Made by a program: the position numbers and the translations under genes. DNA of 64,000 nucleotides, taken from contig NZ_CADEPK010000030.1 of NCBI RefSeq assembly GCF_902829255.1, forward strand, positions 1 through 64,000, in the 5' to 3' direction. Every line of letters begins with the position of its first letter. The stretch's first letter is position 1. This DNA comes from Metabacillus niabensis. GTDB taxonomy: Bacteria; Bacillota; Bacilli; Bacillales; Bacillaceae. This document shows, piece after piece, positions 1-64,000 of the stretch. The notes beneath the pieces were generated by a model, which was not told where the DNA came from, ran no database searches, and saw nothing but the letters and a program-made list of their open reading frames with translations.

Positions 1-862
1 AACTAATTGAGTCTTCAAATAAGAGCTGTTTATCTTTCGAAATTTCAATAATAGAAGAAATAAAAAGAACTAGTATTATCGTTCCAATTAATATGACTTT
101 TTTGTTTAGATATAATACTTTTTTCTTTATAAACAACATCATAAATACGAGAACGATAACAGCCACCATAAGTAGTTTTTTCCAAAAGTGAACTGGTTCA
201 AGTGAGAATCCATATAAAGCATGATACGCACTATGCGGGTTTGGCTCTCCTAGATTAAACCATTTATCAAGAGAAATATGGAAAAAACGATTAAAGGATT
301 GCAAAAAAACATAATTAATTGGGATTAGTAAACAATAAACAAGTAATATAATAGGATAAATGATTTTCCCTCTTATTATGCTGCCAAGTAACATCCCTAT
401 CATGAAAGCAATAAAAAATGATCCACTCCAAAATAGACCTATATACTTAAAAACGGATAAAAAATAAAAATAATCAAAAATTGGTTGACCATAAAATAAA
501 ACAAGATAAGCTGTAAAAATTATGATTTGGCCTATTATTATATAAATAACTCCAACCAAACACTTTCCTATAATCAAAGTGACGTAACCATGATGAATTA
601 AAGTTGTTAATTCACTCATACTACTTGATTCTTCAATTCTAACAATCCACATCCCTAATAATAGATACGCCAGCATACCAGACATCACCAACTGACTTGA
701 AGTGGTTAACGCTGACGGGGGTGAAAAGGTTTCATATCGATATAAATAGAATGTATAAACAAAATAACAATTTATGAGTATAAAAAGGATTGGAATTAAC
801 CATGTTTTTAGAACTAATTTCCACGAAAAAATTGCCGATTGGATAATTTTTATTAAATTCAT
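1..862 (-). CDS. ABC-2-type membrane permease-like protein, 3' end outside window
   Basis: A reading frame opens at an ATG at 862 and stays open to the window edge, giving about 287 residues without a stop. The translation is very hydrophobic, with about six to seven membrane segments and a cytosolic loop with an EESSSMSEL run after the second segment. The shape (start MNLIKIIQS, a long first extracytoplasmic loop, then paired helices) resembles permease subunits of ABC-2-type exporters, but I see no diagnostic motif and no ATPase gene is in view. It is divergent from the small-gene pair starting at 1112. The family call is an inference from topology. Confidence 0.55.
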   Translation of the reverse strand, partial: MNLIKIIQSAIFSWKLVLKTWLIPILFILINCYFVYTFYLYRYETFSPPSALTTSSQLVMSGMLAYLLLGMWIVRIEESSSMSELTTLIHHGYVTLIIGKCLVGVIYIIIGQIIIFTAYLVLFYGQPIFDYFYFLSVFKYIGLFWSGSFFIAFMIGMLLGSIIRGKIIYPIILLVYCLLIPINYVFLQSFNRFFHISLDKWFNLGEPNPHSAYHALYGFSLEPVHFWKKLLMVAVIVLVFMMLFIKKKVLYLNKKVILIGTIILVLFISSIIEISKDKQLLFEDSIS

Positions 863-1111
863 TTTTACACCTCTATGACAGTCAATTTCATTAATTGACA
901 ATATACTGGAAAAAGTTACAAAATAAAATATACCAATCTATTACATAATATAAAATAGAACAAATTCCCTGTTTTTATTTTACTATTTTACATTTTTATG
1001 GAATATTACTTTTTGGTGTAAAAGGAGGTGTCAAATAACTTAGAGCGTTTACTTTTTAATAACAATCAAAATTATATTAAAACCAAACTTTGAATAGGAG
1101 GCACCTATTTT

Positions 1112-1273
1112 ATGATTAATTTATGGAATAATAATAATAAATCTAAAGAAGCACGTTATGCAGCAGGAATGAATTTTGATCTTGAAGAGATAGAACCCTT
1201 TTTAAATCATTTATCAAACTCAATTTTAGACTCAGGCTTGACTCAAAAAAGAAATCAACATGATTCTATCTGA
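1112..1273 (+). CDS. hypothetical 53-aa protein
   Basis: A short frame starts at an ATG 10 bases after a good AGGAGG-type site (TAGGAGGC, 1095-1102). The product is hydrophilic, rich in Asn near its start (MINLWNNNNKSKEARY) and acidic in the middle, with no signal peptide or membrane segment. Its end overlaps the start of the next frame by 14 bases, which suggests translational coupling. I do not recognise the family. The ribosome binding site and the overlap are the only support for it being real. Confidence 0.45.
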   Translation: MINLWNNNNKSKEARYAAGMNFDLEEIEPFLNHLSNSILDSGLTQKRNQHDSI

Positions 1274-1484
1274 AATAGATGAAATGATTGAGAACAATGA
1301 GATAAAAGAGTTTGGAACTTTTGACGTTATGTATAAAGGAAAGCCATCAAAAATAAGGGTTCAAGCTGAAATCCACATTGAAGATGAGGATAAAGAGTTA
1401 GTGTTATATATGTATAGTACAAAGAAATTGGTAGACGTTATAGAAAAGGAAATGCTAAAGGTGGAAGAGCAAAGGGAATTTTAA
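1260..1484 (+). CDS. hypothetical 74-aa acidic protein
   Basis: This small soluble protein of alternating charged and aliphatic residues starts inside the end of the preceding 53-aa frame. It has no ribosome binding site of its own, so it is probably translated by coupling. The pattern (KEFGTFDVMYKGKPSKIRVQ, then LVLYMYSTKKLVDVI) suggests a small alpha/beta fold with two strands followed by a helix. No function can be assigned. It and its upstream partner form a two-gene unit divergent from the truncated ABC-type permease. Confidence 0.55.
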   Translation: MILSEIDEMIENNEIKEFGTFDVMYKGKPSKIRVQAEIHIEDEDKELVLYMYSTKKLVDVIEKEMLKVEEQREF

Positions 1485-1613
1485 AGGTGGACCAATTTAA
1501 ATTAGTAAATGGAAATCTATGAATTTAACTTTTGACTGTCAGGTTTTTCCTGGGCAGCTTTCCTTAGTTAACGTATCCGTTTAGCTCAAAAGTTCGTTCA
1601 TTACTTAGACTAA

Positions 1614-2471
1614 TTATTTACCAGAACTCAATATCACTACAACAATTTCTGGTCGATTAAAAATCCTGAATGGTATAATACTGTTTCCAAGTCCTCTATT
1701 TACAATCATTGTCGTATTATCTGATTTGTACTTCCCAGATGTATACTTTGGAAATAATCCTTGGTCAGGAGCAATTAAACCACCAACGAAAGGAATTCTA
1801 AATTGTCCACCGTGTGCGTGACCTGAGAAAACAACATCAAATCCATATTCACTATAAAGAGAGAATCTTTCTGGTCTATGTGATAATAGAATTTGATAAT
1901 TAGTTTCTTCATTTATTCCCTTTATTGAATTCGTGATATTTTCCTCCATTTTTGCACCTTCTACATACGATTCATCTACATTGGCTGGATCATCAATTCC
2001 TATAAGTTGTATTTTTTCAGTTCCTATAGCAATTTCTTTTGCTGTATTTCGCATCACTTGTACACCGATGCTTTTTAGCTTCTCTTCTAATGTATTGAAT
2101 TTCCCTGACCACCATTCGTGATTACCTGTCACATAATATACTGGTGCAATTTGAACCAATCTTTCCATCAAAATTAGACTAGGTTTCTCCTCATATCTGT
2201 CTGAATCTATTAAGTCACCTGTAAATACAATCAAATCTGGTTCTATCTTTTTCACTTTTTTAACTAAGTCACTTTGGTTGTTTCCAAAAGACTTACTATG
2301 TAGGTCGGATAATTGAACAATTTTATATCCATTAAAGTTATTTGGAAGTTTATCTGATTTAATGGTATATGTACTTGTTACAATTGAATTATTTTGAAAG
2401 TAAAAAAAGAAAATTAACAAAACTATTACAATAAAAAAGTATAGACTTTTCTTTTTAGGTATTTTCTTCAA
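1614..2471 (-). CDS. membrane-anchored metallophosphoesterase (YkuE/YkoQ-like)
   Basis: This is a calcineurin-like phosphoesterase with the full set of metal-ligand motifs: D56-x-H58 in SDLHSK, GDLID around D86, GNHEW at 115-119, H197 in SHRPE and H217-A-H219 in SGHAHGG. Residues 9-25 form one hydrophobic N-terminal segment, so the enzyme should be anchored with its catalytic domain outside the membrane. Length (285 aa) fits B. subtilis YkuE/YkoQ-type enzymes, some of which act on envelope lipids. The substrate cannot be read from the sequence. The gene appears monocistronic, followed downstream by the convergent small-gene pair. Confidence 0.85.
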   Translation of the reverse strand: MKKIPKKKSLYFFIVIVLLIFFFYFQNNSIVTSTYTIKSDKLPNNFNGYKIVQLSDLHSKSFGNNQSDLVKKVKKIEPDLIVFTGDLIDSDRYEEKPSLILMERLVQIAPVYYVTGNHEWWSGKFNTLEEKLKSIGVQVMRNTAKEIAIGTEKIQLIGIDDPANVDESYVEGAKMEENITNSIKGINEETNYQILLSHRPERFSLYSEYGFDVVFSGHAHGGQFRIPFVGGLIAPDQGLFPKYTSGKYKSDNTTMIVNRGLGNSIIPFRIFNRPEIVVVILSSGK

Positions 2472-2682
2472 TATTTATCTCCTTTAATTTTATTAATCCA
2501 TAAATTATTGATAAGCAATTTTCCATTTTTAGTTCAATAATAAAGTTCATTCCAAACACAAACTTCTGCATTAAATATCAAAAACTTGTTTGTACTCTAA
2601 TTAAGCAGGCATTATTCAGGTTTTTGAACACTCTCGAGAAATCAAAATTCCCCCTTAATTTTTACAAGTCTTATCAGCATAA

Positions 2683-3075
2683 TTATCTATACTCTTCCAA
2701 TTTTTTTATCTCTATATTATCGAGTAATAATTCTTTAGTTCGTAATTCATAATCAGCTTTTGAATATGGACCTATTGTTTCTTGCGTTTTAATGTTAATA
2801 ATCCAATATTTCATATTATCAGTTTCCGAGATTTCCTGTTGTATAGCTACAATATACCTATTGTCCCACCCAACATGGGTAACCTTTGTTGGAACAATCG
2901 GTGTCCCCCAAACATTGTCACCTTCATATGGGGAAATATTTACTTCATTTGCTGACAATCTATTAATAGATAAATTACCTGGAAGATCTATTTCATAGTC
3001 TGATGCACCAGCACAACCAGAACAAATACATAATAACAACAATAGACATACCCATATGTATTTTTTGCTAATCAT
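2683..3075 (-). CDS. putative lipoprotein, DUF3997-like
   Basis: The ATG at 3075 is preferred over an in-frame upstream ATG at 3123 because a GAGGTGG site (complement of 3084-3090) lies just before it and a signal peptide then begins at once. The 130-aa product starts MISKKYIWVCLL and has a lipobox-like CSGC, so it is probably lipid-anchored outside the membrane. The mature part (GNLSINRLSANEV, VTHVGWDNRYIVA, YWIINIKT) resembles small Bacillus lipoproteins of the DUF3997 type. That assignment is from memory of the pattern. No catalytic residues are evident. Confidence 0.6.
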   Translation of the reverse strand: MISKKYIWVCLLLLLCICSGCAGASDYEIDLPGNLSINRLSANEVNISPYEGDNVWGTPIVPTKVTHVGWDNRYIVAIQQEISETDNMKYWIINIKTQETIGPYSKADYELRTKELLLDNIEIKKLEEYR

Positions 3076-3162
3076 ATAATATACCACCTCAAAAATTCTC
3101 TTTTGACTAATACATATAATCATATTTTTCCAATTAGATATTTACTAAAACAAGCATATTTT

Positions 3163-3504
3163 CGAGGAGGAATTAAGGGTAACATAATAATGTTGGTTTC
3201 CGTTGTAGGAATGTCCTTAGTTTGGATATTTTCATCCATTATACCATTTTCTTCCTTATTATAAATATATTTATAGAAAAGCTCTTATAATTATCTTCAT
3301 ATACCTACCTTGTCTAACAAGCTTCAGTTCTTTATCAATTCAGAAAGGAAGGAAACTACAAAAGAATCTAATGAGCAGCTTGAATCTTACAATAAAATTC
3401 TTAAAGCAAAATATTTAGGGATTTCTAATGGAATACAAAAGCACTTGTACGAGGTAACAAATGGTAATGTAGCTCTTGGAAATTCAAATGTAAAATACAC
3501 TTGA
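3163..3504 (+). pseudogene. possible remnant of a small membrane-protein gene
   Basis: A clear GAGGAGG ribosome binding site (3164-3170) precedes a short hydrophobic frame (MLVSVVGMSLVWIFSS..., ATG 3190) that ends after 24 codons. Further hydrophobic codons follow in another frame (3275-3310), then 64 hydrophilic codons are open from a TTG at 3310 to 3504. The order of hydrophobic start and charged tail looks like one small membrane protein broken by indels. The tail frame alone has no ribosome binding site. This is a weak call; the region could simply be non-coding. Confidence 0.25.
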
Positions 3505-3549
3505 CGTAAAGCAACCTTTACTTCACAATGAATGTAAAGGTTGCTTTAC
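3501..3549 (+). promoter_or_regulatory. promoter and 16-bp inverted-repeat operator of the XRE regulator
   Basis: GTAAAGCAACCTTTAC (3506-3521) is repeated as its exact inverse GTAAAGGTTGCTTTAC (3534-3549) across a 12-bp spacer. TTGACG (3501-3506) forms a -35 box, followed after 17 bases by CACAAT (3524-3529) as -10, so one arm overlaps the promoter core and the other the transcript start. A repressor bound here would block transcription. The XRE gene starts 22 bases downstream behind a GGGGGGGAGG site, so autoregulation is the simple reading. Each arm is itself nearly palindromic, as expected for a dimeric HTH protein. Confidence 0.75.
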
Positions 3550-3571
3550 ATAAAGGGGGGGAGGCCTGATT

Positions 3572-3769
3572 TTGAAAAACAATCTACCTGAATATAGGAA
3601 GAAAGCTAATTATTCTCAGGATAAGTTAGCAGAACTTTTACAAGTAAGCAGACAAACAATTATCTCGATAGAAAAGGGAAAATATAATCCTTCTTTGCCA
3701 TTGGCCATAAAAATAGCAAGAATTTTTAATACTAATGTTGAATCAATTTTTTTGTTGGATAATGATTAA
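3572..3769 (+). CDS. small XRE-family (Cro/CI-type) transcriptional regulator
   Basis: The 65-aa protein is one helix-turn-helix domain. [20 protein letters not shown] (about 15-34) is the classic XRE recognition unit, followed by [19 protein letters not shown] and the tail VESIFLL, as in compact regulators of the YozG type. The start is a TTG at 3572 behind a very strong GGGGGGGAGG site. The perfect 16-bp inverted repeat just upstream is its probable operator. It is co-oriented with a small membrane protein gene 35 bp downstream, and in related Bacilli such regulators often sit with a DUF2178-like membrane partner. Confidence 0.85.
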
Positions 3770-3804
3770 TAAAATTTAATCAATTCATATTGGAGGGTTA
3801 AATA

Positions 3805-4185
3805 ATGAAAATCACTTCACAAAGAAATTTTAATATTTTAGGTGTTTTGTTCGCGTTTATTTTTGCAGTGAGAGTCTTCATGGGTTTGTCTACGAATTCT
3901 TTATCTATAGTTGAACTTCTTTCATGGGGAACATTATCTTACTTATCTTTTGCGGCTGGGTATCTTTATCCACAATTTAAAGAAAAAGATGAAAGATCAG
4001 AATTAATTAAACAAAAAGGAATGCACTATTCCATGTTCTTTGTTTTAGTTTTTTTCATTGCCACATTACTGGGAAATCAATTTAATATCTTCGGCTTAGA
4101 ATTAATTGAAATGATTCAAATAGTCATTGCTTTAACCATTATTACGATTTTTACATCTTGGATTATCATGGCGAAGAAATATTAA
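3805..4185 (+). CDS. four-helix membrane protein, DUF2178-like, partner of the XRE regulator
   Basis: The 126-aa product has four predicted membrane segments (about 10-27, 34-54, 74-92, 100-122) and a cytosolic loop KEKDERSELIKQKG between the second and third. A DER-x(3)-I-x2-K loop is characteristic of small DUF2178-type proteins encoded next to XRE regulators. It has its own GGAGGG site and probably shares the promoter at 3501. The function is unknown; a membrane partner that modulates the regulator is an inference from recurrence of this gene pair. Confidence 0.7.
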   Translation: MKITSQRNFNILGVLFAFIFAVRVFMGLSTNSLSIVELLSWGTLSYLSFAAGYLYPQFKEKDERSELIKQKGMHYSMFFVLVFFIATLLGNQFNIFGLELIEMIQIVIALTIITIFTSWIIMAKKY

Positions 4186-4620
4186 TATAAGGAAGGGTCA
4201 ATTTTTTAAAAATGGATTCTTTCTGGTTGGATTTTGGATGACATTAATAACAATCCCCCTAGTCATTGATTGTAGTCAATTTTTAATTTTATAAAATAGA
4301 ATTATATCAATATAATATATTACTTATAGTTCCCTACACTCAATATATTAAAATCCCTTTTTAAAAAGCTACAACCTCTTATTCTTTTCAATCCACAATT
4401 AAGCTATATGAATATAAATTTAAGTCAATCTCTTCCTATTATTAAACTCTTACTAAAGACCCCTTCCTCACCGATCATTTCAACGTTTGAATTAAAATAA
4501 AAATTTTGCTCCGAAATCCTATATGGAACATTTTTAATGAAAAAAATAGCCGTTTTCCCACCTATTTTTCACATTTTTTCCAGAGTTAAATAGGAAAACC
4601 GAGTAAAGATAAGAAATCGG
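4186..4620. other. AT-rich intergenic stretch without recognised genes
   Basis: I find no open frame with a ribosome binding site, no strong hairpin and no tRNA-like fold here. A possible nine-codon start (ATG 4212, MDSFWLDFG) and an overlapping frame that continues MTLITIPLVIDCSQF suggest a degraded small membrane-protein gene just after the preceding CDS, but this is too short to call. Confidence 0.4.
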
Positions 4621-4624
4621 CATG

Positions 4625-4672
4625 AAAAAGACCCCGAAATCTGAAAAGTTTATTTTCAAAAATCGGGGTCTT
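4625..4672 (-). terminator. intrinsic terminator of rlmD
   Basis: AAGACCCCGA (4628-4637) pairs perfectly with TCGGGGTCTT (4663-4672). Read on the minus strand the hairpin is followed by a run of T residues (plus-strand A run 4625-4629). It lies 24 bases after the rlmD stop codon. Confidence 0.85.
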
Positions 4673-4695
4673 AATAGGAAATGTTTATTTTCGGG

Positions 4696-6090
4696 CTACA
4701 CCTTCAACACTAACTTCGCAACCGCCTCAACATGCGCCGTATGAGGAAACATATCAACCGGCTGAATATATTCCACGTGATAATCCCTTGATAAATAATC
4801 AATATCCTTTGCTAATGTTGATGGGTTACATGATACATAAACAAACTTTTTTGGCTTTACTTGTTTAATGGCATCTAATAGCTTTTTGTCACAGCCTGTT
4901 CTTGGTGGATCGACGACGATGACGTCTGGGCGCCAGCCTTCATTTACCCATTTTGGGAGCCAATGCTCGGCGCTTCCGGTAACATAGGTTGCATTGGTGA
5001 TGCCGTGTTTTATTGCATTTTCGTTCGCATCAATGATGGCTGATTCGATCGTGTCCATGCCGCGAACTTCACTTGCACCAGCTGCAAGCCACATGCCGAT
5101 TGTTCCTACACCACAGTAGGCATCAGCAATTTTTTCTTTTCCTGTCAGACCTGCTGCTTGCTTCACTTCATCGTATAATTTGACGGTTTGGACTGGGTTT
5201 AATTGAAAGAATGCACGTGCTGATAGCTCAAAGCTTAAATCTCCAAGTGTTTCCTGGATGACCTCTTCTCCGCTAAGATGAATTGTTTTTTCACCGAAAA
5301 TTAATGATGTTTTATTGCCATTTATATTTTGAACAAGTGATTTAACCTCTGGCAATCTCTTTTGAATTTCCGCCATTAATAATTTTTTTCGCGGTACCTC
5401 TTTTTGTGTTGTAATTAACACGACCTGAACCTCTCCAGAGCTAAAGCCGGCACGAGTAACGATCGTACGAACAATTCCTTTTCGCTTTCGTTCATCATAG
5501 ATCGGGATTTGCAGGTCCTCAAGAATTTGTTGCACCCCTTCTGATACTTTGTTTGTTAAAGGATGCTGGACCATACAGTTTTGAATGGGAATGAGCCGGT
5601 GTGAGTCTAATCCATAAAGGCCTGCGATGACCTTTCCATTCTGTTGCTGCCCCACCTGGAATTGGCTTTTGTTTCGGTAATTCCATGGTTCTGCCATTCC
5701 AATTGTGTCTCTAATGTCTAGCTTTTGTAGTGCAAGCTTTGTATGTCGTTCAAGTGATTGAATAACAATGTCACGCTTTTCCTTTAGCTGCTGGGCATAG
5801 GCTAAATGCTGAAGCTGACAGCCACCGCATTCCTCGTAAATTGGGCAAGGTGGCTTGACGCGGAAAGGAGATTGCTTTCTAATTTTCTTAACCTTTCCCT
5901 CTGCAAACTTTGGTTGGATTTTTGTCGCTTCAACTAATACCTCTTCACCAGGTAATGCACCAGGTACGAAGACAACCTGTCTTTTAAAGTAGCCGACACC
6001 TTCACCATTAATCCCTAAACGCTTAATTGTTAACGGGAAGGTTTGTCCCTTCTCTATTTTAATCGAATGATTTTTTTTCGTTTCTTTCAT
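4696..6090 (-). CDS. rlmD: 23S rRNA (uracil-5-)-methyltransferase, RlmD/RlmCD type (YfjO ortholog by synteny)
   Basis: This TrmA/RumA-family enzyme transfers a methyl group from SAM to C5 of a uridine in 23S rRNA. An N-terminal TRAM domain (about 10-70) is followed by iron-sulfur cysteines C82, C88 and C91 in [12 protein letters not shown], with a fourth near C172. The SAM-binding core ([21 protein letters not shown]) and catalytic C421 in [11 protein letters not shown] are present, with general base E455 near the C terminus. Length 464 aa is normal. The gene order with alkA and pdaA matches yfjO-yfjP-yfjS of B. subtilis, so this is the YfjO paralog rather than YefA. Which uridine it modifies (747, 1939 or both) cannot be told here. 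Confidence 0.93.
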
Positions 6091-6205
6091 AGTAAAAAGC
6101 TCTCCATTTCTACTGGAACATTCATCTTTTAATCATACTAATAGTTCGTCCTAAAAGCTAGTAACGTTCATTCCTCTTCCTAGCATTTCCATAATCGCTA
6201 AAGAA

Positions 6206-6238
6206 AATGAGGCCAACTCATATCGAGTCAGCCTCATC
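6206..6238 (-). terminator. intrinsic terminator of the GH43 gene
   Basis: TGAGGCCAACTC (6208-6219) pairs with GAGTCAGCCTCA (6225-6236) with one mismatch around a five-base loop. On the minus strand it is followed by TTTTC. It lies just after the arabinanase stop codon. Confidence 0.75.
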
Positions 6239-6248
6239 TCATAACTTA

Positions 6249-8993
6249 TTATTCAGCATTGGTCTTTCTTCTTACTATGAGGAATGCAATTGCACCAGTG
6301 ATTAAAACAATAGCACCAATTAGTAACGTATTATATGTGCTTGTTGCTGTATCCGGTAATTTTTCACCAGTTGTTTCTTTTTCATTATGAACAGGCTCAA
6401 CTGTTACATCCTCTGGAGCTTCTGTTCCTGGTGGGTCTGTCCCTGGTGTTTCCTCACCTGGTGGGTCTGTTCCTGGTGTCTCCTTACCTGGTGTTTCTGT
6501 TCCTGGCGTCTCCTCACCTGGTGGGTCTGTTCCTGGCGTCTCCTCACCTGGTGGGTCTGTTCCTGGCGTCTCCTCACCTGGTGGGTCTGTTCCTGGTGTT
6601 TCCTCACCTGGAGCCTCTGCTGGAATTTCTCCAGTTTCATAATAAGCTTTAATTTCTTCTGCTGTTAATACCTTTGCATCGTATACAAGTAATTCATCCA
6701 TTAAGCCTTTATATGGGGTGTCCCAGTAGTTTACACCTAAGGCGAATACACCGTTCTCTGTTGTGAAGACGTCTGGGAAGTTTTCACCCGCAAACTTTTC
6801 TTCACCATTTACATAGATTTTTATACTACCGTTGTCTACTGAGAATGCAATATGTGACCATTCATTTGCTGGAATTTTCATACCTGTTCCCGCGTCATAC
6901 CATGCTTCACCTGACCAGAGCATCGTATCATTTGCTACTCCGTCATGGCCCATTGGTAAAAAGCTAATCCATTTTGTGTTACTGCTCCCACCAAAGAATG
7001 AAGTTGTGTATTTATTCAATTCCTGCGGATTTAGCCATAATGATACCGTGTACTTATTACTAGAAATCAATCCATCTGGCAAACGAATTCCAGATGCACC
7101 GTCAAATACAGCTGCTTGTCCAACTTTTCCTTCTGCAAATGCACTTGTTCCACCTGTATTATCAATACGGTTACCAGTTACTGCACCGTCCGTCACATTT
7201 CCCGTGCTATCCTTTAAATTATCCTCAAATGCATAATGGGCAACGAGCTTACCTTCCTTTTGCGGTAAAACGACGACTGTAAATTGCTTCGTATCGGTCA
7301 TTTCACCTTTAGTTATCGTTGCCGTAAGGGTTACTGTCACCGATTCCTTTCCAACAGGACGAGTTACTTTTCCATCTTCAGAAACGATTTCAGGATGTGA
7401 TGATTGCCACGTAATTTGTGTCCCACGTAATCCTGTTGTTGGTAATGTTAAATGACTAATGACATTTGTTGTGTCTCCAAGACTTAAATCATTTTTAACC
7501 GCCGCAACAATTTCTGCATCTGATTGTGATGCTGTTTTACTTCCCCAAATCGCAATGCCTTCATTTGATAGTGCAGTAAATGTTAAAACATATTTTTCAG
7601 AGGTTGGATCCCATTGGCGAACAAACACACCTTTATATGTTTTACCATCAACCTGTAAAGTCGCTTCATTTTCACCAGATAAACTCCATTCACCTGTTAC
7701 GTCACCAGAAATCGTTCCATCGTCATTTAACGTAACTAGCACTGATTGTTTAATTTCTGCTGAAATATCTTTTCCATGATTAATAAATTTATAGTCTCCG
7801 CTTATATCTGATGCTTCAACCCTTTCTAACGATTCGCCCGCATAACGATATGGCGAAACAACCGGCCAACCATCTTCATTCATATACATTTTATGTACAC
7901 GAACCTGATGCATTTCACCTTTTTCAGGGAAACGAGTATGGAAAATTAAATATTGTTCGTCTGTTGCTTCATCATAGTAAACAGAATTATGACCTGGCGA
8001 AACATAGCCTGTCCCAATTCCAGTTCCAGCCTCACCAACTTCTCTTTTGAATAAGTGACTGCCCATTAATTTCACACCATATGGTTCGATTGACGCATCA
8101 TCAAATATCGGAAGGTCTGGATTAGCCTTGACATTAATCATGTCATTGCCTTCTGCATCATAATATGGACCATCAGGATTTTCCGAACGAACAACACGCA
8201 TGTTATAGCCGCCAGTTGAATCTAGTCCGCCAAATGATAGGTACATATAGTAATAATCCGTTTCTTTGCTATATTGGACATATGCTCCTTCAATACGACT
8301 ATGGTTTCCACCGAGTAATTTTTTCCCATAGCCTTGGTTTGGCAATGGTTCACCTGTTTCAGGGTCCATTTCCATAATGAAAATACCACCAGAGTATGAA
8401 CCGTACATCATCCAGAGCTTGCCATTTTTATCAAAGAATACATCTGGATCAACGGCATTTGGATGAATTCTTGCATCATAAATCGTTCCATCTGGGCTTA
8501 CTTCATCCCACATCCCGGATTTCAGGAAGATTCCTTGATCTTTGTAAGGGCCTTCAATATTGTCTGCAACGGCAATCCCCATCGCTGAACGAGGAGAATC
8601 TCCTTTACAAGCGTTATAATACATATAAAACTTCCCATTTAATTCAATCACATCTGCTGCCCATAATGTATCAGATTCTGCCCAGTCAAAAGTTTCCTTT
8701 AATTCCTCAACAACGTTTTCAAATAACGGGTTATCGGGATTAACTAAGTTTGCTACTTCATCCCATTGCATAAAATCCTTTGTCTTTGCAGCTGCTAAGT
8801 GAGAGCCAAAAACATAGTACGTGTCACCTGTTTTAATGACTGACGGATCGTGGACAGATACATCTTTAAAAACAGGTGCTTCTGCTTGCTCGCTTGCTGC
8901 CCCATCATTTTCAATGGCGAACGCTAAATTTGGAACAAGAAGTACAAGTGTTAAAAATAAAGCTAAAAATCTACGAGATAATTTCTTTTTCAT
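6249..8993 (-). CDS. secreted, cell-wall-anchored GH43 endo-alpha-1,5-L-arabinanase (multidomain)
   Basis: The start at 8993 has an AGGAGGGG site nine bases upstream; the longer frame to 9053 lacks one. Order in the 914-aa product: signal peptide (cut after AFA near 27); GH43 five-blade propeller (about 40-370) with general base D49 in VHDPSV, pKa-setting D182 in NAVDPDVFF and general acid E235 in SRIEGAY; a beta-barrel C-terminal arabinanase domain (about 395-490); an atrophied Ig-like domain (about 500-590); a LamG/concanavalin-like domain (about 595-800); a Pro-Thr-Glu repeat linker; then LPDTA, a hydrophobic helix and RRK. LPDTA rather than LPxTG points to a class D sortase. It should cut arabinan at the cell surface. 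AraR-like and cre-like sites upstream support arabinose induction and catabolite repression. It interrupts the rlmD-alkA order. Confidence 0.9.
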   Translation of the reverse strand: MKKKLSRRFLALFLTLVLLVPNLAFAIENDGAASEQAEAPVFKDVSVHDPSVIKTGDTYYVFGSHLAAAKTKDFMQWDEVANLVNPDNPLFENVVEELKETFDWAESDTLWAADVIELNGKFYMYYNACKGDSPRSAMGIAVADNIEGPYKDQGIFLKSGMWDEVSPDGTIYDARIHPNAVDPDVFFDKNGKLWMMYGSYSGGIFIMEMDPETGEPLPNQGYGKKLLGGNHSRIEGAYVQYSKETDYYYMYLSFGGLDSTGGYNMRVVRSENPDGPYYDAEGNDMINVKANPDLPIFDDASIEPYGVKLMGSHLFKREVGEAGTGIGTGYVSPGHNSVYYDEATDEQYLIFHTRFPEKGEMHQVRVHKMYMNEDGWPVVSPYRYAGESLERVEASDISGDYKFINHGKDISAEIKQSVLVTLNDDGTISGDVTGEWSLSGENEATLQVDGKTYKGVFVRQWDPTSEKYVLTFTALSNEGIAIWGSKTASQSDAEIVAAVKNDLSLGDTTNVISHLTLPTTGLRGTQITWQSSHPEIVSEDGKVTRPVGKESVTVTLTATITKGEMTDTKQFTVVVLPQKEGKLVAHYAFEDNLKDSTGNVTDGAVTGNRIDNTGGTSAFAEGKVGQAAVFDGASGIRLPDGLISSNKYTVSLWLNPQELNKYTTSFFGGSSNTKWISFLPMGHDGVANDTMLWSGEAWYDAGTGMKIPANEWSHIAFSVDNGSIKIYVNGEEKFAGENFPDVFTTENGVFALGVNYWDTPYKGLMDELLVYDAKVLTAEEIKAYYETGEIPAEAPGEETPGTDPPGEETPGTDPPGEETPGTDPPGEETPGTETPGKETPGTDPPGEETPGTDPPGTEAPEDVTVEPVHNEKETTGEKLPDTATSTYNTLLIGAIVLITGAIAFLIVRRKTNAE
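6417..6615 (-). repeat. in-frame 30-bp tandem repeats encoding PGEETPGTDP linker
   Basis: About six near-identical 30-bp units encode the decapeptide PGEETPGTDP, one variant reading PGTETPGKET. The linker spans the wall between the LamG domain and the LPDTA anchor. Units are nearly identical at the DNA level, so copy number may vary between strains. The same DNA gives long artefactual frames on both strands. Confidence 0.9.
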
Positions 8994-9075
8994 ACTTTCA
9001 TACCCCTCCTTTTTGTATGAAACGAAGTATTTACCCAAGAGTTGTATGCGCATTCATTATTTGGGATAAAAAGGG

Positions 9076-9090
9076 ATGTACGTACAAAAT
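9076..9090. promoter_or_regulatory. AraR-like operator upstream of the GH43 gene
   Basis: ATGTACGTACAAAAT contains the perfect palindrome TGTACGTACA (9077-9086). It closely resembles B. subtilis AraR operators (ATTTGTACGTACAAAT-type). It lies about 85 bp upstream of the arabinanase start. An imperfect half-site, TGTACGAAAT, follows at 9112-9121. Confidence 0.6.
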
Positions 9091-9300
9091 TGAAGCTAAC
9101 ACCCTTGTAAATGTACGAAATCTAGTTTTCTATCTTTATCATACCCATGCAAAAAAATCGCTATATCCCGATGAAATGCGACAAACCTTAAGCTAAATAC
9201 ATACGTTTCTATTCATACATGGGTTAGAAAACTGCACATTTTTACAAAAATTCACTGAGAGGATGTTTTCCAAAAAGATGATAGGAAGAATTTTTTGTAT

Positions 9301-9314
9301 TGTAAGCGCTTATC
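9301..9314. promoter_or_regulatory. cre-like catabolite-repression site
   Basis: TGTAAGCGCTTATC matches the CcpA consensus TGNAARCGNWWNCA at 12 of 14 positions on either strand and contains the perfect palindrome TAAGCGCTTA. It lies between AraR-like sites upstream of the arabinanase gene, where glucose repression would be expected. Confidence 0.5.
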
Positions 9315-9339
9315 CTAACCAATATTTATCCTATTACAC

Positions 9340-9353
9340 ACGTTCGTACATGT
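9340..9353. promoter_or_regulatory. second AraR-like operator (imperfect)
   Basis: ACGTTCGTACATGT reads ACATGTACGAACGT on the other strand, one arm matching the AraR half-site. Its centre is about 60 bp from the next site, a spacing compatible with cooperative binding by looping. Confidence 0.4.
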
Positions 9354-9399
9354 CAATATGTTTTCTATCAATTCGGAACTTGTTTATCCAATCACATAA

Positions 9400-9413
9400 A
9401 CATACGTACAAGT
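9400..9413. promoter_or_regulatory. third AraR-like operator
   Basis: ACATACGTACAAGT reads ACTTGTACGTATGT on the minus strand and contains TACGTA at its centre, close to ACTTGTACGTACAAAT-type AraR sites. It lies far upstream of the arabinanase gene, so it would act as a distal partner site. Confidence 0.45.
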
Positions 9414-9533
9414 TGACACAAAAGAGAGTGATTTACAGCAAAAGCTCTCCCCCTCAAACCCAAACAATCAATATCTTTTAACTAGAGTTTGCTGGAGAGT
9501 CTTCCAATGTTAAGTCACTCTCTACGCATTCAC

Positions 9534-10400
9534 TTATTCAATACTTCTCCACAAATAAAGCGATGCATAGCTTAAATAAGGATGCCATTGCTCACTGTAC
9601 ATGTCCATTTCTTCACTTGTAGGCTTCCTCTCTAGGTTAAAATGCTTTTGAATCGCCTTTTGTATCCCAATGTCTGCTTTAGGAAACAAATTAGGTCTTC
9701 CTAATCCAGTTAACAAAAGATTTTGTACAGTCCATGGACCAATCCCACGAATTTTTATTAGCTTTTTCATTACTTCATCATCAGATAAGCGTTCAACTTG
9801 CGATAAATCTAAGCTCCCTTCAGCAATAAGCCGAGATGTATCAATCACATATTCAGCCTTCCTCCTGCTGAATTGCATGTTCATTAGCTCCTCAACCTCT
9901 AAAGCAGCGACCGTTTCTGGTTTTGGATAAAACCAAACATCATCAATCTCATAACCAAATGCTTTAACAAATCGTTCTGTTAACGTATGAGCAAAAGATA
10001 AATTTAATTGCTGATGAATAAAGCATTTCATTAAACAACGATATAAATCAAATTCCAATACAAGCGGCGTCCCCTCATGCTGCTGAAAAATATCTGAAAG
10101 ATTTGACGTTTTGAAATGATTATTTAGTTTATCTAACGGAAAATCCCATTGAAAAATTCTAATGAGCTCAGCTTTAGCTTGTTCTTTTATATCATTATCG
10201 TGTCCCTTTAGCTCAAAGCGTGGATTTTCTAAAGTACCAACAGCCTGCACTTCGATGACATGTCCTTTTTCATTTATAATAAGTGGAACCTTCACCGATT
10301 GTTGTTCCTGATTTACGTTATTTAACGGATCAAGTGATAGCCTGCTTATCACACTGCCGAAATGATATGGTCCGTCTGCTTCAATTATTTCCTTCCACAT
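9534..10400 (-). CDS. DNA-3-methyladenine glycosylase II (AlkA-type, YfjP ortholog)
   Basis: This base-excision repair enzyme removes alkylated purines. The 288-aa protein has a long N-terminal domain, then the HhH-GPD core: the hairpin IRGIGPWTVQNLLL (about 217-230) and catalytic D243 in FPKADIGIQKAI. The usual loop of four iron-sulfur cysteines is absent, as in the AlkA subfamily. Neighbours match yfjO-yfjP-pdaA of B. subtilis apart from the inserted arabinanase gene. It is a single-gene unit; the upstream pdaA has its own terminator. Confidence 0.9.
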   Translation of the reverse strand: MWKEIIEADGPYHFGSVISRLSLDPLNNVNQEQQSVKVPLIINEKGHVIEVQAVGTLENPRFELKGHDNDIKEQAKAELIRIFQWDFPLDKLNNHFKTSNLSDIFQQHEGTPLVLEFDLYRCLMKCFIHQQLNLSFAHTLTERFVKAFGYEIDDVWFYPKPETVAALEVEELMNMQFSRRKAEYVIDTSRLIAEGSLDLSQVERLSDDEVMKKLIKIRGIGPWTVQNLLLTGLGRPNLFPKADIGIQKAIQKHFNLERKPTSEEMDMYSEQWHPYLSYASLYLWRSIE

Positions 10401-10512
10401 TTTTATTCACAGCCTTTATACTCTTTTTGCCAATTATAGCATGGTTTTGTTTTGTCAATTAGGTTAATTTCAATGTGAGGATTTGCTTCGTTTTTAATAC
10501 TAATCTATTGTC

Positions 10513-10542
10513 TAAAAAATATCTCCCTTGGTTAAAGGGAGA
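10513..10542 (-). terminator. intrinsic terminator overlapping the pdaA stop codon
   Basis: TCTCCCTT (10522-10529) pairs with AAGGGAGA (10535-10542), and on the minus strand the stem is followed by TATTTTTTAG. The pdaA stop codon (10532-10534) is in the hairpin loop, so the last sense codons form the 5' arm. A translating ribosome would cover the hairpin, so termination should be most efficient after release. Confidence 0.8.
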
Positions 10543-11335
10543 TTAAGTCAGGATTGTCGATTATTTTTTGAAGCATTAAGTCGTCTAAGCTTTTGAAGAT
10601 GTAGCCTTGTTTCTGCAATTCAACAATGGCGTTGTCCAGTCCTTCGGCATTGTCCTTTGATACGGTATGGAGAAGGATAATCGCTCCAGGGTGGATTTGT
10701 TGCATAATGTTTTCGTACGAATATCTCCAGCCTCTTTGCGCGTCTATTTTCCAGTCAACAAAAGCGAGGGACCAGAAGACAGTTGTGTATCCTAAATCTT
10801 TGGACGTTTGCAGCACCCGTTCACTAAAAATACCTCTCGGCGGCCTTAAGTAGTTCATCCCTTTTTGGTCTGTTAATTCCTCCACTTTCAGGCGAACAGA
10901 TTCTAGCTCTTCTTTTATTTCTTCATCACTTTCTTTTGTGAGGTCAGGATGATACCATGAATGGTTTCCGACGATATGACCTTCCTTCACCATCCGTTTT
11001 ACTAATCCTGGTTCGGATTCAATATAATGACCTGTTACAAAAAATGTTGCTGGAACCTCTCGTTTTTTTAAAACGTCTAACACCTTGCTCGTATAGCCAT
11101 TTTCATAGCCATTATCAAAGGTTAAGTAAATTTCCTTCTTCGTTGTATCTCCTATATAGAAGGAGCCGTACTTGCCAAGAATTTCGTCATATTCCTCTCC
11201 AGCAGAGGCTGGTTCGTGGTTTTTACTTTTTTTAAAGCCCCAATGAATTGGTTTATTTGATATCGCATATGCTTCGTTCGAAAATAAAAAAATTAGACAG
11301 CATAGGATTGTCATGATAGACAATTTTTTCATCAT
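10532..11335 (-). CDS. pdaA: PdaA, delta-lactam-forming polysaccharide deacetylase
   Basis: PdaA removes the N-acetyl group from muramic acid stripped of its peptide, the step before muramic-delta-lactam formation in spore cortex. A signal peptide (1-24, ending NEAYA) is followed by a NodB domain with D74-N75 in TFDNGYENG, metal-type ligands H125 and H129 in GNHSWYHP, RPPRG near 163 and LLHTVSKDN near 222. The N at 75 replacing the usual second D is typical of PdaA. Length 267 aa fits (B. subtilis 263). Its presence shows the organism forms endospores. The family is controlled by the forespore sigma factor G; I did not identify that promoter here. Confidence 0.95.
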   Translation of the reverse strand: MMKKLSIMTILCCLIFLFSNEAYAISNKPIHWGFKKSKNHEPASAGEEYDEILGKYGSFYIGDTTKKEIYLTFDNGYENGYTSKVLDVLKKREVPATFFVTGHYIESEPGLVKRMVKEGHIVGNHSWYHPDLTKESDEEIKEELESVRLKVEELTDQKGMNYLRPPRGIFSERVLQTSKDLGYTTVFWSLAFVDWKIDAQRGWRYSYENIMQQIHPGAIILLHTVSKDNAEGLDNAIVELQKQGYIFKSLDDLMLQKIIDNPDLISL

Positions 11336-11527
11336 ACTCTCTCCTCATGATCGTTATATATGTATAGTGTTTATTTATGAGAGCATTCCATACTGGAAAA
11401 AATTACATTAAGTCCCTTTTCTAAAATATAGTTGTTTTTAAGGTACTCCTTGGACGCTTGGGAAGCGATAATGCAGTGGAAAACAACTTCTAATAAAAGC
11501 ATCAAAGTTTTACGAAAACTGCCTAAA

Positions 11528-11577
11528 TAAAAAAAGCGTGCCTTTAAAATCAGGGAAATTCCTGATTCAGGCACACT
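11528..11577 (-). terminator. intrinsic terminator of the fumarase gene
   Basis: GCCT (11540-11543) and ATCAGG (11549-11554) pair with CCTGAT (11561-11566) and AGGC (11569-11572), forming a two-part stem. Seven T residues follow on the minus strand (plus A run 11528-11535). It lies 22 bases after the fumarase stop. Confidence 0.85.
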
Positions 11578-11598
11578 TATTTCTTTTAAAACAAACGT

Positions 11599-13137
11599 TT
11601 ATTTAAATACCGGATCCTTAAATTTAGAGAGCTTTTCTAATGATGATTTATCGACATCGGCGTGAAGGCTGTTTCCATGTGAATCCATTGTAACTACAGC
11701 TGTAAAGCCTTCAACCTTAAGATGCCACATTGCTTCCGGAATTCCAAATTGCATGAGGTCTACACCTTCTACTGATTTAATACAGTCAGCATAATATTGC
11801 GCAGCTCCTCCAATTGCATTTAAGTAGACACCACCGTGTTCTTGAAGCGCCTTTAACGTTTTTGGTCCCATTCCACCTTTTCCGATAACAGCGCGAATAC
11901 CAAATCGCTTCATAATATCGCCTTGGTATGGCTCCTCACGAATACTTGTCGTTGGTCCTGCTGCTTTAACGTGATACTTTCCATCCTCATCCTTCATCAT
12001 AACTGGTCCACAGTGATAAATGATTTGTCCATTAAGATCAACTGGGGAGTCGTTTTCTGATAAGTATTTATGGATTGCGTCTCTTCCCGTATACATCATT
12101 CCATTAATGCGAACGACGTCACCAACTTTTAACTCTCTAATTTGCTCCTCTGTAATTGGTGCTTCTAGGACAACTTCACGAACCGATTGCTGTTGCTCTT
12201 CAGTAGAAGTAGCCTCAGCTTGCCCAAAGTCAACCTCATCTCCGTCTTGATATAACCATTCGTTAATTGCTCCTGTTTCAGGATTTAAATATACACCTAA
12301 GCGGCGATAAGCCCAGCAATTGTAAGCAACTGATACGAAGAAGCTTGCTGGAATACGATTGATGACACCAATTTTACAACCTAGTAATGTTGTTTCTCCA
12401 CCAAATCCCATTGTTCCAATTCCAAGCTCATTCGCATGCTCAAGAACATATTCCTCAAGCTTACGTAAATCTTCTCTTTCGTTCACATCATCGACACGTC
12501 TAAATAATTGCTCCTTTGCCAGCTCATAGCCGCTTGTTCGGTCGCCACCGATTCCGACCCCGATAAAGCCAGCACTACAGCCTTGTCCCTGTGCTTGGTA
12601 AACGGAGTGCATAATGCATTTTCTGATTCCATCAAGGTCTCGTCCCGCTCTTCCTAAGCCTTCAAGCTCACAAGGTAAGCTATATTGGATATTTTTATTT
12701 TCACAGCCACCGCCCTTTAAAATAAGGCGTGCATCAATATAATCCTTTTCCCATTGTTCAAATTTAATGACAGGTGTTCCATCACCTAAATTATCACCGC
12801 TGTTTTTCCCAGTAATCGAATCAACCGAATTAGGACGTAGCTTGCCATCCTTTGTTGCTTGAGCAATGGCCCGCTTAATATCTTCCTTCATCTTTAGCTG
12901 ATTGGCACCAACCGGAACCTTTAATTTAAACGTTGGTAAACCAGTATCCTGACAGATCGGTGAAATATTATCGTCAGCCATTTTAATATTATTCGTAATG
13001 GTTGCAAGTGACATTGCAGAACGAGTGCCAGCACTTTCTCGCAATTTTGCCGCAGCGATTGCTCTTCGTACATCTTTTGGTAGATTGGTCGATGTTTCTA
13101 CTATTAATTTGTACATGCTTTCGTAAAAGTTCTCCAT
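11599..13137 (-). CDS. fumA: class I fumarate hydratase (iron-sulfur)
   Basis: This TCA-cycle enzyme interconverts fumarate and malate using an oxygen-sensitive [4Fe-4S] cluster. The 512-aa protein has the N-terminal alpha domain with ICQDTGLP (C62), GGGCENKN (C145) and TTLLGCKIG (C254), which are probable cluster ligands, and the C-terminal beta domain with AAGPTTSIREEPYQG, IGKGGMG and AIGGAAQYYA. B. subtilis uses only the unrelated class II enzyme, so a class I fumarase marks a difference; it may coexist with a class II copy elsewhere. It is a single gene with its own terminator, between pdaA and the SE1561-family gene. Confidence 0.95.
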   Translation of the reverse strand: MENFYESMYKLIVETSTNLPKDVRRAIAAAKLRESAGTRSAMSLATITNNIKMADDNISPICQDTGLPTFKLKVPVGANQLKMKEDIKRAIAQATKDGKLRPNSVDSITGKNSGDNLGDGTPVIKFEQWEKDYIDARLILKGGGCENKNIQYSLPCELEGLGRAGRDLDGIRKCIMHSVYQAQGQGCSAGFIGVGIGGDRTSGYELAKEQLFRRVDDVNEREDLRKLEEYVLEHANELGIGTMGFGGETTLLGCKIGVINRIPASFFVSVAYNCWAYRRLGVYLNPETGAINEWLYQDGDEVDFGQAEATSTEEQQQSVREVVLEAPITEEQIRELKVGDVVRINGMMYTGRDAIHKYLSENDSPVDLNGQIIYHCGPVMMKDEDGKYHVKAAGPTTSIREEPYQGDIMKRFGIRAVIGKGGMGPKTLKALQEHGGVYLNAIGGAAQYYADCIKSVEGVDLMQFGIPEAMWHLKVEGFTAVVTMDSHGNSLHADVDKSSLEKLSKFKDPVFK

Positions 13138-13323
13138 CTCGATTCTCCCCTTATATCGTCTCTTAATGTATCTAAACTTTCGGTCTATTTCTTCAATTTT
13201 TATTATACTCCTTCAAAAAAAGATTGAAAAGGAATATCATAAGCGCTTTCAGTTTGAAGTCTGTACCGACTATTTTGCCCTGACATCCATCTTAGTCATG
13301 TGCCAAACTCGAAATAAAAATAG

Positions 13324-13354
13324 AAAAAAAGAGCAGACGCAAATGTCATGCTCC
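13324..13354 (-). terminator. intrinsic terminator at the end of the SE1561-family gene
   Basis: GAGCAGAC (13331-13338) pairs with GTCATGCTC (13345-13353), with one bulge, and is followed on the minus strand by seven T residues. The stop codon (13346-13348) lies inside the 5' arm, the same compact arrangement seen at pdaA. Confidence 0.7.
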
Positions 13355-13543
13355 ATTTCGATCCCAATCCTTTTTAAATTGTTCATGCTTGAATTCAAGC
13401 TCATCTAACATTTTTAATAAGCGGTCAATATCTTCAACATCTGTTGACTCGGGATCCATTGAATCAAGTACTTCTAAAAACATATTTAACCGACTTTTTA
13501 AATAAGATAGTTGTGAATCCTTATCTTGAACTGCATTACCCAT
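13346..13543 (-). CDS. SE1561-family small protein
   Basis: The 65-aa product begins MGNAVQDKDSQLSYLKSRLN and continues MFLEVLDSMDPESTDVEDIDRL, the pattern of the SE1561 family of small Bacillota proteins of unknown role. It is acidic, helical and soluble, with no signal peptide. The second ATG (13543) is chosen over the one two codons upstream because it is properly spaced from the AGGAG site and matches the usual family start. It is divergent from the repeat and promoter region before yfkAB. Confidence 0.8.
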   Translation of the reverse strand: MGNAVQDKDSQLSYLKSRLNMFLEVLDSMDPESTDVEDIDRLLKMLDELEFKHEQFKKDWDRNGA

Positions 13544-13593
13544 TTTCATCTCTCCTCTTAAAGATATAGTTCATCCTAACGTATTTATTAATT

Positions 13594-13780
13594 TGGCTGT
13601 TTTCGCATTTTATTGCTGTTTATTTGTTATTCGTTTTGGTTGATTTCCGATAAATTTCCCGTTTTCCGCCGGGTGGGTGATGAGCCTCTTTGGTGCTCAC
13701 ATTTCCCACACATCCGCACCTACACTAAATCAACCTTTACAAAGCTTAGCTTATATACAACAATATTAAGAAAATTGCCT
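13594..13780. repeat. dispersed repeat element, copy A
   Basis: The copy runs from TGGCTGTTTT to AAAATTGCCT. Inside are TTGGTTGATTTCC, then CCGCCGGGTGGGTGATGAGCCTC, a GTGCTCAC-TTTCCCAC stretch, and AATCAACCTTTACAAAG with ACAACAATATT near the end. The same order of blocks occurs at 19701-19917 and 29331-29503, and in shortened form at 52448-52543. It carries no believable gene; the GC-rich core contrasts with the AT-rich surroundings. Confidence 0.75.
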
Positions 13781-14048
13781 TTAATTTTAAAACAACTGAC
13801 TAAAAAGCGCAATCCCTAATGTGCTTCAAGCAACTGGCTCCAATTGAATAGAAGATGATAGAGATGATAGAAGATGATATTTAATCAAATCACTTGTGAC
13901 GCATGAGCTTAATGAGTTAGAAACGAAAACTAAGTACTTTCTTCCTTTAATATAAAGCTCCAATGGATGATAACAATGAACGTTCATGTTAGAATGGGTA
14001 TGGAGCTGACAACTCTGTATAGTAAGCTAATCTGTTTTTAAAGATATT

Positions 14049-14075
14049 TAGCCTTATGTAAGGCTATTTTTATTT
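14049..14075 (+). terminator. hairpin plus T-run in the yfkAB leader (terminator or attenuator)
   Basis: TAGCCTTA (14049-14056) and TAAGGCTA (14059-14066) form a perfect 8-bp stem with a two-base loop, followed by TTTTTATTTG. It lies 25 bases before the yfkAB start and no gene on this strand precedes it closely. It is either an attenuator of the yfk operon or the end of an unrecognised short transcript. A TGAACGTTCA palindrome (13977-13986) lies further upstream, near a weak TAGAAT -10-like box. Confidence 0.55.
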
Positions 14076-14099
14076 GTTAATAAAAGGAGTACCTCGAAA

Positions 14100-15221
14100 A
14101 TGAATGTAACAAACACGTTAAAACCCATTACAACTTCATATGATCCGTGGGAAGCATATCTTGATGTCGAGCAATATGGAAAAATGGAGTTAACAAATAT
14201 TGAATTTACCACAACAACACTTTGCAATATGCGGTGTGAGCATTGCGCTGTCGGTTACACACTACGTCCAAAGGACCCGAATGCTCTTCCAATTGATTTA
14301 TTGTTAAAACGACTAGACGAGGTTCCAAAGCTTCGTTCCTTAAGTATTACAGGTGGGGAACCGATGCTATCGTTAAAATCTGTTGAAAATTACGTCATCC
14401 CACTTTTAAAGTATGCCCATGAACGTGGAGTGCGTACACAAATAAATTCAAATTTAACACTTGATTTAAATCGATATGAAAAAATTATCCCATACTTGGA
14501 TGTATTACACATTTCTCATAACTGGGGTACGATCGATGAGTTTGTTGAGGTTGGTTTTGCCATGATGGACAGAAAGCCAACATATGCACAGAGAGCTACA
14601 TTGTTTGAGCGAATGATCGAAAACAGTCGTGCACTTGTTAAAGCAGGTGTCATTGTTTCGGCTGAAACGATGCTTAACAAAAATACCCTTCCGTATATTG
14701 AAAAAATTCATAAGCAAATTGTTGAGGAAATGCATTGTCAGCGTCATGAAATTCACCCAATGTACCCAAGTGATTTCGCCAGTGCATTGGAAACATTATC
14801 ACTTTCAGAGATCCGTTCAGCGATTCATCATTTATTAGATATACGCGATGAATCTGTTTGGATGCTATTTGGAACATTGCCATTTTACGCATGCAGCGAT
14901 AATAAGGAAGATTTAGCGTTAATTAACCGTCTTCGTTCAAGCAAAAATGTTACGGTTCGAAACGATCCTGATGGTAGATCCCGTTTAAATGTTAATATTT
15001 TCGATGGAAATATCATTGTGACAGATTTTGGTGATGCTCCTCCTTTAGGGAATATTAAGGATAATACCCTTCAATCTGCCTATGATAAGTGGATGGATTC
15101 TTCCTTAGCAAAATCACTCAATTGTCATTGCCTTGCTGTGAACTGTCTTGGACCGAATATTCTCGTCAAAAATAGTTATTATAAAGATGTTGATTTCACA
15201 AAACGACAGTCGAATTTATAG
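14100..15221 (+). CDS. yfkAB: radical SAM/CxCxxxxC motif protein YfkAB
   Basis: This radical-SAM protein has the cluster motif C42-x3-C46-x2-C49 (TLCNMRCEHCA), SAM-binding TGGEPML at about 84-90, and the C-terminal CHCLAVNC typical of YfkAB. Length 373 aa matches the fused YfkAB form; the original B. subtilis 168 annotation split it in two. Its substrate is unknown. It has an AAAGGAG site and is followed after 8 bases by the MscS-type channel gene, the same order as in B. subtilis, so the two probably share a transcript. Confidence 0.93.
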   Translation: MNVTNTLKPITTSYDPWEAYLDVEQYGKMELTNIEFTTTTLCNMRCEHCAVGYTLRPKDPNALPIDLLLKRLDEVPKLRSLSITGGEPMLSLKSVENYVIPLLKYAHERGVRTQINSNLTLDLNRYEKIIPYLDVLHISHNWGTIDEFVEVGFAMMDRKPTYAQRATLFERMIENSRALVKAGVIVSAETMLNKNTLPYIEKIHKQIVEEMHCQRHEIHPMYPSDFASALETLSLSEIRSAIHHLLDIRDESVWMLFGTLPFYACSDNKEDLALINRLRSSKNVTVRNDPDGRSRLNVNIFDGNIIVTDFGDAPPLGNIKDNTLQSAYDKWMDSSLAKSLNCHCLAVNCLGPNILVKNSYYKDVDFTKRQSNL

Positions 15222-15229
15222 GTGATAGT

Positions 15230-16063
15230 ATGGAACAAATAAAAGCGATCCTTTCGATAAACATCGTCCAAATCATCATCGCTGCCATCGTTCTCTGGAT
15301 TAGTGTTGCAATTATTAACAAATCGTTAAGCAAGTTCTTTCTCAGAACAGATTTTATTGAGGAACGAAAAGAAAAAACGATTGAAAGCTTAGTACGTTCA
15401 TTATTGAAATATACTGCAACGATTTGCTTTATTTTATTTGTTATCTCTAAATACGTCGATAATTTCGAATCGATTCTTGCTGGAGCTGGAATTGCCGGGA
15501 TCGTCATTGGCTTCGGGGCACAAAGCCTTATCAAGGATATTCTCGCCGGGTTATTTCTTATTTACGAAAAACAGCTTCATCAAGGTGATTTTGTGACAAT
15601 TAATAACACCTTTAATGGCACTGTTGAAGAAATTGGCCTTCGTTCCCTAAAGGTAAGGGAATGGAGTGGAAAATTATTGACCATTTCTAACGGCGAGATT
15701 AAGCAAATTCAAAACTATAATATCGATCGGATGCGGGTAATTGAGCGGGTTGTTGTTAGGTACCAGGAGGATCCTAAAAAGGTATGGGATGCACTCGAAA
15801 AGGCCTGTAACCTTCTAAATGAACAATTTGGACATTGCTTAAAGGTTGACGAGGAAAATTGTCTTATCGAACCGTTCACAATCTATGGAATCACCTCGTT
15901 AAATGCAGGATTCCACGGCTATGAGTACACGATTACAGGACTGGTTGATGACAAAGAGTACTGGAATACAGCAAGAGAAGCACGAAAAATCATTGCACAG
16001 GTGCTCTTTGATGAAAAAATCGGACTCGCTGAGGAGCAAATTTCTGTTAAACATAGCCAATAA
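15230..16063 (+). CDS. yfkC: MscS-family small-conductance mechanosensitive channel (YfkC)
   Basis: MscS channels open under membrane tension to release solutes on osmotic downshock. The 277-aa protein has an N-terminal helix (about 8-27), a second (60-80), and the pore helix AGAGIAGIVIGFGAQSLIKD (about 85-104) followed by ILAGLFLIYEKQLHQGDFV, the family signature. The cytosolic beta domain (NGTVEEIGLRSLKVRE, LLTISNGEI) and a C-terminal alpha/beta domain follow. It follows yfkAB directly in a likely two-gene operon ended by the hairpin at 16115. Confidence 0.92.
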   Translation: MEQIKAILSINIVQIIIAAIVLWISVAIINKSLSKFFLRTDFIEERKEKTIESLVRSLLKYTATICFILFVISKYVDNFESILAGAGIAGIVIGFGAQSLIKDILAGLFLIYEKQLHQGDFVTINNTFNGTVEEIGLRSLKVREWSGKLLTISNGEIKQIQNYNIDRMRVIERVVVRYQEDPKKVWDALEKACNLLNEQFGHCLKVDEENCLIEPFTIYGITSLNAGFHGYEYTITGLVDDKEYWNTAREARKIIAQVLFDEKIGLAEEQISVKHSQ

Positions 16064-16114
16064 CAAAACCGCCTTGAAAGCTCCGATGCTTTGTTTCTTA
16101 TAAAAGATAACAAA

Positions 16115-16156
16115 AAAACAAGAACTGTTCCCGACTGGGATAACAGTTCTTGTTTT
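16115..16156. terminator. bidirectional terminator between yfkC and the TolB-like gene
   Basis: AAAACAAGAACTGTT (16115-16129) pairs perfectly with AACAGTTCTTGTTTT (16142-16156) over 15 bp with a 12-base loop. T-rich flanks occur on both strands. It lies between two convergent genes and can serve both. Confidence 0.92.
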
Positions 16157-16166
16157 ACTCTTTTCG

Positions 16167-17399
16167 TCATTCTCCAGCTATCACAACGACATCGACATTT
16201 TCTAACCATTTTTTCGGGTTAGTTCCATCTGGATTCGCAATCCAAACATCCATGTTCTCATCAAATAATGACTTCCCACGATACCAAATTAATTTGTTAG
16301 CTGTTTTGTTGTAAAACGGATGGTAATCTCCATGCCCTTGAGGTGGATGTGTCATTTGCTTTTGCTTTTTATTGCTAATGTGAACAAGATAAAGGGCTGG
16401 AAGCGGATGCTCGCTACTATTATTTGACCATTCCTTTTCGATGACCCTTGAAGTAACAATTGTCTCATTATTAAGCCAGGTAAAGTCAAGCTCTGCATAG
16501 TTTTGTGGGGTAAGGGTTCCTGATGCGGGCATTTCTTCAACCTTTAACCGCTTGTTCTTAAAACCAAAGACAATTCTTCCTCCGCCCGCAATATATGCAA
16601 GCATATCCTTTGAAGGAGCCCATTTCGGCTTTCCGACACCTAAAATGACCTCATCCAACACTTGAAATGACTTCCCATCATTTGATAAAACCGTAAGCAT
16701 ATTGCTGTCCATTGACCAGGACGCTGTTGGCGAGACAATGAAGGAAATCCATTTGCTGCTTGGTGAAAAGAGAAAGGAATTTGGGTAAATTGACAAAATA
16801 TCCATATTCCCTTTTTTAATTTCCTTTGGGATCGTAAAAAACTCCTCTGCCTCTTCTAGCTTTATTTTGCTTAAATTACTAGGAAGCAGCTTTTTATAAA
16901 TAACCGGGTTCGTCCATCCGTTTGGTAGTAGCTTTGCACTTGAAGCTAATATTATACCATCATCATTTGGTAGCCACTCGTAATCTGCGACACCTAACGC
17001 CACATTATAAAAACGCTCTAAATCTGACACATTTACTAGTTCCTCATCCATAAAAGCTATAATATTTTTTGTTGCTGCCCATTTAGGTGAATGACTATCA
17101 TGATAGATTTTCCTTTGCATTCCATCATTTGGACGGTAAACCCAAAGCTCCCTATGAATTTCTTCGCCTTGCTTTGCTTCATTTTGATAAGAAATCCATT
17201 GTCTATCATGTGACCATTGTGGCATGCCAACTATATGACCTGTATTCGTAACCTTCTTTTCCTCACCATTTGTCCAAAGCCATAAATCACCATCCCGAAT
17301 AAATGCTGCATCGATATTCTCTAAGCCTTGTCGATTTGCTGCAAAGCTTGTGTGAGGGAAAACTAGCAATACTGCGATAATAATAACGAGATGCTTCAA
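16167..17399 (-). CDS. secreted TolB-like beta-propeller protein
   Basis: The 410-aa protein has a signal peptide (cut near SFAAN, about 21) and repeated propeller strands: GDLWLWTNGEEKKVTN, MPQWSHDRQWISYQ, KWAATKNIIAFMD, LFSPSSKWISFIV, KPKWAPSKDMLAYIAGG and MDVWIANPDGTNPKKW. These W-S-P/D-x2-I repeats are typical of TolB/WD40-like PD40 units. Gram-positives lack the Tol system, so the role is unknown, possibly a surface-binding protein. The start is a TTG behind a GGGGGAT site. Its promoter lies after the yfkD terminator, so it is transcribed separately. Confidence 0.75.
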   Translation of the reverse strand: MKHLVIIIAVLLVFPHTSFAANRQGLENIDAAFIRDGDLWLWTNGEEKKVTNTGHIVGMPQWSHDRQWISYQNEAKQGEEIHRELWVYRPNDGMQRKIYHDSHSPKWAATKNIIAFMDEELVNVSDLERFYNVALGVADYEWLPNDDGIILASSAKLLPNGWTNPVIYKKLLPSNLSKIKLEEAEEFFTIPKEIKKGNMDILSIYPNSFLFSPSSKWISFIVSPTASWSMDSNMLTVLSNDGKSFQVLDEVILGVGKPKWAPSKDMLAYIAGGGRIVFGFKNKRLKVEEMPASGTLTPQNYAELDFTWLNNETIVTSRVIEKEWSNNSSEHPLPALYLVHISNKKQKQMTHPPQGHGDYHPFYNKTANKLIWYRGKSLFDENMDVWIANPDGTNPKKWLENVDVVVIAGE

Positions 17400-17432
17400 C
17401 TCCCATCCCCCCTATATTTAATAAACATGAAA

Positions 17433-17460
17433 AAATCAATGCGTCTGAACGCACTGATTT
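17433..17460 (-). terminator. intrinsic terminator of yfkD
   Basis: AAATCAATGCGT (17433-17444) pairs with ACGCACTGATTT (17449-17460), with one mismatch and a four-base loop. On the minus strand it runs on into TTTTTTC. It begins 7 bases after the yfkD stop. Confidence 0.88.
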
Positions 17461-17466
17461 TATTCA

Positions 17467-18261
17467 TTATTTTGGATTATCAGCTGTCACAAAACCGAAT
17501 GATACATGATCTTGAATCGGAATCCATGCCCCAATTCCTTGTGATGTGACATTTTTGACGACAATGCTTTTTTTATTTCCTTTTAAAACGAGATAAACCT
17601 CACCATACGTAACCTTACCCTTTTCATTAACAGCTGGTGCATAAGCATATAAGTAGCCTAATTTTTTAGGCTGCACATTATAAATCTGGTCTGCCTTTGT
17701 CCCTGCGCCAATAATCGTTTCAAAAGAGAGTGGTAAATTCGTTTTCTTCATTGCTTTTAACAGCATCATTTTTTTCACATGCTCGGCTTCCGGTACCTTT
17801 GCCGTTAGGCCACCTTTTACAGACTTTTGTGCCTCCTGCTTATAATGCATCTGAATTGGGCCCTTCCCACCACGATTGTCTTGAAAATTCGTGTTGATCT
17901 TTTGGTATTCCCAGTTTGTAGCGGTTTCTGTTGATTGATAATTTAACGCCCATTCTCCTAAATAAATTGTTGCTCGATAACCGATTGCTAAAGGTGCATC
18001 AGAAATAGTTGACTCGTTTAATATCCGAATTAAATCCGGGTTTTCAATCGGTACATCAGATGTATCAATAAGTGATTGAGTAAAATCACTAGGTTGTAAG
18101 TATGGTAAATCTTGTGTTGGATTTGGATATGTGTTTTCCTTCGTTATCTCCATAACGGTATTTGGAATTTTAATTTGCTTTTGCTTACCTTCTGCATAAG
18201 AAGCATGAGAAACACTAAATGAAAACAGTAAGACAAGAGAAATGAATATTAATTTTTTCAT
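17467..18261 (-). CDS. yfkD: YfkD family secreted protein
   Basis: The family has no known function. The 264-aa product has a signal peptide (1-24, ending ASYAEG) and a mature domain with PSDFTQSLIDTSD, IGYRATIYLGEWALNYQS and GIGAWIPIQDHVSFGF, as in B. subtilis YfkD (264 aa). The start at 18261 is chosen because AAGGAG lies 8 bases upstream; the upstream in-frame ATG at 18279 overlaps that site. Synteny with yfkC and yfkE supports the name. Two cre-like sites lie 80-170 bp upstream. Confidence 0.9.
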   Translation of the reverse strand: MKKLIFISLVLLFSFSVSHASYAEGKQKQIKIPNTVMEITKENTYPNPTQDLPYLQPSDFTQSLIDTSDVPIENPDLIRILNESTISDAPLAIGYRATIYLGEWALNYQSTETATNWEYQKINTNFQDNRGGKGPIQMHYKQEAQKSVKGGLTAKVPEAEHVKKMMLLKAMKKTNLPLSFETIIGAGTKADQIYNVQPKKLGYLYAYAPAVNEKGKVTYGEVYLVLKGNKKSIVVKNVTSQGIGAWIPIQDHVSFGFVTADNPK

Positions 18262-18340
18262 ACCTTCTTCTCCTTTCATAAGCTATGATTAGTGTTTTCA
18301 AGATTGTTTTTGTTTATCCAAGCTTTTTAATAAATTTCAT

Positions 18341-18354
18341 TAAAAGCGTTTACA
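18341..18354. promoter_or_regulatory. cre-like site upstream of yfkD
   Basis: TAAAAGCGTTTACA matches TGNAARCGNWWNCA at 13 of 14 positions. It lies 80 bp upstream of the yfkD start, where CcpA could act on its promoter. Confidence 0.4.
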
Positions 18355-18421
18355 AAAATAAGATAACGGTGTAAAATAAAGCTATCAGAAATGAGTCCCT
18401 AGATAGTTTGTTGCGCTGTTT

Positions 18422-18435
18422 TGCAAGCGTTACCA
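18422..18435. promoter_or_regulatory. second cre-like site upstream of yfkD
   Basis: TGCAAGCGTTACCA fits TGNAARCGNWWNCA at all 14 positions. It is about 160 bp from yfkD, next to a long-hairpin repeat. Two sites 81 bp apart are more than expected by chance, but no sugar gene is adjacent. Confidence 0.45.
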
Positions 18436-18474
18436 ATTTCTCTAGTAATTTGTTTCGTCCTACAAAGAATGAAT

Positions 18475-18594
18475 GAGGGTGACTCAAAAGGGTCTGACCC
18501 CTCCAACAAACAGATATATAGAAACTAACCTCATTTATTAGTCTATATATTATGTTTGAGGGGGGCTGAACCTTTAGTTTTGAGACACCCTCTC
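18475..18594 (-). repeat. 120-bp long-hairpin repeat element, copy 1
   Basis: GAGGGTGACTCAAAA (18475-18489) pairs with TTTTGAGACACCCTC (18578-18592), and inner blocks such as AACAAACAGATATATAG and CTATATATTATGTTT also pair, so nearly the whole element folds into one hairpin. A second copy lies in inverse orientation at 27317-27430. It starts right after the chaA stop and ends in a T-run on the minus strand, so it can act as the chaA terminator. Confidence 0.85.
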
Positions 18595-18599
18595 TTTTT

Positions 18600-19667
18600 T
18601 TATAACAAATAAAAGCCTATACCCATGATGAGATAGGCTGCTAGTAGCATCGCCCCCTCAAACCAGTTTGTGTCACCGTCATTCGTGATCATAATGGTTA
18701 AAAAGACAGCTGTTACCATTGCAATAAGTTCAGGTAACGTAAAAACTAAAGGCATCCTATCCTTAAAAAATAGTGAAATTAACACTAATAGTGGGGCAAC
18801 AAACATTGAAACTTGCAATGTCGAGCCGATGGCAATTTCTACTGCTACATTCATTTTATTTTTATATGCCATAATAATGGCTGAAGCATGTTCAGCAGCA
18901 TTCCCGACAATCGCAACGATAATAACCCCAATAAATAGCTCCGTCCAACCGAACTGCTCTCCCACTGTTTCAAATGTATGGACAAGATTTTCTGATACAT
19001 AAGCAACTGCAATCGTCGAAAGCAATAAAATAATGATCGCCTTCATTTTTGACCATTCAGGTACCTCATGTGCTTCAGCTGTATCTGATTTATGCTGATA
19101 GACGCCTCGATGAGTCACAAGCTTAAAGAATAGTGCAGCTAAATAAAGAATAATAAGAATGATCGAAATTCCAATGCTTAATGATAATGTTTCTGCCTCA
19201 TCCATTGTCATCGAAAAAACCTCTGGAATGACAAATGCAACAACAACGGCAAATATAAGCATTCCCGAATTATGGCGTGCATCATAAACATTAAATTCCT
19301 GCCGTTTATACTTTAACCCACCGATAAAAAAGCTTAAACCCGCTACTAGAAGCAGGTTTCCTATTACTGATCCAGTTAAGGAGGCTAACACAACCCCTAA
19401 TAGCCCTGCCTTCAATGAAAATATTGAAATAATCAATTCTACTGCATTTCCAAACGTTGCATTTAATAATCCACCAATTCTTGGCCCGGCAACGATTGCT
19501 AAGCTCTCTGTCGCTCTGCCCATAAAACCTGCTAACGCAATAATTGTTAAGCAATAAATGACAAACATTAGAATTTGCGACCAATGAAAAAGGCTACCTG
19601 CTACTGATAGCGGTAATCCAATTAAAACAATAATAGTAAACAAACGATTAACCAAACTATTCACCAT
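18600..19667 (-). CDS. chaA: Ca2+/H+ antiporter ChaA (YfkE, CAX family)
   Basis: CAX antiporters expel calcium in exchange for protons. The 355-aa protein has about 11 membrane segments in two halves carrying the c-1 motif GNAVELIISIFSLKAG (about 72-87) and the c-2 motif GNAAEHASAIIMAYKN (about 254-269); their glutamates are the ion-coupling residues. A charged cytosolic stretch (HKSDTAEAHEVPEWSK) joins the halves. Length and position match B. subtilis YfkE, which was characterised structurally as a Ca2+/H+ exchanger. The gene is probably monocistronic, ending in the long-hairpin element. Confidence 0.92.
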   Translation of the reverse strand: MVNSLVNRLFTIIVLIGLPLSVAGSLFHWSQILMFVIYCLTIIALAGFMGRATESLAIVAGPRIGGLLNATFGNAVELIISIFSLKAGLLGVVLASLTGSVIGNLLLVAGLSFFIGGLKYKRQEFNVYDARHNSGMLIFAVVVAFVIPEVFSMTMDEAETLSLSIGISIILIILYLAALFFKLVTHRGVYQHKSDTAEAHEVPEWSKMKAIIILLLSTIAVAYVSENLVHTFETVGEQFGWTELFIGVIIVAIVGNAAEHASAIIMAYKNKMNVAVEIAIGSTLQVSMFVAPLLVLISLFFKDRMPLVFTLPELIAMVTAVFLTIMITNDGDTNWFEGAMLLAAYLIMGIGFYLL

Positions 19668-19700
19668 TCCCTTGCTTAGAATGTAAACTACTTTTTTTAT

Positions 19701-19917
19701 AGGCTGTTCTCATAAACTTTGTTGCCTTATTATTAGGATTCGTTCTGATTGATTTCTGCTCAAGTGCCTCGCTTTTTGCAAGATGCATGGTTAGCCACCT
19801 AGCTGTAAACATCCGCTTTACATAAACCAATCCTACGCATCAAAGCAGAGGGTCTCATACTTACGCTCCAACCAACCTTTACAATGTTAAAAACAACAAT
19901 ATTTTAGAAAAGAGCCT
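19701..19917. repeat. dispersed repeat element, copy B
   Basis: This copy has both ends: AGGCTGTTCTCATAAACTTT at one side and ACAACAATATTTTAGAAAAG followed by AGCCT at the other, giving short inverted termini (AGGCTnTT). The middle holds TTCTGATTGATTTCTGCTC, a degraded GC-rich core, GGGTCTCATACTTACGCTCC and ACCAACCTTTACAA. No gene. It lies just upstream of chaA. Confidence 0.75.
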
Positions 19918-20161
19918 GTTTGCCTTATTGTTATTGTATGATTCAGTTTTTATAGTTTAGTCTCCCAACTTAAACAAATTAATAAACCTATTTTTTGGAA
20001 TTTCTATTTACGAAGGATAATGAAGAGGTCTTCTGTGGATTAAATTTGATGAAGGTCTGCTGAAAAGTGTAAACTAGCTCCCTCGGACAATGTTCGATGA
20101 TTTAATATTTTCTCTTATGATAGTTTTTAATAGGAGCTAGCTTCATTGAACGTCGCATATC
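19918..20161. other. intergenic region with possible terminator of the HAAS operon
   Basis: No gene is evident. CTAGCTCC (20074-20081) and GGAGCTAG (20133-20140) could pair around a 51-base loop that itself contains TCGGACAATGTTCGA. The following TTTACACTTTT on the minus strand would fit a weak terminator for the operon whose last gene ends at 20162. Confidence 0.35.
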
Positions 20162-20800
20162 TCAAGCGATTTTTTTCTTCTTAAATCCGTAATAATACAT
20201 GCTTAAAGGCCACCAGAGGATGCAAAAAATTGGATACACAGCCCAGATATGATCAGGCGTTGTAATAGCATTAACTGCAGCAAAAAATGCAATAACTAGC
20301 AAGCTCCCTGTAAGAGAAAACGCATAAAATGTTCTCGTTTTCCCATGATATAAAGCAAGCGGCCACCATAAAACAGCAAATGCAGGATAAATCGCCCACG
20401 GATGTTGAGGTGATAGGATAAGATTTAACATAATGTAATATCCTATAATACTAGCACTGCATAATATGGCCGTACTTACCTTTTGGCTATGTTTATCTAG
20501 AATAGCTAGAACCGGCCAGCACAAAAGTGGTGGTAATGCATATAAAAACCATGGATATTCGGGTGTTTGTATATAGTTTTCGGTAACTAAAAAGGCTATG
20601 ATAATCAAGCTGTACACAATTGATAAAAGCTTATGATTCTTTTTCTTCGCACAAAAGATACCAATCGGCCAAAGCAATAAAGCAAATGTAGGATAAATGA
20701 ACCAAGGATATGTCGTACTTAAACTATTTACCACGATGATAAAGATAATCGTCATCATACTTCCTGCAAGTGCAAATTGAAATGCTATATCCTTTTTCAT
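20162..20800 (-). CDS. membrane protein built of four repeats, partner of HAAS protein
   Basis: The 212-aa protein consists of four tandem units of about 50 residues. Each has a hydrophobic helix, a short polar turn such as ITTPDH, then W-x-x-Y-P-x-F-x3-WP-(L/I)-x2-Y/F. Examples are PWFIYPTFALLLWPIGIF, HPWAIYPAFAVLWWPLALYH and HIWAVYPIFCILWWPLSMYY. The same unit forms the C-terminal half of the upstream HAAS protein, so the operon encodes five copies. Eight membrane segments are predicted. The ATG overlaps the HAAS stop by 4 bases, so translation is coupled. Function unknown; padR-linked HAAS proteins are thought to form membrane signalling units. Confidence 0.7.
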   Translation of the reverse strand: MKKDIAFQFALAGSMMTIIFIIVVNSLSTTYPWFIYPTFALLLWPIGIFCAKKKNHKLLSIVYSLIIIAFLVTENYIQTPEYPWFLYALPPLLCWPVLAILDKHSQKVSTAILCSASIIGYYIMLNLILSPQHPWAIYPAFAVLWWPLALYHGKTRTFYAFSLTGSLLVIAFFAAVNAITTPDHIWAVYPIFCILWWPLSMYYYGFKKKKIA

Positions 20801-21219
20801 TGATTAACACTCCTTTCTTCCTTATTCCGCTTCCAATAAAAGTACATCGATAACGGCCACCATAAGATGGCAAAGGTTGGGTAAACGAACCAAATTGTAC
20901 TCGGTGTATAATAGAAATTAATAAAGACAAATAGTCCGATAATGAGCATGCTCCCCCATATCGAATAGCCAAGATTTAATTTTGCATATTTGTTTCCCTT
21001 TTTCGTTTTCTTTACACCAAGCTCCATTTTGATATCTCCAATATCACCAAATTCAACAATCGCTTTATTGATCGCATCCTCCTCGTCTTTTCCTTGTGCC
21101 ATTAAATCCCAAACCTTTTCCTCTAAGTTTTCAAGGACTTCCTGCTGAATCGCTCTTTTCTCTTCACTATCATGTAGATCCTTAAATAGCTCCTCTACAT
21201 GATTCTTTAATTTAATCAC
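20797..21219 (-). CDS. HAAS-domain membrane protein
   Basis: Residues 1-66 form the HAAS (DUF1700-like) helical domain: VEELFKDLHDSEEKRAIQQE, LEEKVWDLMAQGKDEEDAIN and KAIVEFGDIGDIKMELG. Residues 78-130 contain two membrane helices ending FVYPTFAILWWPLSMYFYW, the repeat unit that occurs four more times in the next gene. HAAS domains typically sit on membrane proteins encoded beside PadR regulators, as here. Four-base overlaps at both ends (with padR and with the repeat protein) indicate one coupled operon. Expression should follow the PadR promoter at about 21587-21615. Confidence 0.8.
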   Translation of the reverse strand: MIKLKNHVEELFKDLHDSEEKRAIQQEVLENLEEKVWDLMAQGKDEEDAINKAIVEFGDIGDIKMELGVKKTKKGNKYAKLNLGYSIWGSMLIIGLFVFINFYYTPSTIWFVYPTFAILWWPLSMYFYWKRNKEERSVNQ

Positions 21220-21545
21220 TCAAATCCCTCCATAAATAAATCGATAATTTCTTTCGTTTCCTTCCATTCCTTAACCATTTCCGTTAAATATGCTTTTCCA
21301 AGAGAAGTAATTCTGTAGTACTTTCTCTTTCCTCCTTGTGAGACATTTCCAAAATAAGACTCAATGAGTTCCTTTTTTTCTAAACGTTGAAAAACGGCAT
21401 ACAAGGTTGCTTCTTTAATTTGAAAACGATTTTCGGTACGTGAACTAATTTCTCTCGAGATTTCATACCCATATCTGTCTTTTTCTAAAATTAAGCGAAG
21501 AATCATGGAATCTAAATGTCCACGAATGATATCGCTTCTAATCAT
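21216..21545 (-). CDS. PadR-family transcriptional regulator (operon with HAAS protein)
   Basis: The 109-aa protein is a PadR winged helix: LDSMILRLILEKDRYGYEIS (about 11-30), IKEATLYAVFQRLEKKELIE as recognition helix region (43-62), the wing GGKRKYYRITSLGKAYL (70-86) and a short dimerisation helix. It is the first gene of a three-gene coupled operon. The promoter carries two CTCTATCTG-containing palindromic sites, which probably bind this repressor. The signal that relieves repression is unknown. Confidence 0.9.
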   Translation of the reverse strand: MIRSDIIRGHLDSMILRLILEKDRYGYEISREISSRTENRFQIKEATLYAVFQRLEKKELIESYFGNVSQGGKRKYYRITSLGKAYLTEMVKEWKETKEIIDLFMEGFE

Positions 21546-21569
21546 TATTACACATCCTTTACGACATTG

Positions 21570-21619
21570 CTCTATCTGATAGAGTAATCTTATCGTAAAT
21601 TACTCTATCTGTCAAAGTA
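21570..21619 (-). promoter_or_regulatory. promoter and paired operators of the padR-HAAS operon
   Basis: On the minus strand TTGACA (complement of 21610-21615) and TAAGAT (complement of 21587-21592) are 17 bases apart. CTCTATC-T-GATAGAG (21570-21584) is a perfect 7-1-7 palindrome just after the -10 box, and a second site TTACTCTATCTGTCAAAGTAA (21599-21619) overlaps the -35 box. Both share ACTCTATCTG. This arrangement fits PadR autorepression. Confidence 0.8.
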
Positions 21620-21741
21620 ATTTTTGAAAATATATGGAAAACTTACGCCTATTTTTGGTAAACTCTGTTGCTTTGACTAAGTAGTGCTCGGTAGAAATCG
21701 AAAGTCTTGCAGGACCTTCTAGGATCAGAAACGGTAAATTA

Positions 21742-21793
21742 GAAAAAAACTGCAGCTTCATTGTTAGACGTTTCCTAACAACGAAGCTGCAGT
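21742..21793 (-). terminator. intrinsic terminator of yfkH
   Basis: A 19-bp stem with one mismatch joins ACTGCAGCTTCATTGTTAG (21749-21767) to CTAACAACGAAGCTGCAGT (21775-21793), followed by a T-run on the minus strand. It directly follows the yfkH stop. Confidence 0.93.
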
Positions 21794-21798
21794 ACGAT

Positions 21799-22620
21799 TT
21801 AAATAAGCTCCTTTTTTCGTTTATATAACATGGCGTTTAATTCTCCACCAAAAATAAGGATCATTCCCGATAAATAAAACCAAATCATCAAAACGATGAT
21901 TCCACCGATACTTCCATATGTCGCACTGTAATTTGCAATGTTTCCAACATAATAGGAAAATGCCAATGATACGAGAATCCACCCAATTGTTGCAGCAAAT
22001 GCCCCTGGAATTCCATCCTTTATATGAAGGCGCTTATTAGGTGCAAAGAAATAAAGTGCTGTAAAAACGATGAACAGGATGATCGCACTTAAAAACCAGC
22101 GAAGCGTATTCCAAAGCGTTAAAAACTCAGTTGATAAGCCGAAATGCGAAGAAATCAATAAGCCGATTTCTCTGCCGAATACCGGTAATAATAAGGCTAG
22201 TACAATGATAAATACCATTGCGATTGTTAAAAAAATCGCCATTAGTCTTGAGGCAAAGAACGATCTTGTTTCTTCAACACCATATGCCCTATTAAATGCT
22301 CGAACGATTGAATTGATTCCATTCGATGCAGACCAAAGTGTTGCAATTACCCCGAACGATAATAAACCGCCATTTTTTTGCTCAATAATTTGATTTAATG
22401 ATTCCTCTATAATTGCAACAGATTCACCAGGGGCAAATTCACTTATCGTCCCAAGCACATCCTCCTGTGTTAACGGTAAGTATGCAATTAATGTGATAAG
22501 GAAAAGTAAAAATGGAAACAGGGACAATAGGAAAAAATATGCGAGCTGTGCAGATAACCCCGCCACCTCATCATGTAAAAATCGTTTTAATAGCTCCTTA
22601 AAAAATGACAAGATATCCAC
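21799..22620 (-). CDS. yfkH: YihY/BrkB-family membrane protein (YfkH)
   Basis: The 273-aa protein has about six membrane segments and family signatures: HDEVAGLSAQLAYFFLLSLFP near the start, LWSASNGINSIVRAFNRAYG at about 106-125, and YGSIGGIIVLMIWFYLSGMIL near the end. The family was once thought to be ribonuclease BN; that was withdrawn and its function is open, possibly transport or flippase-like. It is followed upstream by yfkI and yfkJ on the same strand, as in B. subtilis. Confidence 0.9.
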   Translation of the reverse strand: MDILSFFKELLKRFLHDEVAGLSAQLAYFFLLSLFPFLLFLITLIAYLPLTQEDVLGTISEFAPGESVAIIEESLNQIIEQKNGGLLSFGVIATLWSASNGINSIVRAFNRAYGVEETRSFFASRLMAIFLTIAMVFIIVLALLLPVFGREIGLLISSHFGLSTEFLTLWNTLRWFLSAIILFIVFTALYFFAPNKRLHIKDGIPGAFAATIGWILVSLAFSYYVGNIANYSATYGSIGGIIVLMIWFYLSGMILIFGGELNAMLYKRKKELI

Positions 22621-22637
22621 CTCTCGATTATTGTCGG

Positions 22638-22955
22638 TTATGGAATAAATTTGTCCTTTGTTTCTTGTAGCATATGTACAACATGTGGAGAAGATTCCTT
22701 CAACTCTTGAACCTTTTCATTAATAAACGTGATATCGTCTGATACCTCTTGCACCGTCTGACGTACATTATCAATTTTTTGCTTTACTTCAGATGTTAAT
22801 TTTGAAGGCTGTTTTGCATACTCTTTTACTTTTAAACCAAGCGTTTTGCCTGATTGGATTACTCCTTGGCGAGTGTTTTTATCAAATAAAGAAACAGCAG
22901 CACCAACGAGAGCTCCGATAACAATCCCTTTAACCAATTTATTGTCTTTTCCCAT
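22638..22955 (-). CDS. yfkI: YtxH-like protein YfkI
   Basis: The 105-aa protein starts with a glycine-rich hydrophobic segment (GIVIGALVGAAVSLFDKNTR, about 10-29), followed by a long charged helix with heptad spacing (VKQKIDNVRQTVQEVSDDI). This is the layout of YtxH-type general-stress proteins. It lies 17 bases upstream of yfkH and downstream of yfkJ. The B. subtilis yfk stress genes are under sigma B; I did not identify a sigma B promoter here. Molecular role unknown. Confidence 0.8.
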   Translation of the reverse strand: MGKDNKLVKGIVIGALVGAAVSLFDKNTRQGVIQSGKTLGLKVKEYAKQPSKLTSEVKQKIDNVRQTVQEVSDDITFINEKVQELKESSPHVVHMLQETKDKFIP

Positions 22956-23034
22956 TTCACATTCCTCCTTACTTGATTAAAGCCTTATAGACCTTTATAT
23001 ACCCCAAGAGAAGCACTATGTAAAATTGACGTTT

Positions 23035-23505
23035 TTATTTTAATAAGTCTTGCTTTATTTCCTTTAATAGGTTTTCACAGCCTTTTGTAACAAGGTCATA
23101 CACTTCTGTAAAATTCCCCGTATAATATGGGTCAGGTACATCTTCTACATCAGACTCTTTCACATAATCAAGCAGTCGTTTTATTTTCCCTGATTGAGCA
23201 TTTCCTGCCAGACGTTTAATATTCCCGATATTTTCTGCATCCATCCCAATGATATAGTCGAAATTATTTAGGTCTTCCTTGGTAATTTGTCTAGCTTTTA
23301 ATCCGTCATATGAGATGTTATGTTTTGATAAAATCGTTCGTGTTCCTTCATGTGGCGGTTTTCCTGTATGCCAATTTCCTGTGCCCGCGGAATCAACCGT
23401 AATTTTCCCCTCTAAGCCTTCCTTAGCAATTAAATCCCTCATGATAGCTTCTGCCATCGGTGAACGGCAAATATTCCCTAAGCATACAAATAATATTTTT
23501 TTCAT
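23035..23505 (-). CDS. yfkJ: low-molecular-weight protein-tyrosine phosphatase YfkJ
   Basis: The 156-aa enzyme removes phosphate from tyrosine residues. The P-loop C8-LGNIC-R14-S (C-x5-R-S) is at the N terminus and the general acid lies in VEDVPDPYYTGN near 119-130. The ATG at 23505 has an AGGAGG site and gives exactly the length of B. subtilis YfkJ; the longer frame to 23562 has no such site. It leads the yfkJ-yfkI-yfkH block and is divergent from the AgcS gene. Confidence 0.95.
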   Translation of the reverse strand: MKKILFVCLGNICRSPMAEAIMRDLIAKEGLEGKITVDSAGTGNWHTGKPPHEGTRTILSKHNISYDGLKARQITKEDLNNFDYIIGMDAENIGNIKRLAGNAQSGKIKRLLDYVKESDVEDVPDPYYTGNFTEVYDLVTKGCENLLKEIKQDLLK

Positions 23506-23714
23506 CTTAAATCCTCCTATTATCTCTACTCCTATAATAAAAGTTCTTTTCCCTTCTGACAATTATTGAAAATCCATCAATTTAAAGACATGTACGATAC
23601 TAGTTTAGAATATTCTTTCTTAAGTGACTTTTAGGTACAATCTCCAATTATCACTTTACATCCTTACATGAATAAGCCCTTTCCTAAGTCACAAACAAAT
23701 ATAAGGGGGATGTT

Positions 23715-25076
23715 ATGGAAAGTTTCGAAAAATTCATTGGCGATGTCAGTAGTTTTGTCTGGGGACCACCGTTACTCATTTTAATTGTCGGTACAGGGTT
23801 ATATTTGACGCTTCGTTTAGGATTTCTTCAATTTCGCATGCTGCCTTATTCGTTAAAGCTAGCCTTCACAAAAAAGCAGGATTCAAAATCTGAAGGAGAT
23901 ATTTCACACTTTCAAGCGCTTATGACGGCGTTAGCCGCTACTGTTGGTACTGGAAATATTGTTGGGGTAGCGACCGCGGTCATTTTAGGAGGACCAGGGG
24001 CTGTTTTCTGGATGTGGATAACTGCTCTCGTTGGAATGGCGACTAAATATTCGGAGGCGATCCTTGCCGTAAAATACCGTGTAAAAGATAAAAACGGAGA
24101 AATGTCCGGCGGTCCGATGTATTATTTAGAGCGTGGTTTGAAGCAAAAATGGTTAGGCGTTTTATTTGCTATTTTCGGGGCAATTGCTGCCTTTGGAATC
24201 GGGAACATGGTTCAATCGAATTCTGTTTCAGGTGTGCTTAAGTCAACCTTTTCAGTGCCGACATATGTCACAGGCATTGTGATTACTATATTTACAGCCC
24301 TCGTCATTTTAGGTGGCATTAAATCAATAGGAAGAGTTACAGCTTATTTCGTTCCGATTATGGCCTTATTTTACCTCATTGCTGGCTTAATTGTTCTTAT
24401 TATGAATGCAAGCCTTGTTCCAGAGGCAATCTCATTAATCTTTACAGACGCCTTTACTGGTGAAGCTGTTGCCGGAGGGGCACTTGGAGCTGTCATTCGT
24501 TGGGGAGTAGCTAGAGGAGTCTTCTCGAATGAAGCAGGTCTTGGCTCTGCACCGATTGCAGCTGCTGCAGCTAAATCAGATTATCCTGGCCGTCAAGCAC
24601 TCGTTTCAATGACTCAGGTTTTTATTGATACAATTATCATTTGCTCGATTACAGGTATCACTGTTGTTATGGGCGATCTTTATTCAAGTGGTGCAGAAGG
24701 AAATGCCCTAACATCAATGACGTTTGAACATTTCCTTGGTCCAATCGGCTCCTATGTTGTAGCGATCGGTATGCTGCTCTTTGCATATTCAACAATTCTT
24801 GGCTGGTCATACTACGGAGAAAAATGCATTTCCTATCTTTTCAATGAATCTGCGATTAAATATTATCGATATGCCTTTGTTATCGCAGTATTTATCGGTT
24901 CAGTTACAACACTTGATATCGTATGGGGAATTGCCGATGTGATGAATGGACTAATGGCCATCCCTAACCTCATTGGTCTCCTCGGTTTATCCGGTGTCGT
25001 TGTTGCCGAAACAAAGAGATTTTTAGATGTTGCCAAAGCGGAAAAAGCGCAGGAAAAAAATCAAGCAAGCTCATAA
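23715..25076 (+). CDS. sodium:alanine (glycine) symporter family protein, AgcS
   Basis: The 453-aa protein couples Na+ (or H+) influx to uptake of alanine or glycine. Family signatures are visible: LAATVGTGNIVGVATAVILGGPG (about 74-96), FWMWITALVGMATKYSEAILA, GGPMYYLERG at 133-142, and RGVFSNEAGLGSAPIAAAAA near 268-287. About ten membrane segments. It has a GGGGGATG site and is inserted in the yfk order between yfkJ and yfkK. It could be one of several paralogs (AlsT, YrbD, GlnT types), and its precise substrate is not evident. Confidence 0.9.
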   Translation: MESFEKFIGDVSSFVWGPPLLILIVGTGLYLTLRLGFLQFRMLPYSLKLAFTKKQDSKSEGDISHFQALMTALAATVGTGNIVGVATAVILGGPGAVFWMWITALVGMATKYSEAILAVKYRVKDKNGEMSGGPMYYLERGLKQKWLGVLFAIFGAIAAFGIGNMVQSNSVSGVLKSTFSVPTYVTGIVITIFTALVILGGIKSIGRVTAYFVPIMALFYLIAGLIVLIMNASLVPEAISLIFTDAFTGEAVAGGALGAVIRWGVARGVFSNEAGLGSAPIAAAAAKSDYPGRQALVSMTQVFIDTIIICSITGITVVMGDLYSSGAEGNALTSMTFEHFLGPIGSYVVAIGMLLFAYSTILGWSYYGEKCISYLFNESAIKYYRYAFVIAVFIGSVTTLDIVWGIADVMNGLMAIPNLIGLLGLSGVVVAETKRFLDVAKAEKAQEKNQASS

Positions 25077-25158
25077 CTTGTCGAGGTTTTTGAATGTTTA
25101 TTTCAAAATCATGTTACAATATCTATAATATGACCTGAACTGAGAAAGGAAGGGAAAA

Positions 25159-25383
25159 ATGAATTTAACTGAAAAGTCTGTTGAAAATGTTGAATATATG
25201 ATAGAGCAAATTAAAGAAAAATTACGTGTACTAAATTTTGGGGCAATTAAACCGTCCCATTTTAATGAAGAAATGTACGAAGAGCTTAAAGAAATTTACG
25301 AGCTTGTTATGAAAAAGAAAACATTTAGCCCAAATGAAATGCAAGCAATTGCTGAAGAATTAGGAAATTTACGAAAAGGCTAA
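25159..25383 (+). CDS. yfkK: DUF1128 protein YfkK
   Basis: The 74-aa protein is helical and charged ([58 protein letters not shown]) and matches the small DUF1128 family represented by B. subtilis YfkK. Function unknown. A possible promoter (TATAAT at about 25123) and GAAAGGAAGGG site precede it. It ends at a terminator whose stem also contains the ribosome binding site of the next small gene. Confidence 0.88.
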
Positions 25384-25396
25384 TTGTTCGATTCTG

Positions 25397-25443
25397 ACCT
25401 CCCTCTTATCATCATATGTTTTTGATAAGAAGGAGGTTTTTTC
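25397..25443 (+). terminator. yfkK terminator that sequesters the next ribosome binding site
   Basis: ACCTCCCTCTTATCA (25397-25411) pairs with TGATAAGAAGGAGGT (25423-25437) with one mismatch, then a T-run to 25442. The 3' arm contains AAGGAGG, the ribosome binding site of the 50-aa gene whose ATG is at 25445. Read-through transcripts would therefore have that site closed in the stem. Confidence 0.85.
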
Positions 25444-25444
25444 T

Positions 25445-25597
25445 ATGATAAAAATGTGGCTGTTTATCCTCTGTTTAATTGGATTGCTGTTCATTTCCAT
25501 TCTACTCGTCCTTATGCTCCTAAAAATTGCCTTAAAAACAGAAGATACCTCACGAATTGACCCGATACCAAATGACGATGATTATGAGAAACATTGA
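25445..25597 (+). CDS. 50-aa single-span membrane protein
   Basis: A short frame with a strong AAGGAGG site 8 bases upstream encodes one long hydrophobic helix (about 5-30, WLFILCLIGLLFISILLVLM) and an acidic tail (KTEDTSRIDPIPNDDDYEKH). A terminator (25612-25635) follows at once, which supports a real transcription unit. Its ribosome binding site is part of the yfkK terminator stem, so translation may require RNA opening or a start inside the hairpin. I do not recognise the family. Confidence 0.6.
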   Translation: MIKMWLFILCLIGLLFISILLVLMLLKIALKTEDTSRIDPIPNDDDYEKH

Positions 25598-25611
25598 AAC
25601 AGACTACTTAT

Positions 25612-25635
25612 GGGGGAAAGCATCCCCCCTTTTTT
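25612..25635 (+). terminator. intrinsic terminator after the 50-aa membrane protein
   Basis: GGGGG (25612-25616) pairs with CCCCC (25624-25628) around AAAGCAT, followed by C and six T residues. It lies 14 bases after the stop codon. Confidence 0.8.
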
Positions 25636-25767
25636 AAGTTCCTAGCGTCTTAGGTATTGCAGAGACTCGCACTTTTTTCCATATAACGTTCTGCACCAAA
25701 AAAGGATTTTCCCACTTTTTACTGAATACATAATGGAATAACATATAAAAGAAATGAGATGAATTAG

Positions 25768-26262
25768 ATGGAAGTAATCATTAGACAAGCTACTAAAGAG
25801 GATGAGGCATTTCTTTGGGAAATGTTATATGAGGCTATTTATGTTCCTGACGGTGAAGATAAATTCGATAAATCATTATTGAAAACCTCTAAGCTGGCAA
25901 ACTATGTTGAAAATTGGGGCAGAGACGGAGATTACGGTCTTATAGCTCTAAATGAACAAAATCAAAAAATAGGTGCTGTTTGGATTCGATTGTTTAATGA
26001 ATTAACTAGAACCTATGGATATGTTGATGAACAAACGCCAATTTTAAGCATGGCCCTGCTACCAGAATACCGTGGCATTGGCATTGGAACAAAGCTTATG
26101 AAGGAAATCATCGCACTTGCAAAAGAAAAACAATTTCCGGCCATTTCATTGAGTGTTGCTCCAGAAAATTCAGCCCTATCCTTATATGAGAAATTTGGCT
26201 TTATAAAAATCGGTATCGATGGCACATCTTGGGACATGATTGCAAAACTAGAGCCTAAGTAG
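25768..26262 (+). CDS. GNAT-family N-acetyltransferase
   Basis: The 164-aa protein has the GNAT order: IIRQATKEDEAFLWEML (strand 1-helix 1), LIALNEQNQKIGAVWIRLF, the acetyl-CoA pyrophosphate loop LPEYRGIGIGTKLMKEII (about 108-125; Q/RxxGxG/A type) and SLSVAPENSALSLYEKFGFIKIG at the end. Substrate unknown. It is monocistronic, with its stop codon in one arm of a hairpin shared with the convergent hydrolase gene. Confidence 0.85.
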   Translation: MEVIIRQATKEDEAFLWEMLYEAIYVPDGEDKFDKSLLKTSKLANYVENWGRDGDYGLIALNEQNQKIGAVWIRLFNELTRTYGYVDEQTPILSMALLPEYRGIGIGTKLMKEIIALAKEKQFPAISLSVAPENSALSLYEKFGFIKIGIDGTSWDMIAKLEPK

Positions 26263-26286
26263 TCTGTGCTCCTTTCCTACTTAGGC
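26253..26286. terminator. hairpin between convergent GNAT and hydrolase genes
   Basis: GCCTAAGTAG (26253-26262) pairs perfectly with CTACTTAGGC (26277-26286). The first arm includes the GNAT stop codon. T-runs are weak on both sides, so it may be a weak bidirectional terminator or a 3'-end stabiliser. Confidence 0.6.
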
Positions 26287-26293
26287 AATACTT

Positions 26294-27232
26294 TCAATAA
26301 GACTTCATTTTTTCACTGCTAACGAATTGATCAATCATCTGAATAAACTCAATAACCTTCTTTTCATATCCAGCTGGATCAGTATTAAACGCCTCTGCGT
26401 GACCAGCCTTTGGAACGAGATATAGCTTTTTCGTTCCAGCCTTTCTTCTAAACATCTCTAATGTCATATCCAACGGGATAAACGTATCCTCTTTCCCGTG
26501 TATAAATAGTATCGGCGTCTTCGTTTTCTCTAAGCCTTTAATCGGAGAAATATCTGGAAAGCTCCAGCCATGCTTTAGCTTCACAATGAAATTGACAAAA
26601 TCGATTAATGGATAGATTCCTAGCTTGAAATCCATTTTTAATCTTATTCTTAAAAGGGATTGAAAGTCGCTAAAGGAACAATCAGCAATACAAAATTTCA
26701 CTCGCCGATCCCGTTTGCTTAGTTCCAAAGCAGATGCAGCCCCTAACGATTCCCCAAGCAAGCCGATAAAGGTATTGCCTCCAAACCGTTTTTCCAGATA
26801 GTCAATCCATGCCTTTAAATCATCCTTTTCATAGAAACCGTATGATGTATACTTCCCCCCACTTAACCCATGGTATCTATGATCACATAATAGAACATGA
26901 AATCCTCGTTTTTGAAACATTTTTACATATTTAAAGCTCCCAAATAATGACCATGTGATACCATGCGCAATAATGACAACCTTTTTTCCATTCTCTACAG
27001 GAAAAAACATTCCATGTAATTTATATCCGTAATAGGATGGAATAAATAGTTCTTCCTTTTTTATCGAGTTGAAAGTACGTTCGTCAATTTCACCTCTTTG
27101 AATGCCAATTTTGAATGTTTTCTCATATGATACCCTTCTTGGTGAAAGGAGAAGCCAGCTTGCAATAAAGGCAAAAACCACGCAAGCACTAATACAAGTC
27201 ATAATCGAATAAAGCAGCCATTGTGGAATCAC
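26294..27232 (-). CDS. alpha/beta hydrolase, membrane-anchored (YqkD/YfhR-like)
   Basis: The 312-aa protein begins with a hydrophobic segment (about 7-27) and continues with an alpha/beta-hydrolase fold: VVIIAHGITW (oxyanion-hole HG), nucleophile S in LLGESLGAAS near 165, acid D in FIHGKEDTFIP near 247 and H in KAGHAEAFN near 277. This matches Bacillus proteins of the YqkD/YfhR type (serine aminopeptidase S33-like). The substrate is unknown. A long-hairpin repeat separates it from the DUF1992 gene upstream. Confidence 0.85.
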   Translation of the reverse strand: MIPQWLLYSIMTCISACVVFAFIASWLLLSPRRVSYEKTFKIGIQRGEIDERTFNSIKKEELFIPSYYGYKLHGMFFPVENGKKVVIIAHGITWSLFGSFKYVKMFQKRGFHVLLCDHRYHGLSGGKYTSYGFYEKDDLKAWIDYLEKRFGGNTFIGLLGESLGAASALELSKRDRRVKFCIADCSFSDFQSLLRIRLKMDFKLGIYPLIDFVNFIVKLKHGWSFPDISPIKGLEKTKTPILFIHGKEDTFIPLDMTLEMFRRKAGTKKLYLVPKAGHAEAFNTDPAGYEKKVIEFIQMIDQFVSSEKMKSY

Positions 27233-27316
27233 TCTCTCACCCCTCCTAGGCTTTTTTATATCGTATTACGAACTCCCCTTCGTTGTGAAAAATTTTTTCA
27301 TAGTAGGATTGAAAAA

Positions 27317-27430
27317 GAGGGTGGCTCAAAACTAAAGATCAAGACCCCTCAAACACACTATATAAACTAATGATGAGACTAGTTTATATCAGTGTTTGTT
27401 GGAGGAGTAAGACCGTTTTGAGTCACCCTC
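27317..27430 (+). repeat. 114-bp long-hairpin repeat element, copy 2
   Basis: GAGGGTGGCTCAAAA (27317-27331) pairs with TTTTGAGTCACCCTC (27416-27430). It aligns along its length with the inverse of the element at 18475-18594, including ACTAAAG, CCCCTCAAACA, TATAAACTAATGA, TGTTTGTTGGAGG and GACCG/CTTTTGAG blocks. It begins directly after the DUF1992 gene stop and is followed by TTTTTC on the minus strand, so it probably ends that transcript. Confidence 0.85.
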
Positions 27431-27436
27431 AACGAT

Positions 27437-27811
27437 TTATTTCGTAAGCTTTTCGTTGATTTTTTCCTTATAAAAAGCAGAGGCAGGTGCATCAAGTATC
27501 TTTCTCTTATTCAACAATTGCTCTAAGCGTAGCTCCTTCTCATGCTTTTTCTTTTTAAGCTTCACCCTTTCTTCTAGGTTATCACATGTTGCGAGTAAAT
27601 CATCTAAAGACAATAGCTCTTCTTTGATTTTATCGACATCCTCAAGCATGTTTGCATTTTTCATAACTTTATAAGCGATCCGTAAATCCTCTGGGATATG
27701 TGATAAATCCTCCAGTTTCAAAGGCTTACCCTTTCCTGGCAAATCATCAAATTCCCCTTCCGCGATTGCCCGTTTAATTTTGTCTTCGGCTATAATTGAA
27801 AAAATATCCAT
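27437..27811 (-). CDS. DUF1992 / DnaJ-family-domain protein
   Basis: The 124-aa protein starts MDIFSIIAEDKIKRAIAEGEF and continues DDLPGKGKPLKLEDLSHIPEDLRIAYKVMKNANM, the conserved core of DUF1992 (labelled DnaJ family domain-containing in databases, without a J domain of its own). A charged helical C-terminal half follows (LKKKKHEKELRLEQLLNKRK). It is soluble. Function unknown in Bacilli. It is divergent from the MFS gene. Confidence 0.88.
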   Translation of the reverse strand: MDIFSIIAEDKIKRAIAEGEFDDLPGKGKPLKLEDLSHIPEDLRIAYKVMKNANMLEDVDKIKEELLSLDDLLATCDNLEERVKLKKKKHEKELRLEQLLNKRKILDAPASAFYKEKINEKLTK

Positions 27812-27933
27812 ATATAGTCACTCCCTCATGACAATTTATTATATTCAAAAATCAATTCTCTAAGTTATCCTATTGTATTTCGATTTTCGAAAGAGTATGA
27901 TGGGACATTATATACTTGATTGAAGGTGCTGCG

Positions 27934-29211
27934 ATGAGAATACGAGATTGGGATTTAAACCTTAAAATTCGTTTATTTGGTGAAGCGCTAATGAACATTA
28001 CCTATTGGATGTTCTTTCCGTTTCTAACGATTTATTTTGCCAATGCATTTGGTAAAGAGCTTGCTGGATTACTATTGATTATTTCCCAATTATTTTCTGT
28101 TCTTGCAAATTTAATGGGAGGGCATTTCGCTGACAAATATGGTCGCAAAACAATGATGGTTCTTTCCTCATTTGGCCAAGGACTTTCCTTTATTTTATTT
28201 GCTTCTACGAATTCACCATGGCTAGATATGCCATTATTAGGATTCGTCTTCTTTTCTTTAGCAGGTGTTTTCGGAGCATTTTATTGGCCAGCATCCCAAG
28301 CAATGGTTACAGATGTAGTCGATGAAAAACATCGAAGTGGCGTGTTTGCTATATTCTATACATCTATTAATATAGCTGTTGTTATCGGACCTATTTTAGG
28401 AGCGATTTTCTATGTTCGTTATCCATTTGAGGTTCTCTGTATATCCGGAATCATTTGTTTACTGCTTTCCTATTTATTAAAAAGAAACACAAGAGAGACA
28501 GCTCCAGTGTATCAAACAGAGCAGGAAAATTCATCTGGAAAATGGTATGGCATGATTATTCAACAAATCAAGGATTACAAGATTATTTTTAACGATCGGG
28601 CATTTTTATTGTATATCATTGCAGGTGTATTAGTGGCTCTTACCTTTATGCAATTGGATATGCTTTTACCAGTTTATATAACTGAAATGGTTCAAAAACA
28701 AAATATGTTCCATTTCGGTGATTGGTCGCTAACATTGTCTGGGGAGCAGCTATTTGGTGTAGTTCTTTCAGAAAACGGTCTTTTAGTTGCCTTATTTACA
28801 ATTATCGTGACGAAGTGGATGAATACATATAAGGAGAAAAATGTCTTCGTTGTATCATCAATCATCTATGGGATTGCGATCGCTACATTTGGTCTTTCAA
28901 CATCCGTATGGGTTATGATCCTCGCGATGGGCTTGTTTACATTTGCCGAGCTTATGACAGCAGGGATTCAACAAACCTTCGTTTCAAAAATCTCTCCTGA
29001 GCATATGAGAGGACAATATTTTGCAGCAGCTAGTTTGAGAAACACGATCGGTCGAACAATCGCACCAGTTGCAATCCCGATGTCGTTATGGTTTGGCTAT
29101 TTGCCGACTTTTGTTATGATAGGAATTCTAGCTCTTATTAGCGGCTATTTATATTATGTAATGTTTCAAATGGCTGAGCAAAAGCTGAATAACTATGTGA
29201 AAGCTAGTTAA
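27934..29211 (+). CDS. MFS transporter (multidrug-type)
   Basis: The 425-aa protein has 12 membrane segments. The MFS loop motif appears as GGHFADKYGRKTMMVLSS after helix 2, and a motif-C-like GPILGAIFYVRYPFEVLCIS occurs in helix 5. A cytosolic loop of about 30 residues joins the halves (KRNTRETAPVYQTEQEN). The ATG at 27934 has a GAAGGTG site; the upstream TTG does not. It resembles Bacillus drug-efflux MFS proteins of the YttB/YfmI type. The substrate cannot be deduced. A composite repeat follows the gene. Confidence 0.85.
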   Translation: MRIRDWDLNLKIRLFGEALMNITYWMFFPFLTIYFANAFGKELAGLLLIISQLFSVLANLMGGHFADKYGRKTMMVLSSFGQGLSFILFASTNSPWLDMPLLGFVFFSLAGVFGAFYWPASQAMVTDVVDEKHRSGVFAIFYTSINIAVVIGPILGAIFYVRYPFEVLCISGIICLLLSYLLKRNTRETAPVYQTEQENSSGKWYGMIIQQIKDYKIIFNDRAFLLYIIAGVLVALTFMQLDMLLPVYITEMVQKQNMFHFGDWSLTLSGEQLFGVVLSENGLLVALFTIIVTKWMNTYKEKNVFVVSSIIYGIAIATFGLSTSVWVMILAMGLFTFAELMTAGIQQTFVSKISPEHMRGQYFAAASLRNTIGRTIAPVAIPMSLWFGYLPTFVMIGILALISGYLYYVMFQMAEQKLNNYVKAS

Positions 29212-29226
29212 CTGGTTTCAAGGCAA

Positions 29227-29608
29227 AAAAACGAGGTTGGGACAAAAGATTTTCAACATAAAAAAATCCGAACTATAATTTGGAATTCTGCTTTAAACTT
29301 CGTGTCCTTTTTGTAAGTAGCAATACTTGTATACATTGTTGCTTTTTACTAGTAGTCGTTCTGGTTGATTTCCTCGTGCAGTACTCGCTTTCCGCGGGGT
29401 GGGTGGTGAGCCTCCTCGGTGTAAACCTGCTTAGGTCTCACCTCTCCCACGCATCCCGCAGGAGTCTCGCACTCACGCTCCAATCAACCTTAATAAAGTT
29501 TGCACAAAAAACCGACCTCTTCGTAAAGAGTCTTTTCTTTATAGTTTTTTGAAATAAGCAATGTTCGGTTTTCAAAGAAATATATTCGTTATGTCCCAGC
29601 CTCGTTTT
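29227..29608. repeat. composite repeat with GAGGTTGGGACA-type inverted ends enclosing dispersed element copy C
   Basis: AAAACGAGGTTGGGACA (29227-29243) faces TGTCCCAGCCTCGTTTT (29592-29608), 16 of 17 bases paired. Further inside, AAAATCCGAACTA and GTTCGGTTTT also correspond, so the termini are at least 50 bp of imperfect inverted repeat. Nested within, 29331-29503 is copy C of the dispersed element: GTCGTTCTGGTTGATTTCC, CTTTCCGCGGGGTGGGTGG, TCTCACCTCTCCCACGCATC, CAGGAGTCTCGCACTCACGC and TCCAATCAACCTTAATAAAG. No transposase frame is present; apparent frames here are artefacts of the GC-rich core. Confidence 0.75.
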
Positions 29609-29702
29609 GTATTCTTTAAAGATGATCGTACTAAATTCCAACCACGTTCTATTCTAATTTCATCTTCTTTTATCACCTTAAGAAATCTACCTTTTGTTCT
29701 AT

Positions 29703-30038
29703 CTACTCATTCTGCTCCTCATCATGTTCAAACATATACTTAAGAATTGATAGTTTATTCGTCCAAAACTGTTCGTAATAGGAGAGCCACTGCTTTACTT
29801 CTGTTAACGGTTCAGGATGTAATTGATAGATCTTTTCTCTCCCTTTTCTTTCCCCGCGAACAAGCTCCGCCTCCGATAAAATCGTTAGATGCTTGACAAT
29901 AGCTGTTCGACTCATTGGAAAGTGAGACGATATTTTCGAAATAGGTAATTCCTGTTCCGATAGTAATTGGAGAATTTTACGCCTTGTCGGGTCAGCGATC
30001 GCTTGAAAAACGTCATGTTTTTCTGCTGCTTGAGACAT
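29703..30038 (-). CDS. ArsR/SmtB-family transcriptional regulator
   Basis: The 111-aa winged-helix protein contains VFQAIADPTRRKILQLLSEQ (about 10-29), the recognition helix MSRTAIVKHLTILSEAELV (43-61) and the wing GERKGREKIYQLHPEPL. No metal-binding cysteines are present, so it is of the non-metal SdpR-like type paired with SRPBCC proteins. It follows the SRPBCC gene with no gap (stop 30039, start 30038), so both are translated from one message starting near 30515. Confidence 0.88.
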   Translation of the reverse strand: MSQAAEKHDVFQAIADPTRRKILQLLSEQELPISKISSHFPMSRTAIVKHLTILSEAELVRGERKGREKIYQLHPEPLTEVKQWLSYYEQFWTNKLSILKYMFEHDEEQNE

Positions 30039-30467
30039 TTATCCTTCAACTGCCTTTTTCAGATTTTCATTTACAATGCCAACCCAGCCTTTGCTCATAC
30101 GATCACGTATAACAGAGCTTTTTTCATTTGCTTTCGAAATTTTACTATCTGCTTCCTTCCAGCCACCGTGGATAAGGGTAAATTCCGTTTTATCTCCTAA
30201 ATCTTTCAAAATAAATGTAACGATCCAACCGTCTGTATCCCATGCAAAAGAAAGTCGATTTGGTTCATCAATTTCTAACACTTTACAAGGTGATGGGCCA
30301 AACGGTGATTGAATATGGAATTCATGCCCTTCCTTTGCCTCAAAATCATTTGGCATAAACCAAGCAGCAATTCCTTCTGCTGTCGATACCTTTTCCCATA
30401 CTTTTTGAATGGATGCATTTAATATAATGGTTTGTGTAATATCCTGTAATTGTTCATTTGAATTCAT
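30039..30467 (-). CDS. SRPBCC (AHSA1/START-like) domain protein
   Basis: The 142-aa protein has the AHSA1-type layout: [25 protein letters not shown] at the start, a central beta-sheet ([35 protein letters not shown]) and the long C-terminal helix (about 120-140). The fold binds hydrophobic ligands. Pairing with an ArsR regulator is common and suggests a small-molecule stress response, but the ligand is unknown. It is the first gene of a two-gene operon behind a strong palindromic operator. Confidence 0.85.
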
Positions 30468-30498
30468 ATGTCTGTTGTTCCTTTCATTCTTAAAATAT

Positions 30499-30551
30499 AA
30501 CCAAATGGTGTTATATTACATATCATATAACACCATTTGGTTTCATGTCAA
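30499..30551 (-). promoter_or_regulatory. promoter with perfect 18-bp inverted-repeat operator (SRPBCC-arsR operon)
   Basis: AACCAAATGGTGTTATAT (30499-30516) is inversely repeated without mismatch at 30525-30542 across an 8-base spacer. On the minus strand TTGACA (complement of 30546-30551) and TATGAT (complement of 30522-30527) form a promoter with an 18-base spacer, so the -10 box falls in the operator centre. The ArsR protein of this operon is the obvious ligand. Confidence 0.88.
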
Positions 30552-30623
30552 TGAACAAATTTCGTTTAGTTAAGATTTACCATCATTTCACTATGTACAT
30601 GACCTTCTTTTTGACAACATAAA

Positions 30624-30647
30624 GACCAAATCAAATACGATTTGGTC
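30624..30647 (-). terminator. intrinsic terminator of the Mn catalase gene
   Basis: GACCAAATC (30624-30632) pairs with GATTTGGTC (30639-30647) around a six-base loop, followed on the minus strand by TTTATGTTG. It lies 24 bases after the catalase stop. Confidence 0.7.
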
Positions 30648-30670
30648 AGCCACTCCATTATTTTAGAGAA

Positions 30671-31525
30671 TTAAGTATTTAAATCGTTTAAACCAGGACT
30701 ATGTTCATTAGGCATTTCTGGCATTACCGGTACTGGATAACCTTTTGGTGGCGGAACAACTTGTAATGTTCCATCATTCCTACTTGGAGATTCTCCTTGG
30801 AAAATTTGTCCGATGAGAGTATCATCTAATCTAAAGTTAAATTGCGCGTTATGGAAGCCCATTTCTACATATTTTCGACATTCAGGATACTTGTTAATAT
30901 CATAGTTCGGAACAGGGAAAATTTTAGCCCAATCTACCCCTAATGTTTCCAACGCTTTCGCAAATGCATTTTGATGTGCATTGTCACGAACAATTAAAAA
31001 TGCTAATGTTTCTCTAAACGTTTTATTTGAACTCATTTCATAAATTCTTGATTTTTGTAATACACCAGTCGATTCTAAAACAAGGTTATCTAATAAATCA
31101 CTAATTAAGTTTCCATGGCTATAAACATAGTTTCCGCTCCATGGGTTCCCTGCAGCATCTACCGGAAGCGAGCTTTGTGCTCCCATAATAAAATGATGTG
31201 GATTCGCATGCTTGATTGCATCCTCAAGCGGTGCTCTAGTGCTTCCCTCTGCACCAACCGCATCTTCTCCTGCTCCATTTAAAAGCTGGTTAATCGTCGT
31301 TTGCACCAATTCAACATGGCTGATTTCCTCTAAGAAAACACCTCTAATTAAATCACGATATTGCTTTTGATTCCCGCGAAAGTTTGCGCTCTGGAAGAAG
31401 AATTGCATCATCGTTCTCATTTCTCCAAATCTTCCACCTAATGTTTCTTGAAGGACCTTTGCAGCTTCTGGATCAGGCTTGTCAGGAACAATCATATTGA
31501 TTAAATCTTCTCTATAAAAATACAA
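30671..31525 (-). CDS. manganese catalase (YdbD-like)
   Basis: This di-manganese enzyme breaks down hydrogen peroxide. The 284-aa protein shows the ferritin-like helices with ligands E35 (GGRFGEMRTM), E66/E67 and H70 (FLEEISHVE), an E near 149 (LVLESTGVLQK) and an H near 182 (VRDNAHQNAF). The C-terminal tail is Pro-rich (VPPPKGYPVPVMPEMP). Length fits YdbD rather than the shorter spore-coat CotJC. It is preceded by a good AGGAGG-type site (TAGGAGGG). Confidence 0.92.
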   Translation of the reverse strand: MYFYREDLINMIVPDKPDPEAAKVLQETLGGRFGEMRTMMQFFFQSANFRGNQKQYRDLIRGVFLEEISHVELVQTTINQLLNGAGEDAVGAEGSTRAPLEDAIKHANPHHFIMGAQSSLPVDAAGNPWSGNYVYSHGNLISDLLDNLVLESTGVLQKSRIYEMSSNKTFRETLAFLIVRDNAHQNAFAKALETLGVDWAKIFPVPNYDINKYPECRKYVEMGFHNAQFNFRLDDTLIGQIFQGESPSRNDGTLQVVPPPKGYPVPVMPEMPNEHSPGLNDLNT

Positions 31526-31652
31526 TTCATACCCTCCTAATGGATTCTCGATTCAAATTTCCCTTTTATCGTTTCCATACATATATTTTTTATCCACATC
31601 TCATGAACGAAAAAATGAGTATGCATAAAATAGGAGGGATGTTGTTCACCTT

Positions 31653-32135
31653 TTATACAACTTCTTTTATCGGAATAAATAAATCCACTTTCCCCTTGCC
31701 TTCGGGATCGTCGGCAGGGTTATTTTGATTGAATTCAAGGTTGTTTCTCGAATAATCAGCCTCATACTCACTATTAGTAGGCAGCCAAACTTCAAATACA
31801 TATTGATAAGCAAACACTAATTTTTCGACCTGATCATAGAAGGGATACATCACATAAAGTCCACCATCTAGCTGTCTGAATTCGACCTCATTATGGCTTT
31901 CCTTTGCAAATCCTTCAGGGATTGTGACACATGCATCATGCCGACATTGATGCCCTTCAATAATATTCGGGTCATCTAAGGAGATCCCGATAAAATGCTG
32001 GTTAGGTGGAACTAAATCATTACGTATCGCCCAGTCTAATAATTTCCCCCAATGATCCTGTGGCTCAAAATAACTTCCAACTCTTCTAATATAGGCAATC
32101 TCATATTTCGGTAATTCTCTAATTTCAACAGTCAT
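31653..32135 (-). CDS. GyrI-like effector-binding domain protein
   Basis: The protein is a stand-alone GyrI/AraC effector-binding domain without a DNA-binding part: MTVEIRELPKYEIAYIRRVG at the start, WGKLLDWAIRNDLVPP, ISLDDPNIIEGHQCRHDACVTIPEGF and GLYVMYPFYDQVEKL. Such domains bind small amphipathic molecules or, in E. coli SbmC, protect DNA gyrase. I prefer the ATG at 32135, which has a GGAAGGGG site nine bases upstream; a frame 12 codons longer lacks one. Length about 160 aa is typical. It is a single gene; no regulator is adjacent. Confidence 0.82.
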   Translation of the reverse strand: MTVEIRELPKYEIAYIRRVGSYFEPQDHWGKLLDWAIRNDLVPPNQHFIGISLDDPNIIEGHQCRHDACVTIPEGFAKESHNEVEFRQLDGGLYVMYPFYDQVEKLVFAYQYVFEVWLPTNSEYEADYSRNNLEFNQNNPADDPEGKGKVDLFIPIKEVV

Positions 32136-32283
32136 GATTCTATCCCCTTCCCTAATATGGAAATCTTTCACTTAATTAATTCTCCTCTATTCGATATTTT
32201 CCTTTAATGAAAATGAATCGGATTATTCTAATAGGTAATATTAAAGTTAAACTACAAGAAATAAGGAAAGTGGAGGGACTAAA

Positions 32284-32898
32284 ATGGCAAGAAAGAAAGA
32301 TAAATTCTTTACTCACTTAACAGGGATATCAGCCAATTTAAAGGAAAGTGCAAATTACTTTGCCGACTATAAATTGAAGAATGCGAATGACCTTAAAATC
32401 TTTTCTGAAAAAATGAAGGAATTTGAATCAAAGGGAGATACGTTAGTACATGAGGTGACAAAGGATCTACATAACGCTTTTATTACATCTATTGAACGAG
32501 AAGATATTCTGACGTTAACAATGAATTTAGATGATATTTTAGACGGTATCGAACATACAGCTTCATTATTTGAAATGTATTCTGTCTTGGAAGTTGATGA
32601 ATATATGAATAAGTTTGTCGAAGCAATTAAGAAATGTGTAGATGAAATTGATAAGGCGATCGAGCTCCTTTCTGCAAAAAAATTGCTTGCTATAAGAGAA
32701 CATGCGATTAAGGTTAGAGAGTTAGAATCAAAATGTGACGAATTGCTACGCAGTTCCATTAAACATTTATTTGAGGTAGAAAAGGATCCAATCAAAATCA
32801 TTCAATATAAAGAAATTTATGAGGATTTAGAGGAAATAGCAGACTTTTGCCAAACAGTCGCTAATACGTTTGAATCAATTATTATGAAAAACGCATAG
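32284..32898 (+). CDS. ykaA: DUF47 (PhoU-like) protein YkaA
   Basis: The 204-aa all-helical protein has DUF47 signatures: FFTHLTGISANLKESANYFADY at the start, ESKGDTLVHEVTKDLHNAFITSIEREDIL (helix pair, about 48-76), LDDILDGIEHTASLFEMY, and the second repeat LESKCDELLRSSIKHLF. DUF47 proteins resemble PhoU and are usually encoded beside Pit phosphate transporters, which they modulate. The pit gene follows after 46 bases, as in B. subtilis ykaA-pit. Confidence 0.92.
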   Translation: MARKKDKFFTHLTGISANLKESANYFADYKLKNANDLKIFSEKMKEFESKGDTLVHEVTKDLHNAFITSIEREDILTLTMNLDDILDGIEHTASLFEMYSVLEVDEYMNKFVEAIKKCVDEIDKAIELLSAKKLLAIREHAIKVRELESKCDELLRSSIKHLFEVEKDPIKIIQYKEIYEDLEEIADFCQTVANTFESIIMKNA

Positions 32899-32944
32899 CG
32901 CTCCCACATACTACGACACAATCTAACTGTTAGTGGAGGTTCAA

Positions 32945-33931
32945 ATGACAATTATTGTTATCATCCTTATACTTGCATTAATCTTTGAGTTCATTAATGG
33001 GTTTCATGATACAGCAAACGCGATTGCGATGTCTGTATCAACAAGAGCATTATCCCCTCGATTTGCGGTTATTTATGCTGGGGTCTTAAATTTCATCGGT
33101 GCTTTAGTATCACAAGCAGTTGCCAAATCAATCGGGGGAAAAATCGCTGATCCCTTTCAAATTGAAAACGGCTTATACATTGTGATCGCAGCGTTAATTG
33201 CAGCAATTTTTTGGAATCTTTTCACATGGTATTATGGGATTCCATCTTCATCCTCTCATACATTAATTGGTTCTGTCGCTGGAGCTGTTATTTTCGGCTC
33301 TGGGCTTAACTCAATTAATTGGCAAGGATTTACCGATATTATTCAAGCGCTCATTATTTCGCCATTTTTAGCCTTTGGCGTTGGTTTTGTTCTGATGAAA
33401 ATATTAGCCCTTTTATTAAAAAATTTAAACCCTCATCGCGCAACACGTGGCTTACGCGGCTTTCAAATTGTTGCTTCAGGTTTAGCTGCCTATTCTCATG
33501 GCGGAAATGACGGGCAAAAAACGATGGGGATTATTGTTTTTGCTTTAGTTGCCGGTGGGTTCCAATCGACATTAGATGTACCATTTTGGGTTCAGGTTAC
33601 GTGTGCTGCGACTATCGGGCTTGGAACAATGATTGGTGGGATGCGGATTATCAAAACAGTTGCAAAGAAAATCTTCAAGGTGCAGCCAATAAATGGATTT
33701 GCAGCTGATTTATCATCATTCGCAGTCTTACAAGGTGCGACGATGCTTGGCTTACCTGTATCGACGACACATGTGTCATCCTCTTCAATCTTAGGTGTTG
33801 GTTCAGCTAAGCGTTTCCGTGGTGTAAATTGGGGGGTCGCAATAAGAATTGTGACAACATGGGTCATTACCCTTCCAATATCAGCGTTAATCGCAGGGCT
33901 CATTATAACAATTATCAATTTTTTCTTATAG
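32945..33931 (+). CDS. pit: low-affinity inorganic phosphate transporter Pit
   Basis: Pit transporters import metal-phosphate with protons. The 328-aa protein has the duplicated PiT signature: FEFINGFHDTANAIAMSVSTRAL (about 12-34) and AYSHGGNDGQKTMGIIV in the second half (about 178-194), plus PSSSSHTLIGSVAGA and LPVSTTHVSSSSILGVG. About ten membrane segments. The ATG at 32945 follows a GTGGAGG site; the upstream in-frame GTG overlaps that site. It forms an operon with ykaA. Confidence 0.93.
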   Translation: MTIIVIILILALIFEFINGFHDTANAIAMSVSTRALSPRFAVIYAGVLNFIGALVSQAVAKSIGGKIADPFQIENGLYIVIAALIAAIFWNLFTWYYGIPSSSSHTLIGSVAGAVIFGSGLNSINWQGFTDIIQALIISPFLAFGVGFVLMKILALLLKNLNPHRATRGLRGFQIVASGLAAYSHGGNDGQKTMGIIVFALVAGGFQSTLDVPFWVQVTCAATIGLGTMIGGMRIIKTVAKKIFKVQPINGFAADLSSFAVLQGATMLGLPVSTTHVSSSSILGVGSAKRFRGVNWGVAIRIVTTWVITLPISALIAGLIITIINFFL

Positions 33932-33975
33932 AACAAATAAAGTGTGGGACTGTCTGAAAGTGTCTCTTCCAACAA

Positions 33976-34014
33976 ACAAAAAGGGGCTCGCCTCATTTTT
34001 TTAGGCAGCCCCTT
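33976..34014. terminator. terminator between pit and yfmR
   Basis: AAGGGGCT (33981-33988) with GCCT pairs with AGGC and AGCCCCTT (34007-34014). The minus strand shows TTTTTG after the stem (plus A run 33976-33982), so it mainly serves yfmR, but it lies between convergent genes and may stop both. Confidence 0.8.
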
Positions 34015-34025
34015 CTATATGTTTT

Positions 34026-35915
34026 TTATCCTTGTTCGATTTCTTCAACGAGTAATGATAGCTCTTCCCAACGTTCCATCGTCTCTTCTAACTTTTTGTC
34101 AACCTCTTCTTGCTCCTTATACAGCTCTTGTACCTTTCCGAAATCACTTCCGGCATCAGCAATTTCCTGTTCAAGTTGTTCCTTCCTCTGCTCAAGTCCT
34201 GCAATCACATCTTCAATTTGCTCCCATTCCTGCTGCTCCTTGTAGCTTAACCGTTTCTTCTTCTCCTTTTTATGAGAAGGCTTTTCTTTAGGAGTTTCCT
34301 TTTCCTGCATCATTTCCTTAAGCCTTGCATCCTCCATATAATCCGTGTAGCTGCCTTGGAAACGGCGAATTTGTCCGTTTTGTTCAAACACGATTAAATG
34401 TTCGACAACGCGATCCAAGAAATATCTATCATGGGAAACAGTTAATACAACACCTGGAAATTGATCAAGATAATCCTCTAACACACTTAATGTTTGTGTA
34501 TCAAGATCATTTGTCGGTTCATCAAGGAAAAGTACATTCGGTTCCTCCATTAACACCTTTAACAAATAAAGACGTCTTCTTTCTCCTCCAGACAATTTAC
34601 GAATATATGTCCATTGAGCTGAGCGTGGGAATAGGAATCGTTCTAGCATTTGCTCAGCTGTTATAATCTGCCCGTCAAGCGTATGAACAATTTCAGCTGT
34701 TTCCTTAATATATTCCACAACGCGAAGATTCTCATCCATCTCCTCATGCTCTTGCGTATAAAAGCCAATTTTGACTGTTTCACCGACTTCAATCGTTCCT
34801 TGATCAGCAGGAATTCTCCCCGCAATAATATTTAATAGCGTTGATTTTCCGCTGCCATTCGGTCCAATGATCCCTAAACGTTCACCAGGTGTTACTAAAT
34901 AGCTAAAGTCTGAAATTAATGTCTTTCCATCATACGATTTTGAAATATGCTCAAGCTCAATAACCTTTTTCCCTAGGCGCGTTGAGCCAATTGCAAAATC
35001 TAAATCCTTTTTAGCTGCAGGTCCCTTCTGTTCCTTAAGCTCTTCAAATCGGTCAATTCGCGCCTTCTGTTTTGTCGAACGCGCCTTTGCTCCACGTCTA
35101 ATCCACGCAAGCTCTCGTCTTAATAGATTTTGTCTCTTTGTTTCAGCTTGCTCCGCATTCGTTTCGCGCTCTGCCTTTTTCTCTAAGAAAACCTCATAGT
35201 TCCCCGAATATGTGTAAAGCTTTCCTTGATCAAGCTCAAATATTTGATTTGTTACACGATTTAAGAAATAACGATCATGTGTAATCAAAAGGATTGAACC
35301 TCTATACCCAGCAAGAAACCCTTCAAGCCACTCAATCGTTTCATTATCTAAATGGTTTGTTGGCTCATCTAAAATTAATAAATCAGCTGGTTGAATAAGC
35401 GCCTTTGCAATTGCAACCCGTTTTTTTTGCCCACCTGATAAATGCGTTACTTGCTTAGAAAAATCAGTAATCCCTAGCTTTGTTAACACCGTTTTTGCTA
35501 CCGTGTTCGCTTCCCACGCATCTTGCTCATCCATCTTTTGCTGCATTTGCATCAAATACTTTAGCTTTGCTTCATTTTCTGGATCTAACTCTAGCTCTGA
35601 TAAGGCAAGCTCATACTCTCGCATTACCTTCATGATTTCGGCATCACCATAATAAATTTGCTCAAGAACTGTTAGTCCTTCCGTTAATTCCGGGTCCTGT
35701 GGTAAATACTCAACTCTCATCGAATTTGCATGGGTAATTTCCCCCTCATCCGCTGATTCAATCCGAGCGATTACCTTCAACAAAGTCGATTTCCCTGTTC
35801 CGTTAACCCCGATTAGGCCAATTCGTTGCTTTTCTTCAATCGTAAACGAAATATGATCGAACAAAACCTTGTCCCCATATGTTTTATATAAATTTTCAAC
35901 TTGTAATATGCTCAT
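34026..35915 (-). CDS. yfmR: ABC-F family ATPase YfmR
   Basis: ABC-F proteins act on ribosomes, not in membranes. The 629-aa protein has two ATPase domains: Walker A GVNGTGKST (about 37-45), signature LSGGQKKR and LDEPTNHLD; then GPNGSGKST, LSGGERRR and LDEPTNDLD. Between them lies the charged P-site linker (RRGAKARSTKQKARIDRFEEL). A C-terminal coiled coil (about 545-629) ends the protein. Length matches B. subtilis YfmR (628-629 aa), shown genetically to overlap with EF-P in relieving ribosome stalls. No attached resistance-type leader is evident. Confidence 0.9.
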   Translation of the reverse strand: MSILQVENLYKTYGDKVLFDHISFTIEEKQRIGLIGVNGTGKSTLLKVIARIESADEGEITHANSMRVEYLPQDPELTEGLTVLEQIYYGDAEIMKVMREYELALSELELDPENEAKLKYLMQMQQKMDEQDAWEANTVAKTVLTKLGITDFSKQVTHLSGGQKKRVAIAKALIQPADLLILDEPTNHLDNETIEWLEGFLAGYRGSILLITHDRYFLNRVTNQIFELDQGKLYTYSGNYEVFLEKKAERETNAEQAETKRQNLLRRELAWIRRGAKARSTKQKARIDRFEELKEQKGPAAKKDLDFAIGSTRLGKKVIELEHISKSYDGKTLISDFSYLVTPGERLGIIGPNGSGKSTLLNIIAGRIPADQGTIEVGETVKIGFYTQEHEEMDENLRVVEYIKETAEIVHTLDGQIITAEQMLERFLFPRSAQWTYIRKLSGGERRRLYLLKVLMEEPNVLFLDEPTNDLDTQTLSVLEDYLDQFPGVVLTVSHDRYFLDRVVEHLIVFEQNGQIRRFQGSYTDYMEDARLKEMMQEKETPKEKPSHKKEKKKRLSYKEQQEWEQIEDVIAGLEQRKEQLEQEIADAGSDFGKVQELYKEQEEVDKKLEETMERWEELSLLVEEIEQG

Positions 35916-36093
35916 TTTTTATCCAATCCTTCATTACAGTATGTTCCTATTGTAAAGCAAAATAGGGATCAAATGCTACGATAAGCGATTTACAAATATA
36001 TCAAGTCATCTATTACAGTTTTTATAAATACAACCAAAGGCATGTTTTAAAGCATTTCCCCAAAATAATTGTATAAAAACAGTTAGAATCTTG

Positions 36094-36153
36094 TTGATTT
36101 TTCCATTTTCCCCATATACAATTTAACTGTACTAATAATATTAATACAGTTAA
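36094..36153 (+). promoter_or_regulatory. promoter and 31-bp palindromic operator of the GntR-ABC operon
   Basis: TTGATT (36094-36099) and TACAAT (36117-36122) are 17 bases apart. Directly after the -10 box lies a 31-bp palindrome (36123-36153): TTAACTGTA, one mismatch, TAATA, a central A, TATTA, the mismatch, TACAGTTAA. A repressor here would cover the transcript start. The YtrA-type GntR protein encoded 17 bp downstream is the likely ligand. Confidence 0.85.
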
Positions 36154-36170
36154 TACAAAGGGGGTTACTC

Positions 36171-36590
36171 ATGTTTCAATTAGATGTGAGGAGCAGAAAA
36201 CCCATATATGAACAATTAGTAGACAAAATTAAAGAATTAATTATTAATCAAATTTTAAAGCCTGATGAACAATTACCATCAGTTCGAGTGCTCTCAAGTC
36301 AATTAACCGTTAACCCTAATACAATTCAACGCGCTTATCGCGAGCTAGAACAACAAGGCTATATTTATTCGATTAAAGGAAAAGGCAATTTTGTTTCAAA
36401 AATTAACATTGTATCAAATGAACAAAAATTAACAGAGCTAAAAATAGATATCCAAAAACTAATTGCAGAAGCCATTTACCTTGGACTAACAAAAGAAGAC
36501 CTATATGAAATCTATGAAAAGGCACACCCGAATAAGAAAAGCGGAAGTGCCTCGTTCAGCCCCGACAAGCATAAGACGCAAATGAAATAA
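36171..36590 (+). CDS. GntR-family regulator, YtrA subfamily
   Basis: The 139-aa protein has the YtrA-type short form: winged helix with RKPIYEQLVDKIKELIINQIL, DEQLPSVRVLSSQLTVNPNTIQRAYRELEQQGYIY (about 36-71) and KGKGNFVSKI, then only a short helical dimerisation tail (about 85-120). YtrA members repress the adjacent ABC transporter operon. Here the ABC ATPase and permease genes follow, and the promoter carries a 31-bp palindrome. YtrA in B. subtilis responds to cell-wall antibiotics; the inducer here is not known. Confidence 0.9.
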   Translation: MFQLDVRSRKPIYEQLVDKIKELIINQILKPDEQLPSVRVLSSQLTVNPNTIQRAYRELEQQGYIYSIKGKGNFVSKINIVSNEQKLTELKIDIQKLIAEAIYLGLTKEDLYEIYEKAHPNKKSGSASFSPDKHKTQMK

Positions 36591-36671
36591 AGGTGTTCTT
36601 TACCCGAGGAGCAAAAATCAAAAAAATGGTAAATCCATCATTTAACATTTAAAACAAAAGGGGATAAACAT

Positions 36672-37574
36672 ATGATCGAAGTTCATTCCGTTAGTAAAAG
36701 TTATCAACAACACCATGCTGTTAACGACCTTTCATTAACAGTGAAAAAGGGCTCTATCTATGGATTACTCGGTTCAAATGGGGCTGGGAAAACTTCTTTA
36801 CTAAAAATAATTGCTGGGATTAACCGCCAAGATTCCGGGACGATAAAAATTGAAAATCAAATCGCTTATGAAAATATCGCTGTAAAGAAACGGACGATTT
36901 TCATCCCAGATGTTCTTTACTTCTTTCCGCAAACAACGGTCAAGCAAATGGCTGCACAATATAAAGAATTTTATCCAAATTGGAATGAGCAACGCTTTGA
37001 ACAATTGAAGCAAGCCTTTGCGATTGATGTCACTCGCAAGGTCAATCGCTTATCAAAAGGGATGAAGCGCCAGGTTGCTTTTTGGTTAGCACTTTCCGCT
37101 ATGCCAGATTATCTCATATTAGATGAGCCAATTGATGGCCTTGATCCGGTCATGAGGAAAAAAATTAAAAACCTTTTATTTCAGGATGTAGCAGAACGTG
37201 AGATGACAGTCCTCATTTCCTCCCATAACCTTCGGGAAATTGAAGATTTATGTGATCATGTCGGAATTATGCATGAAGGGAAAATTATCGTTGAAAAGGA
37301 AATTGATGATTTAAAATCAGATACCCATAAAATTCAAATTGCCTTATCAGACCCAACACATGAAGAGCATTTGTTAAACCAATTACATATTCTCCATCAA
37401 GAAAAACGCGGCAGTGTGTTACTTTTAATCGTCAAAGGCAATGAAGACAAAATTAAAAAGGTTATTCAATCGACTGAGGTCATTCTTTTTGATTTATTAC
37501 CGCTAACATTAGAAGAAATCTTTATCTATGAAATGGAGGATGTCGGCTATGAAATCGAAGAAATCCTTCTTTAA
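36672..37574 (+). CDS. ABC transporter ATP-binding protein (YtrB-like)
   Basis: The 300-aa ATPase has Walker A GSNGAGKTS (about 35-43), a Q-loop region near FFPQTT, signature RLSKGMKRQ (about 129-137), Walker B LILDEPIDGLD and H-loop SSHNLREIEDL. A C-terminal extension of about 90 residues follows. The order GntR-ATPase-large permease is that of YtrA-regulated operons. Its last 26 bases overlap the permease gene, so the two are translationally coupled. Confidence 0.9.
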   Translation: MIEVHSVSKSYQQHHAVNDLSLTVKKGSIYGLLGSNGAGKTSLLKIIAGINRQDSGTIKIENQIAYENIAVKKRTIFIPDVLYFFPQTTVKQMAAQYKEFYPNWNEQRFEQLKQAFAIDVTRKVNRLSKGMKRQVAFWLALSAMPDYLILDEPIDGLDPVMRKKIKNLLFQDVAEREMTVLISSHNLREIEDLCDHVGIMHEGKIIVEKEIDDLKSDTHKIQIALSDPTHEEHLLNQLHILHQEKRGSVLLLIVKGNEDKIKKVIQSTEVILFDLLPLTLEEIFIYEMEDVGYEIEEILL

Positions 37575-39552
37575 TATGAGCATAATTAAACAAGACTTTA
37601 GACAAAATGGATGGATTGGCATTGCCTATTTATTATGCCTTCTTTTCGCTGTACCCTTAGAAATCCTGCAATTATCGTCACAGGAATATGTCATATTTAA
37701 GGATTATCAAAATTACTTTTTTATCAATACAGATTTACAAATCATCTTTTTATTTATAATTCCGGTTGCAGCAGGGCTACTTTTGTTTCGATATATTCAA
37801 AATGAAGCATCCGTTGATATGATCCATAGCCTGCCAATACGAAGAGAAGCCATCTTTTTTAACCACCTTATAAGTGGATTGTTATTATTGATTCTTCCTG
37901 TAATCATAACTTCGATTACAACCTTTTTTGTAACAAAATCTGTTAAGGAGTTTAATTCAATCTTAACAGGCTCTGAGCTTCTTTCATGGACAGGGATTTA
38001 TTTACTTATGACCTGCTTATTATTTAGCATCACGATCACAATAGGTATGATGACTGGGATGAGTAGTGCGCAAGCGATTCTTACGTATATATTTTTGTTC
38101 CTCCCAGTTGGTTTAGTAACGTTGATCATTTATAATTTTTCCTTTTTACTATACGGCTTTTCTTCAGCTTTTATTGAGAAGAAAATTGAATATTTATCTT
38201 TATTCATTAGATATCTCAATATTAACAGTTATGATATGCCCTTTACTGCTAAGGAAATTTTGATCTATTCCTTAATTACAATAATCCTTATCTTCATCGG
38301 TCTCATGCTTTATAAGGCTCGTCATTTAGAAAGAGCAACAGATGTTATTGTCTTTCCATTGTTAAGACCTATTTTCAAATATGGAATGACTCTGTGCAGC
38401 ATGCTATTAGGAGGTACTTATTTTTATAGTACGACGAACGGAGTATGGGGTTGGCTTATCTTTGGATATATTAGCGGTGCGTTCTTAGGCTATATCATCG
38501 CTGAAATGATTCTGCAAAAATCTTGGAGAATCTTTCATATCCGAGCCTTTACTGGGTTAATCGGCTTTAGTATTATCGTCATTATTATTTTAGGTGTAAT
38601 AAAAACGGATTTACTAAATTTTGAAAAGAAAATTCCTAGTCTAGACGAGGTAAGTGAAGTTTATTTTGGAAATAGCTATCTATTAAACGATTTTCTTGAT
38701 TATAAAGACTATGATATCTTTTCAAAATCAAAGGAGTATATTGAAGCTGTAAGAAATCTCCATCAATCGATTATTGAAGATAAAGAGTTTATTCTATCAA
38801 AACGCAATGACAGTTCTTTAAATTCACAAGACATGATAATCGCCTATCGCTTAGAAAATGGGAAGATTCTTTCTCGGGAATACAACCTCCCGTTACAGTT
38901 TCTAGAAGATGAGCTAAAGCCAATAATGGACTCTAAAGAATACAAGAAAAGTCTTCCTGAATTTTTACAATTGCAGAATGAAACTCGAAGTATAGAATTC
39001 GAATCAAATGATCCGATTGCAAAACAAATTGTCATTAATGATAAAAAAGAAATAAAAGAACTCAAACAAATACTAGAGGAAGAATTGCTTAATATGACAG
39101 TTGATGATTTCCTATCACCATCACCAGCATGGGGCTATATTACCTTAAACGGAACACAAATCTTTGAAAACTCTCCATTATCTGGTTACCCGATCGATTG
39201 GCTCAAATCATTTAATCATCTCTCCAGCTGGCTTGATAAACATGGATACTTATCAGATGCACATATTAACATAAACCATATTAAACAAGCCCAAGTAACA
39301 ATGGTAGACGAAAACTTAGATGAGCTTGAAATCTATGACATTGAAGAAATTTATCCAATGGGAGAAACAGTCCATACGATTACTGACAAGGCAGTCTTAA
39401 CTGAGCTACTTGAAAAGTCAATTGATTCTGTAGATTATCCGTCACAAAATAAGTACTATATTAAATTCACTTTAACAAATGGTACACATTGGTTTGTCAC
39501 GATTGCTAACGATCGAGTACCAAAAGAGGTAAGCAATTTGTTTAATCAATAA
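37549..39552 (+). CDS. ABC transporter permease with large extracytoplasmic domain (667 aa)
   Basis: The ATG at 37549 has a GGAGG site nine bases upstream, inside the ATPase gene. The N-terminal part has about nine membrane segments of the ABC-2 type (FRQNGWIGIAYLLCLLFAVPLEI; SVDMIHSLPIRREAIFFNHLISGLL). After the last segment (about 335-360) comes a soluble region of about 300 residues (FEKKIPSLDEVSEVYFGNSYL onward) that resembles no domain I recognise. It probably forms an exporter or envelope-stress transporter with the upstream ATPase. The soluble tail has no coils or cysteines. Confidence 0.82.
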   Translation: MKSKKSFFNMSIIKQDFRQNGWIGIAYLLCLLFAVPLEILQLSSQEYVIFKDYQNYFFINTDLQIIFLFIIPVAAGLLLFRYIQNEASVDMIHSLPIRREAIFFNHLISGLLLLILPVIITSITTFFVTKSVKEFNSILTGSELLSWTGIYLLMTCLLFSITITIGMMTGMSSAQAILTYIFLFLPVGLVTLIIYNFSFLLYGFSSAFIEKKIEYLSLFIRYLNINSYDMPFTAKEILIYSLITIILIFIGLMLYKARHLERATDVIVFPLLRPIFKYGMTLCSMLLGGTYFYSTTNGVWGWLIFGYISGAFLGYIIAEMILQKSWRIFHIRAFTGLIGFSIIVIIILGVIKTDLLNFEKKIPSLDEVSEVYFGNSYLLNDFLDYKDYDIFSKSKEYIEAVRNLHQSIIEDKEFILSKRNDSSLNSQDMIIAYRLENGKILSREYNLPLQFLEDELKPIMDSKEYKKSLPEFLQLQNETRSIEFESNDPIAKQIVINDKKEIKELKQILEEELLNMTVDDFLSPSPAWGYITLNGTQIFENSPLSGYPIDWLKSFNHLSSWLDKHGYLSDAHININHIKQAQVTMVDENLDELEIYDIEEIYPMGETVHTITDKAVLTELLEKSIDSVDYPSQNKYYIKFTLTNGTHWFVTIANDRVPKEVSNLFNQ

Positions 39553-39555
39553 CAC

Positions 39556-39600
39556 AAAGAGCTGCTCCCCCGAATCTATGAGGTGAGCAGCTCTTTTTTC
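39556..39600. terminator. intrinsic terminator shared by the ABC operon and the 51-aa gene
   Basis: AAAGAGCTGCTC (39556-39567) pairs perfectly with GAGCAGCTCTTT (39585-39596), followed by TTTT. It is four bases after the permease stop, and on the other strand just after the stop of the small gene ending at 39603. Confidence 0.92.
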
Positions 39601-39602
39601 GT

Positions 39603-39758
39603 TTATTTTTTGTTTGCTTGCTTTCCGCTTTTCTTTTGACTTTGATGTTCACTATTTCCTATTTGAAAGTCATTTCCTAGCTCAATATCATTTTTCCCTT
39701 GCTGTTTTTCAATTTGCTTATACGTCTGCTCCTTATTTTGCATTCCTTGATTTGACAT
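39603..39758 (-). CDS. 51-aa hydrophilic Gln/Lys/Asn-rich protein
   Basis: A short frame starts at an ATG 8 bases after AAGGAG. The product MSNQGMQNKEQTYKQIEKQQ... is hydrophilic, with no Cys, Trp or Pro, a central GNDIELGNDFQIG-like stretch and a Lys-rich end (QKKSGKQANKK). Its composition resembles small acid-soluble or other minor spore proteins, but I cannot match a named family. The shared terminator at 39556-39600 supports it being a separate transcript. Confidence 0.6.
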   Translation of the reverse strand: MSNQGMQNKEQTYKQIEKQQGKNDIELGNDFQIGNSEHQSQKKSGKQANKK

Positions 39759-39860
39759 ACGCCTCACTCCTTAAATGGTTTTCATCCTTACTATGTACAT
39801 CTTCTTCATTTCCATTCTTAAAATTTCACTGAAGCAATGCGAAAACAGCAAATCAAAAAA

Positions 39861-39907
39861 AGAGACTGCCTCAAAAATGTCTGTTTCCAGACTTTGAGGC
39901 AGCCTCT
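39861..39907 (-). terminator. intrinsic terminator of the DHOD-membrane fusion gene
   Basis: AGAGACTGCCTCAAA (39861-39875) pairs with TTTGAGGCAGCCTCT (39893-39907), with one mismatch, then a long T-run on the minus strand. It directly abuts the stop codon. Confidence 0.9.
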
Positions 39908-39908
39908 T

Positions 39909-41711
39909 TTATCTAGTTCTCTTTAATAAAAACGGCGCAGTGAAAATAACTCCAATTAAGTATAAAGCAACTGCAATGTATGCAGGCAATAAATGAATAA
40001 AAACGGTATAGTTAATAATAAAATGCGTAATAATTCCAGAAAGAAATGCAGGGATCGCTCCGATAGTAAATGTCCACCAAACCCACCCTTCTCCTTCACG
40101 AATCCCCCACAAGGCAAGCATCAATACGAGCAAACCTACACTTAGCAAGGCACTTCCAAATCCAGCGCGATCATGTGCAATGACAGGAATTAATTTTTCG
40201 TTAAATTCATTGATCGCTTCTGGAGTAAGACATAAATAAGATAGATCCGTTGGTACGAAGACATTTGATGCTCCAATAACTGAAATGACAACTCCGCCAA
40301 GAGCTAGAGAAAAACCTAATATGACAAACGCTAGCTGTCCGAATAAACTCATCCTCCAATAGCGACTATTAAAAAGGTTTGTACTTGATGGTGCTGCCAT
40401 TGCATTTTTTGATTTCTTATATCCTAAAATAAAGAACGGTAATAAAATTAACCAAAACAATCCATGAAGCCAATCAAAGTAACCATACCCAATAAATAAA
40501 AGAATTCCTAGAAACCCAATAATACCTCCTATATTTACTGCCTTTCTTGCCCAATGAAGGCCATTTTGAATACCATATTTTGCAAGCTGCATATAAATAA
40601 TTCCACCAGATATCATCGTTCCCGAAAGCGTCATCCTGTCATGTGCCATAAAGGATAAAATGCCAGGATTAAAACTGAAAATATCATTTCTCATCATCCC
40701 TAAAAACGATTCATCATATGGAAGGATAATTGATGTCATACTAAAAAACAATGCTATGAATCCAGCAATAGTGATAGCTAAACCGAACAACCAATACCAA
40801 ATCCATCCGCAAACAAATACATGCTCCGTTTGAAATCGATTGCTATATACCTCATTGATTCGTTTCGGAAGGCCTGGTCCAGCAAATATATATTCAAAGT
40901 CTAACATGATAAGTGAGGCTCCGTTTTCTAGTAATCTAGTAGCATCTAAAGGCTCTTTAATTCCACCTGTCGTAATAATAGGAAGGTCGTCACTAAAGGA
41001 TTTCCTTAATGCAACAAGCGCATCGATTAGCGAATGATGTGAACTGGTTTCCTCAAGAAGAATCCCATTTGGATTATATTGTTTCAACTCTTCAGCATTC
41101 GCTATACATTCTGCCGTACATGCAACTATTAACGGTTTACTTACACTGTCTCGTAATTGATTAAATTGATTAGCTGAAGCAAAAGCGTTGTCGTTTATAA
41201 TAAAAGCATCACTATATGGCTGAAGTATTTCGCAAATTTGAGTTATTTCTTGAAAAGTTCCTTCTATCCTAATAAAAAGCGGAACCTTCTTCTTTTTAAG
41301 TGAGTTCAGCTTCTTCAAAACTGCCGATAGCTTAATTGATATGTTCGTATTTCCTTTAACCTGTTCCTGATAAACATAAAGTTCTTCCTTCTTATCTGTA
41401 CCGCGGATTGAAACTGGTCCGATTTCAATAAAGCCAAAACCAAGATTTTGAAACGCTTTTAGCCCAGATAAATTAGGGTCGATTTTACCACATAATCCAA
41501 CAGGAGAGGAAAACGTTATCCCGAAAAGTCGTTTTTCAAGATCTTTTGATGGTGCCATATGTCCAAGAAACTCGATAACCGCTTCACCTATCGCTGTAGA
41601 GGATATCATACTCATCCCCCGATGAATAAATTCCCGGCTAAACGAAGCTGGCAGCTTCTGAAGAATCGGCTTAAATATAGGATGATAAGACCAATCTGGC
41701 AACGTTCCCAC
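39909..41711 (-). CDS. dihydroorotate-dehydrogenase-like domain fused to an eight-helix membrane domain
   Basis: Residues 1-300 follow the DHOD barrel: FGITFSSPVGLCGKIDPN (about 63-80), GFGFIEIGPVSIRG, a degenerate middle (YSDAFIINDNAFASANQF) where FMN/substrate Asn motifs would be, and the phosphate-binding end PIITTGGIKEPLDATRLLENGASLIMLD. Residues 305-600 contain eight membrane segments in two matching halves, each with an AHDR motif (FMAHDRMTLSGTMISGG; IAHDRAGFGSALLSVG). The NISSPNT-like loop of true PyrD is not visible, so pyrimidine synthesis is unlikely. Such long DHOD-labelled proteins occur in some Bacilli. It is a single gene. Function open. Confidence 0.75.
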   Translation of the reverse strand: MGTLPDWSYHPIFKPILQKLPASFSREFIHRGMSMISSTAIGEAVIEFLGHMAPSKDLEKRLFGITFSSPVGLCGKIDPNLSGLKAFQNLGFGFIEIGPVSIRGTDKKEELYVYQEQVKGNTNISIKLSAVLKKLNSLKKKKVPLFIRIEGTFQEITQICEILQPYSDAFIINDNAFASANQFNQLRDSVSKPLIVACTAECIANAEELKQYNPNGILLEETSSHHSLIDALVALRKSFSDDLPIITTGGIKEPLDATRLLENGASLIMLDFEYIFAGPGLPKRINEVYSNRFQTEHVFVCGWIWYWLFGLAITIAGFIALFFSMTSIILPYDESFLGMMRNDIFSFNPGILSFMAHDRMTLSGTMISGGIIYMQLAKYGIQNGLHWARKAVNIGGIIGFLGILLFIGYGYFDWLHGLFWLILLPFFILGYKKSKNAMAAPSSTNLFNSRYWRMSLFGQLAFVILGFSLALGGVVISVIGASNVFVPTDLSYLCLTPEAINEFNEKLIPVIAHDRAGFGSALLSVGLLVLMLALWGIREGEGWVWWTFTIGAIPAFLSGIITHFIINYTVFIHLLPAYIAVALYLIGVIFTAPFLLKRTR

Positions 41712-41920
41712 TCCTCTCTTTCTTTTCTAATTTATATTAGCACAGTTCGCAGCAAATGGTAGCACTTGTAAATACCCTAAATATCTTTGAGACAGACAAT
41801 ATGACAATTCATTAAAAAACGATTTTTAGTGTACTAATTGTCTTACTTGGAAATTCGAATAGCAAGCGACTCTAAGTAAAACACATGGTTTTCTAAGCTG
41901 AAATCCGCCTCGTTTACAGA

Positions 41921-41955
41921 CAAAACCCTTGAAGGTGTGTAATCCTCCAAGGGTT
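41921..41955 (-). terminator. intrinsic terminator of the ugp operon
   Basis: AACCCTTG (41924-41931) pairs with CAAGGGTT (41948-41955), and the minus strand continues TTTTG. It lies 12 bases after the ugpB stop. The 41712-41920 stretch upstream of the DHOD fusion holds nothing else that I recognise. Confidence 0.75.
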
Positions 41956-41967
41956 AGTTTTTAACTA

Positions 41968-43338
41968 TTAATTTCCTTGCTTTTTATTCGCAACTTCTAA
42001 TGCTCGGTTCGTTTCTTCTGCTGCTTGATCTAATGCCTCTTTCGGATCCATTCCTTGATAGAGATTTTCCATTGCCGTAACAACCTTTTGACGAGATTCA
42101 GGGAATACAGAAATTAATGCACCTTGAGTTGCTGTACTTTTCTTCGTCTCAGCAAGCTGATCAACAGTTACTTTTAATTGCGGATATTTTTCCCATTCTT
42201 CTTTAACGATATCTTGCTCATAGGCAGCAGGGTTAATTGCAAAATACCCTGATTTCACATGCCATTCAGCTTGTACCTCTGGTGTAGTTAAATATTTCAT
42301 AAATTCCCATGCAGCCTTTTGCTTCTCTTCATCAATACCGCTAGACATCCAGATTGAAGCACCGCCGATAATGACACCTTCACGCTCTGAGTCATCAGGA
42401 ATTGGTAAATATGATGCTCCTACTTCAAAGTCTGAGTTATCAACCATTGCTTTAATCCCAGCAGATGAATCGAGATACATCGCAATTTTTCCAGATTGAA
42501 AGGCAGCGCGCATATCATCCCAGTTTTGTCCTACATTATAATACGTTCCTTCTTTATACATTTCACTAATTAAATTGAAAACCTTTAAGCCCTTTTCGTC
42601 ATTAAAGGTTGCTTTTTCCGCGTTTCCTTTTCTGCCGTTTTCATTATCTACATAATGACCGCCTTGCTCAGCAAGCATTTCTTCAAAGAACCAGCCATAA
42701 TTTAAGATAGAGAAGCCGTATCTAGTCGTTTCTCCACCTTCTTTTTTCGTTAATTTTTTTGCCGCTTCTTTTAATTCACTATAAGTCATTGGAGCTTTTT
42801 CCGGATCTAATCCAGCCTCTTTAAACGCATCCTTATTGTAGATTAAAATTGGTGTTGATGAGTTGAAAGGCATCGAATATTGTTCACCATCAACTGTATA
42901 ATAATTTGAAATATTCTCTTCCCATTGTGATGTATCATAGTTATCCTCATCAATAAATTTTTGCACTGGTTGAATTTTACCGCTATCAATCATATACTTT
43001 GTTCCAACCTCAAACACTTGCATAATTGTTGGCGCATCATCAGTTCCGGCAACTGAGTTAAACTTTGTTAAAGACTCTTCATATGTACCTTGGAAAATAG
43101 GCTTAACCTCAATATTATCTTGAGATTTATTAAAATCTGCAACAATATCATTTAAAAGCTTCTCAAGCTCTCCACTCATCGCATGCCAAAATACTACTTC
43201 CTGCTTCCCTGTGCTGCCAGTTTCCTCTCCATCACCTTTTACATCTGACTCAGAAGAATTCGAATTTGTACTAGTAGAGCACGCACCTAAAAGTAATAAA
43301 AATAACGCAGAAATGACGATTAACAATTTTTTCTTCAC
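41968..43338 (-). CDS. ugpB: ABC transporter substrate-binding lipoprotein, UgpB-type
   Basis: The 456-aa protein has a lipoprotein signal (LLLLGACSTST, Cys near 20) and the extracellular solute-binding family 1 fold: QEVVFWHAMSGELEKLLNDIVADFNKSQ, ILIYNKDAFKEAGLDPEKAPMTYSEL and AWEFMKYLTTPEVQAEWH. WHAMSG-type starts are typical of UgpB, which binds glycerol-3-phosphate or glycerophosphodiesters. The start is GTG behind GAGGAGG. As the last gene of the glpP-ugpCAE-B operon its ligand is very likely a glycerol-phosphate compound. Confidence 0.88.
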   Translation of the reverse strand: MKKKLLIVISALFLLLLGACSTSTNSNSSESDVKGDGEETGSTGKQEVVFWHAMSGELEKLLNDIVADFNKSQDNIEVKPIFQGTYEESLTKFNSVAGTDDAPTIMQVFEVGTKYMIDSGKIQPVQKFIDEDNYDTSQWEENISNYYTVDGEQYSMPFNSSTPILIYNKDAFKEAGLDPEKAPMTYSELKEAAKKLTKKEGGETTRYGFSILNYGWFFEEMLAEQGGHYVDNENGRKGNAEKATFNDEKGLKVFNLISEMYKEGTYYNVGQNWDDMRAAFQSGKIAMYLDSSAGIKAMVDNSDFEVGASYLPIPDDSEREGVIIGGASIWMSSGIDEEKQKAAWEFMKYLTTPEVQAEWHVKSGYFAINPAAYEQDIVKEEWEKYPQLKVTVDQLAETKKSTATQGALISVFPESRQKVVTAMENLYQGMDPKEALDQAAEETNRALEVANKKQGN

Positions 43339-43365
43339 GGTAAATCCTCCTCGATTTGCATAAAA

Positions 43366-44178
43366 TTATTTAATTGCACCTTGAGTTAACCCTTTTTGAA
43401 GACGTTTTTGCCCTAGAAACAACAAGATGAGTGTCGGAAGTATTACAACGACGACTGCTGCCATCACCACCCCCCATTCAGTAGAAATTTCTTGAGATTG
43501 CAATTGCTTTAAGCCAATTTGCACTGTACGAACACTCTCGTTATTCGTAACAAGCAATGGCCATAAATACATATTCCAAGTTGTTAAAAAGCTATAAATC
43601 CCTAACGTTATAAAACTAGTCTTCGAAACAGGCAACACGATATTCCAGAAAAATCGAAACCGACTAATCCCCGCTACCTGAGATGCTTCGAATAACTCCT
43701 TTGGGATTGTTTTAAATTGCTGCCGCATTAAAAACGTCCCAAAGGCTAGTGCAAAAAATGGTATTGTTAAGCTTGTATACTCGTTAATCCAGCCAAGCTT
43801 TTGAACTAACAAGAAGTTGGGAACCATCGTCGCTTCCCATGGAATCATCATCGTTGAAATAAACAAAAAGAAAATGAACTCTCTCCCTTTAAAGGGAATA
43901 AAGACAAACGCAAAAGCAGCTAAGCTTGAGACAATTAATTGACCAATCATCACAATTGCTGAAACGAAGAAGCTATTCCATAAATAGCGAATAAGCGGTA
44001 CCTTCTCAAATGCTGTCATGTAGTTTGCGAATGTAAAGGAATCGGGAATTAAATTTCCCTTCAGCACCTCACCGCCTTGCATAAAGCTAATCATAAACGC
44101 ATAAAAAATCGGAAACATCATAAACACAACGGAAATAATTAATAAGCAATATAAGATGACTTTCTTTAAAATGCTCAC
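43366..44178 (-). CDS. ugpE: carbohydrate/G3P ABC permease, UgpE-type
   Basis: The 270-aa protein has six membrane segments and the MalG/UgpE EAA loop ELFEASQVAGISRFRFFWNIVLPVSKTSF (about 159-187). The start MSILKKVILYCLLIISVVFMMFPIFYAFMISF is typical. It overlaps the ugpA stop by 4 bases. Together with UgpA it should form the channel for glycerol-3-phosphate uptake. Confidence 0.88.
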   Translation of the reverse strand: MSILKKVILYCLLIISVVFMMFPIFYAFMISFMQGGEVLKGNLIPDSFTFANYMTAFEKVPLIRYLWNSFFVSAIVMIGQLIVSSLAAFAFVFIPFKGREFIFFLFISTMMIPWEATMVPNFLLVQKLGWINEYTSLTIPFFALAFGTFLMRQQFKTIPKELFEASQVAGISRFRFFWNIVLPVSKTSFITLGIYSFLTTWNMYLWPLLVTNNESVRTVQIGLKQLQSQEISTEWGVVMAAVVVVILPTLILLFLGQKRLQKGLTQGAIK

Positions 44179-45113
44179 TGGTAATGAACCTTCCTTTCTC
44201 CTAGTTTAAATTGAAGAATCGTAATGACTAGAATACAGAAGAACAGGATGGTTGCTTGAGCACTTGCTGAGCCGACATTGTAATTAACAAAGGCATCCTT
44301 ATAAATCGAGTAGACAATAACATTTGTTGATTCAATTGGGCCTCCCTTTGTCAAAATATCGATCTGTCCGAAGGTTTGGAAAGCATTAATCAATGATACC
44401 GTTATGATAAAGAAAAGCGTTGGTGATAGCATCGGAAGGGTAATCTTTCGTAATTTATACATGTAGCTCACCCCAGCGATATTAGCATTCTCGTAGAGGG
44501 TATCATCGATGTTTTGCAATCCTCCTAATAAAATGAGAAAGGCAAAACCTGTATTCATCCAAATTGTAGAAATCGAGACTGCTAGTAAAGCAAACTTCGG
44601 ATCAAGCAGCCACTCTATATCTGATATGCCGAATATGCCAATGATTTTGTTTAATATTCCAATTGTCGGATTGTACATAAACATCCAAATAACGGATGAA
44701 GCTGCTACACTCATTCCCATTGTTGAAGAAAACAGCGTTCTAAAAATGCCGATTCCTCTTACCTTTTCATTTGCAATTAACGCTAAAAACAGCGCTAAAA
44801 TGATACCTGCAGGAACTGTAAAAAGGACAAAAAGCAATGTCGCTTTAATACTATTTTGAAAGCTTTGGGATTGTAATAAGTACGTAAAGTTTTCAAGCCC
44901 CACAAATGAAACAGGCACCCCTTGTCCATCTGTTAAAAAGAAGCTTAAGTAAAGCGTTCTAAGCATTGGGTAGAAGAGAAAAAGACTAAACAAAATAATC
45001 GATGGCAGTAAATATAGAAGTCCTACAACAAAGTTTGGCCACTCTCTTTTCCTAGCAAAGTGTCGATCTGTTACCTTCACGTCTTGTGCAGATACGTCTG
45101 GCAAACTACTCAT
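44175..45113 (-). CDS. ugpA: carbohydrate/G3P ABC permease, UgpA-type
   Basis: The 312-aa protein has an N-terminal cytosolic stretch, six membrane segments and the EAA loop LYENANIAGVSYMYKLRKITLPMLSPTLF (about 211-239). NFVVGLLYLLPSIILFSLFLFYPM is typical of MalF/UgpA permeases. It has an AAGGAGG site and overlaps both neighbours by 4 bases, so the operon is tightly coupled. Confidence 0.88.
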   Translation of the reverse strand: MSSLPDVSAQDVKVTDRHFARKREWPNFVVGLLYLLPSIILFSLFLFYPMLRTLYLSFFLTDGQGVPVSFVGLENFTYLLQSQSFQNSIKATLLFVLFTVPAGIILALFLALIANEKVRGIGIFRTLFSSTMGMSVAASSVIWMFMYNPTIGILNKIIGIFGISDIEWLLDPKFALLAVSISTIWMNTGFAFLILLGGLQNIDDTLYENANIAGVSYMYKLRKITLPMLSPTLFFIITVSLINAFQTFGQIDILTKGGPIESTNVIVYSIYKDAFVNYNVGSASAQATILFFCILVITILQFKLGERKVHYQ

Positions 45114-46231
45114 AGGACAGCCTCCTTAACCGCCTTGCGCTGTTCCGTTTTCGGCTGATGCCAAATACACCTTCCACTTTCCTTTTCAAATAGAAAGAGA
45201 TCCTTTTCCTCAATGTACAAAGGTACCCGCTCACCGACATCAATATTCCACTGACCGTTCCATTTTGCAATCCATTGTCCTTTTCCAATTTCAAAGGTTA
45301 AAAGCGTTTCGGTGCCAAGTACCTCGACGTTCACAACATCGGCCATAAAGCTTAATTGACCATCCTTTGCGAGCTGAATATGCTCAGGGCGGACTCCTAT
45401 TGTCACCTCATTTCCCTTTGAATAGGATTTGAGATTTTCACCGTTTATTGGCACTGAACGTTCATCGTCAAGAACGACTTTTCCTTCACTTAGGATGACA
45501 TCTATTAGATTCATTGGTGGTGAGCCTATAAACGATGCAACAAAAGTATTTTCCGGGTGATTGTAAATCTCCAACGGCTTACCGATTTGTTGAATTTCTC
45601 CATTATGTAAAATCATCATTCTGTCTGCCATTGTCATCGCTTCCGTTTGATCATGTGTTACGTAAATCATCGTAATTCCTAATTTCCGCTGAATTTGCCG
45701 AATTTCCGAACGCATTTTGGCTCTTAGCTTCGCATCCAAATTCGACAACGGCTCATCCATTAGACAAATAGGGGCATGTGTAACAATTGCTCTCGCCAAA
45801 GCAACACGTTGTCTCTGCCCACCTGATAATTGTCTTGGCTTTCGATTTAATAGCTCGGACAACCCTAACATTTCAGCTGCTTCTAAGCACCGTTGCTGCT
45901 GCTCCTGCCTTGAGATTTTCTTCGTATGTAACCCAAAGGTAATATTTTGTTGCACACTTAAATGTGGATAAAGTGCATAATTTTGAAAAACCATTGAGAG
46001 ATTTCGCGCACTTGGTGGCAATTTATTCGAAAATTGCTCTCCAATATACAATTCACCAGCCGAAACCTCCTCAAGACCTGCGATCATTCGCAGCATCGTA
46101 CTCTTCCCACAACCAGAAGGACCTACTAGAACAAAAAACTCACCTGGTTCAATTGCTACATTTATATCCTTCATTACATTCGTCTTCCCATCATACGATT
46201 TGGAGACATTTTTTAGCTCAACGCGTTTCAT
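45110..46231 (-). CDS. ugpC: ABC transporter ATP-binding protein, UgpC/MsmX-type
   Basis: The 373-aa ATPase has Walker A GPSGCGKST, signature LSGGQRQR, Walker B CLMDEPLSNLD and H-loop THDQTEAM, then a C-terminal OB-like TOBE domain (about 240-373, with GVRPEHIQL and VLGTETLLTFEI). This layout is that of UgpC/MalK-type ATPases. The start at 46231 has an AAAGGAGGAG site; the frame to 46279 runs 16 codons further without one. It is the second gene after glpP. Confidence 0.9.
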   Translation of the reverse strand: MKRVELKNVSKSYDGKTNVMKDINVAIEPGEFFVLVGPSGCGKSTMLRMIAGLEEVSAGELYIGEQFSNKLPPSARNLSMVFQNYALYPHLSVQQNITFGLHTKKISRQEQQQRCLEAAEMLGLSELLNRKPRQLSGGQRQRVALARAIVTHAPICLMDEPLSNLDAKLRAKMRSEIRQIQRKLGITMIYVTHDQTEAMTMADRMMILHNGEIQQIGKPLEIYNHPENTFVASFIGSPPMNLIDVILSEGKVVLDDERSVPINGENLKSYSKGNEVTIGVRPEHIQLAKDGQLSFMADVVNVEVLGTETLLTFEIGKGQWIAKWNGQWNIDVGERVPLYIEEKDLFLFEKESGRCIWHQPKTEQRKAVKEAVL

Positions 46232-46289
46232 GAAAGCTCCTCCTTTATAACAAGACTTTTTACTGAATATCCTTTTCAAGACTGCTTTA

Positions 46290-46889
46290 TTATCTTTTCA
46301 TTGAAAGCGTGGGCTGCTGCACCTTCCAAAGCCAAGGCCTCCCTGTCGATACAGCCACAGCTCCACTCTTTAATGCAGCATCGATATGGCGCTGCTCTTG
46401 AATTAGCCCACCAGTAATAATAGGTAGATTCGTTTCATCCTTTAGCTTTGCTATCATTTCGGGAATAAGTGCTGGCATGATTTCTAAAGCATGCGGCTGG
46501 ATTTCAGCTACTGAATGTAGACCATTTTCCACCGCCTCTGTATCAACTAAAAAAAGCCTTTGAATCGTAATAAGCCCTTCCCTTTTCGCTAGTTGGATAA
46601 GCGAGCTTTTCGTTGTTACGATTCCTGTTGGATTAACAAATTTCGCGATAAACTTTAACCCTTCCCGGTCATAGCTAATACCAGGAATTTTTTCTATATG
46701 TAAAAAAACAAATCGATTATTCTTTTTTAGAAGCTCAACATATCGTTTAATAACACTTATATTTCCTGTTAGTAAAATCGCAGATTGTATGTTTGTTTCA
46801 AGAAACATGTCTAAGCTTTTCGGATCCTTTATAGATGCGATCAACCGATCTTCCTTCAATCGTCTCGTAAACTCCTGATAAACATTCAT
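46290..46889 (-). CDS. glpP: glycerol-3-phosphate responsive antiterminator GlpP
   Basis: GlpP binds glycerol-3-phosphate and the leader RNA of glp genes, preventing early termination. The 199-aa TIM-barrel-like protein has the typical KDPKSLDMFLETNIQSAILLTGNI, FVFLHIEKIPGISYDREGL, FVNPTGIVTTKSSLIQLAKREG, TIQRLFLVDTEAVENG, ALEIMPALIPEMIAKL and ITGGLI motifs. It leads the ugp operon. The leader upstream has a terminator hairpin, so it probably controls its own operon as well as any glpFK/glpD elsewhere. Confidence 0.92.
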   Translation of the reverse strand: MNVYQEFTRRLKEDRLIASIKDPKSLDMFLETNIQSAILLTGNISVIKRYVELLKKNNRFVFLHIEKIPGISYDREGLKFIAKFVNPTGIVTTKSSLIQLAKREGLITIQRLFLVDTEAVENGLHSVAEIQPHALEIMPALIPEMIAKLKDETNLPIITGGLIQEQRHIDAALKSGAVAVSTGRPWLWKVQQPTLSMKR

Positions 46890-46992
46890 CCATGCTCACT
46901 CCTATTACATATTCACTTTGCAAGCTAATGCTCTGTTATTCACTTGCCAACTTCCGAAAGCGGAGGCACAAAGCGTTAATAAAGCCCTAGCT

Positions 46993-47062
46993 AAAAATAA
47001 AAAACCACAAAAAAACACAGGGGTAACGATCTCGTCATACTCCTAATTCTTTTGGTGGTTTC
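46993..47062 (-). promoter_or_regulatory. leader terminator/antitermination target before glpP-ugp
   Basis: Read on the minus strand, AAACCACCAAAAG (complement of 47049-47061) pairs with TTTTTGTGGTTT (complement of 47002-47013), with a further AGGAGTA/TTACCCCT block inside, followed by TTTATTTTT. It ends about 100 bases before the glpP start. An intrinsic terminator in the leader of an operon whose first gene is an antiterminator matches GlpP control in Bacillus. Confidence 0.7.
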
Positions 47063-47172
47063 TCTTATTCACAACCTATTGCTATTCACTTGTCCTTCAT
47101 TGCCTTATGTTACTTGTCGAATTTAAAGAGAATATAAAGAACATGTATAATTTTGTAAATTTATTGTTTTGA

Positions 47173-47307
47173 TTTTGTAAAGATGCTTTTGGTAATGGCG
47201 CAAAGCATGCGATCGGTGTATATGTACATGAATTAGACAAACGATATTTAGAAGGGGTTATATCCACTCACCATATCACGGAAAAGAGTTACCCCTACAT
47301 AGAATGA
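47173..47307 (+). pseudogene. possible orphan protein fragment, 44 codons without start
   Basis: Between two stops a frame reads FCKDAFGNGAKHAIGVYVHE and on to THHITEKSYPYIE with protein-like composition, but there is no start codon and no ribosome binding site. It may be the relic of a gene lost between the ugp operon and the CNNM gene. I do not recognise the family. An alternative is chance: a 7-bp stem (ATGCTTT/AAAGCAT) also lies here, and could be RNA structure. The remaining 47063-47172 and 47308-47441 show nothing else. Confidence 0.3.
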
Positions 47308-47441
47308 CAAATATTTGAAACATTGAATTGAATCAACTATTATTAATGTAGTGATCAAAAATGATTCGTCCAAAATGGCATCTTTGAAAAGCTCACTTGA
47401 AATAAAAAAATGAATTAGGGAATTGATGGAGGGTACACTCA

Positions 47442-48776
47442 TTGGCTTTTGCACTAACGACACTTATCATACTTATTATTGTAAATGCTTTTTTTGCAGC
47501 ATCAGAAATGGCATTGGTTAGCCTAAATGATAACAAAGTAAAACGGATGGCTGAAGATGGAGATAAAAAGGCTAAAATGCTATATAAGCTCATATCTCAA
47601 CCAAGCCAATTTTTAAGCACAATCCAAATCGGGATTACGTTAGCAGGATTTTTAGCGAGTGCGTTTGCTGCTGACTTCTTTGCTGGACCTTTAGCAGAGC
47701 TTTTATATAATTTAGGAGTTCCGTTATCCATGAATGTACTTGGCACAGCTTCAGTTGTTGTGATTACGATCCTTCTATCGTATTTCACACTTGTCTTCGG
47801 TGAGCTTGTTCCAAAGCAGCTGGCCTTACAAAAGTCTGAAACAATCTCAAATTTTGCAGTTACACCCCTTACTTGGTTATTTAAAATATGTCTGCCATTA
47901 GTTAAATTTTTGACCTTTTCAACAAATACTGTTGTTCGTTTATTCGGAGTTGATCCGAATGCAAAAAATGAAGAAGCAACAGAAGAGGAAATTCGCATGA
48001 TGGTTGATGTTGGAGGTGAGCAAGGAACGATTCAAATCACAGAAAAACTTATGATCAACAACATCTTTGAGTTTAATGATAAAATCGTTTCAGACATTTT
48101 CACCCATCGAACAGACATGTCGGTTCTTTCAATTGACGCAACCTTGCAAGAAACGGTGAAATTAGTTAATTTAGAAAAATATACGAGATTCCCTGTTTAT
48201 GAAGGTGATGTTGATAACATCGTCGGGATCTTACATGTAAAAGACTTATTCCAATTTATCGATCAGGACAATGATAACGAATTTGATTTAAAGAATTTAA
48301 TTCGCAAGCCATACTTTGTCCTTGAAACACAAAGCATTGACGTATTATTTACCGTCATGCAAAAAAACAATGTTCATATCGCTATCGTTGTTGATGAGTA
48401 TGGTGGAACAGAAGGATTAATTACAATTGAGGATGTTATCGAAGAAATTGTCGGCGAAATCTTTAGTGAGTCTGATGGTCCTGAGGATGAAGAAGTGAAG
48501 CAGCTGGCAACTAATAAATTTTCAATTTCAGGAATTACCCACCTCTACAAGCTTGAGGACATTTTACATATCGATTTTCCAACTGACGATTACGATACAT
48601 TAAGTGGCTTCCTTATTGGTGAAATCGGCTATATTCCATCGAATGAGGCTCGTCCAGTCATTACATATAAAAATCTAGTATTTGAAGTAACTGAGGTATC
48701 AGAAAATCGGATTGAAAATGTTATTGTGACGATGTTAAACAAGGAACAAAATGAATTAATAGAAGAAAAGCAATAA
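47442..48776 (+). CDS. CNNM/CorC-type (hemolysin family) transporter protein
   Basis: The 444-aa protein has a DUF21 (CNNM) membrane domain (about 1-190, with NAFFAASEMALVSLNDNKVKRM and IGITLAGFLASAFAADF), a pair of CBS domains (about 205-340, HRTDMSVLSIDATLQE and VDEYGGTEGLITIEDVIEEIVGE) and a CorC/HlyC C-terminal domain (about 355-435). B. subtilis homologs such as MpfA (YhdP) export magnesium; hemolysin is a historical label. The start is a TTG eight bases after GGAGGG. No metal-sensing riboswitch that I recognise precedes it. Confidence 0.9.
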   Translation: MAFALTTLIILIIVNAFFAASEMALVSLNDNKVKRMAEDGDKKAKMLYKLISQPSQFLSTIQIGITLAGFLASAFAADFFAGPLAELLYNLGVPLSMNVLGTASVVVITILLSYFTLVFGELVPKQLALQKSETISNFAVTPLTWLFKICLPLVKFLTFSTNTVVRLFGVDPNAKNEEATEEEIRMMVDVGGEQGTIQITEKLMINNIFEFNDKIVSDIFTHRTDMSVLSIDATLQETVKLVNLEKYTRFPVYEGDVDNIVGILHVKDLFQFIDQDNDNEFDLKNLIRKPYFVLETQSIDVLFTVMQKNNVHIAIVVDEYGGTEGLITIEDVIEEIVGEIFSESDGPEDEEVKQLATNKFSISGITHLYKLEDILHIDFPTDDYDTLSGFLIGEIGYIPSNEARPVITYKNLVFEVTEVSENRIENVIVTMLNKEQNELIEEKQ

Positions 48777-48784
48777 TAAGAAAG

Positions 48785-48829
48785 ACTGTATCTCTATGTG
48801 AACTGATCATAGTCGATACAGTTTTTTTC
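48785..48829 (+). terminator. intrinsic terminator of the CNNM gene
   Basis: ACTGTATC (48785-48792) pairs with GATACAGT (48815-48822), with an inner CTATG/CATAG stem, then seven T residues. It follows the stop codon by eight bases. Confidence 0.92.
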
Positions 48830-48860
48830 TACACGTTCCCTTTATAGGGAATTACCATTT

Positions 48861-49230
48861 TCATGTTGTTAATTGTTGGATCATCTCAACTCGATTGCCA
48901 AAGGGATTCCTAAATTCAAGCCGTTCATAATTAGGTATTGGTACAGATTCTATCAACCTCACTCCATTTTCCGCTAAAACTCTTCTCCAATGTGAGAGAT
49001 CATCTACTTGATAAGCGATGTGGGCTTTTGTTGCGAGCCTATCGACATTTTCCTCTGTTCCAACATGTACTTGCTCTTTTCCTACTTGCCAGCCAAAAAC
49101 CTCCCCTGCCCTTTAAGGACTTCGGTTTTTCAATTTCGGGTAGTCCTAACAGATGACAATAGAAGTTCTTCCCCTCTTTTTCTCCACCTTTAGGAATTGT
49201 TATTTGCACGTGGTGTAAACCAATAATCAT
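48861..49230 (-). pseudogene. VOC/glyoxalase-family gene broken by a +1 frameshift
   Basis: The 5' frame starts at 49230 behind GGGGGAG and reads MIIGLHHVQITIPKGGEKEG then HLLGLPEIEKP and KGRGGFWL. The 3' part continues in another frame as QVGKEQVHVGTEENVDRLAT, HIAYQVDDLSHW and FRNPFGNRVEMIQQLTT to a TGA at 48861. One extra base at about 49089 (GCTGG-CAA) joins them; total length is 370 nt, one more than a multiple of three. The restored protein would be 122 aa, a normal VOC dioxygenase-like protein. No homopolymer is at the break. Confidence 0.85.
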
Positions 49231-49388
49231 AGGTACTCCCCCTTAGCATTGATAAATCCTCTTGCTAACACTCTATATAAATCGTACACGAATCATAACT
49301 ATAAATAAATTTGATTATTATTAACAAGATCGATAATCATTTCTTATCAACAAATTAAGGCAGGGAATAACCACCTGCCTCTATCATG

Positions 49389-49935
49389 CTACAGAGTAAA
49401 TCTCCCCATTAAGACAGTGTGATAGTAGTTTCCGTCTGAGAGAAGCTTATCATTTTTTAATATTCCTTCTACTTCAAAGCCTTCTGATTCATATAGCTTA
49501 ATCGCCTTTTTATTCGTTTCTAGAACAGCTAAATTCATTTTTTTAATATGATTGGCATCTGCCCAACGAATTGATTCCTTTAATAGATTTTTCCCAATAC
49601 TAAAGCCCCAATAGCTTTTTAACACACATACACCGAATTCTACCTTGTGTGAAAGTCTTTTTAAACTGCTTCCTTCACATCGAGAAAACCCAACGATTTC
49701 TCCGTTTACTTCGGCAACTAAAAAAGAGATGATTGCTTGCTTCGCTGTCTTTTATGATCAGCTGCTTAAAGCCTTCTTCATCAATAAGTCCTTCTCCGCT
49801 TTCCCGATCGAGATATTCTGTTTCTCCATCAATCTGGACTCTTACCTCAGACAATTGTTTCGCATCGTTCATAGCAGCAGACCTTATCACATATTGTTGA
49901 TCTTTAACATTAAATTCTTTATTTGAAATCTCCAT
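49389..49935 (-). pseudogene. GNAT acetyltransferase gene broken by a +1 frameshift in a homopolymer
   Basis: The 5' frame (ATG 49935, GGAGG site) reads YVIRSAAMNDAKQLSEVRVQ and DSEASNHLF; the 3' frame reads VAEVNGEIVGFSRCEGS, GVCVLKSYWGFSIGKNLL and NKKAIKLYESEGFEVEG. The frames join at a six-A run (plus strand 49720-49725) where five would restore reading; total length 547 nt is one over a multiple of three. The restored protein is an ordinary GNAT of about 181 aa, with acetyl-CoA loop near GFSIGKNLL. It may be a true pseudogene, phase variation or a sequence error. Confidence 0.85.
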
Positions 49936-49965
49936 ATATGCCTCCATTTTGTCTTTATCCGGTAA

Positions 49966-50373
49966 TTACGGCTTTATCGCTTTCCTTTTTTGCAGGTTCA
50001 TGACAGCTGGAATGAATAAATAAATGGCATAAGCAAATGTCAACCATGCGGCAAATGCAATAACCTGTTGATAACTTAATTTCGGAAAAAGCAGCTGGTG
50101 ATTTGCCAAAGAAAACGTATCTAAAGCTAAACCAAGCATAGTTCCGATGATACCAAACTTAATCGCCGCATTCTCCGATTTATCAACTAATAAATAGAGA
50201 TGAGTAACAAGCCATAAAAGAAGTGCCGTTCCAATGAGTAATAAAAGCAAACTTATCAAAAACTCCTTTGTTCCAGGGGTAAATAATACACGGTCACCGA
50301 AAAATACGAAGAAAAGCGTTGCAAAAAGCCATATAAACAACCCCCAAATTGCAATTACAATATAACTTTTCAT
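49966..50373 (-). CDS. four-helix membrane protein in operon with TetR regulator
   Basis: The 135-aa protein has four predicted membrane segments (about 5-26, 38-60, 70-88 and 101-123) and a short Lys-rich tail. I do not recognise a family or function. The ATG overlaps the tetR stop by 4 bases, so it is co-translated and is the likely target of the TetR protein. Its size is close to that of small multidrug transporters, but the SMR motifs are absent. Confidence 0.65.
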   Translation of the reverse strand: MKSYIVIAIWGLFIWLFATLFFVFFGDRVLFTPGTKEFLISLLLLLIGTALLLWLVTHLYLLVDKSENAAIKFGIIGTMLGLALDTFSLANHQLLFPKLSYQQVIAFAAWLTFAYAIYLFIPAVMNLQKRKAIKP

Positions 50374-50957
50374 TCCGATTCCTCCTTGTTTTGTAAAGAA
50401 CTAATTCCATTTACGAAATGTTCAAGCTCTGCATATGTTTTTTCAATTGGAAAATCCTTTTTCAATATAGCCTGTAGAGCAATTCCATCAACAAGTGCAT
50501 TAAAGAAAATCCCCCATGTCTCAACGGAAACGCCTTTAATCGGTGATTCCGACCACAATTTTTCCAATTGCCTTGTAAGAATATCATTTTCTCTACCAAT
50601 CATCTCTCCAAGCTGATGTCTAATTTTTTCATTCGTAAAGCCTGTCGATACTAATGTAATAAATAATTTATGGTAAAAGGAGTCGTACGAACAGCGACTT
50701 TTTGCTGACTCAATCGCCTCCTTTAAAACACCCTCATCAGTTTGTGATAAGCTATTCCAGGAATCCTCACAAATCTCTTGCACTAGCTCTAATATTAGCT
50801 GCTCCTTTGTACGAAAATGGTAATAAACCGTTCCTTGCGTTACTCCCGATTTTTCCGCTACAGCCCTTAATGTAAATTTCTCAATCCCACCTTCCACCAA
50901 ACATTGCTTTGCACTTTGAAGAAGATCGTTTTTCGTAATAACATTTGGTTTAGCCAT
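50370..50957 (-). CDS. TetR-family transcriptional regulator
   Basis: The 195-aa protein has an N-terminal TetR HTH: LLQSAKQCLVEGGIEKFTLRAVAEKSGVTQGTVYYHFRTKEQLI (about 12-55). A helical ligand-binding domain follows with a TetR_C-like tail (EKLWSESPIKGVSVETWGIF FNALVDGIALQ). It has an AAGGAGTGG site and a TTAGTT-ATTC-AACTAA palindrome 15 bases upstream, suggesting autoregulation. The downstream membrane protein gene overlaps it. Ligand unknown. Confidence 0.9.
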   Translation of the reverse strand: MAKPNVITKNDLLQSAKQCLVEGGIEKFTLRAVAEKSGVTQGTVYYHFRTKEQLILELVQEICEDSWNSLSQTDEGVLKEAIESAKSRCSYDSFYHKLFITLVSTGFTNEKIRHQLGEMIGRENDILTRQLEKLWSESPIKGVSVETWGIFFNALVDGIALQAILKKDFPIEKTYAELEHFVNGISSLQNKEESE

Positions 50958-50971
50958 TTCACCACTCCTTC

Positions 50972-50987
50972 TTAGTTATTCAACTAA
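50972..50987 (-). promoter_or_regulatory. putative TetR operator
   Basis: TTAGTT (50972-50977) and AACTAA (50982-50987) form a perfect dyad around ATTC, with a further TAGTTA repeat next to it. It lies 15 bp upstream of the tetR start, within the expected promoter/leader. Confidence 0.55.
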
Positions 50988-51144
50988 CTAACTATTTATG
51001 TAAATTTTACCATGTTATCCATCCCTTATCAATTGTATGAATTCCATTTTTTATCACTTCTCTGCAATAGTTCGATATTACTTTCACCTAATACTTATAA
51101 ATCACTCATCCTAAATAAATAGTTTCCCAACTATAAAGTATAAC

Positions 51145-51173
51145 TTGATAAGTGGTAAATTATGCTTTATGAT
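51145..51173 (+). promoter_or_regulatory. sigma-A promoter of the VOC gene
   Basis: TTGATA (51145-51150) and TATGAT (51168-51173) are separated by 17 bases, five of six matches to each consensus hexamer. The start at 51266 follows at a leader of about 85 bases, in which I see no strong structure. Confidence 0.7.
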
Positions 51174-51265
51174 AAACTCAAAAGATTACTTACCTTTTGT
51201 AAAGTTAAGCTCTCCTTTTTTCTTTTAATCAAGGGGTAATCTTCATACCAAAGGAGATGGGAAAC

Positions 51266-51670
51266 ATGGGTGTGCAAAAAATATTTGTTAACTTACCTGT
51301 AAAAGATTTAGACAAATCAAAAGAATTTTTTTCAAAAATAGGATTTGAATTCAATCCTCAATTTACTAACGAGCTAGCAGCATGTATGGTGATTAATGAT
51401 AGTATTTATGCGATGTTATTAGTAGAAAAGCGTTTTAAAGAATTTACGAAAAAAGAGATTGCAGATTCAACGAAAAGTACAGAAGTGATTATCGCATTAT
51501 CTGTTGACAGTAAGGAGCAAGTAGATGAAATCGTTAACAAAGCTCTTGAAGCTGGTGGAACAGCTGCAACTGACAAACAGGACTATGGATTTATGTACCA
51601 ATGGAGTTTTCAAGATATCGACGGCCATCTTTGGGAGCTTCTTTACATGGATGAAAGTGCAGTACAATAA
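51266..51670 (+). CDS. VOC (glyoxalase/bleomycin-resistance) family protein
   Basis: The 134-aa protein has the paired beta-alpha-beta3 VOC layout: IFVNLPVKDLDKSKEFFSKIGF at the start, ACMVINDSIYAMLLVEKRF, and GGTAATDKQDYGFMYQWSFQDIDGHLWELLY at the end, with the E of WELLY as probable metal ligand. It resembles Bacillus glyoxalase/extradiol-type proteins of unknown substrate. The ATG at 51266 is spaced nine bases from AAGGAG; the ATG three codons upstream overlaps it. It is monocistronic. Confidence 0.88.
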   Translation: MGVQKIFVNLPVKDLDKSKEFFSKIGFEFNPQFTNELAACMVINDSIYAMLLVEKRFKEFTKKEIADSTKSTEVIIALSVDSKEQVDEIVNKALEAGGTAATDKQDYGFMYQWSFQDIDGHLWELLYMDESAVQ

Positions 51671-51680
51671 AATTAGCCTA

Positions 51681-51718
51681 AAAAAACGTTTGGATTCTTT
51701 TCTTTCCAAACGTTTTTT
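51681..51718. terminator. bidirectional terminator between VOC and lipoprotein genes
   Basis: AAAAAACGTTTGGA (51681-51694) pairs perfectly with TCCAAACGTTTTTT (51705-51718). Six A and six T residues at the outer ends provide T-runs in both directions for two convergent genes. Confidence 0.93.
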
Positions 51719-51737
51719 AAATGGATTTACACTAGTG

Positions 51738-52346
51738 CTACTTAAATTCACCTCTAAGGAGATAAACAGTATCATACTCTTTAAGCTTATCTATATGTCT
51801 ATCTACATCTTGATAAAATTCTGTAGACAACGATGACATGCCCTCAGCTCCTGGCTTTGATATACATATGCTAGAAAAGACCATCTCGTTTTTTATGCTT
51901 ATTGATTGATTTGTTTCCCAAGAATATGACACACCATCAGGAGAAGCATTTGCAAGTGAATCAACAGCATTTGCGCTACTTGTTGAACGATTGCTTTCGA
52001 CTCCTATATGAAACTCAAACTGATTTTGCTCGTCATCTGGTTGGGATGCTGTAAAAATAATCGTACCTTTTCCTTCAACTTCAGTCGTCATGAAGTTAAT
52101 TTCTTCATTGACCAACTTTCCTAATTCGTATTTTTCTACCCAAAGCGATAATTGCTTATACTTCCGATTATCTAGTTGAAACTCAAATACAGAGGATTTA
52201 TCTGATGTAATTGAAAGAATCGCCTCTTCTCTATTCGTTAAATTAGCTACAGAAATGGTATTTTCCGCCTTCGTTTCCTTTTGACTACAAGAAACGAGTG
52301 TAATAGCAATCGGAATAGCAAGTAGTAAAACGAAAATTCTTTTCAT
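51738..52346 (-). CDS. hypothetical lipoprotein
   Basis: The 202-aa protein has a lipoprotein signal peptide with lipobox LVSC (Cys near 20), so the mature part is anchored outside the cell membrane. The rest is polar with beta-strand character (VFEFQLDNRKYKQLSLWVEK, GTIIFTASQPDDEQNQFEFHIGVE) and contains a C-I-S stretch near 162. I do not recognise the family. It is a single gene, convergent with the VOC gene and far from the ABC exporter. Confidence 0.75.
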   Translation of the reverse strand: MKRIFVLLLAIPIAITLVSCSQKETKAENTISVANLTNREEAILSITSDKSSVFEFQLDNRKYKQLSLWVEKYELGKLVNEEINFMTTEVEGKGTIIFTASQPDDEQNQFEFHIGVESNRSTSSANAVDSLANASPDGVSYSWETNQSISIKNEMVFSSICISKPGAEGMSSLSTEFYQDVDRHIDKLKEYDTVYLLRGEFK

Positions 52347-52447
52347 CCTTTTCTCCTTTATTTCCTTTTATCTCTCTAGTCTATTTGCCATCCACTTATG
52401 TGTCTTCACTTACTTGTCGATTCATTCATTTATTTATTTGTAAGTAA

Positions 52448-52543
52448 AGGCTGTTTTCATAAACTTTGTTGCCTTTAATTAGTTTCGTTATGATTGATTT
52501 CCGCTTAACAATGTTTATAACACCAATATTTTAAAAAGGGCTT
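52448..52543. repeat. dispersed repeat element, copy D (internally deleted)
   Basis: AGGCTGTTTTCATAAACTTT with GTTGCCTTTAATTAG at one end and AACAATGTTTATAACACCAA with TATTTTAAAAAGGGCTT at the other match the ends of copy B. The GC-rich core is missing: GATTGATTTCCGC runs straight into TTAACAATG. Only 96 bp remain. The remaining 52347-52717 interval contains nothing else except the terminator below. Confidence 0.7.
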
Positions 52544-52639
52544 AAGTTAATGATAATTAGCAGATTTAAAGAATATAAAAACCATATATTTCCTTTATAG
52601 AATAATATGAAAACAAGAAATTGTCATTACAATTTTTGC

Positions 52640-52703
52640 CAAAAAACAAATCCCTCCTACGAAAAACAGCATTTTGATTCATACTGTCTCTTGTAGAAGG
52701 GAT
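52640..52703 (-). terminator. intrinsic terminator of the heterodimeric ABC exporter operon
   Basis: ATCCCTCCTAC (52650-52660) pairs with GTAGAAGGGAT (52693-52703), with one mismatch, and is followed on the minus strand by TTGTTTTTTGG. It lies 15 bases after the stop of the second exporter gene. Confidence 0.8.
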
Positions 52704-52717
52704 GAAATCATCTCGCT

Positions 52718-54532
52718 TCAATTTTTATGTTGCATCTCAGAATAAAAGCCCTTTAATTGAAGTAATTCCTCATGTGTTCCTTTTTCAATAATCTTTCCTT
52801 CCTTTAAAACGAGAATTTGGTCTGCCTTTTTGATCGTATTGAGACGATGTGCAATGACAAAGGTAGTTCTTCCCTTCATTAGCCTTGCCAAAGCGTCTTG
52901 AATTCGCAGTTCAGTAATTGTATCAATGCTGCTAGTTGCTTCATCCAAAATTAAAATCGTTGGATTTGCTAGCATTGCCCTAGCGATAGCAAGCAGCTGC
53001 TTTTGTCCATGACTGATGCCATTACCATCATAGCTAATAATCGTTTTATATTGGTTCGGTAGCTTTTGAATAAAGAAGTGAGCATTTGCTAATTTAGCCG
53101 CTTCTATTACTTCTTCATCTGTTGCATCTAATCTTCCATAACGAATATTTTCCAGCACGGTGCCATGGAATAGGAATGTATCCTGTAGCACAAATGCCAT
53201 CTGCTTTCGAAGTTCATCACGGTTCAACTGTCCAATAGGCAACCGATCAATGAAAATTTCTCCCTGATTTGCATCATAAAACCTTGAAATTAAATTAATT
53301 AGCGTTGTTTTCCCTGCACCTGTTGGTCCTACTAAAGCGATCGTTTCACCAGGAGAAGCATGGAAGCTAACATTTTCAATTGTTTGCTTGTCATCACCGT
53401 CATCGTAAGAAAAAGACACATTTGAAAACTCGACTTCTCCTTGTAATGACGGAACAACTCCATTAGCCTCGAATTCGTTTATTTCTTTCTCTTCATCAAG
53501 AATGTCAAAAACTCTTTCAGCCCCCGCGATTGCTGATAAAAGCGTATTAAATTGGTTTGCTAGATCGTTTAAAGGACGAGTAAATTGTCTCGCATATTCG
53601 GCAAATATAACAATGATTCCGATCGTGACCAAGCCATTTAACGCCAATAATCCCCCAATTGCAGCGACAATCGCGAAGCTTATATTGTTTAACATATTCA
53701 TAACCTTTGGAATAAAGCCTGAAATTGTCTGTGCCCAAAAGCCCGAAAGTTTAAGCTGATTACTTTTCCCAACAAACTGAGAAATGACTTTTTCCTCTTG
53801 GGAATAGGCCTTTATCATCTTTTGTCCAGAAATAATCTCTTCGATATAACCATTTAATTCTCCTAAGTTTTGTTGCTGCTGCTTAAACAGCTTTCCGGTC
53901 CGCTTTGTAATCCACTTCATCCCAATGACCATTAAAGGAATAATGATCATTGTCACAAGAGTAAGCAGTGGACTAAGAATAACCATCACTGTGACAGTAC
54001 CAATTAAGGTTAAAACACTTGATATAACCTGAATAAATGAGCTATTTAATGTCGAGCTGACATTTTCAATATCATTTGTTACACGACTCATTAATTCCCC
54101 ATGCTGTCTTTTATCAAAGAAAGCAATCGGAAGCTGATGAAATTGTCTAAATAAATCTGATCTCATTCGATTAACGGTAAATTGTGAGACACTAATCATC
54201 CAGTAATTTTGTAAAAATAACGAAAGCGAATGAAAGGCAAAAACAACGGTTAAACTGACCAACAACAGAAATAACCCGTTTATTTCCTTCGTCACAATGA
54301 AGTGATCAATTGTATGTCCAATTAAATATGGTCCTAATAAGCCTAAGCCAGAGCTTAAGACAACCATAAGGAGAACTAAGCAAAGCAGCATTCGCTTTTC
54401 AGATAAGTAAACCCACAATCGTTTTAACGTTGATAGATTCACTTTTTTCCTGTCTTTCTTCGCTTCTATACCTGCTTGATTGTTTATTTTTAATCGCTCA
54501 TATTTAAAAGGACTAGTTAGTTGCTTTAACAT
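52718..54532 (-). CDS. ABC exporter half-transporter, YfiC-like (ISHGQ signature)
   Basis: The 604-aa protein joins a six-helix exporter domain (about 45-330) to an ATPase domain with Walker A GPTGAGKTT, Walker B ILILDEATSSID and H-loop AHRLNT. The signature is ISHGQ instead of LSGGQ, so one of the two ATP sites of the dimer is degenerate. The neighbouring protein has the matching defect (D in place of the catalytic E), so they form an asymmetric heterodimer as in YfiBC, BmrCD and TM287/288. Lengths match YfiB/YfiC. The substrate, probably a drug or lipid, is unknown. Confidence 0.88.
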   Translation of the reverse strand: MLKQLTSPFKYERLKINNQAGIEAKKDRKKVNLSTLKRLWVYLSEKRMLLCLVLLMVVLSSGLGLLGPYLIGHTIDHFIVTKEINGLFLLLVSLTVVFAFHSLSLFLQNYWMISVSQFTVNRMRSDLFRQFHQLPIAFFDKRQHGELMSRVTNDIENVSSTLNSSFIQVISSVLTLIGTVTVMVILSPLLTLVTMIIIPLMVIGMKWITKRTGKLFKQQQQNLGELNGYIEEIISGQKMIKAYSQEEKVISQFVGKSNQLKLSGFWAQTISGFIPKVMNMLNNISFAIVAAIGGLLALNGLVTIGIIVIFAEYARQFTRPLNDLANQFNTLLSAIAGAERVFDILDEEKEINEFEANGVVPSLQGEVEFSNVSFSYDDGDDKQTIENVSFHASPGETIALVGPTGAGKTTLINLISRFYDANQGEIFIDRLPIGQLNRDELRKQMAFVLQDTFLFHGTVLENIRYGRLDATDEEVIEAAKLANAHFFIQKLPNQYKTIISYDGNGISHGQKQLLAIARAMLANPTILILDEATSSIDTITELRIQDALARLMKGRTTFVIAHRLNTIKKADQILVLKEGKIIEKGTHEELLQLKGFYSEMQHKN

Positions 54533-56243
54533 GTCGAACCTCCTCCATCATTTGTGATTGACAAATTTTCCCGTAAAGAGGAGATGTTTTCAGCAGCTGT
54601 TCATGTGTACCCTCTGCAATTAGAATCCCATCATCAAGAAGTAAAATTTTATCCGCCTGCTGTGCTGTGCTTACCTTTTGCGTAATAAGCAATGTTGTAC
54701 ATGAGTAATTCCGCAAGGCTTCTAATAATTTTCTTTCCGTCTTAACATCCAATGCACTTGTACTATCATCAAGCAGAAGCAGTTTAGGCTTTCTTACTAA
54801 TGCACGGGCAACAGAAAGACGCTGCTTTTGCCCACCTGATAAATTAACACCCTTTTGACCAATTTTTGTTTCATATTGATGTGGAAGCTTTTCGATCGTT
54901 TCATGGATTTGAGCCGCCTTTGTTGCTTCAATGATTTCGGCTAATGATGCATCCTCTTTTCCCCACGAAATATTTTCCTTCACCGTTCCAGTAAATAAAA
55001 TCGCCTCCTGTGGTACATAGCCAATTTGCCGACGCAGGCTTTTGCTATCCATTTCAGCAATTGCTATCCCATCAATGAAAATGTCACCATCATTTACATC
55101 ATATAAACGTGGTAACAGCTGAAAGAGAGATGATTTTCCTGAGCCTGTTCCACCCATGATGGCAATCGTCGAGCCAGCAGGTGCTGTAAAGGAAATGTCT
55201 TTCAGGACAACTTCTTTTGTTCCTGGATACGTAAACGAAACATGTTCAAAGCTTACCTTTCCATCTGTTATCTTACATTTATTTTCTGCGGCTTCATATT
55301 TCTCCTCGATATGTAACACTTCAGAAATCCGGGCTGCAGACGCCCGCGAGCGTGATAAAAACATAACGATAAACGAAAACATGGATAAGGCCGACGTCAC
55401 CCTTAACCCATAATTTACGAGAGCCACAACCTCACCAACCTGAATATTCCCGTTTACCACTTGGGCATGACCAAACCATAAAATAACGAGAATGGCGATA
55501 TTCATGACAAATAGAAGAACTGGCATTGAGGTTTCAATGAGCCGTAAAGTTGTAATCGTCTTATCTCTTAATTCATCCGTTGCTTTTGTGAACCGTTTGA
55601 TTTCATGATCACGTCTTACATATGCTTTGATCAATCTCATCCCAACTAAGTTTTCTCGTAAAACACCATTAACAAAGTCAAGCTTTGCCTGAACCTTATT
55701 AAATAATGCACTACCTTTTCTCATAATCCAAATAAGAGTCAGGATAATCATCGGAATAACGAAAACAAACACGCTTGCTAACAGAGGATTAACGATAAAT
55801 GACATAATCACTGCACCAATCACAAGTAATGGCGCTCTTAACATAATTCTCAGTCCCATAAATAAGGTGTTTTGCAGCTGGGTAATATCATTAGTCATCC
55901 GCGTAATGAGGGAAGAAGTCGGAAAACGGCTTAATTGCTCAAAAGAAAATCGCTGTACCTTTTCAAAAAGTTGTTTCCGAATATCAAATCCAAAGCTTTG
56001 ACTGACATGTGAAGCATAAAAGGAATTAATAATACCAGATGCAAAAGCAAGAAGGGAAATTCCAAGCATCACTCCCCCCCACAGCAAAACAACATGAAGG
56101 TCCTTATTTACGATTCCTTCATCAATTATTTTTGCCATTAGCAATGGATGAATAAGCTCAACCGCTAATTCTATTAGCATTAAACTTAGTGCAATGGCCA
56201 TCGGCATTCGATATGGATGTAAAAATGAACGAATTTTCACCAT
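54513..56243 (-). CDS. ABC exporter half-transporter, YfiB-like (degenerate Walker B)
   Basis: The 576-aa protein has six membrane helices (about 12-310) and an ATPase domain with Walker A GGTGSGKSS and the canonical signature NLSGGQKQR. Walker B is LLLLDDSTSALD, where Asp takes the place of the catalytic Glu. In the dimer this site pairs with the ISHGQ signature of the partner, giving one inactive site, while the partner's E and this protein's LSGGQ form the active one. The genes overlap by 20 bases. No regulator of this operon is adjacent, though padR lies divergently upstream. Confidence 0.88.
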   Translation of the reverse strand: MVKIRSFLHPYRMPMAIALSLMLIELAVELIHPLLMAKIIDEGIVNKDLHVVLLWGGVMLGISLLAFASGIINSFYASHVSQSFGFDIRKQLFEKVQRFSFEQLSRFPTSSLITRMTNDITQLQNTLFMGLRIMLRAPLLVIGAVIMSFIVNPLLASVFVFVIPMIILTLIWIMRKGSALFNKVQAKLDFVNGVLRENLVGMRLIKAYVRRDHEIKRFTKATDELRDKTITTLRLIETSMPVLLFVMNIAILVILWFGHAQVVNGNIQVGEVVALVNYGLRVTSALSMFSFIVMFLSRSRASAARISEVLHIEEKYEAAENKCKITDGKVSFEHVSFTYPGTKEVVLKDISFTAPAGSTIAIMGGTGSGKSSLFQLLPRLYDVNDGDIFIDGIAIAEMDSKSLRRQIGYVPQEAILFTGTVKENISWGKEDASLAEIIEATKAAQIHETIEKLPHQYETKIGQKGVNLSGGQKQRLSVARALVRKPKLLLLDDSTSALDVKTERKLLEALRNYSCTTLLITQKVSTAQQADKILLLDDGILIAEGTHEQLLKTSPLYGKICQSQMMEEVRHVKATN

Positions 56244-56496
56244 CAGTTTCCTCCAAGTCTGGCATTTAGAATACTCTTAATTATCTAAAGAACGTAATGA
56301 TAAGTTTTAAGCATTATTTACAAACCAAGAAAGGGTTTTCAATTTTAATGTTCTTTTAAAATATATAGTTTAGTTTACCAATAAAACAATCGTCTGCCGA
56401 GTAGAATGACTTATAAGTTCAACACTCCTCCTACTATATTATTTCATCCTCTTCCCCTTTTGTAAGTTTTATATGATATACTCTTTTCGAATCTTG

Positions 56497-56513
56497 ATAT
56501 CGGATTTCGATAT
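56497..56513 (+). promoter_or_regulatory. putative PadR operator
   Basis: ATATCG (56497-56502) and CGATAT (56508-56513) form a perfect dyad around GATTT, with two more TTTCGAT-like copies flanking. It lies 34 bp upstream of the padR start, in the intergenic region shared with the divergent ABC exporter operon. No strong -35/-10 pair was found, and the rest of 56244-56546 has no other feature. Confidence 0.55.
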
Positions 56514-56546
56514 TGGTTTTCGATTATGAAAGGCGGTGATAAATCG

Positions 56547-56855
56547 TTGGATGATAAAGTACTTAGAAAGCTATTTTTAGGATTTATCCATATTCATATT
56601 CTCCATCATGCAAAGGAACACCCGATTTATGGCCTTTGGATGCTTGAGGAATTAAAGGAGCACGGTTATAGCATTAGCGCTGGTACGCTCTATCCAATCC
56701 TTCACACGATGGAAACAGATGGACTGCTTATTCGTGAGGATAAAAATATTGATGGAAAAATAAGAAAGTATTATACAACAACAGCTAAAGGTGAGAGTGT
56801 TTTAGAAGAAGCTAGAAAGAAAGCCTATGAACTTTTTAAGGAAATAAAAGAGTAA
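56547..56855 (+). CDS. PadR-family regulator, partner of chrA
   Basis: The protein is a short PadR winged helix: FIHIHILHHAKEHPIYGLWMLEELKEHGYSISAGTLYPILHTMETDGLL with the wing DGKIRKYYTTTAKGESVL and a dimerisation helix. A TTG at 56547 has an AAAGGCGGTGAT site six bases upstream; an in-frame ATG seven codons earlier lies before it without a site. It precedes chrA by 12 bases. PadR-chrA pairs of this kind are known from other Bacilli and suggest regulation of the transporter. Confidence 0.88.
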   Translation: MDDKVLRKLFLGFIHIHILHHAKEHPIYGLWMLEELKEHGYSISAGTLYPILHTMETDGLLIREDKNIDGKIRKYYTTTAKGESVLEEARKKAYELFKEIKE

Positions 56856-56867
56856 AGGAGCTTGAAG

Positions 56868-58055
56868 ATGAAACAAAAAACAACCTTAGCAACATTATGG
56901 GAAATCCTCCTTGTTTCAACTAGGCTTGGCTTAACCTCATTTGGTGGTCCTGTCGCACATCTTGGCTATTTTCACGAGGAATATATTCGCCGAAGAAAAT
57001 GGCTCGATGAAAAGAGCTATGCTGATTTAGTAGCACTTTGTCAATTCCTCCCTGGGCCAGCAAGTAGCCAAGTTGGCATTGGGATCGGCGTTATGAAAGG
57101 AGGACTGCTTGGCGGAATCACGTCCTTTATTGGTTTTACCCTCCCATCTGTCATTGCCCTTATTTTATTTGCTATTCTGCTTCAAGGCTTACATATTAGT
57201 ACTTCAGGCTTTATCCATGGATTAAAAATCGTTGCTGTTGCTGTTGTTGCTCATGCAATTATTGGAATGGCACAAAAATTAACACCTGATTTAAAAAGAA
57301 AAGCGATCGCTCTCATTGCATTGGTTGGCACGCTTTTATGGCAATCAGCCTTGACCCAGGTAGGAGTCATTCTTATTGCAGCTTTTGTAGGGTATCTATT
57401 CTATAAAAATGAACAGGTCAGCAATGAAAAAACGGTTCAATTTCCGATTTCAAAAAGGTTTGCAATCATCTGTTTAGCCCTGTTTTTTGGCATATTAATT
57501 GCACTGCCGATTATGAACGATCTTACATCGTTAAGCTGGATCGCCATGTTCGATAGCTTTTATCGTTCAGGATCATTAGTGTTTGGAGGGGGACACGTCG
57601 TCTTACCATTATTAGAAAAGGAATTTGTCCCAACTGGATGGATGTCAGAGGAAGCCTTTCTTGCCGGCTATGGTGCAGCACAAGCTGTTCCTGGTCCATT
57701 ATTTACATTTGCTGCTTATCTTGGAGCTGTCATGAACGGATGGCAAGGTGGGGTCATTGCAACTATCGCCATCTTTTTACCGGCATTTTTGCTCATCCTT
57801 GGTACGCTGCCATTTTGGAATATGCTCCGCAGCAATCAAAGCATAAATGGGGCATTATTAGGTGTTAATGCTGCTGTTGTTGGGATTTTAATTGCAGCTT
57901 TTTACCAACCGATTTGGCAAAGCTCTATATTAAGTGCTCCGGACTTTGCCTTTGCTGCGATTCTCTTTAGCATGTTAGTTTATTGGAAGCTCCCCCCCTG
58001 GATCATTGTTGTCACTGGAGCTTTAGGCGGTTGCTTGATTCTTCCATACCTTTGA
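56868..58055 (+). CDS. chrA: chromate transporter ChrA, long two-domain form
   Basis: ChrA proteins expel chromate. The 395-aa protein has two homologous halves: TRLGLTSFGGPVAHLGYFHEEY (about 18-39) with LCQFLPGPASSQVGIGIG, and FYRSGSLVFGGGHVVLPLLEKEF with GYGAAQAVPGPLFTFAAYLGA. Both carry the (S/V)FGG and P-G-P motifs of the CHR family. The ATG at 56868 has an AAAGGAG site; a TTG two codons upstream is less likely. It is in an operon with padR. Confidence 0.93.
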   Translation: MKQKTTLATLWEILLVSTRLGLTSFGGPVAHLGYFHEEYIRRRKWLDEKSYADLVALCQFLPGPASSQVGIGIGVMKGGLLGGITSFIGFTLPSVIALILFAILLQGLHISTSGFIHGLKIVAVAVVAHAIIGMAQKLTPDLKRKAIALIALVGTLLWQSALTQVGVILIAAFVGYLFYKNEQVSNEKTVQFPISKRFAIICLALFFGILIALPIMNDLTSLSWIAMFDSFYRSGSLVFGGGHVVLPLLEKEFVPTGWMSEEAFLAGYGAAQAVPGPLFTFAAYLGAVMNGWQGGVIATIAIFLPAFLLILGTLPFWNMLRSNQSINGALLGVNAAVVGILIAAFYQPIWQSSILSAPDFAFAAILFSMLVYWKLPPWIIVVTGALGGCLILPYL

Positions 58056-58074
58056 TGATACAGTAATAATCAAT

Positions 58075-58111
58075 AAAAATAGGGCGTTTCTTTTGAGATG
58101 CTCTATTTTTT
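58075..58111 (+). terminator. intrinsic terminator of chrA
   Basis: AAAAATAGGGC with GTTTC (58075-58090) pairs imperfectly with GAGAT and GCTCTATTTTT (58095-58110), ending in a T-run. It lies 20 bases after the stop codon. Confidence 0.75.
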
Positions 58112-58162
58112 ATACCTTTAGCACAGGAAAGACATCAATCAAAAATAATAGTGGGAGGGGCG

Positions 58163-58660
58163 ATGAAGGTGGACGTTACAATTCGGGAAATGCAAATAGA
58201 AGATATCAAACAAGTACAGCAAGTCGCGAAAACAAGTTGGCATTATACATACGAAGGCATTATTCCATATGATATTCAAAAAAGCTTTCTAAATTCAGCT
58301 TATAGTGATGAAATGATGCAAAAACGATTAAAAAATTCATTCATTTGGGTTTCAGAGGTTGGGGGAAAAATTGTTGGCTTTATTAACTTTTCCCCCGTTA
58401 AGGAGAATGGGAAAGCTGAGCTTGCTGCTGTTTATATCCTTCCTGAGCACCACGGTAAAGGGATTGGTACATCCCTATTAAAAAAGGGAATTAAAACCCT
58501 TGAAGGTATAAAAGAAATAGGAATAAATGTCGAAAAGGATAATCATATCGGAACAACGTTTTACAAAGCAAAAGGATTTAACATCGTTTCGGAATTTGAT
58601 GATTATTTTGATGGACATATTCTAAAAACAGTAAGAATGGTTTTAAAAGTGGAAAACTAA
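58163..58660 (+). CDS. GNAT-family N-acetyltransferase
   Basis: The 165-aa protein reads VTIREMQIEDIKQVQQVAKTSW (strand-helix start), KIVGFINFSPVKENGKAELAAVYILPEHHGKGIGTSLLKKGI (the acetyl-CoA loop near HHGKGIG) and NVEKDNHIGTTFYKAKGFNIV, the standard GNAT order. Substrate unknown. The ATG at 58163 follows GGGAGGGG. Its stop codon overlaps the stop of the convergent CBO0543 gene by 4 bases. Confidence 0.87.
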   Translation: MKVDVTIREMQIEDIKQVQQVAKTSWHYTYEGIIPYDIQKSFLNSAYSDEMMQKRLKNSFIWVSEVGGKIVGFINFSPVKENGKAELAAVYILPEHHGKGIGTSLLKKGIKTLEGIKEIGINVEKDNHIGTTFYKAKGFNIVSEFDDYFDGHILKTVRMVLKVEN

Positions 58661-59124
58661 CTCCCCTTACGTTTTAATTTGCGTGTGATTCGTAAATTTA
58701 GCGTTAGAATATAAAAAATCAGTGGATAACTTACGAACGAATACCATAGCTTCCATCCATTATGATAAAAAAAATCACCTTGTAAAAACACCCATTCAAA
58801 GAAAACGCCAATTATTGTGCAAATCATAATATAGAGAAACTGTATTAAAGGTGATTTTCTGTAAGGATAAAAATTCAAATATAGAATATTTACGGCAGAA
58901 AAAAGCAAAATAGCGATTGGGATTGTTTGAAAGCTTACTCCTTTATCAAAATAACCATATAAGTCATACTTAATATCTAAAATAATATTGGCGAGTATTT
59001 CAAAATAAAGAGCAAAAAACGTTGTTGTATACATTTCCATTTTCGTAATATGCTTTTTTGAAAAAATAATAATTAACCAAAAAATAATTGCTGTTGTATA
59101 AGGAATGACATATGTAGCTACCAT
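58657..59124 (-). CDS. CBO0543-family membrane protein
   Basis: The 155-aa protein has about five membrane segments and the pattern of the CBO0543 family: FALYFEILANIILDIKYDLYGYFDKG in the first half and CTIIGVFFEWVFLQGDFFYHNGWKLWYSFVSYP in the second. Function unknown. It overlaps the end of the convergent GNAT gene by 4 bases and has no terminator of its own that I can see. Confidence 0.8.
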   Translation of the reverse strand: MVATYVIPYTTAIIFWLIIIFSKKHITKMEMYTTTFFALYFEILANIILDIKYDLYGYFDKGVSFQTIPIAILLFSAVNILYLNFYPYRKSPLIQFLYIMICTIIGVFFEWVFLQGDFFYHNGWKLWYSFVSYPLIFYILTLNLRITRKLKRKGS

Positions 59125-59308
59125 GCTGGTTCTCCAATTCTCTATTCTAACTAAAGGAGCATTTTTTCATAGACAGTATTTCAGTTTCGCGCAAATGTAA
59201 TTGACAACAAATGGAATCCTCTCTTTATAGTTGCTCAATACGATTGTTTTTATTCTTTTTGTCAAAAATCATTTATCCAAAATAAAGTGAAGAATATTTT
59301 TTCACATA

Positions 59309-59345
59309 AAACAAGCGAACCTTCACGCTGAAGATTCGCTTGTTT
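59309..59345 (-). terminator. intrinsic terminator of the DUF4275 gene
   Basis: AAACAAGCGAA (59309-59319) pairs perfectly with TTCGCTTGTTT (59335-59345), and an inner CTTCA/TGAAG pair extends the stem. It begins right after the DUF4275 stop. Confidence 0.88.
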
Positions 59346-59346
59346 C

Positions 59347-59766
59347 CTAGTTTCTTTTAATAAAAAACGGACCTATTTCACTTTCATGTGTACATATAAA
59401 TGACCAACCGTTATCCCAATCCAAAACGTACATATCACTATAGTTCATATGAGCTTCAACATAAGGAAGGTCAGTCACTTTAAGAGACCCGGCATGTTCA
59501 AAAAGGTATGCTTCGTCAACAAATTGATAAAACACCATGAATTTATGCTTTGCCTGTTTGTGAAAAGCTTCTATTGCTGCTTCCTTCTCCAAACACTCTA
59601 CTCTTTCCCAACTACACAAATGCCATAGAAAATAATCCATCCCAATTTCCTTTTGTTCCTCATATGTAAGATGACCTGCACATATTTCACGCCACCGTTC
59701 TCGTAAATATCTTCCCCACTTCGGTATTTCTAAACTACTAAAGCTTTTATTTCGCACTTTTTTCAT
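59347..59766 (-). CDS. DUF4275-family protein
   Basis: The protein of about 139 aa is soluble and Trp-rich with the pattern FLWHLCSWERVECLEKEAAIEAF, HKFMVFYQFVDEAYLFEHAG and YVLDWDNGWSFICTHESEIGPFF, characteristic of DUF4275 proteins in Bacilli (function unknown). The ATG at 59766 is preferred over a TTG at 59775; both lie inside the 3' end of the natK gene, so it is coupled to the two-component operon. Its link to Nat signalling is unproven. Confidence 0.75.
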   Translation of the reverse strand: MKKVRNKSFSSLEIPKWGRYLRERWREICAGHLTYEEQKEIGMDYFLWHLCSWERVECLEKEAAIEAFHKQAKHKFMVFYQFVDEAYLFEHAGSLKVTDLPYVEAHMNYSDMYVLDWDNGWSFICTHESEIGPFFIKRN

Positions 59767-60754
59767 TCCCAACAATTAATGGAAGCTTTATTTTTATTAA
59801 TAATTCATCATGAAAATAATTGTAGCTTAAACGTCCATGGTGTGATTCCACCAGTTTTGAAATAATATATGTCCCAAGTCCTTGATGGTTCTCACCTTTT
59901 GTACTTATTTCAAAGCTATCAAACAATTTATCTAACAAATGCTTATCTGGAAAATATGCACTATTTTTGATTTCAAAAATATAAATGCCTCCGTGAATTT
60001 CCGTTCGGACATTTAAGCTTGAACGGTTAAATCGCATATGGTAGGTTTCTGCACCCTCTACTGCATTTTCAACTAAGTTCGTTACAAATTGAACCTGGTC
60101 GATTTTGTTCATCGGAATCGCCGAAACAGGTGCATCTAGCTTATACACTACCTTCGTGCCATTTTTCTCAGCTCGCTTCTTTTCCTTCAAAAGAATTGCC
60201 GCGATATGAGCTTCTTCACCTTTTATTGTCTGATTGATTTCCTGGTACTCACCTAGCAGCTCACGAAAATATTGCTTTACCTCAACGCTTGCATCCTGGT
60301 CAATTAAATAATCTATCGCATTAACATGTTTTAAAAAGTCATGCCTTTGGCTGCGAATTGTAAGAAATTGCTCATTCATTTCGGTTATTTTTGCTTCAAT
60401 TTGAACAATCTGCTCCTTTTCCTTCGCTAATCGAGGATAGAGCTTTATCCGGATTAACTCACAAAAAAGAATTCCACACATTCCAACAACCTGTATTTCA
60501 ACGGTTCCTGCCAGTATAACAATTAGTAAAAATACGATTTGTATACCAACTATATGGATTGTTTCCTCTATCGGCAATGCAGCAAGTAAAAACCGCATTT
60601 GTTTTAACTCATTGCGATAATAAAATGAGATACCTCCGCTTATACAAAGCAGGATGATGAGCGATAAATATGAATGACTTACGAAAAGCTGGATCCAGCC
60701 AATAAGATGGATGATAAAAATGATGCCTGGATAATAAAAAGATTTCACTTTCAT
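59747..60754 (-). CDS. natK: NatK-like sensor histidine kinase (GHKL type)
   Basis: The protein has about six membrane segments, a coiled linker and a kinase domain: phospho-acceptor H in SQRHDFLKHVNAIDYL (Spo0B/AgrC-type), N-box LVENAVEG and G-box HQGLGTYIISKLVESHHGRL. This is the AgrC/NatK layout that pairs with LytTR regulators. The ATG at 60754 lies 4 bases after the natR stop. A TTG at 60790 or a GTG at 60748, better spaced from the AGGGG site, are alternatives. It controls the divergent natAB operon through NatR. Confidence 0.85.
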   Translation of the reverse strand: MKVKSFYYPGIIFIIHLIGWIQLFVSHSYLSLIILLCISGGISFYYRNELKQMRFLLAALPIEETIHIVGIQIVFLLIVILAGTVEIQVVGMCGILFCELIRIKLYPRLAKEKEQIVQIEAKITEMNEQFLTIRSQRHDFLKHVNAIDYLIDQDASVEVKQYFRELLGEYQEINQTIKGEEAHIAAILLKEKKRAEKNGTKVVYKLDAPVSAIPMNKIDQVQFVTNLVENAVEGAETYHMRFNRSSLNVRTEIHGGIYIFEIKNSAYFPDKHLLDKLFDSFEISTKGENHQGLGTYIISKLVESHHGRLSYNYFHDELLIKIKLPLIVGNEKSAK

Positions 60755-60758
60755 TCCC

Positions 60759-61460
60759 CTAGTTGTAAAACTTGTCTTGTAGCTTATCAAGACTCATTTT
60801 TGTGATGATTGCGGTTTTTTTCGTCCCTTGAAAATGTACTGTATAGGAATTTTTCGTATATAGTGAGAAGTTTTTTACATAATGAATGTTAATAATAAAT
60901 CCTCGATGTGACCTAACGAAATGTGAGCCTGATAGCTCCTCTTCAAGCTCATTTAACGTTTGGTATGTTGTATATTCTCCCTCGCTTGTATTAATCGTTG
61001 TTGATCGGCCCGTTCTTTCAATATATATAATATCCTTCTTATCGATAAAAAAGATTTCCGATTTATTTTTCAACACTAATTTTGCTTTATCAACTACTTC
61101 GTTTTTCTTTTGAAGCCGATTAATTCCCTTTAGCAACCGTTCCTTTGAAAAAGGCTTCATAATGTAATCCAGAACATTTAGCTCAAAGGCATGAACAGCA
61201 TAGCCACTATGACCCGTTACAAAAATGACGCTTATATCCATTGCATAACTATTGATAAAATCAGCAAGCTCATAGCCTGATAATGCTGGCATTTCGATAT
61301 CGGTAATGAGCAAATCAATATTCCCCTCTTTAATTAGGGTATAGGCTTCCTCAGAATTATTTGTCGCAAAGACAATTTCAATATTCTCTTCCTTTGATAG
61401 AGTAATTGTTAACTTCTCTAAGTCATATTTCTGGTCATCTACTAATCCAACCTTAATCAT
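60759..61460 (-). CDS. natR: NatR-like LytTR response regulator
   Basis: The 233-aa protein has a receiver domain with phospho-acceptor D54 (LLITDIEMPALSGYELAD) and switch residues near FVTGHS and IMKPF, then a LytTR DNA-binding domain (about 135-233, with SHFVRSHRGFIINIHYVKNF). It resembles NatR of B. subtilis, which activates natAB. A 10-bp direct repeat with 21-bp period lies upstream of natA and is its probable target. It is divergent from natAB and upstream of natK. Confidence 0.88.
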   Translation of the reverse strand: MIKVGLVDDQKYDLEKLTITLSKEENIEIVFATNNSEEAYTLIKEGNIDLLITDIEMPALSGYELADFINSYAMDISVIFVTGHSGYAVHAFELNVLDYIMKPFSKERLLKGINRLQKKNEVVDKAKLVLKNKSEIFFIDKKDIIYIERTGRSTTINTSEGEYTTYQTLNELEEELSGSHFVRSHRGFIINIHYVKNFSLYTKNSYTVHFQGTKKTAIITKMSLDKLQDKFYN

Positions 61461-61524
61461 GCTCCCACTCGTTCCAAGTATAGATTTACCAATAGTTTAT
61501 CACGTTCATGAGAGGATTTGGTAT

Positions 61525-61555
61525 TTTCACGACAAAAAAAGGAAGTTTCACGACA
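61525..61555 (+). promoter_or_regulatory. direct-repeat NatR (LytTR) target before natAB
   Basis: TTTCACGACA occurs at 61525-61534 and again at 61546-61555, a 21-bp period (two helical turns), as LytTR dimers require. A -10-like TATAAA lies at 61567-61572 while the -35 hexamer 17 bases upstream (AGTTTC) is poor and overlaps the second repeat. That is the layout of an activator-dependent promoter. Confidence 0.75.
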
Positions 61556-61626
61556 TGATCGGTGTATATAAATAAGAAATTCCTTATGATGAAGACAGTT
61601 AAAGCAGTCAAGGGAGGAACTAAAAA

Positions 61627-62367
61627 ATGATTGATATCCAACATGTATCAAGATTTTTTAAAGATAAGAAAAATACAATTGAAGCCGTTAAAGATGTTTC
61701 ATTTCAAATAAAAAAAGGTGATGTCGTTGGACTACTTGGGGAAAATGGGGCAGGGAAAACAACATTGCTTCGAATGATATCAACAATATTAGAGCCTTCA
61801 GCAGGAACCATCCATATCGAAGGCATCAACATCCATAAGGATCCAATGAAAATCAAAGCAAAAATTGGTGTTTTATTCGGTAGTGAAACAGGCTTATATG
61901 ACAGATTAACAGCTCGTGAAAATCTAGCTTATTTCGCAAAGCTATACGGGATGAGTCAGCATGAAACGAAGACGAGAATTGATTATCTTGCTGTTCGCTT
62001 CGGAATGAAGGATTACTTAGATCGAAGAGTAGGAGGATTTTCTAAAGGTATGCGTCAAAAGGTTACAATCGCTCGGACACTCATCCATAACCCGGAAATT
62101 ATCCTTTTTGATGAACCAACAACAGGACTTGATATCACGTCGGCAAATATGTTTCGTGAATTGATTCATCAGCTACGAAAGGAAGGCAAAACGATTATTT
62201 TCTCAAGCCATATCATGGAAGAAGTGAAACAGCTTTGCCAATCGATTGTGATGATTCACAAAGGAGAAATGGTATATAACGGTACGATCGACGAATTATA
62301 CAAACAAGAAGAAAGTGAAGATTTAAATTACATCTTTATGTCTCGAATTGTTAGGGGGGCTAACTAA
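61627..62367 (+). CDS. natA: ABC transporter ATP-binding protein NatA
   Basis: NatAB extrudes sodium in B. subtilis. The 246-aa ATPase has Walker A GENGAGKTT (about 38-46), signature FSKGMRQK (about 139-146), Walker B ILFDEPTTGLD and H-loop SSHIMEEV. Length equals B. subtilis NatA (246). It has an AAGGGAGG site. Its stop codon overlaps the natB start by one base. Divergent natR-natK support the assignment. Confidence 0.92.
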   Translation: MIDIQHVSRFFKDKKNTIEAVKDVSFQIKKGDVVGLLGENGAGKTTLLRMISTILEPSAGTIHIEGINIHKDPMKIKAKIGVLFGSETGLYDRLTARENLAYFAKLYGMSQHETKTRIDYLAVRFGMKDYLDRRVGGFSKGMRQKVTIARTLIHNPEIILFDEPTTGLDITSANMFRELIHQLRKEGKTIIFSSHIMEEVKQLCQSIVMIHKGEMVYNGTIDELYKQEESEDLNYIFMSRIVRGAN

Positions 62368-63533
62368 TGGCTTGGCATGTATTTATGAAGGAATTAAAGG
62401 ATGCATTACGTGATCGAAAAACTATTGTTTTAAGCATCCTTCTACCAATATTATTCAATATCGGATTATTGTTCTTTATGGAAAAGGTATTTATGAATGA
62501 TGAGGTTGAACAAGTAAAAGTAGCGGTTGATTCTGCTTCAGACAAACAAGTGACGAATTGGTTAGAGGATATTGAAGAATTAGAGATTGTTTCATCTGAG
62601 GACCCTTTAAAAATGGTCGAAAATGGAGACGCAGTTGTTGCTATTTCAACAGATTCAGATTTTATGAAACAGCTAGAAAAAGGTGAAATGCCAGAAGTGA
62701 TTATCCAGGCTGATCCAACAAGTACAAAGGGTGGAAACGCCTCAGATCTCATTGCCAATACGCTAACAATGAAAAAACAAGAGTTTATTCAGCAACGCCT
62801 TGTTGAACATCAAATTGACCCGTCGGAAATTGAGCCTTTTCAAATTAGTTTAAAGAGCGTAAGTGAAGGTGACGATATGTCCCTTTATATGGTTAGTATT
62901 TTTGCTCAGCTCATTATTGTCCTTGCAGTACTTATGGGAGGACTACCTGCTGCAAATGACTTGTTCGCAGGTGAAAAGGAACGAAAGACAATGGAAGCAT
63001 TGCTTATGACACCTGTTCATCGACTTCATATTATTCTTGGGAAATGGTTAACGATTTCCGCGCTAAGTATGATTAGTGGTATTTTCTCAGTCATAACTTT
63101 TATTGTTGGTGTGAACTTGTTTACCGAGAATTTAGCAGAAGCTCTTCAATTGGATAAAAATATTGGATTTTTCACAGTGAGCTTACTTGTCGGAATTATT
63201 TTCTTTGCCCTGCTTATTTCAAGCTTGGAAATGGTGCTTAGCTTATTAGCTAATACGATGAAGGAAGCGCAAAACTATATTTCGCCAGTGACGACATTAG
63301 CGATGGTTCCTTATTTTATCTTAATCGGAACGTCAGCGAACGAATTATCAGCAACATATTTTATGATTCCGTTTTTAAATATCTATGCGCTTATTAAGCA
63401 ATTAATCTATGGCATTTACGATGCAACGAGTATCCTCCTCGTTGTCGGGAGCTCAACAATCTTTATCGTTATCTCCTTCCTCATTGCATATGTCATGTTT
63501 TCAAAAAGCAAATGGGTGCTTGGAAAAGGATAA
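62367..63533 (+). CDS. natB: ABC transporter permease NatB
   Basis: The 388-aa ABC-2-type permease has one N-terminal membrane segment (about 20-38), a large extracytoplasmic domain of about 130 residues (VKVAVDSASDKQVTNWLEDI... PEVIIQADPTS), then five to six membrane segments with NDLFAGEKERKTMEALLMTPV in the connecting loop. This is the layout of NatB (386 aa in B. subtilis). Together with NatA it forms a Na+ efflux or antibiotic-stress exporter. I see no terminator after it. Confidence 0.9.
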   Translation: MAWHVFMKELKDALRDRKTIVLSILLPILFNIGLLFFMEKVFMNDEVEQVKVAVDSASDKQVTNWLEDIEELEIVSSEDPLKMVENGDAVVAISTDSDFMKQLEKGEMPEVIIQADPTSTKGGNASDLIANTLTMKKQEFIQQRLVEHQIDPSEIEPFQISLKSVSEGDDMSLYMVSIFAQLIIVLAVLMGGLPAANDLFAGEKERKTMEALLMTPVHRLHIILGKWLTISALSMISGIFSVITFIVGVNLFTENLAEALQLDKNIGFFTVSLLVGIIFFALLISSLEMVLSLLANTMKEAQNYISPVTTLAMVPYFILIGTSANELSATYFMIPFLNIYALIKQLIYGIYDATSILLVVGSSTIFIVISFLIAYVMFSKSKWVLGKG

Positions 63534-63782
63534 GCTTCAGTAAATTCCTTTATGCTGATTCGTTAGGGAAAGGACTAACAATCAACATAAAGGATTTTTA
63601 TTTTTTCTTCGCAAACTTCTATCCCCCTTTACATAATCCGATATTTTTTTACATTAATTTTACAAAAGCTCTACCGTCTCTTTATTACTCCTTAATATTG
63701 AATGAATAGACTAGGACTTATGAGAGATTCGTCGCTCGTTTAATCTCTAGCAATAATTGATTCATATAGGAGGATTTCATTC

Positions 63783-64000
63783 ATGGCAAAGGTAAAAAAA
63801 CTTCTTAGCTTTTTTCTTATTCTTTTCTTATTAGCTGCATGTAGTAGCAATTCTTCTTCATCGAATAACGGTGGAGAATCAAGCGATATCTCAGGCGATT
63901 TATCCTTTTACACATCACAGCCTGACGAGGATGCTCAAAAGCTTGTTGATGCATTTAATGAAAAATATCCAGATGTAAATGTGGAAATTTTCCGCTCGGG
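63783..64000 (+). CDS. solute-binding lipoprotein of an ABC importer, 3' end outside window
   Basis: The start ATG follows a TAGGAGG site. The 72 visible codons read a lipoprotein signal with lipobox LLAAC (Cys near 20), a Ser/Asn-rich spacer and DLSFYTSQPDEDAQKLVDAFNEKYPDVNVEIF. F/YTSQPDEDAQKLVDAF-type starts are usual in iron(III)- or phosphonate-type binding proteins. The rest lies beyond the window. The 63534-63782 interval shows no other gene. Confidence 0.8.
   Translation, partial: MAKVKKLLSFFLILFLLAACSSNSSSSNNGGESSDISGDLSFYTSQPDEDAQKLVDAFNEKYPDVNVEIFRS

Follow-up and report, generated by a model that had tools for sequence, protein, structure and literature searches.

A degenerate class-2 dihydroorotate dehydrogenase fused to a duplicated membrane domain with twin invariant sites in Metabacillus niabensis and its relatives

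Background

Class-2 dihydroorotate dehydrogenases (DHODH, PyrD) use a serine as catalytic base (PMC8520639). According to the same account, the N-terminal part localises the bacterial class-II enzyme at the membrane, and for the fungal enzymes this part has been proposed to bind quinone. The second system of interest here is heme A synthase (CtaA/COX15). The enzyme of B. subtilis is described as having eight helices that form two pseudosymmetric bundles; the C bundle contains heme B, which in the Aquifex enzyme is reported to be held by two histidines (PMC7327177). A literature search of limited coverage found no paper on a PyrD that carries membrane helices.

Here we describe a gene of Metabacillus niabensis whose product combines a dead class-2 PyrD with a duplicated membrane domain bearing twin invariant sites, an anatomy that is well supported by alignments and predicted structures. 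The gene lies in the window, by which we mean the whole stretch of DNA analysed (64,000 nucleotides, contig NZ_CADEPK010000030.1). At least one database record names a member of the family dihydroorotate dehydrogenase, a function that the active-site positions do not support.

Results and discussion

The gene and its surroundings

The open-frame listing of the window contains a real frame of 600 codons at 39909-41711 on the minus strand. Its first codon, a GTG at 41711, overlaps a purine-rich stretch resembling a ribosome site (gagaggag, about 41718-41711). All 81 loci compared have a start codon directly ahead of PDW[ST]Y (ATG in 65, TTG in 16), and in the window a TTG at 41702, three codons past this GTG, precedes PDWSYH. 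On these grounds translation probably starts at TTG 41702, giving a protein of 597 aa with the predicted N-terminus MPDWSYH. The motif itself hardly changes: P5, D6, W7 and Y9 are invariant in 99/99 alignment rows, the Mycobacterium protein among them, though residues 1-10 have a pLDDT of only 48 in the full-length model. The features of the gene and its borders are as follows.

39909..41702, minus strand: gene of the 597-aa protein, with probable TTG start (41702-41700) and TAA stop
41682..41699, minus strand: PDWSYH N-terminal motif, nearly unchanging, low model confidence
41924..41955, minus strand: terminator-like hairpin in the gap that separates this gene from the ugpB-like gene upstream, 12-pair stem plus tail
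39860..39908, minus strand: terminator-like hairpin directly 3' of the stop codon, read from the sequence with its arms checked

Upstream lies a gene set that we take, by eye, to be a ugp-like ABC transporter. Between its last stop codon and the TTG of the fusion gene there are 265 bases; this gap holds a terminator-like hairpin, and a second hairpin stands at the gene end. The fusion gene looks like a unit of its own. The terminator scan found four such sites in the stretch where shuffles led us to expect 1.8. The hairpin at the gene end has a 16-pair stem (15 Watson-Crick pairs and one G-T), a loop of 17 nucleotides and a T-rich tail; the scanner is limited to loops of 3-8 and gave only shorter forms there.

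No gene is a fixed neighbour across the family: the commonest adjacent family occurs at 7/81 loci upstream and at 5/81 downstream. An operon partner was also rejected, as within about 6 kb the most frequent clusters reach 15/81 (ABC-ATPase) and 12/81 (SDR) at most. A SigB promoter, suggested by a GGGTAT in the window, was likewise dismissed, since nine or more matched points are seen in 3/81 upstream regions of the family against 69/914 controls. Among the other sigma and regulator boxes the largest counts are 5/81 against 24/918 (SigK-like) and 2/81 against 11/918 (SigE-like). No promoter motif common to the upstream regions of the family was found, and the eight Sigma-70-like sites in 39500-42100 compare with 8.4 expected.

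Distribution of the family

A pattern scan of the species-genome collection, which reaches close relatives only, gave 112 relatives, of which 80 were kept; their titles include the genera Neobacillus, Cytobacillus, Lederbergia, Metabacillus and Halobacillus. Whole-genome searches with a profile of the membrane domain were run within the Bacillota, with the window's own genome counted each time. Within the family of the window 15 of 80 genomes match, all in its own genus and two of them with fragments only. Matches at the level of the order amount to 98/397 (one weak, G621, and one broken, G649), at the level of the class to 20/299 (one a fragment), and at the level of the phylum to 2/249, one being the window's own genome and the other a weak match. 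Since broken copies turn up in several genomes, the gene can be lost.

In several members that belong to other families of the class the N-part is longer: as many as 383 residues precede TM1, compared with about 295, and these members too are without an active site. The gene is also present in two of 72,556 plasmid records, from Cytobacillus spongiae (annotated as dihydroorotate dehydrogenase) and Mycobacterium branderi (annotated as hypothetical protein). The M. branderi protein measures 505 aa from its annotated start, begins with MPDWTYHP and keeps IEIGPV and GPG. Its N-domain comprises only about 205 aa, about 90 residues fewer, and the site residues are kept; against the barrel profile it scores 45.3 (at most 21.9 in 100 shuffles), over 18 columns only.

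Two alignments underlie the counts given below: one of 80 rows (the window and 79 loci) and one of 99 rows, which adds 18 further members and the Mycobacterium protein. Left out of both, and of the identity and charge means, were L040, at a contig end, and L080, whose N-terminus was not recovered; the 99-row alignment also omits L174, with its frame broken within the barrel, and the remnant L179. L083 was excluded from the barrel counts on account of its short N-domain, and its annotated start was used as row MBRAN. Stops occur in four alignment rows, mid-gene in L005 and near the C-end in L009, L012 and L075; L075 was left out of some alignments and L009 out of alignment A3.

The N-domain keeps the fold of class-2 PyrD and has lost its active site

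The initial annotation described a DHOD-type fold with a GGI motif and without a NISSPNT-type loop, and that description holds.

40827..41702, minus strand: N-domain, degenerate class-2 dihydroorotate dehydrogenase (residues 4-295), from fold, profile and residues

The Pfam model DHO_dh matches the whole protein with 37.9 bits (cut-off 27 bits), best over the last 58 residues of the N-domain. The NCBIfam models of class-2 PyrD match in pieces, at best with 89.1 bits against a cut-off of 267, so the equivalog level is not reached. An AlphaFold2 model of the full protein, built from 44 sequences, has a mean pLDDT of 89.5 and a pTM of 0.89. Its residues 9-296 superpose on the class-2 DHODH of H. 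pylori (6b8s_A) with Z 27.9 and rmsd 2.5 over 286 aligned residues, and the class-2 enzymes of E. coli, Acinetobacter, M. tuberculosis and human follow with Z 25-27. Foldseek gives E 6e-12 against E. coli PyrD, and hhalign a probability of 98.3% for the same enzyme (99.2% with a wider sequence set). The N-terminal helices typical of class 2 are present, with most fold alignments beginning at model residue 7-11. These fold comparisons sharpen the picture of the parent, which is a class-2 PyrD whose N-terminal helices have been retained.

The residues of the active site tell of decay. GGI is kept in the window, and the NISSPNT of E. coli is replaced by an unlike, shortened stretch in which Ala176 takes the position of the catalytic serine (E. 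coli S175). In either alignment the E. coli residues survive in few rows. Over the 99 rows, K66 of E. coli is kept in one, T86, N111 and K217 in none, N139 in seven, N172 in 11, S175 and N177 in five each and N246 in three; D65 is kept in 98/99 and the glycine of the GG motif in 83/99. Because the alignment is uncertain in the gapped middle of the barrel these single-residue counts are approximate, and E. coli PyrD is the one true class-2 PyrD behind them. We take K66, N111, N139, N172, N177, K217 and N246 to be orotate and FMN residues of E. coli PyrD. Counted together with S175, at most two of these eight are found in any row, so that conserved PyrD catalytic residues were looked for and not found, and an identity as canonical PyrD is ruled out by their loss across the 99 rows. 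An ancestral active form was sought among divergent members that belong to other families within the class and order (18 of 20 fetched stretches used), and none of these keeps the active site.

The genome also carries what its own search identifies as the true pyrD (G000:C392, 358 bits to DHO_dh); the only other DHO_dh matches are the window gene and one below the cut-off. This pyrD lies between genes that, read by eye, presumably are carB, pyrK, pyrF and pyrE. The genome thus carries a normal class-1B pyrD within a pyr operon, where the initial annotation had advised looking for the canonical gene. Together with the loss of the active-site residues this supports its proposal that the N-domain is a former flavoprotein and not an enzyme of pyrimidine synthesis.

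The membrane domain is a duplicated four-helix unit

Eight membrane helices in two halves had been read from the sequence, and the models predict the same, both at full length and for the membrane domain modelled alone (pLDDT 87.5, pTM 0.89). In addition to the eight long helices the latter model has a pair of short helices ahead of TM2 and another pair ahead of TM6.

40398..40808, minus strand: membrane repeat 1, TM1-TM4 (residues 302-438), from models and half alignments
39930..40349, minus strand: membrane repeat 2, TM5-TM8 (residues 455-594), from models and half alignments
40713..40715, minus strand: D333, repeat-1 site, invariant in 99/99
40635..40643, minus strand: H357-D358-R359, repeat-1 site, first turns of TM2, invariant in 99/99
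40464..40466, minus strand: H416, repeat-1 site, start of TM4, invariant in 99/99
40245..40247, minus strand: D489, repeat-2 site, invariant in 99/99
40167..40175, minus strand: H513-D514-R515, repeat-2 site, first turns of TM6, invariant in 99/99
40023..40025, minus strand: H563, extra histidine close to the end of TM7, found only in repeat 2, invariant in 99/99
39993..39995, minus strand: H573, repeat-2 site, start of TM8, invariant in 99/99

Halves that failed to align would have spoken against a duplication. They align over 130-135 residues with 26% identity (BLASTP E 1e-13, single pair), and hhalign of the halves gives 98.9% with E 3.6e-17 for a single pair and 99.2% with the wider set. 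These alignments support a true duplication of a four-helix unit in which the conserved site was duplicated too, as had been suspected. The AHDR noted in both halves does stand at the same place in each. HDR never varies, either in 34 repeat units or in the two repeats of any of the 99 rows; the alanine does, being S or Q in some rows. Such retention of HDR in both repeats goes far beyond chance. When the 34 half-domains (17 first and 17 second halves, one pair from Mycobacterium) are aligned, seven columns are invariant, namely G, D, H, D, R, W and H. Besides the site residues listed above, W535, W543 and Y568 are invariant in the 99 rows.

Conservation differs between the parts of the protein. 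Mean pairwise identity over the 80 rows is 0.65 for the membrane domain (0.66 and 0.67 for the repeats) against 0.43 for the N-domain, where the N-terminal helices reach 0.63, the first part of the barrel 0.50, its last part 0.54 and its middle 0.26. Judged by these values, the membrane domain and the N-terminal helices are under the strongest selection and the middle of the barrel, the least conserved region and the one that formerly held the catalytic serine, is under the weakest. Given that the barrel is burnt out and the histidine sites of the membrane hardly change, the working part is probably the membrane half.

Mean K+R counts are 3.8, 4.2 and 1.5 for three inner loops and 2.1 for the C-tail, against 2.2, 0, 0.9 and 0 for the outer loops. 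These loop charges would put the TM2-3, TM4-5 and TM6-7 loops, the C-tail and the barrel on the cytoplasmic side, and the Asp loops together with the starts of TM2, TM4, TM6 and TM8 on the outer face; a caveat to this topology is the segment just before TM1, which is acidic (K+R 1.8, D+E 3.2).

Searches for kin of the membrane domain

Searches of Pfam, NCBIfam, PHROGs and the PDB sequences gave no convincing match for the membrane domain; the whole protein was put to PADLOC once. Foldseek lists no match at E 0.001 or better, and its weak top rows are MFS transporters (E 0.026 at best, TM-scores near 0.2, rmsd near 20). With VIA-align, chain O of 8xqw comes first (Z 15.6, rmsd 3.8, 247/318 residues aligned; next row Z 5.7). 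This Z lies above the tool's level for common helical bundles, but the identity is 8%. The advice to model and search the C-terminal half by itself thus yielded a confident eight-helix model and this one VIA-align match, and no significant match in Foldseek.

Up to E 10 the PDB sequences return nothing but RNA polymerase. Its beta chains reach E 0.12 to the repeat profile through a D...N...L-P...HD stretch and were rejected, and frames of 1148-1241 aa among the genome matches look like the same chance match. Thirteen of 398 genomes matched in that way of searching, and family members are present in only two of them, G471 and the window's own genome, the others scoring 16-19 bits. The phage family phrog_8249 gives E 6.8e-5 at best, with 5/34 repeat units in one set and 3/25 in another; no match to it was found in 60 genomes, the window's own included, or in the Myrna and M. 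branderi records. We put this kinship aside as weak, not as disproved. In BFVD no fold match reaches E 0.001, and a 149-aa Myrna phage protein has a TM-score of 0.60 (relative to its own length) with E 3.3. Phages gave no match, and the pattern found none in viral contigs.

Possible functions

The reading that we prefer, tentatively and at somewhat less than even chances, is that of a non-catalytic barrel joined to a membrane domain with two outer, putative heme or metal sites. A class-2 PyrD was fused to an eight-helix domain, itself derived from a duplicated four-helix unit, and the result is a single-gene family of membrane proteins. The barrel keeps its fold, its N-terminal helical part and the region of its last strand, and its orotate, FMN and catalytic residues are gone; it would rest on the cytoplasmic face of the membrane and act as a scaffold or regulator without catalysis. 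The function would then be carried by the two outward-facing sites of the membrane domain. At each putative site two histidines (of TM2 and TM4, and of TM6 and TM8) could hold a cofactor, most likely heme or a metal ion, helped by Asp and Arg. The arrangement might work as the paired four-helix bundles of heme A synthase do. Should heme or metal be found, the family would represent a new membrane cofactor protein.

The same invariant residues can be read in other ways, which overlap in part, so that their probabilities are not strictly exclusive. Eight helices in two parallel repeats would also suit a transporter or channel, in which the repeats form parallel halves, the charged residues would be sites for a substrate or an ion and the dead barrel would be a cytoplasmic gate or regulator, and the MFS rows of Foldseek point in this direction. 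We nevertheless consider it unlikely, given the TM-scores and rmsd of those rows, the want of a convincing match to any transporter model, and the position of the invariant charges, which sit at one face near the starts of TM2, TM4, TM6 and TM8 and not along a path. To the same degree unlikely is a membrane enzyme acting on a lipid, a quinone or a surface molecule through outer catalytic His, Asp and Arg, with the barrel as a leftover anchor: the invariant His-Asp-Arg-His sets and the behaviour of the gene as an optional unit without fixed neighbours would agree with it, but two full copies of a site are unusual for one catalytic centre and no enzyme family matched convincingly. More doubtful than these is an elaborated form of the heme reading, namely a novel heme protein with bis-histidine ligation that follows the CtaA plan without sequence kinship, with one heme per repeat on the outside, for which a captured PyrD would at first have been the electron feeder and later a silent dock, reduced further in Mycobacterium.

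Less probable again is a subunit or chaperone of a membrane complex, in which dead barrel and membrane domain would both serve assembly. It draws on the superposition with 8xqw_O and on the unchanging PDWSYH, though the latter is modelled with low confidence; against it stand the 8% identity, the lack of a sequence match to 8xqw_O up to E 10, and the rarity of any recurring neighbour (at most 7/81 loci directly upstream and 5/81 directly downstream). If the match did reflect kinship, a bacterial family would be linked to an organelle machine. Finally, the class-2 N-terminal helices and the retained GG motif of the phosphate end (its glycine in 83/99 rows) could be taken as signs of a flavoenzyme still active on another substrate, in which FMN would be bound by the barrel in an altered manner and electrons would go to the quinone pool or through the membrane domain. 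With N139, K217, N246 and K66 lost in 92, 99, 96 and 98 of the 99 rows, and about a third of the N-domain missing from the Mycobacterium protein, we regard this as very improbable. The non-catalytic barrel with putative outer cofactor sites remains our preferred reading.

Comparison with known systems

Heme A synthase (PF02628, structure 6a2j) resembles the membrane domain in several respects. Both have eight helices in two related four-helix bundles (predicted here), histidines early in TM2/TM6 and TM4/TM8 near the outer face, and an arginine soon after the first histidine of each bundle, in CtaA as HR and here as HDR. The histidines are spaced 0/59/156/216 in 98/99 rows of the family; the four conserved histidines of CtaA are most commonly spaced 0/62/153/215 (13/37 rows), and the 36 rows with the complete set range over 61-65, 152-158 and 214-224; the likeness is partly forced by any compact plan of four plus four helices. 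The two differ in that CtaA has a glutamate three residues before the first-bundle histidine (36/37 rows) where the family has the invariant F354, and in the fifth conserved histidine, at +121 in CtaA and at +206 here (H563). The family also is without the conserved Cys pairs and carries the fused PyrD barrel.

By profile comparison hhalign gives no significant relation to CtaA (0.67%; 0.97% and 5.7% depending on direction; 0.2-1.4% for the halves). The first three values exceed the 0.05-0.36% of eight unrelated membrane proteins of the window, which were compared as single sequences and hence are not a like-for-like control. In the weak overlap the register does not pair HR with HDR, and PF02628 is not among the Pfam matches of the fusion protein. 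CtaA structures are in the database, yet do not appear among the matches listed by Foldseek and VIA-align, which excludes nothing. The membrane domain may therefore work like CtaA, but we do not call it CtaA, as sequence kinship is not supported and the fifth histidine and the glutamate are unmatched.

Chain O of 8xqw, from the Ycf2-FtsHi import motor of the Chlamydomonas chloroplast, superposes with the whole eight-helix domain, though without a match in sequence. The class-1B PyrD/PyrK of the same genome has a remote kinship of its barrel with the N-domain through Pfam DHO_dh, and unlike the fusion gene it is a separate gene in the pyr operon. The N-domain is close to class-2 PyrD itself (E. 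coli 1f76/7t5k, H. pylori 6b8s), which shares the whole fold, the N-terminal helices and the GG, IEIG and GP end motifs. From this enzyme the family differs in having lost the catalytic serine, the asparagine and lysine for orotate and the lysine and asparagine for FMN, in the deletion of the substrate loops and in the fusion of eight membrane helices. In this family, an enzyme of metabolism has become the silent partner of a membrane domain.

Gene neighbourhood

Several other regions of the window were noted:

6249-9053, secreted glycoside-hydrolase-like protein
32284-33931, DUF47/PhoU-like gene and PiT-like phosphate transporter gene (presumed assignments)
46290-46889, GlpP-like antiterminator gene (presumed assignment)
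56526-58055, PadR-like gene and, after it, a chromate-transporter-like gene (assigned by eye)

The DUF47/PhoU-like and PiT-like pair ends some 6 kb short of the family gene. Six loci carry a comparable pair at most 6 kb upstream of their family gene; in L026 and L028 it is the immediate upstream neighbour. The PadR-like and chromate-transporter-like pair is located about 15 kb from the family gene in the window, whereas a similar-looking pair follows immediately 3' of it in four other loci (L050, L054, L074 and L082, the gene names being those given for L082). The antiterminator gene comes before the ugp-like transporter genes, which in turn stand upstream of the family gene. Reading by eye of the secreted protein also showed near-identical ETPGTDPPGE repeats and a C-terminal sorting signal of the LPDTA type.

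Decay and possible transfer

In several relatives the family gene is frame-broken or partial (loci L174 and L179; genomes G305, G316 and G649), and in L005 a stop codon is present mid-gene. Taken together, these copies indicate that the gene decays in some lineages. In the family member on a Mycobacterium branderi plasmid, a mycobacterial megaplasmid (L083, 4398-5915), the PyrD domain is strongly shortened. Approximately 400 bases past this copy an IS110 transposase gene starts, which may hint at transfer.

Genes resembling ctaA

The genome that contains the window carries two differing genes resembling ctaA, the heme A synthase gene with whose product the membrane domain of the family was compared in helix and His layout (G000:C14 and G000:C299; L113 and L119).
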